Source: Deltaproteobacteria bacterium
GTDB taxonomy: Bacteria > Desulfobacterota > Syntrophia > Syntrophales > JAIPED01
Direction of reading: 5' to 3'
Length of the DNA stretch: 42,290 nucleotides
NCBI GenBank assembly: GCA_021737325.1
Contig: JAIPED010000009.1
Location: 1 to 42,290 of the forward strand
Positions 1 through 42,290 of this stretch are shown here, in pieces. The translations under genes and the position numbers were made by a program. Position 1 is the first letter of the stretch. Each line of letters begins with the position of its first letter. Below the pieces are notes generated by a model. The model saw only the letters and a program-made list of their open reading frames with translations. It was not told the DNA's origin and did not search any database.

Positions 1-1
1 C

Positions 2-694
2 AGAATAGAGAAAAAAATAAAACCAGCATTATCCAGAGTCTTCATATGGTCGGCGCCTTCGTTGTTTACGGGATGTTTTGTCGTTTTCGGGTTATGGTTT
101 ATGTTGTCGCCAGGAGAAGAAGGAACTTTTGTGGCTCGTGTATCCTCTGGTTTTAAACTCATGTACAATGAGATTACAAAAGAGAAAGCTGCAATGGTGC
201 AGGAAGAGCAAATAGTGGTGGAAATTTTACCGTCTGAGGAGTTGAGAAAAATAAGCGTTGTCATGGGTGATCCGCTGGTGTTTGTGGACGCTCTCTACCG
301 TAATGTGGTCGTTCAGAAGGGGAAGGTTATAAACAGGACGGGATATAAATTGCAGGCGGTTAGAGTTGAAGGGATGTTGTATGACGAAGAAGCAGAAATA
401 ATTAAGAAGAATTTTTCCATCGCTGGAAACGAAGTTGATATAGCAACTATTAGAAGTAATACCCAAGACCAGGGGTACGATGCTGCAGATAAAAAGGGGC
501 AGATATTTTCCCGATCCTTAACATCCGTGAGTAATGCAACGATATTGCCTATTGATGGAGAAGCATCATTTATGCTGGTGTTTTATGCGGAAAAAAATGA
601 CAAAGTGGGAGAAATTCCATATGTTGTGGCAACAGTAAGAGACGCTTTTCAGCTACAGCATGCAGGAGAGCGTAGCGAAGCGCGTGGCATATAG
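2..694 (+). CDS. Membrane-anchored protein with DUF3426-like domain, 5' end cut by window
   Basis: The frame is open to the left edge of the window, so the true start lies outside. An alternative TTG at 62 would fall inside the membrane segment and is unlikely to be the start. The visible part begins with basic residues, then one hydrophobic segment (FTGCFVVFGLWFML). About 170 periplasmic residues follow, with the pattern of DUF3426: a beta-rich region containing INRTGYKLQAVRVEGMLYD, meaning 'own modification of a residual sequence'. Proteins of this family usually carry an N-terminal MJ0042 zinc ribbon before the membrane helix; that part is not visible here. Function is unknown. No downstream partner is coupled to it, since about 290 bp without a clear gene follow. 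The domain assignment rests on pattern only and could be wrong. Confidence 0.5.
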   Translation, partial: RIEKKIKPALSRVFIWSAPSLFTGCFVVFGLWFMLSPGEEGTFVARVSSGFKLMYNEITKEKAAMVQEEQIVVEILPSEELRKISVVMGDPLVFVDALYRNVVVQKGKVINRTGYKLQAVRVEGMLYDEEAEIIKKNFSIAGNEVDIATIRSNTQDQGYDAADKKGQIFSRSLTSVSNATILPIDGEASFMLVFYAEKNDKVGEIPYVVATVRDAFQLQHAGERSEARGI

Positions 695-987
695 ATAATT
701 CACGCGAGGAGTCCGTTGTAACTTCCTCTTTAGCTTTTCCACTCCTCTATAGCTTCATGGTTCGTTTGTAATCGTTGCCACCAAGAAAAAGTCTTTCCTT
801 CCAATGACAGTCCTTAGATGTTTTCTGCAGAACAACTTGTATGCTATAACGAGACGATTATCACTGAGAGCTTCACACCCAATCTGTTTTCCCTGAAACA
901 TTTATGTGAAATTTCCCATATTGCAACAGATTACAGTAACGAGTAGCTGTGGAGCCAGAAGTTTCGTTGTGAAGAAAGGGGAAGAAT

Positions 988-2724
988 ATGGATAAGATTT
1001 TAAGAATTAAGATGCAAGGTAGTGGTGATCCTGTAGTTTCTGTGGAAAATTTAGGAGAATACGCTGGTCTTGGTGGTCGGGCAATGACATCAATGGTTGT
1101 GGCGAAAGAGGTACCTCCCGATTGTCATCCCCTCGGAGCTAAAAACAAGCTAGTTATAGCTCCAGGAATGCTTTCGGGTACTGCGGCGGCGATGTCTGGT
1201 AGAATTTCTATAGGTTGCAAGAGCCCACTTACCGGAACGATAAAAGAGTCGAACGCTGGAGGACAAGCGGCACAGGTTCTTGCCCGTCTTGGTTATGCGG
1301 CTATCATTATTGAGGGCAAAGGCAATGGCAAAGATTTGTATAAAATTTTCATAAATAAAGATGGCGTAAAAGTTTCCGTGGATAACGGCCTCAAGATGCT
1401 TGGTAATTATGCGACAGTAGAAAAAATGAAAGCGGAGTTTGGCGAAAAGGTTGCGATTATATCCATAGGTCAGGCTGGAGAAATGAAGTTGCCCGCCGCA
1501 TCGATAGCTTGTACCGATATGGAGCAGCGGCCCACCAGACACGCTGGTCGCGGTGGTGTGGGTGCCGTTATGGGGGCGAAGGGAGTAAAGACTATAATAC
1601 TTGACGATGCGGGTCTTTCCAATCGCAAGCCTGTTGATGAGCAAAAATTCCGCGAAGCTAACAGGGAATTTGTTAACGGGATTAGAAAACATGGAGTTAC
1701 AGGCCAAGCTCTTCCCGCTTATGGAACTAATGTTTTAACCAACATTCTTAACGAAGCAGGTGGCTATCCAACGCACAATTTTAGGACAGGTTTTTTTGAG
1801 GGAGGCGCCAAGATAAGCGGCGAGGAGCAAGCTCGGCTAATGACCGAGAGAGGAGGACAACCTACCCATGGTTGCCATCGTGGTTGTATAATTCAGTGCT
1901 CGGGAATCTATGTTGATAAAAACGGTAACTATATCAGCAAGCAACCAGAATACGAAACTGTATGGGCGCACGGTGGGCATTGCGGAATTGATGATCTGGA
2001 TAAAATTGCCGTTTTAGATAGGATGGACGACGATATCGGATTGGATACGATAGACACGGGAGTTGCTATCGGGGTTGCGATGGATGGTGGGTTGTTGTCT
2101 TTTGGTGATGCGGATGGTGCCATAAATCTGCTCAAAGAAGTGGAAAAGGGCACTCCGCTCGGTAGGCTTATCGGCTCGGGTGCCGAAATTATCGGGAAAG
2201 TACTCGGTGTTGAGAGAGTGCCTGTGGTTAAAGGACAGGCGATTCCCGCCTACGATCCACGCTCCGTAAAGGGTGTTGCTGTTACCTATGCAACAAGTAC
2301 TATGGGAGCCGATCATACAGCTGGTTACGGCGTTGCGACTAACATCCTTAAGGTTGGCGGTTTTGTAGATCCGCTGAAGGGGGAAGGTCAGGTTGACCTT
2401 TCTCGCAACTTACAGATAGCAACGGCGGCGATTGATGCTACGGGCATGTGTCTCTTTATAGCGTTTCCTATCCTAGACCAACCAGAAACTTTCAACGCCT
2501 TGGTCGATATAATCAACGCGATGTACGGATTGAATCTGACAGGGGACGATGTTGCCGCCTTGGGAAAGAAGATTCTTTCTGCGGAAAGAGACTTTAATAA
2601 AAAAGCAGGATTCACCAAAGAACATGATCGCCTGCCTACTTTTTTCAAGGAAGAATCTTTGCCGCCGCACAACACGGTTTTTGATGTTACCGACGAAGAT
2701 CTGGACAAGGTGTATAATTTTTAA
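988..2724 (+). CDS. Aldehyde:ferredoxin oxidoreductase family protein (AOR-1)
   Basis: This 578-residue protein belongs to the tungsten (or molybdenum) bis-pterin AOR family, which oxidises aldehydes or related substrates and reduces ferredoxin in the cytoplasm. The N-terminal half has the family signatures APGMLSGTAAAMSGR and CKSPLTGTIKESNAGG, and the middle has RHAGRGGVGAVMGAKG. The [4Fe-4S] ligands appear as C296, C300 and C304 plus C488 (in ATGMCLF). The first three are spaced C-x3-C-x3-C rather than the classical C-x2-C-x3-C. DDDIGLDTIDTG and VKGVAVTYATSTMGADHT are the expected cofactor-binding regions. The start has a good ribosome site (AAAGGGGAAGAAT). MoaD- and ThiF-like genes follow after a terminator, as is common for AOR loci. 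The exact substrate cannot be told. Confidence 0.9.
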   Translation: MDKILRIKMQGSGDPVVSVENLGEYAGLGGRAMTSMVVAKEVPPDCHPLGAKNKLVIAPGMLSGTAAAMSGRISIGCKSPLTGTIKESNAGGQAAQVLARLGYAAIIIEGKGNGKDLYKIFINKDGVKVSVDNGLKMLGNYATVEKMKAEFGEKVAIISIGQAGEMKLPAASIACTDMEQRPTRHAGRGGVGAVMGAKGVKTIILDDAGLSNRKPVDEQKFREANREFVNGIRKHGVTGQALPAYGTNVLTNILNEAGGYPTHNFRTGFFEGGAKISGEEQARLMTERGGQPTHGCHRGCIIQCSGIYVDKNGNYISKQPEYETVWAHGGHCGIDDLDKIAVLDRMDDDIGLDTIDTGVAIGVAMDGGLLSFGDADGAINLLKEVEKGTPLGRLIGSGAEIIGKVLGVERVPVVKGQAIPAYDPRSVKGVAVTYATSTMGADHTAGYGVATNILKVGGFVDPLKGEGQVDLSRNLQIATAAIDATGMCLFIAFPILDQPETFNALVDIINAMYGLNLTGDDVAALGKKILSAERDFNKKAGFTKEHDRLPTFFKEESLPPHNTVFDVTDEDLDKVYNF

Positions 2725-2748
2725 ACGCTTGCCAATGACAACTTTTAA

Positions 2749-2780
2749 GGGTGGCATTTTGTGGATGCCACCCTTTTTTT
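2749..2780 (+). terminator. Rho-independent terminator after AOR-1
   Basis: A perfect 9-bp stem, GGGTGGCAT (2749-2757) with ATGCCACCC (2765-2773), has a 7-nt loop and is followed by seven T residues. It starts 24 bp after the AOR-1 stop codon. Some read-through is plausible, because the next two genes serve the same cofactor. Confidence 0.9.
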
Positions 2781-2828
2781 AAGTTATGTGGGCAATGGTT
2801 TGCTATACTGGAAAAAGATGGTGATACT

Positions 2829-3053
2829 ATGAGAGTAAAGGTAAAGCTGTTTGCAACACTTGCGAAGGGGCGTTTCGGAGAAAGAGGTCTTGAGCTAAAC
2901 GCTTCCACTACAGTTCTGGATGTTGTTAACCTGGTAGGAGTTGATAGTAATGATGTAGCGCTAATTTTTGTCAACGGAAGGCACTCTTCTTTTGATTATT
3001 TACTCCAAGAAGATGACAGATTATCGCTGTTTCCTCCGATTGGAGGCGGTTAA
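2829..3053 (+). CDS. MoaD/ThiS-family sulfur carrier protein
   Basis: This 74-residue ubiquitin-fold protein has the sequence style of MoaD (MRVKVKLFATLAKGRF at the start) and ends in PPIGGG. The terminal Gly-Gly is what an E1-like enzyme adenylates and thiocarboxylates. Its role would be sulfur donation to the dithiolene of molybdo- or tungstopterin. The ATG at 2829 is chosen because an upstream in-frame extension would run through the terminator stem at 2749-2780 and lies outside the family's usual length. The ThiF-like gene follows 20 bp later. AOR, MoaD and ThiF/MoeB next to each other is a known arrangement, so a dedicated carrier for the AOR-1 cofactor is a fair inference. Confidence 0.85.
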   Translation: MRVKVKLFATLAKGRFGERGLELNASTTVLDVVNLVGVDSNDVALIFVNGRHSSFDYLLQEDDRLSLFPPIGGG

Positions 3054-3073
3054 TAGGGTAAAGGTTTTTGGCT

Positions 3074-3886
3074 ATGAACACGGCAGAGTCTATTATAGCG
3101 GGGGCCCAAGACGGAGTTGTTTCATCCTCCGTTTTAGCGGAGGTCGCAACGAAATTTGCTCTGCCGCTTCTTGCTGTGGAAAAAATCGCTTTGATTAACG
3201 GCGTTATCCCTCGCCGCTATTATAGAAACATCGGAACGATTACACCCCTACAGCAGTTATCGCTACTTGACGGTAGATGTGTTTTGCTTGGCTGTGGTGG
3301 ATTGGGTGGCTATGTTGCAGAAGCGCTTGCGCGTCTGGGAGTAGGTTATATCAGAATAGTTGATCACGATATTTTTTCAGAAAGTAATCTTAACCGCCAG
3401 CTCTTCGCTATCACTAGTAAAATTGGTTTTCCCAAGGTAACAGTAGTTCAGGAGGCCATCGAAGGGATAAATAGTGCCATAAAAGTCACACCCTACCGGG
3501 AAAAGCTCCGAAGAGAAAATGCTGTTAGTCTGCTCGCGGATGTGGATATTGTAATAGATGCTTTGGACAATTTTGAAGCTCGTTCCTGCCTGTTATCGTT
3601 CTGTAGCGCAAAAGGTGTGCCGATTGTAGGAGGAAGCATCGCTGGGTGGTACGGCATGATATATCACCACATTAGCCCTCCGAAAAATCTGTTGCAAATT
3701 TTCACCTCGCTAAGTGGCCACAAAGGGATTGAAGAGTTTCTGGGCAATCCTTCATTTACCCCTGCGCTTGTTGCCAGCATCCAGGTTGCGCTGGTTTGCC
3801 AAATAATAACAGGAGCAATAACAACTGGTGGGTTGATTCAATTTTTAGATGTTCTTAATATGAAATTCGAAAAATTTGAGATCTAA
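3074..3886 (+). CDS. ThiF/MoeB/HesA-family adenylyltransferase
   Basis: This E1-like enzyme of 270 residues would adenylate the C-terminal glycine of the MoaD-like protein just upstream. The nucleotide-binding Rossmann loop is LLGCGGLGGYVAEALARLG, followed by VDHDIFSESNLNRQ, where the Asp and the Arg of NLNRQ are the family's ATP and catalytic residues. The DALDNFEARSCL segment is also typical. The two CxxC pairs that bind structural zinc in MoeB and ThiF are absent. An N-terminal stretch of about 65 residues precedes the Rossmann loop. The ATG at 3074 is preferred over the in-frame TTG at 3068. It probably supports tungsten/molybdenum cofactor synthesis for AOR, but thiamine or other sulfur transfer cannot be excluded. 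Confidence 0.82.
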   Translation: MNTAESIIAGAQDGVVSSSVLAEVATKFALPLLAVEKIALINGVIPRRYYRNIGTITPLQQLSLLDGRCVLLGCGGLGGYVAEALARLGVGYIRIVDHDIFSESNLNRQLFAITSKIGFPKVTVVQEAIEGINSAIKVTPYREKLRRENAVSLLADVDIVIDALDNFEARSCLLSFCSAKGVPIVGGSIAGWYGMIYHHISPPKNLLQIFTSLSGHKGIEEFLGNPSFTPALVASIQVALVCQIITGAITTGGLIQFLDVLNMKFEKFEI

Positions 3887-3903
3887 CATGCCCTGATAGT
3901 ATC

Positions 3904-4386
3904 TTAATCTGCGTATACGGAAAGGACTTTGGCGATTATGTTTGTAGTAGATGCTCCATCTATCAGCGGAGCTATCACTACCTTCCCCCCCCAAGATTCA
4001 ACCATGTCAGCTCCCACAATTGCATCGCGCTTCCAATCTCCTCCCTTTACAATGACATCAGGTCGCAAGGCTTCAATTAGTTGAGCTGGTGTTTCTTCGG
4101 GAAAGATTATAACAAAATCAACAACCATCAAGTTTGCGAGCATTTCAGCTCTTTCTTGTTCTGTTACTATTGGGCGTTTTTCCCCTTTCAACATTCTAAC
4201 CGAGTGGTCGCTATTCACCCCGACGATCAGTACATCTCCAGTCGTCCGTGCCGCATTTAGATAGCGTGTATGCCCAACATGAAGTATATCAAAACACCCG
4301 TTAGTAAACACCATCCGTTTCCCCGCACCTCTTAATGGCTGTATTTCTGCTATCAATTCTTTTAGTTCTTTGATTTTGTTCCTCAT
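3904..4386 (-). CDS. rfaE2: D-glycero-beta-D-manno-heptose 1-phosphate adenylyltransferase (RfaE2)
   Basis: This 160-residue stand-alone nucleotidyltransferase activates heptose-1-phosphate to ADP-heptose for the LPS inner core. The nucleotidyl-transfer motif is clear: FTNGCFDILHVGH with HVGH at residues 36-39, then GVNSDHSVR, KGEKRP and DVIVKGGDW. Length and motifs fit the monofunctional form, where the kinase domain (RfaE1) is a separate gene, rather than the fused HldE. It is the last gene of a minus-strand run (rsfS, comF, rfaE2) with 12 bp after comF. Its presence is a good sign of a Gram-negative envelope. Confidence 0.93.
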   Translation of the reverse strand: MRNKIKELKELIAEIQPLRGAGKRMVFTNGCFDILHVGHTRYLNAARTTGDVLIVGVNSDHSVRMLKGEKRPIVTEQERAEMLANLMVVDFVIIFPEETPAQLIEALRPDVIVKGGDWKRDAIVGADMVESWGGKVVIAPLIDGASTTNIIAKVLSVYAD

Positions 4387-4398
4387 GGTTTTCCTTTT

Positions 4399-5154
4399 TT
4401 AAGCCCTAGATAAAGTCAAAGCGACAACAGCTTGAACTCCACCAGCATACAAGATTTTAGAACATTCTTTGATTGTACTCCCTGTTGTATAGACATCATC
4501 AATAATAATTACAGATTTGCCAGTTATTTTTTTTGTGTCCCGCAAGCTAAAAGCATTAAGGATATTCTTTTCCCGGTCTTTTTTTTCAAGACTCGCCTGG
4601 GGTTTAGTGTCAATATGCCTGATAAGCGAATTACAGTCCATAGGTATATTATTCTTCTTAGCAAAAGCTTTGGCAAGGATGAGTGATTGGTTGAAGCCGC
4701 GTTCTAACAGCCTATTTTTATGTAATGGAACAGGCAGAATAAAATCAAAATTTTCTGGAGTAAATCCCCCAAAATTGTGGCGAGCAAACATCGTTGCGAG
4801 TGATTCGCCAACGCCGATGTTCTTTCCGTACTTAAATCTAGTTATTCCAGAGGCAATAACTTCTCCGTATCCAACTATGGAACGCGCCAAGATGAAGGGA
4901 GGTTTTTGAAGGATGCAATCTCCGCAGGTATGATTTTCGCCAGGAGATAAAAAGGGCTTTCCACATATGGAGCAGTATGGCTCTTTAATAAAGACTAACT
5001 TTTGTAGACATTCCTCACAGAAGATTCCGCTTTCTTCAAGAGAAGAAAGCGTTTTGTTGCAGGAAATACAAGCATGCGGTAAAAGAACATCAACGGTGCT
5101 CTTTACGAATTCTGCGAGGAGTAAAGGATATTTGGGGAATGTGATATATTTCAT
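4399..5154 (-). CDS. ComF-family phosphoribosyltransferase-like protein
   Basis: This 251-residue cytoplasmic protein has the two-part structure of ComF. An N-terminal double zinc finger uses C29/C32, C46/C49, C61/C64 and C77/C80. A type I phosphoribosyltransferase domain follows, with ILPVPLHKNRLLERGFNQ and a C-terminal PRPP loop (VIIIDDVYTTGST). In competent bacteria ComF takes part in DNA uptake; in many Gram-negatives its role is unclear. The ATG at 5154 makes a 65-bp overlap with the end of rsfS. Since no later start keeps the first zinc pair, translational coupling with rsfS is likely. Confidence 0.9.
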   Translation of the reverse strand: MKYITFPKYPLLLAEFVKSTVDVLLPHACISCNKTLSSLEESGIFCEECLQKLVFIKEPYCSICGKPFLSPGENHTCGDCILQKPPFILARSIVGYGEVIASGITRFKYGKNIGVGESLATMFARHNFGGFTPENFDFILPVPLHKNRLLERGFNQSLILAKAFAKKNNIPMDCNSLIRHIDTKPQASLEKKDREKNILNAFSLRDTKKITGKSVIIIDDVYTTGSTIKECSKILYAGGVQAVVALTLSRA

Positions 5155-5527
5155 CAGCTACCTGCATCGTCGGAGCAAAACTCCACAAACCTTCTAAATC
5201 ATATAATTCTCGTTTTTCTTCTAAAAAAACATGTACAACAACATCGCCGTAATCCAGCAACACCCAGTTATTGAAGCCCTTTCCTTCAACTCCTATAGGA
5301 GGGAACCCCGCGACCTTCATAGCGGACTGCACAGATTCGGAGATAGCTGCCACATGGCGATCAGATGCGCCTGTGCAGATAATAAAGTAGTCGGCGAAGG
5401 AGCAAACTTCGCCGACATGAATTACCGAAAGGCGCAACGCCTTTTTGTCCAAAGCACAATTGGTACACACCAAAGCGACATCTTCGCTATGTGTGGATGA
5501 TGATGTTTTTCTCCTCAAAACAGGCAT
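5090..5527 (-). CDS. rsfS: Ribosomal silencing factor RsfS
   Basis: RsfS (Iojap family) binds ribosomal protein L14 and blocks joining of the subunits when nutrients are short. The 145-residue product shows the conserved core: FADYFIICTGASDRH near residue 45, then EGKGFNNWVLLDYGDVVVHVF and REYYDLEGLW-like RELYDLEGLWSFAP. The start ATG overlaps the upstream gene's stop codon (TAATG), and the 3' end overlaps comF by 65 bp. This implies one co-translated mRNA. The C-terminal 15-20 residues (SFTPRRIRKEHR) are a basic tail. Confidence 0.93.
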   Translation of the reverse strand: MPVLRRKTSSSTHSEDVALVCTNCALDKKALRLSVIHVGEVCSFADYFIICTGASDRHVAAISESVQSAMKVAGFPPIGVEGKGFNNWVLLDYGDVVVHVFLEEKRELYDLEGLWSFAPTMQVADEIYHIPQISFTPRRIRKEHR

Positions 5528-5772
5528 TATAGCTCTTCTTCATCCGCAAGATATTTCCTCAATGCCTCCGCGCAAAGAGATAACAATCCAGCAATCGCCA
5601 ACAGTGCGGAAACTTGTAGGAGCATAACCATTGATCCGACAAGCAGGTTCATAAAATTCATCCCCGCAAACTGGAGATAGTTAAAATAGTTGAGCAATAT
5701 GGATGAAACAATACCGAAGAAGAGAAGAAAAAATAATGCAGGTTCAAACAATTTGATGACGATTTTTTTCAC
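5527..5772 (-). CDS. Small two-helix membrane protein, unknown function
   Basis: This 81-residue protein has two hydrophobic segments, about residues 8-28 (PALFFLLFFGIVSSILLNYF) and 38-60 (NLLVGSMVMLLQVSALLAIAG). It ends in an acidic tail (LADEEEL). The GTG at 5772 is chosen because a GGAGG sits seven bases upstream; the longer ATG start at 5808 has no such site. The stop codon overlaps the start of rsfS. I do not recognise the family. Its place at the head of the rsfS-comF-rfaE2 operon is the only functional hint. Confidence 0.7.
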   Translation of the reverse strand: MKKIVIKLFEPALFFLLFFGIVSSILLNYFNYLQFAGMNFMNLLVGSMVMLLQVSALLAIAGLLSLCAEALRKYLADEEEL

Positions 5773-5976
5773 TTTAAAGCCTCCGTTAATTAAATTGGTC
5801 ATAACCATAGCACATCCAGAATGCTAAAACAACAATCCTGTTTTTATTGTTACGAGTAGATAGAAATGTCCTGTTTATTGGTAAATGAACTGTCAACATT
5901 TGTGTGGCGTTTAATCCTATTTTTTTCTGTTGTTTTCTTGGTTTTTACCCTTGTTTTTTCTGCTAATTTTCCATCA

Positions 5977-6540
5977 CTATCGTACATAGTTGGCTATCTT
6001 CCTCGGTCCGTGAAATATAGCCATTGAGCCATCAATGTAGTGATGCACTCTGTCGTTCACTCTGACAAAGTGGCAACGATATTGATCCGGCGGTATTTGC
6101 AGCATTTTTCCCGCAAAACTCACACAATTGTCCGACGATACTACTCATTCATATTGCTTTGATAAAACATCGTCGATGCTTGCTCCCACCCAAGGGACGA
6201 AGGTTAAATAAAAAAGCATTAAATACAAGCATATAGGACTGTAGCAGATAATTGTTCGCCGCTTCCGTTGTGGTAATGCCAAGAAGGGCAAGCTTTTTGG
6301 AAATTCTATCCTGATGAGTGCGAAAAGCGCACTCAACCCTACCGTTTGCCTCGGGACAATAGGTTGGTATCATTTATATGTCTAAGCGCCTCATGGCACA
6401 ACCAAATTGCGTTGGTTGGGTTTTGCTCACGGCACCACCTTCAAACGGTGTAAACCAGTAATGAGAACCCCTGTCGGTATAGATGAACCTGAACAAACCC
6501 TTAGGCTCGCAACCCGATTCGCATCACAAGACAACAGAGC
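5977..6540 (-). pseudogene. Degenerate ISNCY-like transposase, 3' part
   Basis: Read on the minus strand, the conceptual translation follows the integrase-core and C-terminal region of ISNCY-type transposases. It contains EPKGLFRFIYTDRGSHYWF, EGGAVSKTQPTQFGCAMRRL, PTYCPEANGRVECAFRTHQD and LALLGITTTEAANNYL. After a frame change come FVPWVGASIDDVL, and later LQIPPDQYRCHFVRV and GSMAIFHGPRK. It carries an in-frame TAA at 6374-6376 (between LDI and MIPTY), a frameshift near 6200-6220 and a TGA at 6145. It is clearly dead. The N-terminal half is missing; homology fades near 6510-6540, where a LolA-like gene begins on the other strand. I could not see intact terminal inverted repeats. Confidence 0.8.
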
Positions 6541-6942
6541 CTTTTAGTTCAGGTTTCCAATGGTGATGTCGTCGCTACGGATTATCATTATTCATATCAG
6601 TCGGAGTTAGTGGGCGAAGAAGTAGTCGAAGATAAGCTATGTTATAAGCTCAAACTTGTGCGTCGTTGGCCCTTTGTTCCTTATCCAAAAATTACCTGCC
6701 GGGTAGAGAAAGATACCTATCGCCCAATAAAGGTTGAGTTTTATTTAACTTCAGACACCTTGATGAAGGTGGGGTATTATCGGAGTTACCGCGAGGCGTT
6801 GGAGGACATTCGCCCCAACGAGGTGTTAATTGAAAATGCTCAGGTAAAGAGTAGCTATACTAAGATACTTTACTCAAAATCAGAATTTGCTGATATTCCT
6901 GACGAATATTATCAACCAGCATATCTTGTTAGGATGAGGTAA
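6505..6942 (+). pseudogene. Outer membrane lipoprotein-sorting (LolA-like) protein, N-terminally truncated
   Basis: An open frame from 6505 to 6942 gives a C-terminal half of about 135 residues. It resembles the LolA-like 'outer membrane lipoprotein-sorting protein' family often found with RND/MMPL exporters. Visible features are DVVATDYHYSYQSELVGEE, KLCYKLKLVRRW, ITCRVEKDTYRPIKVEFY and the ending YYQPAYLVRM. There is no signal peptide or N-terminal domain: the 5' side runs directly into the dead transposase. A GTG at 6610 could start a 110-residue product, but no convincing ribosome site precedes it. It is best read as a gene cut by the transposon. No exporter gene survives beside it. Confidence 0.7.
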
Positions 6943-6980
6943 GACAGCGAAGAGCAAAAATAAGGAAGGGGGGAAGGGTG

Positions 6981-7112
6981 ATGAACAAAATTGTTTGTTG
7001 GGTGTAATTTTCTTGCTACTTGGCGTTGGCATGGGCTTTGCGCAAGTAACAGAAAAGGTTCTCGAAGGGCAGGTGGACGCACGCGCCCTTGAGTTTAGGG
7101 TGGGCACTGAGA
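6981..7112 (+). pseudogene. Frameshifted start of a secreted-protein gene
   Basis: A strong ribosome site (AAGGAAGGGGGGAAGGG) precedes ATG at 6981, but the frame stops after eight codons. If one base near 6993 is skipped, reading continues as LLGVIFLLLGVGMGFAQV, a typical signal peptide with a plausible cleavage after GFA. About 25 further plausible residues follow. After about 7112 the reading no longer looks like protein. It probably belonged to the same operon as the truncated LolA-like gene. The family is not recognisable. Confidence 0.4.
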
Positions 7113-7447
7113 GAATGGCTTCTTCGTGGTTGCTGATCTTATCAATGCTTATGGCGGTCCGTAATAACTTTTTCCAACCCTTATTGGGTGTTCGTCAGCA
7201 CCGCCAGCATTTATTCTCCCATCCGCATTGTCTTTTAAAACCCTCAAAGGCCACTCACGGATGGGTTTGCATAACATGATTGTCAATCCACTGGTAACAG
7301 TTCTTGCCACCTTGGAGGTCATTACAAATATCACTTGTTGTGGTGGTCGGTGATTTTTTTCGGGCATTTTTCCTACTCCTCATGGGTTATTTGCAGAGCA
7401 ACAACTGCGAACCAGTAAAAGATTGGGGGAAGTTTTGAGCTCCCCTC
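7113..7447. other. Intergenic, no gene recognised
   Basis: About 335 bp with only short shadow frames on both strands and no recognisable protein motif. It lies between the decayed LolA-like region and the arsenic island, so the island boundary probably falls here. A weak GGGGA/TCCCC inverted repeat lies just before the arsR-1 promoter, around 7425-7445. Confidence 0.5.
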
Positions 7448-7476
7448 TTGACATCGTCGCATTATTTGGTTATTTC
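7448..7476 (+). promoter_or_regulatory. Candidate promoter of arsR-1
   Basis: A consensus -35 TTGACA lies at 7448-7453, with a 17-bp spacer to a weak -10 (TATTTC, 7471-7476). It sits about 30 bp upstream of the arsR-1 start. ArsR-family repressors usually bind across their own promoter, but I do not see a convincing dyad here. Confidence 0.45.
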
Positions 7477-7505
7477 GCCATGTATGCAACAGTTAGGGGC
7501 AAGCC

Positions 7506-7826
7506 ATGAATGAACAAGACAAGCTAAAATACCATGCCCAAGCTAAGATACTTAAAGCGCTGGCTCATCCGACAAGACTATGGATGGCCGAGCAACTGGC
7601 CGACGGAGAGCGCTGTGTTTGTGAGTTTGCCGATGCTGTTGATGCAGATTTTTCTACTATTTCCAAACATCTGTCTGTTCTGAAACAGGCGGGGATTGTG
7701 GAAGATGACAAACGCGGGAAGCAGGTTTATTACCGCCTGAAAACGCCCTGTGTTCTCCGTTTTGTGAGCTGTATTGAGGATGTCATTGAGTCTCAATTCA
7801 AAGCGCCTGGAGGTTTGGACAAATGA
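7506..7826 (+). CDS. arsR: ArsR/SmtB-family metalloregulator (ArsR-1)
   Basis: This 106-residue winged-helix repressor would leave DNA when As(III) or a related metal(loid) binds. The metal-binding motif is ERCVCEF, with C37 and C39 in the alpha-3 helix, the classical ArsR ELCVCDL-type position. The recognition helix region is DFSTISKHLSVLKQAGIV, and the wing is DDKRGKQVYYRL. ATG at 7506 follows AGTTAGGGGCAAGCC. It leads a run of genes on the same strand: permease (47 bp later), then the small thioredoxin. A second, different ArsR lies at 11370, so the island has two regulators. Confidence 0.9.
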   Translation: MNEQDKLKYHAQAKILKALAHPTRLWMAEQLADGERCVCEFADAVDADFSTISKHLSVLKQAGIVEDDKRGKQVYYRLKTPCVLRFVSCIEDVIESQFKAPGGLDK

Positions 7827-7873
7827 GTTTTTCGGTATTTGGGGCAATGCTAAAACTACCATGGGAGGTATAA

Positions 7874-9175
7874 ATGGATTGGAAATCTGAATGGAAGAAA
7901 TTGTTGCTGATTGCGGGAGTTTTTCTGGCGTTCTTCTACCTGCCGGTGGGGACAGAGCGGTTTGACAATGCCGTGATGGAGGCCCTTTATCTGTCCAAAT
8001 GGTACGCGCAGGAACATGTGTTGCTTTGCCTAATTCCCGCTTTTTTCATTGCGGGAGCCATCGCGGTATTCGTAAGCCAGGGCTCCGTGATGAAATACCT
8101 TGGAGCCAGGGCTAACAAAATTCTGGCCTACGGTGTTGCCTCGGTATCGGGAACCATTCTGGCAGTCTGTTCCTGCACCGTTCTGCCCCTGTTTGCCGGG
8201 ATTTACCGTATGGGGGCAGGGCTTGGTCCTGCAACGGCTTTCCTCTATTCTGGACCCGCGATTAATGTGCTGGCCATCGTCATGACCGCCAAGGTCCTTG
8301 GCATGGAGCTTGGGGTTGCACGAGCGGTCGGTGCTATTCTGTTCAGCGTGATCATCGGTGTGTTAATGCACCTGATATTCATCAAGGAAGAGCAACAGAA
8401 AGCCGCCGCACAAATGGCTCTTCCGGAAGAAGAAATCAAACGGCCGCTCTGGCAGAACGCTCTTTATTTTGCGTCAATGGTGGGAGTTCTGGTGTTTGCC
8501 AACTGGGGTAAACCGGATGAAACAACGGGGATTTGGGCAGCAATCTACAGCTCAAAATGGGTGTTTACCTCATTTTTTGCAGTAGCCCTGGGTGTTATGC
8601 TTGTGCGCTGGTTTGAAATAGCGTGGTGGAAAGTCGCTCTGACAGCGCTACCTGTAGCCGCTTTTACGGTCGTTTTTCCAGAACAGCCGTTAATCGCCTT
8701 TGCCGCCGGAATGATCGGGCTATCGGTTTTCACCAGCACCGACAAGGGGGAAACTTCCGAATGGTTTGCATCATCATGGGGATTCGCCAAGCAAATCATG
8801 CCATTGTTGCTTTTCGGTGTCCTTATCGCTGGAGCACTGCTGGGGCGAGTAGGGCATGAAGGACTTATACCCTCCGAGTGGGTTTCAAAAGCTCTTGGAG
8901 GCAACTCTTTATCAGCCAATTTTTTTGCCTCATTTGCCGGGGCCTTTATGTATTTTGCCACACTGACCGAGGTTCCGATTCTGCAAGGGCTGATCGGCAA
9001 CGGCATGGGGAAGGGACCGGCGCTGGCGCTACTGCTGGCCGGGCCGGCACTGAGCCTTCCTAATATGCTGGTTATCCGCAGCGTGCTCGGCACCAAAAAA
9101 ACGGTCGTATATGTAAGTTTGGTGATTGTAATGGCCACGATTAGCGGAATAATTTTTGGAACCCTTTTCGGATAA
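7874..9175 (+). CDS. ArsP-like / DUF318 family permease
   Basis: This integral membrane protein of 433 residues belongs to the PF03773 (ArsP_1) permease family. It has two repeated blocks of helices. The first holds the signature VCSCTVLPLFAGIYRMGAG followed by LGPATAFLYSGPAINVLA. The second has the matching FATLTEVPILQGLIGNGMG and GPALALLLAGPALSLPN. Members export trivalent organoarsenicals (ArsP) or other toxic metal(loid)s. Here the arsR-1 gene upstream and the thioredoxin downstream (21 bp) fit that role. The CSC pair in the first block is a plausible metal(loid) site. With an ArsM domain in the same island, export of methylated As(III) is possible but not shown. Confidence 0.85.
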   Translation: MDWKSEWKKLLLIAGVFLAFFYLPVGTERFDNAVMEALYLSKWYAQEHVLLCLIPAFFIAGAIAVFVSQGSVMKYLGARANKILAYGVASVSGTILAVCSCTVLPLFAGIYRMGAGLGPATAFLYSGPAINVLAIVMTAKVLGMELGVARAVGAILFSVIIGVLMHLIFIKEEQQKAAAQMALPEEEIKRPLWQNALYFASMVGVLVFANWGKPDETTGIWAAIYSSKWVFTSFFAVALGVMLVRWFEIAWWKVALTALPVAAFTVVFPEQPLIAFAAGMIGLSVFTSTDKGETSEWFASSWGFAKQIMPLLLFGVLIAGALLGRVGHEGLIPSEWVSKALGGNSLSANFFASFAGAFMYFATLTEVPILQGLIGNGMGKGPALALLLAGPALSLPNMLVIRSVLGTKKTVVYVSLVIVMATISGIIFGTLFG

Positions 9176-9196
9176 ACAAAATGTAGGAGGATAACT

Positions 9197-9427
9197 ATGA
9201 AGATTCAAATTCTAGGCACAGGGTGCCCCAAGTGTAAAAAACTGGCGGAAGCCGCAGAGGCCGCCGCCCAAGAACTCCAGTTAGATTATGAAATGGAGAA
9301 AGTGACGGAGATCAATCAGATCATGGCGTTCGGCGTGATGATGACCCCCGCTCTCGCGGTTGATGGTGAAGTTAAAGTAGTCGGCAAGGTCCCGTCCATC
9401 GCGGAAATCAAAGCCATTTTAAAGTAG
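9197..9427 (+). CDS. Small thioredoxin-family protein (redox-active disulfide protein)
   Basis: This 76-residue protein of the thioredoxin_3 type has the active-site motif GTGCPKCKK near residue 10, an MMTPALAVDGEV cis-proline loop and a KVVGKVPS segment. Such mini-thioredoxins are very often encoded next to PF03773 permeases. They may serve as a redox partner or deliver a metal(loid) to the permease. The ribosome site TAGGAGGATAACT is good, and the gene follows the permease by 21 bp. Confidence 0.9.
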   Translation: MKIQILGTGCPKCKKLAEAAEAAAQELQLDYEMEKVTEINQIMAFGVMMTPALAVDGEVKVVGKVPSIAEIKAILK

Positions 9428-9445
9428 GAAAGGAGATATACCCCT

Positions 9446-10282
9446 GTGGAATTTTACAACCGAGGAAGGATGAAAGTATACAATGTGGATACATGGGATG
9501 GAGTAAAAGATGCTTTTCGGCTTATAGAAGAAGAGCGAATCTCCCTTGCCCAAAAAGACACACTAGCAAGAAGCTCGTCGAAGACTCTATTTCGTGGTCA
9601 TAGTAATGCCGAGTGGGATATCCAAACCACTTTGGAAAGGGTTCGCAAGGAGCCTGTTTTAATAACGGATTACTACCGTCATATGTTACTAACTCTACCG
9701 CAAGTAGAAGCATTTAGTAACACTCGCTGGGAACTAATTAGTTACGATGAGTGTTGTGCCTGGGCGGCACAAAGGTATGACTTATATTGGCCAGACTATC
9801 CAGGGTATGAGTATATGATATATCTTAGACATCATGGATTCCCGTCCCCGTTATTAGATTGGAGCAGTTCTCCCTATGTTGCAGCATTCTTTGCTTATTC
9901 AAACATTTCGGAAAAATCAGAAAGCATTGCAATATTCGCCTATGCTGAAGGGGGGATAAAAAGCTGGAACAATAGTATCCCTCTTATAACTGTTAAGGGG
10001 CCCTATGTGAGAAGTCATAAACGCCATTTTTTACAACAGTGCCAATACACAGTTTGTTCTAAATTTACTAGCCGCGGCCTTGAGTATGGTAGCCATGAAG
10101 AAGTTTTTAGCCTTGATAGGGAAACACCAGATAGATTGTGGAAAATTGTTGCTCCTCGTTCATCTGCATCACATGCGCTGGAGGATTTAGACACTATGAA
10201 TGTAAATGCACTTTCTTTAATAGGTTCAGAAGATGCTCTAATACAGACTTTAGGTGCGAGGGAATATTTCTTTAATCCATAA
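9446..10282 (+). CDS. FRG domain-containing protein
   Basis: The 278-residue product contains the FRG domain (PF08867), named after its Phe-Arg-Gly motif. TLFRGHSNAEWDIQTTLER covers residues 47-65. Further in, YLRHHGFPSPLLDWSSSPY and VAAFFAY are the second signature. FRG proteins are widespread in accessory regions and have been linked to phage defence and toxin-like roles, but no biochemical role can be read from this sequence. The GTG at 9446 has AAGGAG ten bases upstream; ATG at 9470 is the alternative. There are no membrane segments. It sits inside an arsenic operon without any obvious arsenic function, so it looks like an inserted passenger. Confidence 0.8.
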   Translation: MEFYNRGRMKVYNVDTWDGVKDAFRLIEEERISLAQKDTLARSSSKTLFRGHSNAEWDIQTTLERVRKEPVLITDYYRHMLLTLPQVEAFSNTRWELISYDECCAWAAQRYDLYWPDYPGYEYMIYLRHHGFPSPLLDWSSSPYVAAFFAYSNISEKSESIAIFAYAEGGIKSWNNSIPLITVKGPYVRSHKRHFLQQCQYTVCSKFTSRGLEYGSHEEVFSLDRETPDRLWKIVAPRSSASHALEDLDTMNVNALSLIGSEDALIQTLGAREYFFNP

Positions 10283-10342
10283 CCCGCTCATCAACCGTAT
10301 TTGGCAAAAAGCTCGCCAAACCAGTTATCCGCACTGTTAGGA
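10277..10342 (+). repeat. attC-like imperfect hairpin between the FRG gene and the next gene
   Basis: The 66-bp gap region folds with the topology of an integron attC site. The outer pair is TAAC (10280-10283) with GTTA (10336-10339), followed by GG as in a GTTRRRY core. Symmetric 9-nt unpaired spacers separate it from an AAC/GTT pair (10293-10295 with 10324-10326). A 6-bp inner stem, TTTGGC/GCCAAA, has a 9-nt loop. The FRG stop codon lies in the left box, and the next gene starts 9 bp after the right box, both typical of gene cassettes. The match to GTTRRRY is imperfect (last base A). No integrase is visible. Confidence 0.3.
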
Positions 10343-10350
10343 ATTATCTC

Positions 10351-11009
10351 ATGTTTATTGGTCACTTCGGTATTGGGTTCGGCGCAAAAACAGTCGCGCC
10401 GAAAATGTCCCTCGGCTCTCTATTTCTCGCGGCGCAGTTTCTCGATTTGCTGTGGCCTACTTTCTTGTTTCTTGGTATTGAGAAGGTCAGTATCGTTCCC
10501 GGCGCAACTGTCGTAACCCCCTTAGTTTTCCAGCATTATCCCATCTCTCATAGTCTAGCTACCGTTTTTGGCTGGGCGGGACTAGTGGGCGGTATCCATT
10601 TTTTGTTGAAACGGAATTGCATTGATGCCTTTGTTCTCGCAGTTCTTGTCATTAGCCATTGGGTCCTTGATCTCATTGTTCATCAACCGGACTTACCGTT
10701 GTTTCCCGGTAGTGTTATAGTTGTCGGTCTGAATGCTTGGTCATCGTTGTCCCTTACTTTGGCCATTGAAGGCTCCTTTTTCGTATTCGGTGTTTGGCTA
10801 TATTCGCGTGCGACAACATCCAATTCTGCCATCGGTAGATGGGGATTTGTGGCATTGGTAATTTTTTAACGGGTATTTATGCTGGAAATCTATTCGGCGC
10901 GCCCCCTCCAAGTTCGGAGGCCATTGCATGGATGGGGCAATTCCAATGGCTGTTTGTTCTCTGGGGTTATTGGGTTGACAAACACCGTTATGCTTTAGCA
11001 GATGCCTAG
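10351..11009 (+). pseudogene. YdjM-like membrane protein (PF04307-like), frameshifted in a T run
   Basis: The first frame (10351-10869, 172 residues) begins MFIGHFGIGFGAKTVAPKMS. It has several hydrophobic segments and the motifs FQHYPISHSLATVF and ISHWVLDLIVHQPDLPLFP. These His/Asp patterns are typical of small membrane 'metal-dependent hydrolase' family proteins. It stops at TAA right after a run of six T (10863-10868). In the -1 frame the protein continues as LTGIYAGNLFGAPPPSSEA, then WMGQFQWLFVLWGYWVDKHR, and stops at TAG 11007-11009. One extra T would restore a 219-residue product. This may be a sequencing error, a real mutation or slippage at the T run. Its role in the arsenic island is unclear. 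Confidence 0.6.
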
Positions 11010-11292
11010 CCTAACGCTATGTTCTTCGAGGGGGTCTGTGCGGGAAACCGCGTGCCTGACTCCAGTCGTTGTACTGCAAACTCATTGGTTTTTCTTTCGA
11101 TTCATACTCGACAGACTTCAAAAGGTTCTTTTGAGGCATTTGGTGTACACCATCGTCGTTGTCAGTGTTAGCGGACAAACCGCTTACGGGCGAGCATCTA
11201 TGCGAGTATCCTGTACCACATCTAACTCAAAGCTATTACACCATTGATATTCGGGGAAAGGGTTTTTATCCCTGAATTTGATTTTTTTGCCG
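11010..11292. other. Non-coding stretch with several small hairpins
   Basis: No recognisable gene. It contains GCGG-GAAA-CCGC (a GNRA-capped hairpin), TCAAAAG-GTT-CTTTTGA (11118-11134) and a GTGTACAC palindrome. The flanking boxes CTAACGCT (11011-11018) and AGTGTTAG (11164-11171) are nearly complementary, so the stretch is framed by an imperfect inverted repeat. It is the leader region upstream of the second ars promoter. Confidence 0.4.
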
Positions 11293-11336
11293 TATGGGAA
11301 AAGGGACTTGACAGGTTCCCATAAGTCATTTACGCA
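11293..11336 (+). promoter_or_regulatory. Candidate promoter and ArsR operator of arsR-2
   Basis: A perfect 8-bp inverted repeat, TATGGGAA (11293-11300) and TTCCCATA (11316-11323), encloses a consensus -35 box TTGACA (11308-11313). A weak -10 (TACGCA, 11331-11336) follows a 17-bp spacer. Binding of a dimeric repressor to the dyad would cover the -35 box. The dyad is about 47 bp upstream of the arsR-2 start, as expected for autorepression. Confidence 0.6.
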
Positions 11337-11369
11337 TTTAGCTAACTATACAATTTAAGAGAGGTAAAA

Positions 11370-11777
11370 ATGAATAAACTGGCTACACTATTCAAAGCAC
11401 TCTCCGACCGGAACAGGCTTCGGATATTATCTGCCCTACTGAAACACGGCGAGCTGTGTGCCTGTCAACTAACGGAGCTGATTCAGGTAACTGGTGCGAC
11501 AGCTTCCCGCCATATGGGAGTTCTGATTTCCTCTGGGCTGGTTGACAGTCGCAAGGACGGCCGCTGGGTCCATTACCGAATTCGCCGTGAGCAGGCTGAT
11601 TTTACCGTCTTGCTCGGGTGGATTGAATCACAGCTCAGTCAGGATCCTAATGCTATGCTTGACGCAAAAATGCTGGATGAAATTACTTCTTATGAGCCGG
11701 AGGATCTTTGCAGAAAACAACGAGGTGTAGAATGTTGCACGGGAAAAACTTTAACAAATCAAGGAGATAAATTATGA
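11370..11777 (+). CDS. arsR: ArsR-family arsenic repressor (ArsR-2)
   Basis: This 135-residue winged-helix repressor has a metal-binding motif ELCACQL, with C30 and C32 in the alpha-3 position. A VTGATASRHMGVLISSGLV recognition helix and a wing (DSRKDGRWVHYRI) follow. An extended tail with C-terminal cysteines (LCRKQRGVECC) may provide extra As(III) ligands. The start follows AAGAGAGGTAAAA. The stop overlaps the next start (ATGA at 11774), so it is translationally coupled to the arsC-arsM fusion. It probably binds the dyad at 11293-11323. It is not a recent duplicate of ArsR-1, since the two share only the fold and motif class. Confidence 0.9.
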   Translation: MNKLATLFKALSDRNRLRILSALLKHGELCACQLTELIQVTGATASRHMGVLISSGLVDSRKDGRWVHYRIRREQADFTVLLGWIESQLSQDPNAMLDAKMLDEITSYEPEDLCRKQRGVECCTGKTLTNQGDKL

Positions 11778-13018
11778 GTGAGAAATTGAATGTATTGTTC
11801 CTGTGCACTGGGAACTCATGCCGTAGCCAGATGGCCGAAGGCTGGACCCGTCACCTCAGGGGAGATCTCATTGAAGCCTACTCTGCGGGGATTGAGACGC
11901 ACGGGCTCAATCCGAACGCTGTGAAGGTAATGGCTGAGGTTGGGGTGGATATTTCCGGGCACAAATCTCAGCACATAAATGAGTTTAAGGGCGTAAAACT
12001 GGATGCGATTGTTACCGTATGCGGGCATGCCCACGAGACCTGTCCTTTTTTTCCAAGTAATTGCAAGGTTATCCATATCGGATTTGATGACCCGCCTAAG
12101 ATGGCCAAGGAGCTCGCGCAGAGGGGCGCTAGCGAGGAGGCGCAACTGGATTGCTATCGGACCATCCGAGACGCAATCAAAGCTTTTGTGGAAACCCTGC
12201 CTGAAGCACTGGGTGTAGTAAAGGAAGGGGATACTCAGAGCGAAAACAAAGATCGTATTCGGGAGCAGGTTCGGACCCGTTATGCGGAAATTGCCCAAGA
12301 AAATGGTTCCTGTTGCGGAAGCGGTTGCTGTGGAGCAACTCCATCGGTTAGCCCCGACTTTTCAACTCGTCTTGGCTATACGGCCGCTGAATTGTCAGCA
12401 GTTCCCGGCGGGGCGAACATGGGGCTTGGTTGCGGCAATCCGCAAGCGATAGCACAGATGAAACCGGCAGAGGTCGTACTCGATCTCGGGTGCGGAGGAG
12501 GTTTGGATTGTTTTCTGGCCGCCAAACAAGTGGGCGCCGCAGGAAGGGTTATCGGCGTCGATATGACGCCGGAGATGATCGCCAAGGCGAGAGAAAATGC
12601 CCGCAAAGGCGACTATACAAATGTGGAGTTCCGCTTAGGTGAAATAGAACACTTGCCGGTAGCTAACGACTCCGTTGATGTCATTATCTCCAACTGCGTC
12701 ATTAATCTATCCCCTGCCAAGGAGCAGGTTTTTCGCGAGGCATACCGCGTATTAAGGCAAAATGGTCGGCTTGCCGTATCGGATGTGGTTGCCATAGCTC
12801 CGCTACCGGATGAGGTTCGGCAGAGTATGGACGCACATTGCGGATGTGTAGCGGGGGCGGCTCTGGTACAAGAAATTGAACAGATGCTCCACGATGCTGG
12901 TTTTTCCGAGGTTTCCATCGGTATCAAGGAAGAAAGCGAGCAGTTCATTCGTGATTGGTTTCCGAAAAATGGAAGGGAAAACTATGTTCGTTCAGCGGTT
13001 ATTACCGCTGTGAAATAA
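11774..13018 (+). CDS. arsC-arsM: Fused arsenate reductase (ArsC) - arsenite S-adenosylmethionine methyltransferase (ArsM)
   Basis: One 414-residue frame holds two complete enzymes. Residues 1 to about 146 are a thioredoxin-coupled arsenate reductase of the low-molecular-weight phosphatase type. C11 starts the CTGNSCR loop (Cx5R), the redox pair is C83 and C90 (VCGHAHETCPFFP), and GFDDPP is the acid loop. After a charged linker (about 147-175) comes ArsM. It has a Cys-rich CCGSGCCG at 180-187, the SAM-binding motif VLDLGCGGGLD near 235-245, GVDMTPEM, NCVINLS with C308, and HCGCVAGA with C356/C358. These match the conserved arsenite-binding cysteines. The protein could turn arsenate into arsenite and then methylate it. 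There is no stop or frameshift between domains. ACR3 follows by 15 bp. Confidence 0.93.
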   Translation: MSEKLNVLFLCTGNSCRSQMAEGWTRHLRGDLIEAYSAGIETHGLNPNAVKVMAEVGVDISGHKSQHINEFKGVKLDAIVTVCGHAHETCPFFPSNCKVIHIGFDDPPKMAKELAQRGASEEAQLDCYRTIRDAIKAFVETLPEALGVVKEGDTQSENKDRIREQVRTRYAEIAQENGSCCGSGCCGATPSVSPDFSTRLGYTAAELSAVPGGANMGLGCGNPQAIAQMKPAEVVLDLGCGGGLDCFLAAKQVGAAGRVIGVDMTPEMIAKARENARKGDYTNVEFRLGEIEHLPVANDSVDVIISNCVINLSPAKEQVFREAYRVLRQNGRLAVSDVVAIAPLPDEVRQSMDAHCGCVAGAALVQEIEQMLHDAGFSEVSIGIKEESEQFIRDWFPKNGRENYVRSAVITAVK

Positions 13019-13033
13019 GGGGAGGTTATCGCT

Positions 13034-14221
13034 ATGAATAATGGGGATCGCACCACCGCTAACGATCGGAATATGACCAGCATCTTCGAGAAGTACCTGG
13101 CCCTCTGGGTGGGTTTGTGCATTCTTGTTGGGATTCTCCTCGGTAAAATCGCCCCCGATCTTGCAAAAACGCTGGATGGCATGAGTATCAATGTCAATGG
13201 AGCTCCTGTCGTGTCCATTCCGATTGCTATTTGCCTATTCTTTATGATGTATCCGATCATGGTCAAAATTGATTTCGCCAGCGTAATTAAAGCGGGTAAA
13301 AGCGTGAAGCCCGTTTTTCTAACGCTCTTCATCAACTGGTGCATCAAGCCGTTCACCATGTATGCCATCGCCATGTTGTTTCTTGGGATTCTCCTTAAAG
13401 GATTGATCGGCACCGAAGCGATGGATTTGGTTAGAATGCCCTTCGGTCTTGATCTGCCTGTCGGAGCGGAGCACGGCGCGGGGACGGTTGTCTTGCAAGA
13501 CGGCGTAAAAATGCTACAAATTCCGTTGTGGCGCAGTTATTTCGCCGGATGCATTCTCTTGGGGATAGCTCCATGCACCGCTATGGTTTTGGTCTGGGGA
13601 TATCTAGCCCGAGGTAATGATGGACTAACCCTCGTCATGGTTGCGATCAATTCTCTGACCATGTTGGTGCTGTATGGAGTCTTGGGTGGATTTCTCCTGG
13701 GTATTGGAAGACTTCCCGTTCCGTGGCAGGCACTGCTACTGTCCGTCGCCATCTATGTCGCACTGCCGTTGGTTGCGGGATATTTCTCCCGCAAATGGAT
13801 TATCGGATACAGGGGGGAAAGATGGTTCAAAGAAAAATTTCTTCATGTTCTCACACCGATAACCATCAGTGCCCTGCTACTAACGCTTGTTTTGTTGTTC
13901 AGCTTTAAGGGAGAGACCATTTTAGCCAACCCCTTGACCATTCTGTGGATATCCATCCCGCTTTTTCTGCAAACAGTCCTCATTTTTGGGTTGGGCTACG
14001 GTGCGGCAAAGATCCTCAAACTGAAATACGAAGATGCGGCCCCGGTCGCCATGATCGGCGCTTCCAACCACTTTGAAGTGGCCATCGCGACGGCAGTCAT
14101 GTTGTTTGGCCTGTCATCTGGAGCAGCTCTGGCAACAGTGGTGGGGGTGTTGATTGAAGTGCCAGTGATGCTAATGCTGGTCGGGGTTTGCAAAAAAACG
14201 GCGGGTTGGTTTTCTGAATAG
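13034..14221 (+). CDS. acr3: ACR3-family arsenite efflux transporter
   Basis: This 395-residue, about ten-helix inner-membrane carrier exports arsenite using the membrane potential. Signatures are [17 protein letters not shown], then [20 protein letters not shown] with the conserved cysteine, and [20 protein letters not shown] with the conserved glutamate. This is the bile-acid/arsenite (BART) type, not the ArsB type. The start is fixed by GGGGAGG eight bases upstream, and it lies 15 bp after the ArsC-ArsM fusion. Arsenite made by the ArsC domain has two fates here: methylation by the fused ArsM or efflux by this pump. Confidence 0.93.
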
Positions 14222-14563
14222 TAAATTGCTCGTTGCTCCATTTAAATACTAACACGGCCACTGCCCCAGCAATTTTTAAAAGAGAAGGATCAATACCTCT
14301 TCAGATATCGCAATCTACAGGTCGGGCGGAAGAATTTGAAAATGTTTTTGATCCTTTTCTCTGATACCATCCATTTACTTTTAGTCCTTTTTTCAGCAAG
14401 TAGTACGCAAGCATAAAGACACTTGCACAACTTCCATTTGGGGTAATGGTGTAGTCCTTTTGGCATCTTGTGTTTTGGCTTTTGCGAAGAGCATAAACAA
14501 TAAGACCACCGCACAACCTATTCCTCCAAGCAGTAACGAAAGAAGGAGCTTGTCTGCTGGTTA
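14222..14563. other. Intergenic, end of arsenic island, no gene recognised
   Basis: About 340 bp with two overlapping minus-strand frames (14290-14573) of 74-90 codons that match nothing I recognise. A widely spaced AAATTGC/GCAATTT inverted repeat at 14223-14277, followed by Ts, may end acr3 transcription. Repeat copy A starts at the right end. Confidence 0.4.
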
Positions 14564-14682
14564 AAATAATCAAAATATTTCAAGCACATCTGGATTCCCG
14601 CTTTCGCGGGAATGACGGTCGGAAGCAAAGAGGTACAGTTGTGCAAGAGTCTTCAATAACAAAACCGTTGTGCAAGGGTCTT
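14564..14682 (-). repeat. MITE-like dispersed repeat, copy A (one end truncated)
   Basis: This shares with copy B the internal core CTTTCGCGGGAATGAC, the upstream TTTCAA-CAC-TCTGGATT block and the end GTTGTGCAAGAGTCTT (ends 14653). A second end-like sequence, CGTTGTGCAAGGGTCTT (14666-14682), follows at once, so two right ends lie in tandem. The left inverted end is missing. It lies immediately after the arsenic island. Confidence 0.75.
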
Positions 14683-14839
14683 AAATGGTGTTACCGTAGT
14701 GCCATTACCGGTTTAGGGAGGGGTGGTCTTTCGTTGAACAGCAAAGCGCATATCAAAAGATTTGCGTGGTATCGCTTTGCTATGCGGTGGTGTTCGTGGT
14801 TTTTCTCTGTCCGAGTTTTTTGAAGGTGAGGAGTCGAAA

Positions 14840-15196
14840 ATGGAAATAAAACACAAGATATGGCTGGAAAAGGACGGCAAGGTTTTTTTTGGTTCGGGAA
14901 GGGGAGCTCTTTTCAAGGCAATTCTTAAGCACCACAGCATCAATGCCGCGCTAAAAAAAGAAGCTGGCATGGATATGTCTTATCGCGCCGCTTGGGGAAG
15001 GTTGAAGGCTTCGCAGGAAAGGTTAGGCATTCAGTTAGTTTCCTCGGAAAATAAGCGTATTGGAACCGAGCTAACCAAGGAGGGGGAAGCCCTGATGATG
15101 TTTTTTGAAAAGCTGGATGCTAAGGTGGAAGCGTTGCTTAGTGATGCCACTCAGGAATTGCTAGCAGTTTTTGATGAAAGCAAAAAGCGAGGTTAA
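14840..15196 (+). CDS. ModE-type N-terminal winged-helix regulator (stand-alone)
   Basis: This 118-residue protein matches the DNA-binding half of ModE, the molybdate-responsive LysR-like winged helix. Features are HKIWLEKDGKVFFGSGR, then KEAGMDMSYRAAWGRLKASQE as the helix-turn-helix, and TKEGEALMMFFEKL leading to a C-terminal dimer helix. The MOP/TOBE domains that bind molybdate in full ModE are absent. ATG at 14840 follows GGTGAGGAG. Two AOR genes elsewhere in the window make a molybdate/tungstate-related target plausible. It is followed by proC after 2 bp, perhaps only as a convenient operon partner. Confidence 0.75.
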   Translation: MEIKHKIWLEKDGKVFFGSGRGALFKAILKHHSINAALKKEAGMDMSYRAAWGRLKASQERLGIQLVSSENKRIGTELTKEGEALMMFFEKLDAKVEALLSDATQELLAVFDESKKRG

Positions 15197-15198
15197 TT

Positions 15199-15996
15199 AT
15201 GGTAAAAACTCTGGGGCTAATAGGGTGCGGTAAAATGGGGAGAGCCCTCTTATCGGGGACAGAAGGGTTATTTACAGAGGGGCATGTTCTTGTTTCCGAT
15301 ATTATCGCAGAAAATCGTGAGGCTGCTCTACTCTATCAGGGTGTGTCAATCAGGGAGAATAACGCCTCCCTTGTCGCCGCCTGTAACGCGGTAATTCTTG
15401 CTGTTAAACCACAAGCAATGCAAAATGTACTCAACGAAATTTCACCTTTTTCCGAGGGGAAAATTATTATTTCTATCGCGGCGGGGATAACAATTGACTT
15501 TCTTGAATCCCACCTTTCGCCAGGGGCCAGGGTTATCAGGGCTATGCCTAACACTCCTGCTATGGTTGGCGAAGGTATGACCGCCTTGGCGAAGGGCTCA
15601 TTGGTGGGGGAAGAAGAGCTTAATTTCGCGAAGACCATATTTGCCGCAGTGGGCAAGACGGTGATTATCGAAGAGAAACTAATGGACGCTGTTACCGGGC
15701 TAAGCGGCAGTGGTCCTGCCTATATCTTTGTGATGATTGAGGCGCTTGCCGATGGTGGTGTGCTTATGGGCATACCCAGGGAAACGGCTTTGCATATGGC
15801 ATCCCAAACAGTTTTGGGTGCGGCGAAACTGCTTATAGAAACGGGAAGGCATCCTGGTGAGCTCAAAGATATGGTAACCTCTCCAGGGGGGACAACCGCT
15901 AGAGGATTGTTAGAATTAGAAAAAGGCAATCTTCGTTCTTCAGTGATAGCGGCGGTTCAGGCGGCAACGCTGAGATCTGCAGAGCTGGGAAAATAA
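15199..15996 (+). CDS. proC: Pyrroline-5-carboxylate reductase
   Basis: This cytoplasmic enzyme performs the last step of proline synthesis: NAD(P)H reduction of pyrroline-5-carboxylate. The 265-residue length is normal. The dinucleotide loop is LGLIGCGKMGRALLSG. Other family marks are VILAVKPQAMQNVL, GARVIRAMPNTPAMVGEGMT, and the C-terminal signature VTGLSGSGPAYIF with the later MVTSPGGTTARGLLELE. Its ribosome site (AGCGAGGT) lies in the end of the modE-like gene. Confidence 0.96.
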   Translation: MVKTLGLIGCGKMGRALLSGTEGLFTEGHVLVSDIIAENREAALLYQGVSIRENNASLVAACNAVILAVKPQAMQNVLNEISPFSEGKIIISIAAGITIDFLESHLSPGARVIRAMPNTPAMVGEGMTALAKGSLVGEEELNFAKTIFAAVGKTVIIEEKLMDAVTGLSGSGPAYIFVMIEALADGGVLMGIPRETALHMASQTVLGAAKLLIETGRHPGELKDMVTSPGGTTARGLLELEKGNLRSSVIAAVQAATLRSAELGK

Positions 15997-16062
15997 TACT
16001 CCATTTTCCTCTCGCGGCCACTGGCCACAGCTATATTTTTTGTATAAAAAGGGGATAAAGCG

Positions 16063-16551
16063 GTGGGGGAATCTCCAGCAAAGATTAAAAAGGGGTGTTG
16101 CATCAATTCTTCGTGGTGTTTCCGTCTGCCGATTATGACACGAATACTGTTCATTTGCTTCTGTGTTTTACTGTTTGATGCGTTTATGGGGAAGGCAGTC
16201 ATGGCAAACAAAACACATGAAGCTTCCTGCCAGGAGAACAAAAATTGCATCAACTATCCATCTCCCTATCCCACCCTAGATGAACAGGGAAAAGTATCAT
16301 TGGTTGGTTATGAGACACAACATCCGCTCCTGCGAGAACGGTTGAGTGGACAGATATCAAGGGAAAAAGGATTTTTAGAGCGTGTTAATGAATTTTTGGA
16401 AGCGCATCCCTACATAGCGTCAAGCGTTGCCTTAACGCTAGAGGGCCTATCAATCCTCCCAGATTCAAGTTCAAGAGAGAGCAAAAGCGGTGGCACCGGT
16501 GGAGGGCATCTTAAAACTGATACCCCTGAATCTAAGGATAGCGGTAGGTAA
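16063..16551 (+). CDS. Hypothetical secreted or membrane-anchored protein
   Basis: The longest form starts with GTG at 16063, with AAGGGG eight bases upstream, and gives 162 residues. A shorter form at ATG 16135 begins MTRILFICFCVLLFDAFMGK, an ordinary signal peptide or anchor. After the hydrophobic stretch come a Cys pair (SCQENKNC), a Pro/Tyr-rich segment (YPSPYPTLDEQGK), a mixed helical part and a Gly/Ser-rich tail (SGGTGGGHLK). I do not recognise a family. It stands alone between proC and the convergent lspA. Confidence 0.5.
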   Translation: MGESPAKIKKGCCINSSWCFRLPIMTRILFICFCVLLFDAFMGKAVMANKTHEASCQENKNCINYPSPYPTLDEQGKVSLVGYETQHPLLRERLSGQISREKGFLERVNEFLEAHPYIASSVALTLEGLSILPDSSSRESKSGGTGGGHLKTDTPESKDSGR

Positions 16552-16620
16552 GGAGTGTGTATTTTCCCCAGCAGTTGTGTCGGGAGTGGTGTTGGTCCTC
16601 GCCTGCTAATGCTGGCAGGG

Positions 16621-17124
16621 TTAAGCTTTTACGCGTTCTTTTTCTCCATCTCGCCGATTGCTTTTTAATATGATGAACAACAGCAAAAAAGCCCCGAGTG
16701 AGAGAGCGCTGTCGGCAATGTTAAATGCGGGCCAGTGCCAAGAGCCAATGTAGCAGTCGATAAAATCGATAACTTCGCCAAAGCGTAAACGGTCAGTGGT
16801 GTTTCCCACCATCCCCGCAAAGATGAGGGAGAGCGCTACGGGGGTGCGTTTGTCTTCATCACCCATCTCTAACAGAGAATAAATGATAAATGCCGTAGCC
16901 AAAATTGCAACTCCGATGAAGAGAGGCATTCTCCAAGATAGTGGGAATGAGGCAAAGATGCCAAAAGCAGCGCCAGGATTTCTTATCGAAACGATGTTGA
17001 AAAAGCCATCAATGACGGGGATGGATTCATAAGGGAGCATCTTCGTTAGCAACAGAAACTTGGAATACTGGTCGAAAAAAATAACGCAGACAGCAATAGT
17101 TGTAAAAATTATGTATTTTTTCAC
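16621..17124 (-). CDS. lspA: Lipoprotein signal peptidase (signal peptidase II)
   Basis: This four-helix inner-membrane aspartyl protease removes signal peptides from prolipoproteins. Conserved parts are FFDQYSKFLLL near the N-terminus, RNPGAAFGIF, and the two catalytic aspartates in VIDFIDCYIG and FNIADSALSLG. The GTG at 17124 is chosen because GAGG (17131-17134) stands six bases before it; a GTG at 17136 overlapping the ileS stop (GTGA) is the alternative. Either way it is translationally linked to ileS, the usual ileS-lspA order. The 167-residue size is normal. Confidence 0.94.
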   Translation of the reverse strand: MKKYIIFTTIAVCVIFFDQYSKFLLLTKMLPYESIPVIDGFFNIVSIRNPGAAFGIFASFPLSWRMPLFIGVAILATAFIIYSLLEMGDEDKRTPVALSLIFAGMVGNTTDRLRFGEVIDFIDCYIGSWHWPAFNIADSALSLGAFLLLFIILKSNRRDGEKERVKA

Positions 17125-17132
17125 CGATTTCC

Positions 17133-19925
17133 TCACGCAATATTGTCTGCACAGCGATGACAAATAAGGGGATCATTACCATTGCCAACACTTTCGCAGT
17201 AGCGCCAACAACGCTGGCACTTATCGCCTTTAGCATTATAAACATTAACTATCAGTCCATCAATTTCTTGGCTTACAAACTGTTTTTCCCTCCCTTGCAC
17301 CGCATCAATAGCAAAAATATCCAGCCGAGAGATTATCAACAGTGATTCAATATCCTCCCGCGCAGTAGTAGCTAACTGATACATTTTAGTTGGGAGATAG
17401 ATTTCTACCCGCGCATCTAAAGAATGTCCGATGATTTTTTGCTTGCGTGCTATTTCTGTTGCCTTTGTTACTTCGCTCTTTATGTTGATGAACAGTTGCC
17501 ATTTTTCCGCTAACTCATCATCCACGAATTTTTCGTCAACATCGGGAAAAAGGCAAAGATGTACCGATGTCGATTTTTGTGGATAATTGGGTAGTGCCAG
17601 CCAGATTTCCTCGGCACTAAAAGAAAGTATCGGTGCTATGAGTTTGGTTAGCGATTCCAATATCAGCGCCAGGGCACTTTGAGCGGAACGCCTGGCCACG
17701 GAGTTTTTGGACGAAGTATAAAGCCTATCTTTGAGAACATCCAGATAAAGCGCCGATAAATCCACGGTGCAAAAATTATAAACAGAATAGTATACGGAAT
17801 GAAACTGGTACTCTTCGTAAGCTTTCCTCACTCGTGCAATGAGAGTTTGCAGACGATGGAGTATCCAGCGATCGAATTCGTGCATATCTTCATACGCGAT
17901 CACATCCTTTTCGCGATCAAAGTCGCCGATGTTCCCCAAAATATAACGGGCAGTGTTACGGATGCGGCGGTATGCCTCCACCAATCTCTCAAGAATTTCG
18001 GGGGAAATTCTGATATCCGATGTATAATCTTCAGCGGCAACCCAAAGACGAAGTATCTCTGCCCCGTGTTTAGCGATGATTTCTTGCGGTTCAATGGTGT
18101 TTCCTACCGATTTGGACATCTTCTTCCCCTCACCATCAACTACAAATCCATGGGTCAAAACACTGCGATAGGGTGCTGCTCCTTTACTAGCGATGGAGGC
18201 TAATAGGGAGGAATGGAACCAGCCTCGATGTTGATCACTTCCTTCCAGATACATATCAGCAGGCCAGTAATGATCTTCTCTGGTTTCTAAAACTGCTGCA
18301 TGAGAAACCCCTGAATCGAACCAAACATCAAGGATATTGGTCTCTTTGCGAAATTGTTTCCCTCCACAATTATCGCATTTTGCCCCTTCGGGAAGCAATT
18401 CCTTGGCATCTCTCTCAAACCAAACATCAGCACCATGCTTTTTCATCAAGGCAACCACCTTATCAAAAGCGGCTTCGTTAATGTATTCGCTCTGACAATC
18501 CTCGCAATAGAATATGGCAATAGGTACTCCCCATAGTCTTTGGCGTGAGATGCACCAATCGGGGCGATTTTCGACCATGGAATATATTCGTTCCCGCCCC
18601 CATGAGGGAATCCAATTTACCCTATCAATTTCCGTAAGAGCCGCCTGCCGCAGGTTGTTTTTACTCAAGGATATAAACCACTGCTCGGTTGAGCGAAAAA
18701 CGATTGGCTCTTTGCACCGCCAACAATGTGGATAGCTGTGCTCAAAGGTGTTAACCGCAAGCAACGCGCCAAATTCTTTTAGCTTCTCAATGACAGAATC
18801 ATTTGCCGCAAAGACAAATTCTCCAGCAAAAAATTCAACATCTTTAGTGAATTTTCCCTGATCATCAACAGGAGCATAGTTTTCCAAACCGTATTGCATT
18901 CCGATTTCGTAATCTTCTTGCCCATGACCGGGAGCGATATGAACGCAACCCGTGCCAGCTTCTGTGGTAACGAACGGTGCCAAAATAACGAGACTTTGCT
19001 TATTGTAGAGAGGATGTTTGCAAGTTACCCCTTCCATAATCGAGCCATTAAAGGACTCAACAACCTCAAAATCGGTTATGGAAAAAGCCTTCATTGAGCG
19101 TTCAACCAACTCACTTGCTACTATCAAAATCTCCTCTCCAACATCCACCGCGGAATAAAGAAAATCAGGATTTAAGGCGATGGCGAGGTTCGCGGGGATC
19201 GTCCAGGGTGTTGTTGTCCAGATAACGATGGATACTTTCTTCTTGGAGATGTTGGGTAAAATGCCGGAGATATCACTATTAGCCCTGAATTTTACATAGA
19301 TAGCTGGAGTTTGGTGTTCGTTATATTCCACCTCTGCTTCAGCAAGTGCCGTTCGGCAAGAGGCGCACCAGTAAACCGGCTTTTTTCCCTTATAGACATA
19401 TCCTCCCAAAAAAATCTTCTTCAATTCATTTACCGTGAGCGCTTCGTATTCGTGTGACATAGTGATGTATGGATTTTCCCAATCTCCAAAAACTCCCAGT
19501 CTTTTAAACTCTTCACGCTGTAGGTTAATGAACTTCTCCGCATATTCACGGCAGTGACGGCGCTTCTCCACTTGTGAGAGCTCAAAGCGGCGTTCGCGCA
19601 ATTCTTTATCAACCTGATGCTCAATCGGAAGCCCGTGACAATCCCAGCCTGGTACATACAGGCAATCGAAGCCCGCCATGCTCTTTGATTTGAGAACGAT
19701 ATCTTTGAGGATTTTATTTAGTGCGGTGCCAAGATGGATGTTGCCGTTAGCATATGGCGGGCCATCATGAAGAATATACTTAGTCCTTCCCTTGGCCGCC
19801 TCACGAATCAACTGATATATTCCCATCGCTTTCCATTGCTGGAGCAACTCTGGTTCCTTTTGGGTCAGGTTGGCTCTCATGGGAAAGTTGGTTTGGGGAA
19901 GGTTTAATGTGTCTTTGTAGTCCAT
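17133..19925 (-). CDS. ileS: Isoleucyl-tRNA synthetase
   Basis: This 930-residue class I synthetase is full length. It has the N-terminal block [19 protein letters not shown] (HIGH-type motif in the form HLGT), the editing domain with [17 protein letters not shown], and [12 protein letters not shown]. The [10 protein letters not shown] loop near residue 600 and a C-terminal zinc finger (CQRCWRY and CHRC) complete it. The start has GGAG seven bases upstream, and a clear promoter lies further up. It runs into lspA without a gap. Confidence 0.97.
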
Positions 19926-19952
19926 AGATTACTCCTACTTTTCGTTGGCGCG

Positions 19953-19981
19953 AACCTACTGTAAAGCAAAAGCGATGTCAA
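19953..19981 (-). promoter_or_regulatory. Promoter of ileS-lspA
   Basis: On the minus strand, a consensus TTGACA (complement of 19976-19981) is followed after 17 bp by TAGGTT (complement of 19953-19958). It lies about 30 bp upstream of the ileS ATG. No T-box or attenuator is seen in the short leader. Confidence 0.6.
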
Positions 19982-20154
19982 TTTTGGCGAAGAAGCAAGA
20001 TTTTTACCCGCGAAGGGGGGAAGGGATGGGCGTAACGGCCCTAATCGATAAGAAGAGAGTATAACACTACGGACATTTTAAGTGTCCTTGACAGGATGAC
20101 TGTAAATGCTTACCTTGCGCAACACTAATTGAAGAATAACCGGGGGTGATAGAA

Positions 20155-20424
20155 TTGCCAATCTACGAGTATAAGTGTTCCAAATGCGGGATGCAGTACG
20201 AAGTTTTTCAAAAGTGGAACGATCCTGCAGAAAAGCGGTGTAAATTTTGTGGCGGCAAGGTGGTAAAATTGGTTTCTCCTGCGGCTTTTCATCTCAAAGG
20301 TGGTGGCTGGTATTCAACTGATTACAGTGGTAAAACGGCTCCTGATACTGCCAAGCAAGAAGCAAAAAATGATAAGCCTTGTGCTTCCTCTGTAGAAGCA
20401 ACCACAAATAGCTCCACAGAATGA
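20155..20424 (+). CDS. FmdB-family zinc ribbon protein
   Basis: This small 89-residue protein has the FmdB zinc ribbon: PIYEYKCSKCGMQYEVFQKW, then RCKFCGG, giving two CxxC pairs, followed by LVSPAAFHLKGGGWYSTDY. The family was first noticed as a putative regulator near formamidase genes; its real role is unknown. A TTG start at 20155 gives the canonical MPIYEYKC beginning and has GGGGGTGA about six bases upstream, so it is preferred over GTG 20146. The Ser/Thr/Lys-rich tail is variable in the family. Confidence 0.85.
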   Translation: MPIYEYKCSKCGMQYEVFQKWNDPAEKRCKFCGGKVVKLVSPAAFHLKGGGWYSTDYSGKTAPDTAKQEAKNDKPCASSVEATTNSSTE

Positions 20425-20532
20425 CGGTAGCGCAATTATTGTTGTAGTTTTCCCCATAATGATTTCAATTTCTGTTTGAATGGAGTTCCTGATGCAAAAA
20501 AAAATGTCAAAAATCTTGAAGGGGTGTGTTTG

Positions 20533-21435
20533 ATGTTGGCGGCACTCCTATCATGGAGAAATGTCCTGCTATCACTGGCGTTGTTTGCTGGTATTTGTGC
20601 CCCTAAAATTCCTCAAGAGGTTGCTGGATTTGTAGCGCTTGTGGTTCTTAGCGTGATAGTTATTTTTTATTTAAGCTCGCTAGAGCTAAAAAAGAATTTG
20701 CAACCGAGGTCGTTTTGGACTTCCGCACTTGTAGGGGTTTTACTCTCTTATGTTCTTTTAGGAAATGTATTGATCTGGACCAGCGCAACGCTAATGTTCT
20801 CATATGGTACCATCTGGGTTGGTTTTATCGTTCTCGCGGTGGTGCCTCCGATTTTTCCGGAGATCCTTGAGTTTTTCCGTGAAAAAATTCCCATTACAAA
20901 AATTATCGGGGCATATTTGGCGGGAGTAATCATCATTCCTTTCATGTTTGGTGTTCTTGTTGATGACGCTTTGCTTGATACCAAGAAGATTATTTTATTG
21001 GGAGTAGCCGTTACCTTGCTACCGCTAAGTTTTTCCAGAATTGTGTTTGAAAGGGAAAAATTACGGAAATTAATACTGGCAAACAAGGATGCAGGACTAA
21101 ATTTGTGTTTTGCGATAACGCTATTTCTTGCGGTTTCGGTTAATACTGATGTTTTTCTTCAATTTCCAATGGTTCTCTTGCCAATTATTGTTACCACAGT
21201 TATTTCCACATTTATCTTAGGTAAGTTGCTCCTCAAAGTATGTTCTTTTTTTCAGATAACAGAAAGTACTAATACTGTGATTATGGGAACCTTGAAGGAT
21301 GGGTTTATTGCGTGTGGAGTTGCTTTGTATCTCTTTCCTGCGGAATCATCCTTACCCGCAATAGTATATTGTCTAAATTTCATGCTTTACTGTGCGTGGT
21401 TAGAAGGAGTTTTTTCTTCTCCGGTAAAAAGGTAG
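20533..21435 (+). CDS. Putative permease, BASS-like membrane protein
   Basis: About ten hydrophobic segments span 300 residues, with a layout that recalls bile-acid:sodium symporter or related auxin-carrier-type permeases. An N-terminal pair of helices is followed by a LKKNLQPRSFWTSALVGVLL segment, a LAVVPPIFPEILEF motif after helix 4, and a repeat-like second half. ATG at 20533 follows GAAGGGG at a good distance; the longer frame from 20476 uses a TTG without support. The substrate cannot be read. It stands alone upstream of tRNA-Gly. The family link is tentative. Confidence 0.5.
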   Translation: MLAALLSWRNVLLSLALFAGICAPKIPQEVAGFVALVVLSVIVIFYLSSLELKKNLQPRSFWTSALVGVLLSYVLLGNVLIWTSATLMFSYGTIWVGFIVLAVVPPIFPEILEFFREKIPITKIIGAYLAGVIIIPFMFGVLVDDALLDTKKIILLGVAVTLLPLSFSRIVFEREKLRKLILANKDAGLNLCFAITLFLAVSVNTDVFLQFPMVLLPIIVTTVISTFILGKLLLKVCSFFQITESTNTVIMGTLKDGFIACGVALYLFPAESSLPAIVYCLNFMLYCAWLEGVFSSPVKR

Positions 21436-21474
21436 TTTTGCGGTGATTGTTAGTTTGCACCAACTAAAAACACC

Positions 21475-21502
21475 TTGACAAAAAAGTGTGCCTAAATAAG
21501 TC
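21475..21502 (+). promoter_or_regulatory. Possible tRNA-Gly promoter
   Basis: A consensus TTGACA lies at 21475-21480, about 35 bp upstream of the tRNA. The -10 is poor (TAAGTC with a 16-bp spacer). Position supports it more than sequence does. Confidence 0.35.
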
Positions 21503-21515
21503 TCTCAACAACAAT

Positions 21516-21590
21516 GCGGGCGTAATTCAGCGGTAGAATGCCAGCTTCCCAAGCTGGATGTCGTGGGTTCGATCCCCATCGCCCGCTCCA
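21516..21590 (+). tRNA. tRNA-Gly (anticodon CCC)
   Basis: A complete cloverleaf: acceptor GCGGGCG/CGCCCGC, a D-arm with AGCGGTA, anticodon stem CCAGC/GCTGG with loop TTCCCAA (anticodon CCC), and a T-arm GTGGG-TTCGATC-CCCAT. The discriminator is T, and CCA is encoded at 21588-21590. Confidence 0.96.
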
Positions 21591-21655
21591 AACTACCAAG
21601 ATGGGGGAGCAAGTGCCCCGTTCGTTTCTGTATTTTTCGGTTTAACACAATTACT

Positions 21656-21806
21656 AAGACCCTTGCGCAACTCGTGCATCAAACACCAACAGAAGAAAAG
21701 GCCCCTCGATTAAAGAAAATAACTGAAACATTTCAAACACCTCTGGATTTCCGCTTTCGCGGGAATGACCACAACAAGGCAAGTGTTGCAGTTGTGCAAG
21801 AGTCTT
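21656..21806 (-). repeat. MITE-like dispersed repeat, copy B (complete, with target duplication)
   Basis: This 151-bp element has 17-bp terminal inverted repeats: AAGACCCTTGCGCAACT at the left and AGTTGTGCAAGAGTCTT at the right, 15 of 17 positions matching. The core contains CCGCTTTCGCGGGAATGAC. It is flanked on both sides by TTACT (21651-21655 and 21807-21811), a 5-bp target-site duplication. It has no coding capacity, so it would need a transposase supplied elsewhere. It lies 66 bp after tRNA-Gly. Confidence 0.85.
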
Positions 21807-21912
21807 TTACTACCCATCCCTTACGAGTGTTGCTGGAAATCATTGCGAGGAAACGGTGGGGAAAGGGCATTTCTCTGCGGGGTCGGCTTATGCTTCGCTA
21901 CATTTCTCACGC

Positions 21913-21941
21913 TTGACAAAATTAGCTTCAGCAGAATAGGT
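21913..21941 (+). promoter_or_regulatory. Candidate atpE promoter
   Basis: TTGACA lies at 21913-21918, with a weak -10 around 21934-21941 (GAATAG/ATAGGT). An imperfect CAACC...GGTTG hairpin (about 21947-21967) lies in the leader between promoter and atpE. Confidence 0.4.
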
Positions 21942-22003
21942 GCCGCCAACCCTCGCGGGGAGGTTGATACTTTTCCGAGGGAACAAAAAACAGGAGGTGG
22001 TAG

Positions 22004-22360
22004 ATGAAAAAGTTTTCAGTAAGTTCGGTGTTAGGTTTTTTATTTGTTCTTGCGCTTGTCGGGACAGCGCTGGCGGCGGAAGCGGCGGCGGTTGATTACA
22101 CCAAGGCGGCGGTTGTTTGTGTTTCCATTTTTACGGCGGGTTTGGCTGTTGGTCTTGCGGCGCTCGGCACTGGTATTGGCATGGGAAACGGTGTGAGTGG
22201 TGCGACGAATTCAATAGGTCGTAATCCCGAGGCTTCAGGGAAAGTCATGGTTGTTTTGATGGTTGGTCTTGCGATGATCGAATCCCTCGCTATCTATGCG
22301 TTGGTTATCGCGCTTATCGCACTCTACGCGAATCCGTTGTTGAAGGTTATTGGTGCTTAA
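22004..22360 (+). CDS. atpE: ATP synthase F0 subunit c
   Basis: This proteolipid forms the rotor ring of the F-type ATP synthase. The 118-residue product starts with a hydrophobic leader ending in ALA-AEAAA (about residues 1-25), so the mature protein has the usual two helices. Helix 1 has LAALGTGIGMGNGVSGA, the loop is GRNPEASGK, and helix 2 has GLAMIESLAIYALVIAL. The ion-binding carboxylate is E93. The loop and helix 2 strongly resemble deltaproteobacterial c subunits. Helix 1 has Met where sodium-type rings carry Gln, so a proton ring is likely. AGGAGG precedes the start. No other atp gene is adjacent. Confidence 0.95.
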   Translation: MKKFSVSSVLGFLFVLALVGTALAAEAAAVDYTKAAVVCVSIFTAGLAVGLAALGTGIGMGNGVSGATNSIGRNPEASGKVMVVLMVGLAMIESLAIYALVIALIALYANPLLKVIGA

Positions 22361-22377
22361 TTTTTTGTCATTTTTAC

Positions 22378-22424
22378 GAGGAGAGGGAACCGATTAGAGA
22401 GATTTCCTCTCCTCTTTTTATTTT
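22378..22424 (+). terminator. Rho-independent terminator of atpE
   Basis: GAGGAGAGGGAA (22378-22389) pairs with TTCCTCTCCTC (22404-22414), with one bulged base. It is followed by TTTTTATTTT. It lies just after the atpE stop and before the convergent flavodoxin gene. Confidence 0.85.
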
Positions 22425-22438
22425 CCGTAAGTGTTTTA

Positions 22439-23017
22439 TTATTGCTTGAGTTTTCTGAGCAGGTACCCCATGTTGATGCCTAGATTTTTCATTGTCCCCA
22501 TTCCCTCCGCGTCGTTTTCGACCTCACCAATTGAACGCCCAATGCCAACATTCCAGTAGTCTGTTCCCGGAATGAACATGTGGCTGATCTGGAAAAAGTG
22601 ATTGATCGTGTCAAAAGCATGAATTGCTCCACCGCGCCGCACTGCAATAACTGCAGCACCTACTTTGTAGCGCAAGGAATGTCCGTTATTGCGAGCAACA
22701 TAGCCGATGCGATCGATAAGCGCTTTCATTTGTGAGCTAACATCGGCAAAATATGTTGGCGATCCTAGAATAATGCCATCGGCTGTGATTATTCGCTCCA
22801 AGTACATGTTCAAATCATCATCATCAATGACGCAGCGGTTATTTTTATTCTTGGCACACCAGCCACAAGCACGGCAACCTGCAAGCGTTTTGCCCGCCAT
22901 TTGTAACATTTCAGTTGCAATGCCTTGTTCTTGTAGCGCTGCTAATGCATGTTTAATAAGGATTGCCGTGTTGCCATCCTTGCGCGCACTACCGTTAATT
23001 GCCACTACTTTTATCAT
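22439..23017 (-). CDS. Flavodoxin-family / iron-sulfur flavoprotein-like NAD(P)H oxidoreductase
   Basis: The 192-residue flavodoxin-fold protein has the FMN phosphate loop INGSARKDGNTA. It also has a Cys cluster GCRACGWCAKNKNNRC (CxxCxxCx7C) of the kind that in some relatives binds [4Fe-4S], then DGIILGSPTYFADVSSQMKA. It probably moves electrons between NAD(P)H, FMN and small carriers. ATG at 23017 follows AAAGGAGAAAAAC, so it is preferred over the longer start at 23056. It is divergent from the CoA-transferase gene. Confidence 0.85.
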   Translation of the reverse strand: MIKVVAINGSARKDGNTAILIKHALAALQEQGIATEMLQMAGKTLAGCRACGWCAKNKNNRCVIDDDDLNMYLERIITADGIILGSPTYFADVSSQMKALIDRIGYVARNNGHSLRYKVGAAVIAVRRGGAIHAFDTINHFFQISHMFIPGTDYWNVGIGRSIGEVENDAEGMGTMKNLGINMGYLLRKLKQ

Positions 23018-23150
23018 TGTTTTTCTCCTTTCCGTTGGTCGGATCGATGCTGACACATTCTTTTTCTCAAAACAAGTTTGATTAGCATTTTGTTATGTAG
23101 TACCTTCCCCGTGTAAGCGTTTGTTAGCGATATTAACGATGAGGTGGGTC

Positions 23151-24299
23151 ATGGATCCTAAACTTCCTTTAGCCGGTGTCCGGGTTTTGGATATGGCACA
23201 ATTCCTTCCTGGGTCTCTGTGTACAAAAATTTTGGCACGATTTGGCGCGGAGGTTATCAAGGTTGAAAATCCGCTTGGTGGTGATAATTTTCGCCACTAC
23301 GGACCGAAGGTTGATGGTGTTGGAGTTTTTTTTCAGACAATCAACCAAGGGAAAAAAAGTATAACTTTAGACATTAAGACAGAAGAAGATGCCGTCGCAA
23401 TAAAGCGATTGATGCTGTCCGTTGACATCGTGGTGGAAAATTTTCGTCCTGGTGTCCTTGCCCAAAAGGGACTTGGGTATGAAGATATTTGCCAGGATAA
23501 CCCTAAAATTATCTATTGTTCGCTGACCGCATTCGGCCAGAATGGCCCCCGCCGCGACGAGCCTGCGCATGATTTGAACATCCTAAGCATTGCGGGGATA
23601 TTGGAATTATTGGGTAACAATAATACTCCACCGATTACTCCCTCCGTGCAGATGGTTGGAGTTGGTGCTGCTTTACAAGCGGCGATAGCCATCTTTGCCG
23701 CTTTGCTACAGGCGCGAAAAACGGGAGAGGGAACATATATTGATGTTGGCCTTTTGGATTGCGTTAGCCCTTTTGCGCTAATGACCGTTGCGCCAGTGAT
23801 CGCGGGGAAAAAGGAACCGCAAAGAGGAGAATCATTTCTTGGTGGTGGCTCTGCATGTTACAATGTTTATGAGACCAGGGATGGTAGATATTTTTCCATT
23901 GGTTGCATTGAACCGAAGTATTGGGTGAATTTCTGTAAGGCTATTGGAAAAGAAGATTTTATAAGAGATCTTTTTGCGCCGACGGAACGGCAAAGAGAAA
24001 TGATTGCTGTGATAAATGAGATAACAAAGAAAAAAACGCTTGCCGAATGGGTGGGCGTGTTGGACCAGACAGACACCTGTTATGCTCCGCTTAACACATT
24101 ATCGGAAATGTTGGGCGACGAGCAGGTAAAATGCAGAGGGGTATGGGATGTTGACGATTCTCAATTGCTTCCCGTCAATGCCGATTTCCCTGTGAAATTT
24201 TCCAATATGGGAATGGTCAAAGGAATGAAGGCTCCTGCGCTAGGGGAGCATACATCCGCCATCTTGGAGCGCGCAGATTGCTCTCCTGGAAAAGAGTAG
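23151..24299 (+). CDS. CaiB/BaiF (type III) CoA-transferase family protein
   Basis: This 382-residue protein is of the family III CoA-transferases, which move CoA between carboxylic acids. It has the family start LAGVRVLDMAQFLPGSLC, GAEVIKVENPLGGDNFR, FFQTINQGKKSITLDIK and VENFRPGVLAQKGLGYEDI. The predicted catalytic aspartate is in FGQNGPRRDEPAHDLNILS. The C-terminal part has GGGSACYNVYETRDGRYFS. ATG at 23151 has GAGGTGGG before it. The substrate cannot be deduced; relatives act on carnitine, formyl/oxalyl, bile acids or succinyl donors. An OFA-type transporter lies in the same window, but 15 kb away. Confidence 0.9.
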   Translation: MDPKLPLAGVRVLDMAQFLPGSLCTKILARFGAEVIKVENPLGGDNFRHYGPKVDGVGVFFQTINQGKKSITLDIKTEEDAVAIKRLMLSVDIVVENFRPGVLAQKGLGYEDICQDNPKIIYCSLTAFGQNGPRRDEPAHDLNILSIAGILELLGNNNTPPITPSVQMVGVGAALQAAIAIFAALLQARKTGEGTYIDVGLLDCVSPFALMTVAPVIAGKKEPQRGESFLGGGSACYNVYETRDGRYFSIGCIEPKYWVNFCKAIGKEDFIRDLFAPTERQREMIAVINEITKKKTLAEWVGVLDQTDTCYAPLNTLSEMLGDEQVKCRGVWDVDDSQLLPVNADFPVKFSNMGMVKGMKAPALGEHTSAILERADCSPGKE

Positions 24300-24335
24300 C
24301 TATTCTATAATCAGTTGAAACAGAGAAGAATTAGT

Positions 24336-24914
24336 ATGCCGAGTGTTCGCATTTTTATCGTGTTTATAGTTATAGCGCTAATTTTTAGTGGGGATGTTGT
24401 TGCCAAAGAATCCGATGGTATAGAATCCCTAAGCAGGGTCAGCTTGCTCGCCAATCATGACTACTATAAAGATCTCCTAAAACACATTCGGGGAGCGAAA
24501 TCAGAAATTTTTGTCGCTGCCTATATTTTCAAGACATCACCGCAAACGGGTTTACCTTATAAAGTCATGCAAGAGCTGATCCTTGCATCTCAACGCGGTG
24601 TGCGGGTGGAGGTGTTATTGGAACGCTCCGACCAGCAGGATTCGCTTAACTCTTACAACCGCGAAACGGCACTTAAGTTGGGAAAGGCGGGGATCAAGGT
24701 CTGCTTTGATTCTCCTAACAAAACAACGCACAGTAAGTTAGTGATTATTGATGGGCGCTATGTATTTATCGGTTCTCATAACATTACCCCCTCGGGGCTT
24801 AAACACAACAACGAGCTTTCGGTTTTGATTGATTCTCCAATACTTGCAAACCAGACAAAAAAATATTGGCAAAAGTCTTGTCGTCAATGGCATGATGCCA
24901 GAACAGAAAGATAG
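24336..24914 (+). CDS. Exported phospholipase D-like protein (single HKD motif)
   Basis: The 192-residue product has an N-terminal signal peptide (RIFIVFIVIALIFSGDVVAK) and one PLD-like domain with the HxKx4D motif THSKLVIIDGRYVFIGSHN and GVRVEVLLERS. Single-HKD proteins of this size usually dimerise to form the active site and act as nucleases (Nuc-type) or phosphodiesterases. With a signal peptide it would work in the periplasm. It opens a tightly packed run leading through rhodanese and MauE-like genes to surE. Confidence 0.85.
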   Translation: MPSVRIFIVFIVIALIFSGDVVAKESDGIESLSRVSLLANHDYYKDLLKHIRGAKSEIFVAAYIFKTSPQTGLPYKVMQELILASQRGVRVEVLLERSDQQDSLNSYNRETALKLGKAGIKVCFDSPNKTTHSKLVIIDGRYVFIGSHNITPSGLKHNNELSVLIDSPILANQTKKYWQKSCRQWHDARTER

Positions 24915-24948
24915 CTTTCGGCACAAAAGAGAAAGGCGTGGGAATGGT

Positions 24949-25422
24949 ATGCGGGATTTTTTAATTAGCGGTATCAGACAAGCGCTGCTGGTTGTGGTCA
25001 TCGGCTCTACTTTGGGATTAATGTTTAACAGTGTCAGAACGGACAAGATGCCAATCATTGCGCCTACCTTGTCCGATATGGAAATAAGCATTGCCGAAGC
25101 GGAAAAAATGTATCGCGAAGGAAGAGCTATCTTCATCGATGCTCGTGATAGCTGGAGCTATGCAGCTATGGGCCATTTACCGCAGGCCATTAACATTCAA
25201 CCCCACGACAACCTTGAGCCACATTTGGAAGAATTAAAAAAAGGCGCAGGGGAGGGCAAGAGGGTAATAGCATATTGTGACGGTGAAGGATGTCGTTTAG
25301 GAACGGAAGTGGCACAAGCTCTTTCCTCCAGTGGGGTGCCCAATGTCTGCGTTTTGCATAACGGCTGGACACTGTGGGAAAAGGCGGGATTACCGTTGGA
25401 AAAGAGTAAAGAACAGAAATGA
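24949..25422 (+). CDS. Membrane-anchored rhodanese-domain protein
   Basis: The 157-residue protein has one N-terminal helix (GIRQALLVVVIGSTLGLMF) and a periplasmic rhodanese domain: AEKMYREGRAIFIDARDSWSYAAMGHLPQAINI, with the active loop YCDGEGCRLGTEVA. The first Cys of the loop (YCDGEGCR) is in the catalytic position. It could carry persulfide sulfur. ATG at 24949 starts right at the helix. The stop overlaps the start of the MauE-like gene (ATGA), indicating a functional pair. Confidence 0.88.
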   Translation: MRDFLISGIRQALLVVVIGSTLGLMFNSVRTDKMPIIAPTLSDMEISIAEAEKMYREGRAIFIDARDSWSYAAMGHLPQAINIQPHDNLEPHLEELKKGAGEGKRVIAYCDGEGCRLGTEVAQALSSSGVPNVCVLHNGWTLWEKAGLPLEKSKEQK

Positions 25423-25868
25423 AAAAAGCAAAACTGTTAAAGGCCCTGTTTTCACCACGAGGCGTCCTGTTTATTAGGATTTTTTTAGGCATTGTTTTTA
25501 TCTATGCCGGGGCAATAAAGATCAACGATCCACAAGCATTTGCAAATATTATTGGCGGTTATGCTATTGTCCCTTTTTGGTTATTAAATATCGTTGCCAT
25601 TGTGCTTCCTTGTGTGGAGGTTTTACTAGGAATTATTTTACCGTTGCCATTTTGGCGGCGAGGTTCCGCAATCCTGGCGACATTACTTTTTGCAGTTTTT
25701 CTTGCAGCGATCACGACCAGCGTAGCGAGGGGAATTGACATTGATTGTGGTTGCTTTTCTACCGAAGTTGGTTCCAATCCTGTTACTTGGTTAACAATTT
25801 GTCGCGATATCATCTTCCTAATTTTAGGTGCCTATGTACTATTTAGGGAATATAGGAGGGTGCCGTGA
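25419..25868 (+). CDS. MauE/DoxX-like redox membrane protein
   Basis: This 149-residue, four-helix protein has the pattern of MauE/DoxX-type membrane proteins: RIFLGIVFIYAGAIKINDP and GGYAIVPFWLLNIVAIVLP. A periplasmic loop with a Cys pair, IDIDCGCFSTEVGSNP, lies before the last helix. MauE relatives take part in disulfide or thiol handling outside the cytoplasm. The overlap with the rhodanese gene and the 4-bp overlap with surE show a single transcript. Pairing with a rhodanese suggests thiol or sulfane-sulfur chemistry in the periplasm. Confidence 0.82.
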   Translation: MKKAKLLKALFSPRGVLFIRIFLGIVFIYAGAIKINDPQAFANIIGGYAIVPFWLLNIVAIVLPCVEVLLGIILPLPFWRRGSAILATLLFAVFLAAITTSVARGIDIDCGCFSTEVGSNPVTWLTICRDIIFLILGAYVLFREYRRVP

Positions 25869-26707
25869 GAATCCTACTCACCAACGACGACGGGATTTTT
25901 AGTCCCGGAATTACCGAGCTAAGAAAGGCTCTGGAGCGTGTTGGTGAATGTATAGTCGTTGCCCCTGATAGCGAAAAAAGTGCTGTGGGACATGCGATAA
26001 CCCTCCACAAGCCTTTATTTGTCAAAGAGGTTAAAGATGCCGGAAAGTTGTGGGGGTATTCCGTAAGCGGCACTCCCGCGGATTGTGTTAAGTTAGGCTT
26101 GTGCGAGCTTATTGACGGTCAGGTTGATATAGTGATCTCGGGGATAAATCGTGGAGCGAATGTGGGAGTAAACCTACTTTATTCGGGAACTGTATCCGCA
26201 GCCAGCGAAAGTGTTATTTTGGGAGTTCGTGCAATCGCGGTATCGCTTGACAGTAGGGAACATGATGCGGACTATTCATATGCGGCAAAAATTGCCACGC
26301 AAATTGCCGTCTCCTTCGCTTCCTTGCCCTTTGCCACCTGCTCATTGAATGTAAATGTTCCAGCGCTTCCGGAGGAAGAAATTGAAGGGGTGTTTCTCGC
26401 GCCGCAGGGAAATGAAAAGTTTTTTGAGAGATTTGAAAGACGGACAACACCTCGTGGTGATCTATATTTCTGGTTAGATTCTTCCGCCAGAGGTGGGGAT
26501 ACGACAGGTTATAGCGACGCACAAATGCTCGCAAAAAAAATGGTGGTTGTAACCCCGGTGGGAATTGATTTAACCCGTTACGATCTCATGGAAGGTATTG
26601 CTACACAATTGGGGCTAGAAAAAAGTAGCTCCACTAGCGAATCAGATAATTCGCGGTACAGCTTGACAAAAAATATGCCATCATTGTCAAACAACAGAAA
26701 AAAATAG
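25865..26707 (+). CDS. surE: 5'/3'-nucleotidase SurE
   Basis: This metal-dependent phosphatase hydrolyses nucleoside monophosphates and is linked to stress survival. The start RILLTNDDGIFSPGI contains the conserved DD metal site. VVAPDSEKSAVGHAIT, SGTPADCVKLGL and ISGINRGANVGVNLLYSGTV are the other signatures. It has 280 residues, somewhat longer than usual because of a Ser-rich C-terminal tail (SSTSESDNSRYS) that looks disordered. GTG start at 25865 overlaps the MauE-like stop. Confidence 0.96.
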   Translation: MRILLTNDDGIFSPGITELRKALERVGECIVVAPDSEKSAVGHAITLHKPLFVKEVKDAGKLWGYSVSGTPADCVKLGLCELIDGQVDIVISGINRGANVGVNLLYSGTVSAASESVILGVRAIAVSLDSREHDADYSYAAKIATQIAVSFASLPFATCSLNVNVPALPEEEIEGVFLAPQGNEKFFERFERRTTPRGDLYFWLDSSARGGDTTGYSDAQMLAKKMVVVTPVGIDLTRYDLMEGIATQLGLEKSSSTSESDNSRYSLTKNMPSLSNNRKK

Positions 26708-26717
26708 GAGGTTAAAT

Positions 26718-27911
26718 ATGTCAGGTTATCAGGCGCTAAAAATTAGCGATAGCGTGTATTGGGTAGGCGCTGTTGATTGGAATATCCGCGATTTCCACGG
26801 TTATCTCACCAAAAGGGGTTCGTCGTACAATGCTTATCTTATTATTGCCGATAAAATTACCCTTATAGACACAGTTAAGGCACCTTTCATTGAGGAGATG
26901 TTTGCCCGCATTTCTTCCGTGGTAGCCCCTGATAAGATTGATTACATTATCTCCAATCATTCGGAGATAGACCACACAGGCGCGTTGAAAGAGACGATAA
27001 GGCGCGTTAATCCTGAAAAGGTCTTTGCATCTAAAATGGGAGTGGCGACATTGTCCGACCTCTTATCGTTGGAATATCCCCTTACAGCGGTTGCCGATGG
27101 TGAAACCCTTTCATTGGGAAATAAGGAGTTAGTTTTTATCGAAACCAAAATGCTACACTGGCCGGATAGCATGTTTTCATACCTTCCGTGTGAGAAGGTG
27201 CTTTTTTCTCAGGATGCTTTTGGAATGCATCTTGCGAGTTCATTTCTTTTTGCGGATGAAATTGAACCTGCCATCTTGGAGTATGAAGCGGCAACATACT
27301 ATGCCAACATTCTTCTTCCTTACTCCCCATTAGTTCTCAAGCTGTTGGACAGGGTAACAAAGATGGGGCTGGTGGCTCATGTCATTGCTCCTGATCATGG
27401 TCCAATATGGCGCAAAAACTTAAACATGGTACTGGAAAAATATCGTTACTGGGCTAGCCAGAATGTGCATCCGAAGGCGGTTATCGTCTATGACACCATG
27501 TGGGGAAGTACCGAGACAATGGCGAGGCATATCGCTTTGGGAATTTCTGACACTTCGGGATGTGAAGCAAGGTTGTTGCGTCTTGATGCGGTTCACCGTA
27601 GTGAGGTTGCCTATGAATTGCTTGGGGCGGGGGCTTTGGTTGTTGGTTCAGCAACCCTGAACAACAATGTTCTCCCGCGCATTGCGGATGTCATGACATA
27701 TTTGAAGGGGTTGCGCCCGCTCAACAAGATTGGTCAAGCATTTGGTTCTTACGGCTGGAGTGGTGAAGCGCCGCAAAATATTCAGCAAATGCTCGTAGAA
27801 ATGAAGGTGGCTGTTCTGGATGATCCAATTACTGCAAAGCATAAGCCTGCCGAAGATATATTAGAAGCTTGCGTGCTGACAGGTAAAAAAATTGCCCAAA
27901 AATTAAAATAA
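26718..27911 (+). CDS. Flavodiiron protein (rubredoxin:oxygen/NO oxidoreductase)
   Basis: The 397-residue FprA-type protein has a metallo-beta-lactamase-like diiron domain with NHSEIDHTG (H81, E83, D85, H86), then the next ligands in LHWPDSM, SQDAFG and PDHGPIW. The C-terminal flavodoxin domain has [19 protein letters not shown] and [10 protein letters not shown]. It reduces oxygen to water, or NO to N2O, with electrons from rubredoxin. The rubredoxin gene is the next one, 13 bp downstream. AGGAGG precedes the start. Confidence 0.96.
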
Positions 27912-27924
27912 AAGGAGAAGTGTG

Positions 27925-28083
27925 ATGAAGAAGTATGTCTGTGATGTCTGTGGTTACACCTATGACCCCAAAAAGGGTGATGCCAAGGGAGGGATTGCCC
28001 CTGGAACAGCCTTTGAGGATCTTCCAGAAAACTGGATATGCCCGATTTGTGGTGCGGACAAAGATAGCTTTCAACCTGCTTAG
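27925..28083 (+). CDS. Rubredoxin
   Basis: This 52-residue one-iron electron carrier has the two knuckles [12 protein letters not shown] (C6, C9) and [13 protein letters not shown] (C39, C42), with the usual DLPENW before the second. A strong AAAGGAG site stands nine bases upstream. It is the direct electron donor for the flavodiiron protein encoded just before and possibly for the rubrerythrin encoded just after. Confidence 0.97.
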
Positions 28084-28153
28084 TGTTGTTCTGCGAGTAG
28101 TGGTTGGCTGAAAGTATGTCATCAAGTTACACTGTTGGAGGAGGTGGAAAATT

Positions 28154-28642
28154 ATGAATGTGAAGGATGCGTTGCACAAGGCTTATTCCGAAGAAGCAAA
28201 AGCTTCCGTGAAGTTGAAGGTATATGCGGATAAGGCAATTACCGATGGATATCCGCAGATGGCGAAACTTTTTGAAGCTATCGCCCGTTCCGAGATGGTT
28301 CATGCCTCCCGAGCCTTGAATTTGCTTGCCGAAGTTGGCAATACGGAGGATAATCTATCCCGTGCTTTTGAGGCGGAAAAAGATGTTGCGGGGCCTGCTT
28401 ACAACGATTTCGTCAAGATTGCCGAAGCAGTAGGGGATAAAGCGGCGGTGCTCCATTTTAGCCAGAGTCGCGATGTTGAAGAAACGCATGCCAATTTGTA
28501 CAAGCAAGCTCTTTCTCATATGATGGAGGAGCGTGAGACTACCTATTGGATTTGTGGCTTTTGTGGATTTGTTTCCGACGGAGTTCTGCCGGAGGAATGC
28601 CCTATTTGCGGATTTCCTAAAGAGCGCTTCAACAGTCTATAA
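28154..28642 (+). CDS. Rubrerythrin
   Basis: This 162-residue peroxide-reducing protein has an N-terminal four-helix ferritin-like diiron domain with the Glu ligands in YSEEAKASVK, RSEMVHASRA and DVEETHANLY. A C-terminal rubredoxin-like finger follows (YWICGFCGFV and CPICGFPKERF). It removes hydrogen peroxide in anaerobes. With the flavodiiron protein and rubredoxin it makes an oxygen-defence set. GGAGGAGG precedes the start. Confidence 0.95.
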   Translation: MNVKDALHKAYSEEAKASVKLKVYADKAITDGYPQMAKLFEAIARSEMVHASRALNLLAEVGNTEDNLSRAFEAEKDVAGPAYNDFVKIAEAVGDKAAVLHFSQSRDVEETHANLYKQALSHMMEERETTYWICGFCGFVSDGVLPEECPICGFPKERFNSL

Positions 28643-28685
28643 TGATGCTTGCGAGCATCATCTGAAATAGCGGGCTTCAAGCATT

Positions 28686-28716
28686 GGGAGATGAACACCG
28701 TTTCATCTCCCTTTTT
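28686..28716 (+). terminator. Rho-independent terminator after rubrerythrin
   Basis: A perfect 10-bp stem, GGGAGATGAA (28686-28695) with TTCATCTCCC (28702-28711), has a 6-nt loop and a TTTTT tail. It ends the oxygen-defence transcript. Confidence 0.93.
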
Positions 28717-28760
28717 ATGATAGGCCTTCGTTGTTTCTTTACTCTGGTTGGTGGAAGGGA

Positions 28761-29315
28761 ATGGATTTAGTTTACATTGTGGGAATTGGCTTTGCTCTGG
28801 GGTTGGATACCTTTTCTGTGGGTGTTTCTGCCGGAGTTGCTGAATTATTGCACGACCGCTGGGCGCTGGCCAAGCTTTCGCTTGGGGTGGGAATTGCTCA
28901 TATACTTATGTCGCTATGCGGTTATTCTCTGGGTAAAAACATCAACGAGGCTCTTTCCCGTTATGACCACTGGGTGGCTTTTTTTCTGTTGATGGCTCTT
29001 GGCGTTAAGATGATTTACGACTCCTCCAGAAGCGATATAGCGAAAAGCGAAAACTATATGGCAAGTGGTCTTGCGCTAATCATTGTTTCTATTGCAACCA
29101 GCCTTGATGCTTTTGCCGTGGGTATTTCTTTTGGTTTAGTAGATGCACCAATAATGTTGGCATCTCTAATAATAGGCGTTATCGCTGTTTTTATGCTCTG
29201 TTGTGGAGTTTTTTTGGGGGATAAAATCGGGATATTTATTGGTAAACGCGCCTCTGCTGTGGGCGGATTATTTTTAATCATCATTGGCTCAAAAATTCTT
29301 TGGGAGCATTTATGA
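28761..29315 (+). CDS. mntP: Manganese efflux pump MntP
   Basis: This 184-residue inner-membrane protein of six helices made of two repeats carries the family motifs ALGLDTFSVGVSAG in the first half and ATSLDAFAVGISFG in the second. Their aspartates line the Mn(II) path. GGTGGAAGGG stands before ATG 28761. The stop overlaps the start of the next gene (ATGA). No yybP-ykoY manganese riboswitch is apparent in the short leader. Confidence 0.94.
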   Translation: MDLVYIVGIGFALGLDTFSVGVSAGVAELLHDRWALAKLSLGVGIAHILMSLCGYSLGKNINEALSRYDHWVAFFLLMALGVKMIYDSSRSDIAKSENYMASGLALIIVSIATSLDAFAVGISFGLVDAPIMLASLIIGVIAVFMLCCGVFLGDKIGIFIGKRASAVGGLFLIIIGSKILWEHL

Positions 29316-29920
29316 ACGCATCTCGCATGGTTTTTACTGCGTTAGGAATTACGGTGGAGGTTATCTATGAGAGCGAGCTTGTAGAAGCGTTTAAAGAAAA
29401 AAGCGGAAAAAGTGTTCAGCAAGGAAAAATTCTGAAGGTTGTAGTTAGTAGTGCTTCTGGGATGGAGTTAGCTAATGAAGATAAAATCGATGAAGTTTAT
29501 TCCTTTCTCAACGGCTATTTTGACCACCGCAAAAGCAATTTTGATTTGAGATTTTTGTCATTGGATCTCTTTTCCGTTTTTCAGCAAAGAGTTTTAAGAG
29601 CTTGCGCCGATATTCCCTATGGCAGGGTCTGTTCATACGGTTCATTGGCAATGGCTGTGGGAAGTCCTTTGGCAGCAAGAGCTGTGGGAAATGCTCTGGC
29701 GCGTAATCCCTTTCCACTATTGATACCCTGCCACCGTGTTATCCCTGCCTCCGGCAAAGTTGGGTGCTATGGCGGTGGTGTTGCACTAAAAATGAGGTTG
29801 CTAAGACATGAAGGGATAGTTTTGCAGGGGATGAAGGTTTTAAACCTTGGTTTACAACGACACGATTTTGCCTTTTCTCACTACCTACCTAAAAAAAGCG
29901 TGAACACTAATGATTGCTGA
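29312..29920 (+). CDS. ogt: Methylated-DNA-[protein]-cysteine S-methyltransferase
   Basis: This suicide repair enzyme takes methyl groups from O6-methylguanine. The C-terminal domain has FQQRVLRACADIPYGRVCSYG, ARAVGNALARNP and the active-site LIPCHRVIPASGKVG. An N-terminal domain of about 90 residues is less conserved. The 202-residue length is slightly long because of a tail after MRLLRHEGI. Translation is coupled to mntP upstream and overlaps the Nudix gene downstream by 11 bp. Confidence 0.95.
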   Translation: MNASRMVFTALGITVEVIYESELVEAFKEKSGKSVQQGKILKVVVSSASGMELANEDKIDEVYSFLNGYFDHRKSNFDLRFLSLDLFSVFQQRVLRACADIPYGRVCSYGSLAMAVGSPLAARAVGNALARNPFPLLIPCHRVIPASGKVGCYGGGVALKMRLLRHEGIVLQGMKVLNLGLQRHDFAFSHYLPKKSVNTNDC

Positions 29921-30692
29921 AAAGGATATCATCAATAAACTGGCCGATGTTCCTCTTGCTTTTTTGGACAATGCTGCCACCAACGACCGTAAGCGCTTTG
30001 CTATCCTGTTCTTGTTAGGGCATAATTGGGAGAAACCATCGTTTATTCTTACCAAACGCTCACGCTTTGTTCCTCAGCCAGGGGATATTTCTTTTCCTGG
30101 GGGGGCGATAGATCCTTCTCTTGATATCTCGTTTGCTGGCAGAATACGGCAAGGTCTTGTTCCTGTTTACGATGCTGATATAGGAAAAGGAATTTCCTGT
30201 CATCGGGAAATGAGCCTCCTAACCGCTACAGCATTGCGAGAGGCTGGCGAAGAGATAGGCATTTGCCCTTCAGATGTTTCTATAAAAGGAATTTTACCAC
30301 CATACGATTTAAAGATTTTTGCAAAAAAAATCGTTCCAATAGTTGGTAAAGTTACCAGGGAATGGCAGGTAGCGCTCAGCGAGGAGGTGGAAAGGCTGGT
30401 AGAGCTTCCCCTATCGGCTTTTTTCAACGAGGAAAATTATGTCCGTTTGGAGATTTCCCATGGTGTCGGAAGGAGTACTTTCCCCGCGATTGCAATTCCC
30501 AACAACTCCGATGATGATATACTGTGGGGAGCAACATTGTTTATTATTGAAGATTTTTTGAGGCGTTGCTTTAATTTTCACTTTCCCGAATGGCGCGATA
30601 AGCGCTTGGTAAGCCGTATTCTTGACGAACGCTATCTTTATGGTGAGAACGCTGATGGTAGGGTGCGCAGGTTAAACCCTGGGGAAAAGTAG
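29910..30692 (+). CDS. Nudix hydrolase, CoA pyrophosphatase-like, with insertion in the Nudix box
   Basis: The 260-residue protein matches the CoA-diphosphatase branch of Nudix enzymes: LTKRSRFVPQPGDISFPGGAID followed by TATALREAGEEIGI, which carries the REx2EE catalytic part. Between these two halves lie about 30 extra residues (from PSLDISF to GKGISCHREM) not seen in typical members. The later part has LPPYDLKIFAKKIVPIVG. It probably hydrolyses CoA or related nucleotides, but the insert could change specificity. It ends a three-gene overlapping set with mntP and ogt. Confidence 0.85.
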   Translation: MIAEKDIINKLADVPLAFLDNAATNDRKRFAILFLLGHNWEKPSFILTKRSRFVPQPGDISFPGGAIDPSLDISFAGRIRQGLVPVYDADIGKGISCHREMSLLTATALREAGEEIGICPSDVSIKGILPPYDLKIFAKKIVPIVGKVTREWQVALSEEVERLVELPLSAFFNEENYVRLEISHGVGRSTFPAIAIPNNSDDDILWGATLFIIEDFLRRCFNFHFPEWRDKRLVSRILDERYLYGENADGRVRRLNPGEK

Positions 30693-30817
30693 TTGCAGCG
30701 TGTAAGGCGAAAAACCAGCCAGATACGCGTAAAGTGATGGATGGCAGGAAAATATGTGGTGCATTCCGGGAGTCTTTTTGTTAGGTCGCGACGCGGTGGG
30801 ATAAAGGGGAGGCGTTA

Positions 30818-31357
30818 ATGTCTAATTCATTTGCTTTCAGGGGATATCCAAGCGGGAAAAAGCCGTTCAAGAAGCTTCTTGTTGCCGCGATGCTTTGGTT
30901 TTTTGGTCGAGCAATCCAGGCGGGTGCAAGGGTTGATAAGGCGATAGCTAAAGAGTTTAGCGATTTACCCGAAGGATTTTCGTTTTCCTTGGAGGTTATT
31001 CCCGATGGGCCAGGAATGGTTGTTGGGAAGGACAAAAAGGGGAAAGTGAAGTTTTTGGGGATGAACCTGCATAATCAGGAAATAACCCTCAGAATGCGCA
31101 TTAAAAATATGTCAGCGGCATTTCTCCTTTTTACCTTGCAGGAGGGCAACGCTATATCGGCAGCGCGCAACCGCTTGATCATTGATGGCGACATTGGACA
31201 TGCCTGCGCGGCGATTCGTGTTTTAGAAATAGTGGAGGTTTATTTGCTTCCCAAGGTTTTGGCGCGACTTGCCCTCAAGCGCTATCCCAACTGGAACATT
31301 GCCAACAAGATATGGGGCCGTATCGCTATTTATGTTCGTGCGGTGGCGGGAGTATAG
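30818..31357 (+). CDS. SCP2 sterol-binding-like domain protein
   Basis: This 179-residue protein resembles SCP2-like lipid-binding domains: GMVVGKDKKGKVKFLG is followed by EITLRMRIKNMSAAFLLFTLQEGNAISAARNRLII, a 'small hydrophobic pocket' pattern. AARNRLIIDGDIGHACAAIR and VLEIVEVYLLPKVLARLAL complete the visible conservation. A basic N-terminus precedes a hydrophobic stretch (LLVAAMLWFFGRAI). Such proteins are often encoded beside AOR and alcohol dehydrogenase genes in anaerobic bacteria, as here. Function is unknown. GGGGAGG precedes ATG 30818. Confidence 0.6.
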   Translation: MSNSFAFRGYPSGKKPFKKLLVAAMLWFFGRAIQAGARVDKAIAKEFSDLPEGFSFSLEVIPDGPGMVVGKDKKGKVKFLGMNLHNQEITLRMRIKNMSAAFLLFTLQEGNAISAARNRLIIDGDIGHACAAIRVLEIVEVYLLPKVLARLALKRYPNWNIANKIWGRIAIYVRAVAGV

Positions 31358-31481
31358 AGGTTCAGAATAAGCTTTCATCTGCATCGTTTTGCCAGTAAAA
31401 ACAAAAATTTGATAGACCATTACCGTTGATTTTCGCAGGGGCAAGCTGATTAAATGAAGACAGTTCATAAAACAGTTAATG

Positions 31482-31685
31482 AAGACTCTTGCACAAATGC
31501 ACCGCTTGGCTTGTTGTCGTCATTCCCGCACCCGTATTCACGAGTGCGATCTCCGCGGGCAACCGCAAAAAATAAAATGCAAGGGAATGACGCATCCATA
31601 AGGTTCCGTAATGATTTTCTTTGTTATTCAATAACACATCCGCCCCAAGGTAGCCATCAACACAATGTTGGTTGTGCAGGGGCTT
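31482..31685 (+). repeat. MITE-like dispersed repeat, copy C
   Basis: This 204-bp copy starts AAGACTCTTGCACAA and ends GGTTGTGCAGGGGCTT, matching the inverted ends of copy B with some decay. Inside, GCTTGGCTTGTTGTCGTCATTCCCGC matches copies B and D in two adjacent blocks (CTTGTTGT, GTCATTCCCGC). Its right end abuts the methyltransferase remnant at 31691. No duplicated flank is visible, so one end was probably rearranged. Confidence 0.7.
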
Positions 31686-31690
31686 ATAGT

Positions 31691-32047
31691 GGTGATTCCA
31701 AACGGATGGATTTTGTGGCCGACGAATCCATTCAGCTTGCGATAACTTCACCCCCTTGCTGGCAGCCGAAGGACTCTGGAATTAAAACTCAACTAGGTTT
31801 TCTCAATACCGTCGAAGGCTATATCAGTAATTTCAGTTTTGCTTGGCGGGATTGTGCACGCATTCTTTATCCAACCCGCCGCCTGTGGATTAACATCGGA
31901 GATCGGTTTTTCCGCTTTTTCCATTACAGGAGGGGTAAAGTTTTTCCGCTCAGATCTGAGATTGTAAAGCTTTCTGGAGCAATGGTCCTTGGGTTCATGG
32001 GGGCAATCATCTGGCAAAAAATGATACCCCTACAAGGGGAGCGATAG
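31691..32047 (+). pseudogene. DNA methyltransferase remnant
   Basis: An open frame entering from repeat copy C reads as the N-terminal catalytic region of a site-specific DNA methyltransferase: GDSKRMDFVADESIQLAI runs into motif IV as TSPPCW (usual TSPPYW). QLGFLNTVEGYISNF, CARILYPTRRLWINIGDRF and IVKLSGAMVLGFMGAIIWQK follow. It stops at 32047, well before the SAM-binding C-terminal half. There is no own start codon with a ribosome site, since the frame begins inside the repeat. It is a dead leftover of a restriction-modification or solitary methyltransferase gene. Confidence 0.75.
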
Positions 32048-32211
32048 TGATGGGGAGCTTCCTCTATTTCCGAAATTGCATATTAAAACTTCACTGTGGG
32101 TTTATCTTGCTGTCTAAAAAGTAGGGGAAGGTGCTTAATCGTTAGTGTACAGAAATTATTATTTACCATGGTGCTTCACCAAATCTGGATCGTAAAAGAG
32201 GAGATGTGACA

Positions 32212-33303
32212 ATGTTGGTTCATTCGGATTTTTATGCCCCGGTAAAAATTATCGCTGGTGAGGGGGCGATGGATAATATTGCGGTTGAGCTTTCGTCGTT
32301 AGATTCATGCAAACCGCTGGTGATAGCCCCTTCTGGTACCGCTACCATTATTCGTGATCTGGTATGTGCTTTTGGCGAGACGGGTATGGAGATTGGTGTC
32401 TTCTCCCATGTAACCGGAAAACCCACACTAGCGGATGTGAAGAATATTCATGAAATTTATACCAGCAGAGGATTTGATGGCATTATCGCTGTTGGTGGCG
32501 GTAAGGTTGTGCATCTGGCAAAAATTGCCAATATTGCCGCCTCTTCCTCCCCCGAAATCCTGCGTCAATTTTTAGCCGATGAGAAAATTCCGCTTCCGCA
32601 GCTTAACCCCCTGGTGATCCTTTCAGGGCTTATAATTGATGGGTATGAATGCTCAAAATATGCCATTTTTAGTGATAAGCGCTATGAATCGCCATCGCTT
32701 ATTCCCAAAATGGTGATCGTTGATAAGTATGCCCTTTCCGGCGTCTTTTCCCCTGAAGTAGCATTGAGTTCGGCTCTGGTAATGATCTGTGCTTTGGATG
32801 ACTATCTTACCGAGAAGCATTCTTTTTTTTCTCGTGCTTACACCAACAGCCTTTTTGGTTTGTTAATCGCTGCGGTGGATAAAGCAAGAAAACCAGGAAA
32901 ATGGAAATTACCATTGGCAAACTCTTTATCTCTTACAGGCTTTCTCCTGTCCAATAACGGAGGTGGTTGGGGATACCAGTTGGCCCAAGCCCTTGCCGCG
33001 AAAAAAGAAAAATCAACAGGGGAGTGTGCCTGTGCCTTACTTCCCCATCTCTTAGAGCTTGCCTTTGAGCGATGCGGTGAGGAAATGGGAAGGATGCTTA
33101 TGCCCATTTTGGATGTTGATTCTGTGGATGAGGTTAAGGCAGTGTTGCTTGCCACATATCATAAAATTGCTCAGGAGGCAGGTGTGGAAGGTATCAATTT
33201 GAGTATTAACAACTCCGAGGGTGAGGAGATGATAGCTTCTATCATGTTGGAAGGTTCTGCCAAGGCGGATTGTTCGCGGCTGATGGTGCGTTTGTCCAGC
33301 TAA
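32212..33303 (+). CDS. Iron-containing alcohol dehydrogenase-like protein lacking metal ligands
   Basis: This 363-residue protein has the overall order of the Fe-ADH/dehydroquinate-synthase-like fold: APVKIIAGEGAMDNIA, a GKPTLADVKNIHEIY stretch, and FDGIIAVGGGKVVHLAKIAN as the nucleotide loop. Aligned with the intact neighbour at 33331, the metal ligands are all replaced. The Asp/His pair of MDALTH is Val/Ala (SALVMICALDD), the His of VHTLGH is Tyr and its second His is Gln (GYQLAQAL), and PHG is STG. TTSGTGSEAT is also lost (LSGLIIDGYE). It may be a non-catalytic subunit or a protein with altered chemistry. ATG 32212 has GAGGAG eight bases before it. Confidence 0.8.
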   Translation: MLVHSDFYAPVKIIAGEGAMDNIAVELSSLDSCKPLVIAPSGTATIIRDLVCAFGETGMEIGVFSHVTGKPTLADVKNIHEIYTSRGFDGIIAVGGGKVVHLAKIANIAASSSPEILRQFLADEKIPLPQLNPLVILSGLIIDGYECSKYAIFSDKRYESPSLIPKMVIVDKYALSGVFSPEVALSSALVMICALDDYLTEKHSFFSRAYTNSLFGLLIAAVDKARKPGKWKLPLANSLSLTGFLLSNNGGGWGYQLAQALAAKKEKSTGECACALLPHLLELAFERCGEEMGRMLMPILDVDSVDEVKAVLLATYHKIAQEAGVEGINLSINNSEGEEMIASIMLEGSAKADCSRLMVRLSS

Positions 33304-33330
33304 GCCGAGGAAGAAGGGATAGATATAGCG

Positions 33331-34578
33331 ATGAATTTTCCTGTTTATTACGAGTTTTTTTGTGGCGCTAGAATTATTGCCGGGCATGATGGCTTGGAAC
33401 GCATTCCGCTTTTGCTAGAAGAGCTTGGTGTCGCCAACCCGATTATACTGACGGATAAAGGGGTTGTTGGTGCGGGCCTTTTGGCAATCGTTTTGGCTTC
33501 ACTAAGAAGCGAGATGCGCGATGTAACGGTGTTCGACGATATACCACCCGACTCCGATATCCTGGTTGTTAACCGTATTGCTAGAGAGTACAAAAAAAAT
33601 GCTTGCGATTCTATAATTGCTGTTGGTGGGGGCTCGGTTATTGATACCGCCAAGGGTGTCAATGCTCTCGTCTCGGAGGATGAAAGTGATTTATTCAATC
33701 TAAAAGGTGCGGGCAGGATCAAGCGCCAATTAAAACCTTTTATTGCCATGCCGACAACATCGGGAACGGGGTCGGAAGCAACATTGGTGGCAGTGGTAAA
33801 GGACAACGAGAAAAAGGTAAAGTGTATTTTTACCAGTGTTTTTTTGCAGCCGAACATCGCTATTTTGGACTCACGAATGACTCTAACTCTGCCGCCAGCG
33901 GTTACCGCAGCAACGGGGATGGACGCGCTTACCCACGCAATGGAAGCATACTACTGCCTGCAAAAAAACCCCATTTCTGACAGCCATGCCCTCCTCGCCG
34001 TGGAGCTGATCTCCCAAAATTTACTAAAGATAATGGAAAATCCTCATGACAAGGAGGGGCGGCTCAATCTGGCAATAGCTTCTAATTTGGCGGGGATTGC
34101 ATTTGCTAATTCAATGGTCGGGATGGTGCATACCCTTGGTCATTCTTTTGGAGCCGTTTGTGGTGTTCCCCATGGTGTTTGTATGGCGGTGTTGCTCCCC
34201 TACGGGCTGGAATATAACATGCACAAAAAAAGCAAAGAGATAGGGCAATTGCTTTTGCCCCTGGTAGGTGTTGAGGAGTACCAAAAAACTCCTTTTAGGC
34301 TCCGCGGGGAAAGGGTTGTCAGCATTATCCGTGAGATGAATTCATCCTTGAATAAGATCACTGAAGGGAAGCATCCGCTTCGGTTTAAAGATATTCTTGG
34401 CCGTGATGGACGACAACTGATTCGGGAGGAAGATTTAGCTACGGTTGCCAAGGTAGCGCGAAACGATGGCTCTATTTTTATGAATCCTGAAGAGCTTAAT
34501 TACGAAGATTTGCTTATGGTTGCCACCGCCTCTTTCGCAGGCAACCCCCTTGATGTTAAGCAAATAAAGAAAGGGTAA
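33331..34578 (+). CDS. Iron-containing alcohol dehydrogenase
   Basis: This NAD(P)-dependent group III alcohol dehydrogenase of 415 residues interconverts alcohols and aldehydes. The nucleotide motif is IIAVGGGSVIDTAKGVN, and MPTTSGTGSEAT follows. The metal ligands are D198 and H202 (ATGMDALTHAMEAYYC), H267 (GMVHTLGH) and H281 (GVPHGVCMAVLLPYGLEYN), with H271 as the extra conserved histidine. It lies 27 bp after its degenerate paralogue and 6 bp before AOR-2, suggesting one operon: alcohol to aldehyde here, aldehyde to acid by AOR. The start has AAGAAGGG before it. Confidence 0.93.
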   Translation: MNFPVYYEFFCGARIIAGHDGLERIPLLLEELGVANPIILTDKGVVGAGLLAIVLASLRSEMRDVTVFDDIPPDSDILVVNRIAREYKKNACDSIIAVGGGSVIDTAKGVNALVSEDESDLFNLKGAGRIKRQLKPFIAMPTTSGTGSEATLVAVVKDNEKKVKCIFTSVFLQPNIAILDSRMTLTLPPAVTAATGMDALTHAMEAYYCLQKNPISDSHALLAVELISQNLLKIMENPHDKEGRLNLAIASNLAGIAFANSMVGMVHTLGHSFGAVCGVPHGVCMAVLLPYGLEYNMHKKSKEIGQLLLPLVGVEEYQKTPFRLRGERVVSIIREMNSSLNKITEGKHPLRFKDILGRDGRQLIREEDLATVAKVARNDGSIFMNPEELNYEDLLMVATASFAGNPLDVKQIKKG

Positions 34579-34584
34579 CAGCGT

Positions 34585-36585
34585 ATGAGAAGGCGTGGCT
34601 ATGCTGGTAAAGTACTCTTTGTTAATTTGAGCAACGGCTCTTATCATGAAGAGGTTATTGCCGATGAGATTTATGAGCGCTATCTTTCTGGCATCGGACT
34701 TGCCGCAAAGATTCTTTATGAGCGTATTCCGCCCCATGCGGATCCGCTTGGGCCGGAAAATATTCTCGGTTTTGTCAGCGGGATACTCACAGGTTCAGGG
34801 GCAGTTTTTTCTGGCAGATGGATGGTTGTAGGAAAATCACCGCTCACAGGGGGATGGGGCGATGCCAATGCGGGAGGCGATTTTGCTCCTGCTATTAAGC
34901 GTTGTGGTTATGACGCTATATTCTTTACCGGAACAAGCTCGCACCCCGTTTATCTGCACATTGCGAATAACGGGAGTATAGCACTCCGCGATGCCAGCGA
35001 GTATTGGGGGAAGGATGCAGTAGAAGCGGAAGATGCGCTTAAGGCAACACATTCATCACGGGCAGGTGTGGCGGTTATCGGAACCGCAGGAGAGAACGCT
35101 TCTCTTATCTCGGGCATCTGCAATGATAGGGGCAGGATTGCCGCTCGTTCTGGCTTAGGAGCCGTTATGGGCTCAAAAAAGCTTAAAGCTTTAGTTCTGG
35201 AGGGTGCATATCGCATCGCTGTTCATAACCATGAAGGAATAAAAGAAATTTCTCGTAGTGTTAATCGTTATGTTGCTTTCCAGCCGCCGTTGTTCTCAGG
35301 CAAGTACGCCGCGTTACTCGGGTCTTTTATGCGCCTAAATCCCCTGCAAATGGCGATGGACGGAATGGTTTATAAGATGTTGCTAAAAAGATGGGGCACA
35401 TCTTCAATGAACCAAATGTCGATTGAAATGGGCGATTCTCCAGTAAAAAACTGGGCGGGAAGCAACGAGGATTTGGACTTAAAGCAATCTTCAGTTTACG
35501 ACCCCGATGTTATTCTTCAGCGAGAGAAGCTCAAGTATCACTGCAACTCCTGCCCGTTGGGTTGTGGGGGAATATGTTCGATGCCGAATCATTTCCAAGA
35601 AACCCACAAGCCAGAATATGAATCGATTATGGCCCTGGGCGGTTTGTGCATGAACAAAGATATGGAAAGCATTTTCTATCTCAATGAAATGTTGAACCGT
35701 GCAGGGATGGACACCATATCTGCTGGAGCCACGGTTGCCTTTGCGATTGAATGTTTTGAAAATGGATTATTGACCAAGGAACAAACAGATGGGTTGGTGT
35801 TGCAATGGGGCAATACGGGAGCGGTGGTTGCTTTGATACAAAAAATGATCAAGCGGGAAGGGTTTGGCGATTTACTTGCCGATGGTGTTGCTGTGGCAAG
35901 CAAGAGAATTGGGGAGATGGCGAATAGCTATGCGATTACCGCCGGAAAGCAGGAACTTCCCATGCACGATGGACGCAACGACCCTGGATTCAACCTCCAC
36001 TACTCGGTGGAGGCGGCTCCAGGGAAGCATACAATTGGGGCGCAACTTTATTACGAAATGTTTCAGCTACACCGAGTTGTTCCTGATTTACCCAAGGTTA
36101 CACCCTTGTCATTATATCGCAAGGGACAAAAATATATCGCCTCTCGGGAAAAAGCGCAGATGGCTGCGGCGTGTTCCAGCTTTATGAATGTGGTAAATAG
36201 CGCTGGACTTTGCCTCTTTGGAACATTTATCGGCGTTCATCGGGTCCCTGTTTTTAAGATGTTAAACGAGGTGACGGGTTGGCATAATAGTCCTAAGGAA
36301 TACTTGCAAATTGGTGCCAGGTTGCAAACACTCAAACAAATGTTCAATGTTAAGCATGGTATTGAACCGCTTAGCCTTCGTGTACATAGCCGTGCTGAAG
36401 GCATTCCTCCTCTTGGTGGGGGAGCCAATAAAGGTCGTGGTGCGGATATGGGAAAAATGATGGCGGATTATTGGCGGGAGTTTGCTTGGGATACGGCCAC
36501 AGGAAAGCCAACGCTGGATAGCCTCGTACTTCATGGCTTGGCGAGTTATCTAGAAGATTATCGTGAAGAGTTGGAAAAAGCATAG
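34585..36585 (+). CDS. Aldehyde:ferredoxin oxidoreductase (AOR-2)
   Basis: This 666-residue AOR-family enzyme is larger than AOR-1 and has the classical cluster motif C320-x2-C323-x3-C327 (HCNSCPLGCGG), with a fourth ligand at C543 (VNSAGLCLFGTF). The pterin-binding N-terminal half has YAGKVLFVNLSNG, GILTGSGAVFSGRWMVVGKSPLTGGWGDANAGG and RIAARSGLGAVMGSKKLKA. It would oxidise the aldehyde made by the Fe-ADH pair and give electrons to ferredoxin. The four-cluster ferredoxin gene lies 58 bp later. It has no own MoaD or ThiF gene, unlike AOR-1. Confidence 0.93.
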   Translation: MRRRGYAGKVLFVNLSNGSYHEEVIADEIYERYLSGIGLAAKILYERIPPHADPLGPENILGFVSGILTGSGAVFSGRWMVVGKSPLTGGWGDANAGGDFAPAIKRCGYDAIFFTGTSSHPVYLHIANNGSIALRDASEYWGKDAVEAEDALKATHSSRAGVAVIGTAGENASLISGICNDRGRIAARSGLGAVMGSKKLKALVLEGAYRIAVHNHEGIKEISRSVNRYVAFQPPLFSGKYAALLGSFMRLNPLQMAMDGMVYKMLLKRWGTSSMNQMSIEMGDSPVKNWAGSNEDLDLKQSSVYDPDVILQREKLKYHCNSCPLGCGGICSMPNHFQETHKPEYESIMALGGLCMNKDMESIFYLNEMLNRAGMDTISAGATVAFAIECFENGLLTKEQTDGLVLQWGNTGAVVALIQKMIKREGFGDLLADGVAVASKRIGEMANSYAITAGKQELPMHDGRNDPGFNLHYSVEAAPGKHTIGAQLYYEMFQLHRVVPDLPKVTPLSLYRKGQKYIASREKAQMAAACSSFMNVVNSAGLCLFGTFIGVHRVPVFKMLNEVTGWHNSPKEYLQIGARLQTLKQMFNVKHGIEPLSLRVHSRAEGIPPLGGGANKGRGADMGKMMADYWREFAWDTATGKPTLDSLVLHGLASYLEDYREELEKA

Positions 36586-36643
36586 AGGTCGGCAGAAACA
36601 GAGGATGACTCGCTCAAAGATAAGGGTATTATAGGGGACTGAC

Positions 36644-37051
36644 ATGGCATTTAGGGTGGAGAGTAGATGTAACGGCTGTGCGGCATGTGTTGCCTTTTGT
36701 CCGGTAGCGGCAATCGGCGGACTAAAAAAAGAAAAGCACAATATTGATAATAAACTATGCATCAGTTGTGGGGTTTGTGGTAGGATTTGCCCCCACGGAG
36801 CAATTTCCGATGATTTTGGCATACCCTGTCGCCACCAGAAACGCTCACTTTGGCAAAAACCCGTCTGCTTTACAGAGGTCTGTGTTTCATGCGGGATTTG
36901 CGTGTCGGCTTGTCCAACCGGTGCTCTGCGATTGTCTGGGGATGAGAGCAGCAAGGATAAAAAAAGAATACCCTCGCTGGAGACAAAAAAGTGCATAGCA
37001 TGCGGATTCTGTGTGGCTGATTGTCCTTTTGAGGCGCTTTTCATGGAATAA
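36644..37051 (+). CDS. Polyferredoxin with four [4Fe-4S] motifs
   Basis: Within 135 residues there are four CxxCxxCx3C(P) motifs: CNGCAACVAFCP (C9, C12, C15, C19), CISCGVCGRICP, CVSCGICVSACP and CIACGFCVADCP. The short linker HQKRSLWQKP separates pairs two and three. There are no membrane helices. It is a good candidate electron acceptor or relay for AOR-2 just upstream. It could also be an AOR-associated subunit comparable to the ferredoxin partners seen with bacterial AOR. The start follows GGGGACTGAC. Confidence 0.92.
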   Translation: MAFRVESRCNGCAACVAFCPVAAIGGLKKEKHNIDNKLCISCGVCGRICPHGAISDDFGIPCRHQKRSLWQKPVCFTEVCVSCGICVSACPTGALRLSGDESSKDKKRIPSLETKKCIACGFCVADCPFEALFME

Positions 37052-37132
37052 AGATCTGTCAATAGTGGTGTAAACAAGCTGTTGATACATTCATGCAGGA
37101 ATGTAAAAAAATATACAAGAGGAGGTTTTTTT

Positions 37133-37306
37133 ATGGCAATAACCGACAAAAGATACTGTGCGATATGTGCATGGCGACAAGGTTGTCAAAAGCGTTTTAC
37201 TGTTTCCACAGGGCCTGACGGCACTGTTATCTGCCCCGATTATACTCGTGATGTGGCCATCAAGGATGAACAAATAGAAACGGCAAAGAAAAAATTTGAT
37301 TCCTAA
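37133..37306 (+). CDS. Small four-cysteine protein, conserved-looking, unknown function
   Basis: This 57-residue soluble protein has four cysteines spaced C9-x2-C12-x5-C18-x15-C34 (YCAICAWRQGC and VICPDYTRD), suited to one zinc or iron-sulfur site. The tail is Lys/Glu-rich. An AGGAGG site stands before ATG 37133; the longer frame from 37082 is not needed. I recall similar short proteins in anaerobic deltaproteobacteria but know no function for them. It sits between the polyferredoxin and argS genes. Confidence 0.7.
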   Translation: MAITDKRYCAICAWRQGCQKRFTVSTGPDGTVICPDYTRDVAIKDEQIETAKKKFDS

Positions 37307-37402
37307 GTAAACAGAAATGCGTGGCGGTTGTATGGGGAAACGGCGACTATTGTCTCGTTGTCTTCTCTGCGGTTGCTATGGGAAATAAGAAGGTCGTTAG
37401 TT

Positions 37403-39055
37403 ATGAAACAACGCATAAAAAATGCTTTGGAAGAATCTTTGAAGAGCACTGTGGCAAACCCCGAAAAGTACTTAGGTTTTGTCGATATCTCCGAGACAAA
37501 GGATAAGCAATACGGTGACTATTCGACGAATATCGCATTGGTGCTGGCAAAAGAGCTTAGAATGTCGCCAAGGCAGGTCGCCGATTCGCTTAGAGAAAAA
37601 ATTACCACCGGGACGATCATCAAGAAGGTTGAGGTTGCCGGTCCTGGATTTGTCAATTTTTTTGTCAATGAAGTTGCCTGGGGGTTTTGTCTGCAGGAGA
37701 TTTTCGTTTCTGGCGATGCATACGGAAAATGCGCCCTAGGTAAGGGGAAAAAAGTTCAAGTCGAATTCGTTAGCGCCAATCCAACGGGGCCTTTGCACAT
37801 TGGGCATGCTCGTGGGGCGGTTGTAGGCGATGTTATTGCCAGACTTTTATCCGCCTGCGGTTATGAGGTGGTGAAGGAATACTACATAAACGACACCGGC
37901 AATCAGATGAGCAATCTTGGAATTTCAACTCTTTATCGCTGTCGAGAGCTAAAAGGAGATAAGTCTCCTCTTCCGGATAACTCTTACCAAGGGGAATACC
38001 TCTTGGATGTGGCACAGGAAATTTTGGAAAAATATCCCGATATTCTACAAAAACCTGAAAAAGAAGCCACTGCGCTTTGTGGTACATTTGCCGCCACCGT
38101 TATCTTAAATGGCATTGTCGATGATTTGGCGGTTTTGGGAGTAAATTTTGACCGCTATTTTTCTGAGAGTTCCCTATACGAAACAGGCCTAGTTACTGAA
38201 ACCTTAACTTTTTTAGAACAAAATGGGACGGCTTACCGCACCCAAGATGGAACACTCTGGTTTAGGACTAGCGCTTTTGGTGATGAGAAGGACAGAGTTA
38301 TAGTCAGGGCTACAGGTGCGCCGACATATTTTGCCGCGGATATTGCTTACCATCATCAGAAGTTCAGTGATAATTATGACAGGGTGATTGATATTTGGGG
38401 AGCTGATCATCATGGATATATCGCTAGGATGAGGGCGGGTGTTGAGGCGATGGGGCATGATGTCAAAAAATTGGATATCGTTTTGATACAGCTTGTTGCC
38501 CTTTTAAGAAATGGTATCCCTGTGGCAATGTCAACACGAGCTGGTGAATTTGTAACTTTACGAGAGGTTGTTGAGGAAGTTGGTGCTGACGCGGCGCGTT
38601 ATAACTTTCTCTTGCGTCGCTTGGATAGCCACTTGGATTTTGATCTGGAAATCGCGAAGAGGCAATCCAGTGATAACCCCGTTTACTATGTTCAGTATGC
38701 CCATGCTAGAGCATGTTCGGTTTTACGCTTGGCGGAAGAAAAAAAGATCGACAACCTTAAATGGCATGAAAGCATTCCATCGTTTTTAACCCTTGAGGAA
38801 GAGATTGCGATTATTCGGTTATTGATAAGTTTTCCCGATGTTGTGAGATCTTCCGCACAATCAGTGGAGCCGCACCGCCTTGCATTTTTTCTTAATGAAT
38901 TGGCAAGCATGTTTCATAGCTATTACAACAAATACAAAATCATTTCTGATGATGAAGAAACTACTTTGTCACGCCTGTTTCTTGTTGGGGCAATAAAAAC
39001 AGTTATAAAGAATGGCTTGACGATACTCGGTGTCTCTGCACCGCAGAGAATGTAG
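37403..39055 (+). CDS. argS: Arginyl-tRNA synthetase
   Basis: This class I synthetase has 550 residues, the usual size. The HIGH region is FVSANPTGPLHIGHARGAVVGD, and a KMSKS-like loop is present as AMSTRAGEFVTL. WGADHHGYIARM and PVYYVQYAHARACSVLR are other family marks. ATG 37403 is preferred: an N-terminal Add-1 domain starts with MKQRIKNALEESL, while the longer frame from 37328 has an unusual leader. It is probably in an operon with the SPOR-domain gene 52 bp downstream. Confidence 0.96.
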   Translation: MKQRIKNALEESLKSTVANPEKYLGFVDISETKDKQYGDYSTNIALVLAKELRMSPRQVADSLREKITTGTIIKKVEVAGPGFVNFFVNEVAWGFCLQEIFVSGDAYGKCALGKGKKVQVEFVSANPTGPLHIGHARGAVVGDVIARLLSACGYEVVKEYYINDTGNQMSNLGISTLYRCRELKGDKSPLPDNSYQGEYLLDVAQEILEKYPDILQKPEKEATALCGTFAATVILNGIVDDLAVLGVNFDRYFSESSLYETGLVTETLTFLEQNGTAYRTQDGTLWFRTSAFGDEKDRVIVRATGAPTYFAADIAYHHQKFSDNYDRVIDIWGADHHGYIARMRAGVEAMGHDVKKLDIVLIQLVALLRNGIPVAMSTRAGEFVTLREVVEEVGADAARYNFLLRRLDSHLDFDLEIAKRQSSDNPVYYVQYAHARACSVLRLAEEKKIDNLKWHESIPSFLTLEEEIAIIRLLISFPDVVRSSAQSVEPHRLAFFLNELASMFHSYYNKYKIISDDEETTLSRLFLVGAIKTVIKNGLTILGVSAPQRM

Positions 39056-39107
39056 AGAGTGTGATTTCCCATTATCTTCTTATAAACCATTTTTTAGGGG
39101 AGGGAAT

Positions 39108-39689
39108 ATGATAACCAAAGAAAAAGAAGAGTTTAGCGTTGGTATAAAAGGATTGATAGGCTTCATTGTCGGTGCGGCTATTTTGATGTTGTTTTCTTTT
39201 TTGTTGGGTGTCATGGTTGGAATGGGTGATATGAGCGACAAACATCAGGAAGCCAACGCTCCAAGCGTGCCAACGGCTATAGAGTATCCCAAGACAACGG
39301 CAGGAATGCCAGAGGTAAAGGAAGAAATCAGCTCCAGCACTATGGCAAAGGGGCTCGAGATAATCAAGAACGAGTCGGCAGGTAAAGTTAAAAATGTTGC
39401 CAGCACAAAGGAAGCGCCAAAACAAGCTCAGCCAGCGGGTAAAAAAGAGTATGTTGTTGTCTATGGCACCTTCGCCAAGAAAAATAACGCCGTGAGGTTA
39501 TCAAAAGAGCTGGTGAAGAGCGGTTTTAGGGCGCGAGTAGCGAGTACGAAAAAGACGGCAAAAGCGATGAACGCGGTTATTTCCCAACCCTTTGACAGCA
39601 GTGATGGGGCGGCGCAGTTGGTAAAGGATGTTGCGGAAAAGGCAAAAAATATCAAGCCTTTTGTTGCTAATGCCGCAAACTATAGGTAG
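39108..39689 (+). CDS. Membrane-anchored SPOR-domain protein
   Basis: This 193-residue single-pass inner-membrane protein has a basic N-terminus, one helix (IGFIVGAAILMLFSFLLGVM), a Lys/Ala/Pro/Glu-rich linker, and a C-terminal SPOR domain (YVVVYGTFAKKNNAVRLSKE, GFRARVAS). SPOR domains bind denuded peptidoglycan strands at division sites. AGGGGAGGG stands before ATG 39108. The argS-SPOR order is common in deltaproteobacteria. Confidence 0.87.
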   Translation: MITKEKEEFSVGIKGLIGFIVGAAILMLFSFLLGVMVGMGDMSDKHQEANAPSVPTAIEYPKTTAGMPEVKEEISSSTMAKGLEIIKNESAGKVKNVASTKEAPKQAQPAGKKEYVVVYGTFAKKNNAVRLSKELVKSGFRARVASTKKTAKAMNAVISQPFDSSDGAAQLVKDVAEKAKNIKPFVANAANYR

Positions 39690-39769
39690 GTTTGGTGATA
39701 AATTTACCCTGCGGGGGTGTGGGTTTTGTCCTGATGCACTTGCTATATTAAAAAAAGGAGGAGTTACTG

Positions 39770-41023
39770 ATGTCTCAAGGTAAAGTTCTAAACAGGTTAT
39801 GGGTTGTTGTGGGTGCTGTGGGTGTCCAGCTTGCTCTGGGTGCCCTCTATGCCTGGTCGGTTTTCACATCGCCGTTAGTTGAAGCGGGGTGGAAAAAAGT
39901 TGATACGATGATTGTATTCAGCGTGTGTCTCGCAGTTTTTGCCATCGTTATGCTCTGGGCGGGAAAGCAATTAAACAAATTAGGTCCCAAAAAGCTGACG
40001 ATGTTAAGCGGCCTTCTTTTTGGTGGTGGTTATCTGCTTGCAGGGCTTTTCGCCGGTACGAACTTTTGGTTAATACTTCTCTTTATCGGTATTGTCGGCG
40101 GCGCGGGGCTTGGTTTGGGATATGTTGTTCCCATTGCCGTCGGGATGCGTTGGTTTCCCGATAAGAAGGGCTTGATTACCGGACTTGCCGTTGCTGGTTT
40201 TGGTTTTGGGGCACTTTTATGGGTAAAGTTTGCTGGCGAATGGCTATCATTGATAAAACTCTATGGTCTTTCCGGAACATTTTCCATTTATGGTGTAATC
40301 TTTGCGGTAATGGTCGTTTTGGGTTCATTTGTTATGATCTTCCCTCCCGATGGATGGAAGCCTGCAGGTTGGACTGAACCCGTTGCCACGGGGGGAGTTG
40401 CTGCAGTTGGCACCGTAAATTTTGAAAGCAAACAGATGCTAAAAACACCGCAGTTCTACATGATTTTTCTTACCTTACTTTTTGGTTCCAGTGCGGGATT
40501 GATGAGTATCGGTCTGATGCGCTTGTACCCCATGGAGGCTTTACAGGCTTCAGGTTTAGATAAAATCGAAGCAGGAGCGATCGCCGGGACGGCAATGGCA
40601 GTATTTTTTAGCCTGGCAAATGGTATCGGCAGGATAGGTTGGGGTAGTCTTAGCGATAAGTTAGGAAGAAAAAATTCGGTGGCGATAATGTATGCAATAC
40701 AGGGCATTACCGTTCTCTGTTTTACATTTATGGCGGGTAACGAATATCTTCTCTATCTCGGAGCGGCGCTTATCGGTTTTAATTTTGGTGGTAACTTTGC
40801 ACTATTCCCTGCCTTTACCGCTGATACTTTTGGGACTAAGAATGTTGGCAATAACTATCCATGGATATTCCTTTCCTACGGTTTCGGCGGAATTTTTGGC
40901 CCCATTTTAGGAGGGATGCTTGGCGACATAGGCAATTTTCCGCTTGCATTTACGATTTGCGGTGTTGCCTGCCTTGTTGGCGCGGTTCTTTCCTTTATGG
41001 TCAGGCCTCCGCAGAAAGCATAG
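39770..41023 (+). CDS. OFA (oxalate/formate antiporter) family MFS transporter
   Basis: This twelve-helix major-facilitator protein of 417 residues has the OFA start (LWVVVGAVGVQLALGALYAWSVF), FIGIVGGAGLGLGYVVPIAVGMRWFPDKKGLITGLAVAGFG in the first half, and RIGWGSLSDKLGRKN in the second. OFA carriers exchange oxalate and formate or take up small carboxylates. With AOR and Fe-ADH in the neighbourhood, a short-chain acid may be the substrate, but that is inference. A strong AAGGAGGAG stands before the start. Confidence 0.9.
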   Translation: MSQGKVLNRLWVVVGAVGVQLALGALYAWSVFTSPLVEAGWKKVDTMIVFSVCLAVFAIVMLWAGKQLNKLGPKKLTMLSGLLFGGGYLLAGLFAGTNFWLILLFIGIVGGAGLGLGYVVPIAVGMRWFPDKKGLITGLAVAGFGFGALLWVKFAGEWLSLIKLYGLSGTFSIYGVIFAVMVVLGSFVMIFPPDGWKPAGWTEPVATGGVAAVGTVNFESKQMLKTPQFYMIFLTLLFGSSAGLMSIGLMRLYPMEALQASGLDKIEAGAIAGTAMAVFFSLANGIGRIGWGSLSDKLGRKNSVAIMYAIQGITVLCFTFMAGNEYLLYLGAALIGFNFGGNFALFPAFTADTFGTKNVGNNYPWIFLSYGFGGIFGPILGGMLGDIGNFPLAFTICGVACLVGAVLSFMVRPPQKA

Positions 41024-41079
41024 ACTTTTTGCATAAACGGGTAGCCTTGCTATCTTGGCTTTTTAACACAGCGAGTAGC

Positions 41080-41106
41080 GATGGGGTGCGATGATGGCAC
41101 CCCATC
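41080..41106 (+). terminator. Terminator-like hairpin after the OFA transporter
   Basis: A perfect 10-bp stem, GATGGGGTGC (41080-41089) with GCACCCCATC (41097-41106), has a 7-nt loop. The T tract is weak (GGCTGTTTAATCC), so termination may be partial. Confidence 0.6.
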
Positions 41107-41138
41107 GGCTGTTTAATCCTATTCGCCTCTCGTCATTA

Positions 41139-41479
41139 TAAATTCTTGCACAACTGCAACGCTTGGCTTGTTGTGGTCATCCCCGTACCCGTTTTCACGA
41201 AGTGCAGGCTCCGTCGGCAACCGCAAAAAACAAGATGCACAAGAACGACGCATCACGAACAATTTGTAATCGTAAGCCCCCTGGCACAAGCGCACAATAT
41301 AGCCCCTCGAGGTTATTCCCGCACCCGTCTTCAAAAGTGCAGGATCCAGCGGGAGTTTAATTGTGGTCATTCCTGCGAAAGCGGAAATCCAGAATGTTTT
41401 GTAATGATTAGATTTTTCACAGCATCTGTCATTCGCCACAAGATAGCCGTAAACATGATGTTGGTTATGCAAAGGTCTT
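41139..41479 (+). repeat. MITE-like dispersed repeat, copy D (longest)
   Basis: This 341-bp copy starts with a decayed end around ATTCTTGCACAACTGC and ends GGTTATGCAAAGGTCTT. It matches copy B (reverse) over CTTGTTGTGGTCAT and over GGTCATTCCTGCGAAAGCGG-type core, and copy C over the region with ACCCGT and CAACCGCAAAAAA. It has an extra middle section, so it may be a longer parent form or a nested insertion. It lies before tRNA-Glu. Confidence 0.72.
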
Positions 41480-41581
41480 ATTGGAGTATTCTTGTCGGTT
41501 TTACGGTTCTGCTAAGTGCTATTGGTTAATGGCGAAGGGGAGGGTAACGCGAAGGCCTGCAAGAAAACGGTGATAGTAAAA

Positions 41582-41656
41582 TGGTAGTCCCAAGGGGGTT
41601 CGAACCCCTGCTTCCGGCGTGAGAGGCCAGCGTCCTAACCGCTAGACGATGGGACC
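41582..41656 (-). tRNA. tRNA-Glu (anticodon CTC)
   Basis: On the minus strand, acceptor GGTCCCA pairs with TGGGACT (one G-T), with discriminator A and encoded CCA (complement of 41582-41584). The anticodon arm CTGGC-CTCTCAC-GCCGG gives CTC. The T-arm contains GGTTCGAACCCC, and the D-arm has TCTAGCGGTTAGGA. Confidence 0.95.
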
Positions 41657-41662
41657 ACTTTC

Positions 41663-41712
41663 GGCTGGGGAACCAGGATTTGAGCCTGGGTACTCCAGAG
41701 AAATAAGTCCGG
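41663..41712 (-). pseudogene. tRNA 3'-half remnant
   Basis: On the minus strand, just upstream of tRNA-Glu, a T-arm (CCAGG-CTCAAAT-CCTGG, complement of 41673-41689) is followed by TTCCCCAGCC, as in the 3' end of a tRNA-Gln-like gene. An anticodon-type stem CCGGA/TCTGG (complement of 41695-41712) has an 8-nt loop. The D-arm and 5' acceptor strand are missing. It is a dead or truncated tRNA, possibly left by integration or excision at a tRNA gene. Confidence 0.6.
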
Positions 41713-42029
41713 GAAATAAATGTTTCATTTCAATATATTGTCTTGTACTCGGGTACACCGACGCCCTTGTTTTCAATTACCGCAAATAACTCCGAAAGAG
41801 CAACATCCCCAGAAAGCATGTCGGGCGGCGATATGCAGTAAAACACAGTAAATTGCCAGCTAAAAAACACGGCTGGCGTCGTTTTTATTTGCTCGCCCGT
41901 GAAAATGTAGTTGCTCGCTCCTGAAAATCCATTCATCCGTCAGATATTGTTGGACATTTTGTTGATTTTGTGGTCGTTAATTTGCCAGTTTTTGAACATA
42001 AATCTACAGAAAGCTTGCAAATTTTCGCC
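41713..42029. other. Intergenic, AT-rich, no gene recognised
   Basis: A minus-strand frame of 68 codons (41730-41936) matches nothing I know. The left end of the IS5-like element should fall here, but I could not define its inverted repeat without the other end. Confidence 0.4.
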
Positions 42030-42290
42030 ATGAAACCATAACCTTCACCACAAGCAATCGAACGCCAAAGAGAGCTTTTCCGCTCCGAATTGGAGCAAAT
42101 CCTCGACACTAAGCATCCCATGGTCAAGCTGGCCAAGACGGTTGATTGGGAACGCTTAGAAACGCTCTTCGGGGCGACATTCCATCCCGAAGTAGGTCGT
42201 CCAGGCATCAGCACCCGTCTGATGGTGTCTCTCCATTACCTCAAATACATGCATAACCTCAGCGATGAAGATGTTGTGCAGTTGTGGGTG
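42030..42290 (+). pseudogene. IS5-family transposase, 5' part with early stop, runs off window
   Basis: The frame reads QAIERQRELFRSELEQILD, then KHPMVKLAKTVDWERLETLF and GRPGISTRLMVSLHYLKYM, NLSDEDVVQLWV. This is the N-terminal region of IS5-group (IS5/IS1182-like) DDE transposases. The only ATG in frame (42030) is followed by a TAA at the fourth codon (42039-42041), so either the gene is mutated or it starts outside the usual codons. The element continues beyond the right edge. Confidence 0.7.

Follow-up and report, generated by a model that had tools for sequence, protein, structure and literature searches.

Arsenate reduction and arsenite methylation are normally split between two proteins, and these two steps decide whether arsenate ends as exported arsenite or as methylated arsenic. 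A gene that appears to encode both in one chain raises three questions: whether the fusion is real, how it arose, and whether arsenite is handed directly between the two active sites. The gene lies in a 42,290-nucleotide stretch of DNA, here called the window, from an uncultured deltaproteobacterium of the Syntrophales, in the sulfate-reducer phylum Desulfobacterota (contig JAIPED010000009.1, assembly GCA_021737325.1).

The fusion gene (11774–13018, + strand) is a single open reading frame of 414 amino acids that runs from ATG to TAA without an internal stop. The N-terminal ArsC domain (residues 1–142; 11774–12199, +) is defined by TIGR02691 and PF01451 and by alignment to the structures 1jl3 and 1ljl, and the ArsM domain (residues 158–414; 12245–13015, +) by PRK11873 and by alignment to CmArsM and CrArsM. 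Pfam LMWPc (PF01451) matches residues 7–116 (E 2e-18) and Methyltransf_31 residues 231–376 (E 6e-41). The NCBIfam arsenite methyltransferase model PRK11873 scores 355.9 bits over residues 158–414 (cut-off 263). The NCBIfam ArsC model TIGR02691 reaches 144.7 bits (E 1.7e-42), below its curated cut-off of 174.3, and the N-terminal half is therefore named ArsC-type rather than a certified equivalog. The uninterrupted frame and the matches to both families bear out the initial annotation, which had described a single ArsC–ArsM polypeptide. The source assembly is fragmented (1.49 Mb, 72 contigs, 89% complete) and contains a thioredoxin gene; within this 89% complete genome the fusion is the only notable homologue of ArsC or ArsM, the remaining matches being weak generic methyltransferases.

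Every catalytic residue of both enzymes is kept across all eight fusions that we aligned. In the ArsC half, which matches 1jl3 in sequence with E 2e-33, residues C11, C16, R17, C83, C90 and D106 align with the B. subtilis and pI258 enzymes (1jl3, 1ljl). The C-X5-R phosphatase-like loop with its nucleophilic cysteine reads CTGNSCRS (residues 11–18); C11, N14, C16, R17 and S18 are retained in eight of eight fusions, as are the resolving cysteines C83 and C90, which align with C82 and C89 of pI258. The full thioredoxin-coupled site proposed earlier (C11/C16, C83, C90) agrees with the alignment to 1jl3 and 1ljl. The ArsM half carries the SAM motif DLGCGGG and matches the fold of CmArsM with probability 1.00. 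Its C220, C308 and C358 align with the As(III)-binding C72, C174 and C224 of CmArsM and are likewise present in all eight fusions. Of the ArsM cysteines named at the outset, C308 and C358 match those of CmArsM, but C356 is an extra cysteine, found among the eight aligned fusions only in the three from Desulfobacterota, and the third As(III)-binding cysteine of CmArsM aligns with C220. Both halves are under purifying selection; in pairs with the window, dN is 0.11–0.19 in both domains against high or saturated dS.

The surrounding ars operon is organized as had been claimed. An arsR repressor gene with the metal site ELCACQL (11370–11777, +; NF033788, ORF list and sequence) overlaps the fusion start with its stop (ATGA), and the acr3 arsenite efflux transporter gene (13034–14221, +; TIGR00832, 372.7 bits, cut-off 282.8) begins 15 bp downstream of the fusion. 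A second ars-like cluster (7506–9427, +) sits 2 kb upstream of the operon and comprises, by Pfam and NCBIfam matches, an ArsR-type regulator, an ArsP_1 permease and a small MTH895/ArsE-type thioredoxin. It may serve in the efflux of organoarsenicals or metals, and we infer that it acts in the same pathway as the fusion. Since ArsP is known to export methylarsenite (PMC6205960), this cluster, whose ArsP_1 permease is matched at family level, could export the methylated product. Between the two ars clusters lies a gene for an FRG-domain protein (9446–10282, +; PF08867) that matches the PADLOC candidate defence family PDC-S15 (E 3e-30). Two overlapping short frames near the ars region (6145–6373, −) look by eye like the broken C-terminus of a transposase or integrase; one of them was compared with Pfam and gave no match.

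Searching other genomes for the same two-domain architecture, as had been suggested, yielded seven further full-length fusions. Two are from Desulfobacterota: G113, from the window's order, at 75% identity, and G335, from another class of the phylum, at 69%. Neither has a stop between the domains, and both have the same kind of arsR directly upstream. Because full-length fusions with this degree of identity exist in other genomes, the fusion is real and not a chance event. Among these three Desulfobacterota loci, acr3 adjoins the fusion only in the window; the downstream gene in G335 is unrelated, and the G113 contig ends. The other five fusions come from Planctomycetota and Hydrogenedentota, namely L075 (Candidatus Hydrogenedentota), L076 (Phycisphaerales) and L182, L184 and L187 (from the Planctomycetota search). 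ArsC precedes ArsM in all eight. By eye, L075 has the window's gene order at 5397–8518 (arsR-like, ArsC–ArsM fusion, acr3-like), though its fusion arose separately. Within the class, fusions occur in 2 of 155 genomes, and many relatives carry adjacent unfused arsC–arsM pairs. No fusion was found among the viral contigs and phages searched. Eight apparent full-length matches (L037, L094, L096, L125, L183, L185, L194 and L195) proved to be separate or reversed genes, and four plasmid matches (H1, H2, H4 and H6) have arsC and arsM annotated as separate genes; these were rejected as fusions.

Trees of each half had been proposed as a way to date the fusion. The ArsM tree groups the window with G113 and G335 in a single clade (support 100/98, and 99 in another ArsM tree). 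AU tests on this half reject a single clade of the Desulfobacterota fusions with the other fusions (p-AU 1.4e-5) and also reject the Planctomycetota and Hydrogenedentota fusions as one clade (p-AU 4e-4, L187 left out). The short ArsC half gives a less resolved tree than ArsM. In it, the three Desulfobacterota fusions fall inside one 12-row clade among unfused ArsCs and are not monophyletic in the best tree, so the ArsC half may have been swapped later in these fusions; the AU test does not reject them as one clade (p-AU 0.42). For ArsC, monophyly of the first five fusions identified is rejected (p 0.031). A single ancient origin of all fusions is rejected by the AU tests on both halves, and the separate clades in the two trees indicate that the fusion arose at least twice, probably with three or more origins. 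In G109, whose genome falls in the same order as the window, an overlapping unfused arsC–arsM pair (L172, 8828–9241 onward) belongs to a second ArsM lineage, where its sister is the planctomycete fusion L184; this points to transfer between phyla.

The unfused relatives suggest how such genes could form. Often arsM follows immediately after arsC, and only one in-frame stop lies between the two in L037, L183, L185 and L194. Loss of the arsC stop in an arsR-arsC-arsM operon probably joined the domains by a short flexible tether. The domain order of the fusions is the arsC–arsM order of the unfused relatives, so that stop loss would explain the architecture without special design. In the window, the inter-domain linker (approximately residues 143–158; 12200–12247, +) contains no cysteine and is recognized by the lack of start codons nearby, its high dN and the junction DNA. 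Its dN is 0.74–1.25 in pairs with the window, compared with 0.11–0.19 in the domains, and among the eight fusions it can be nearly absent or reach about 50 residues in length, with no conservation of sequence. Near the start of the linker, the window has AAGGAAGGGG with no start codon after it; this looks like the relic of a ribosome-binding site that once served a separate arsM. ATG, GTG and TTG are absent at window codons 140–206, so the window is expected to yield ArsM in fused form only, with no separate product. At the G113 junction, an ATG behind a purine-rich, AGG-type ribosome site looks like a buried arsM start. An internal ATG is also retained in L075, L076 and L187, which might produce both fused and separate ArsM.

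The initial annotation had placed the segment CCGSGCCG (residues 180–187; 12311–12334, +) in the linker as a Cys-rich element that may carry arsenite. This assignment fails, as the segment lies within ArsM, in its Cys-rich N-terminus, and the true linker is free of cysteine. At least three cysteines occur at the same N-terminal place in 130 of 137 unfused ArsMs, which shows that CCGSGCCG was not made for the fusion and rules it out as a fusion-specific carrier. All eight fusions have at least two cysteines in this segment. AlphaFold2 predicts two well-folded domains (mean pLDDT 91) whose arrangement is not fixed by the model (pTM 0.75), with residues 180–185 and 187–191 predicted to be disordered (pLDDT <50). 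No solved chain spanning both domains is present among the top structure matches. The variable, unconserved linker and the model favour a flexible tether over a channel.

Taken at the level of sequence, the fusion is very probably a bifunctional detoxification enzyme in which a flexible tether gives two predicted activities 1:1 co-production and proximity, and not a dedicated channel. True substrate channelling would have arsenite pass over the Cys-rich residues 180–187 straight from the ArsC to the ArsM site, never mixing with the cytoplasmic pool. A Cys-rich segment that is predicted to be mobile, sits between two folded domains and keeps at least two cysteines in every fusion would suit such a role, but the same cluster in 130 of 137 unfused ArsMs, the freely varying length and sequence of the linker and the absence of the domain pair from solved structures among the top matches make this mechanism quite improbable. 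It is also unlikely that the fusions represent an undescribed, repeatedly evolved class, 'ArsCM', that would convert arsenate to methylarsenicals in one chain, handing arsenite from site to site and keeping it out of the cytoplasm.

The fusion might instead be an accident of operon structure, a neutral read-through of two overlapping genes that brings no gain over separate proteins. The rarity of fusions in the class (2 of 155 genomes) and the unfused adjacent pairs in many relatives lend this reading some plausibility; we nevertheless doubt it, given that the fusion has been kept over long divergence (69–75% identity, different classes), has arisen repeatedly and has lost its junction start codons in the window. 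The chance that sequencing or binning errors deleted a stop codon is negligible: the source assembly is indeed fragmented (72 contigs), but in independent assemblies the homologous fusions G113 (75% identity) and G335 (69%) likewise run on without a stop, which rules out an artefact.

In a tethered bifunctional enzyme, the ArsC domain would reduce arsenate to arsenite via a C11–C83–C90 thiol relay, presumably recycled by cellular thioredoxin, and the ArsM domain would bind arsenite via C220, C308 and C358 and methylate it with S-adenosylmethionine. The benefit would lie in fixed 1:1 co-production and, probably, in the closeness of the two active sites. Arsenite that escapes could be exported by the neighbouring ACR3, with ArsR controlling the operon. 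Two well-known enzymes are genuinely joined here, but by a simple tether, and similar joins arose more than once in distant bacteria. Such natural one-chain versions offer a handle on whether the proximity of reduction and methylation shifts the balance between efflux and methylation, a question that bears on how methylarsenic forms in anoxic soils. Where a gene catalogue labels such a protein just 'arsenite methyltransferase', its reductase half would go unnoticed.

No ArsC–ArsM fusion was found in the literature searched, which leaves out most subscription papers, so an earlier report may be missed; a single 'arsM-arsC' text match was an operon description and was rejected. The N-terminal half resembles thioredoxin-coupled ArsC of the pI258/B. 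subtilis type in its fold, C-X5-R loop and resolving C83 and C90, and differs in its added C-terminal ArsM and in scoring under the TIGR02691 cut-off. The C-terminal half shares with CmArsM, CrArsM and PRK11873 the SAM motif, the three As(III)-binding cysteines and the Cys-rich N-terminus of bacterial ArsMs, and differs in the ArsC domain in front. Fusions of ArsC to an aquaglyceroporin (Salinispora), to Acr3 (M. tuberculosis), to ArsR and to ArsN have been described (PMC6205960, PMC9775063). Like the window's gene, they tie ArsC to a second ars activity, which in some cases is the following step of its pathway, but their partner is an exporter, a regulator or ArsN, whereas that of the window is a methyltransferase. 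ArsM is joined to another domain in ArsRM of Brevundimonas (PMC10190100), in ArsM-SelD of Naegleria (PMC5552862), in the ArsM-AhpD/DUF2284 selenoproteins (NCBIfam NF041537 and NF041536) and, going by the title cited in PMC12124457, in ArsSM (Yang 2024), which is from a sulfate-reducing bacterium; unlike in the window, the partner is not an arsenate reductase. The same reaction sequence occurs in unfused operons such as arsRMC of Arsenicibacter and arsR-orf1-acr3-arsM of the anaerobe Paraclostridium dentum, whose separate genes convert As(V) to methylarsenicals (PMC12124457). These unfused operons are also similar in ArsR/ACR3 and in the ArsP-like permease and thioredoxin nearby. In Arsenicibacter and P. 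dentum, however, the two steps are assigned to separate proteins, and in P. dentum reduction falls to a metallophosphoesterase, whereas the reductase half of the window's protein is of the ArsC type.
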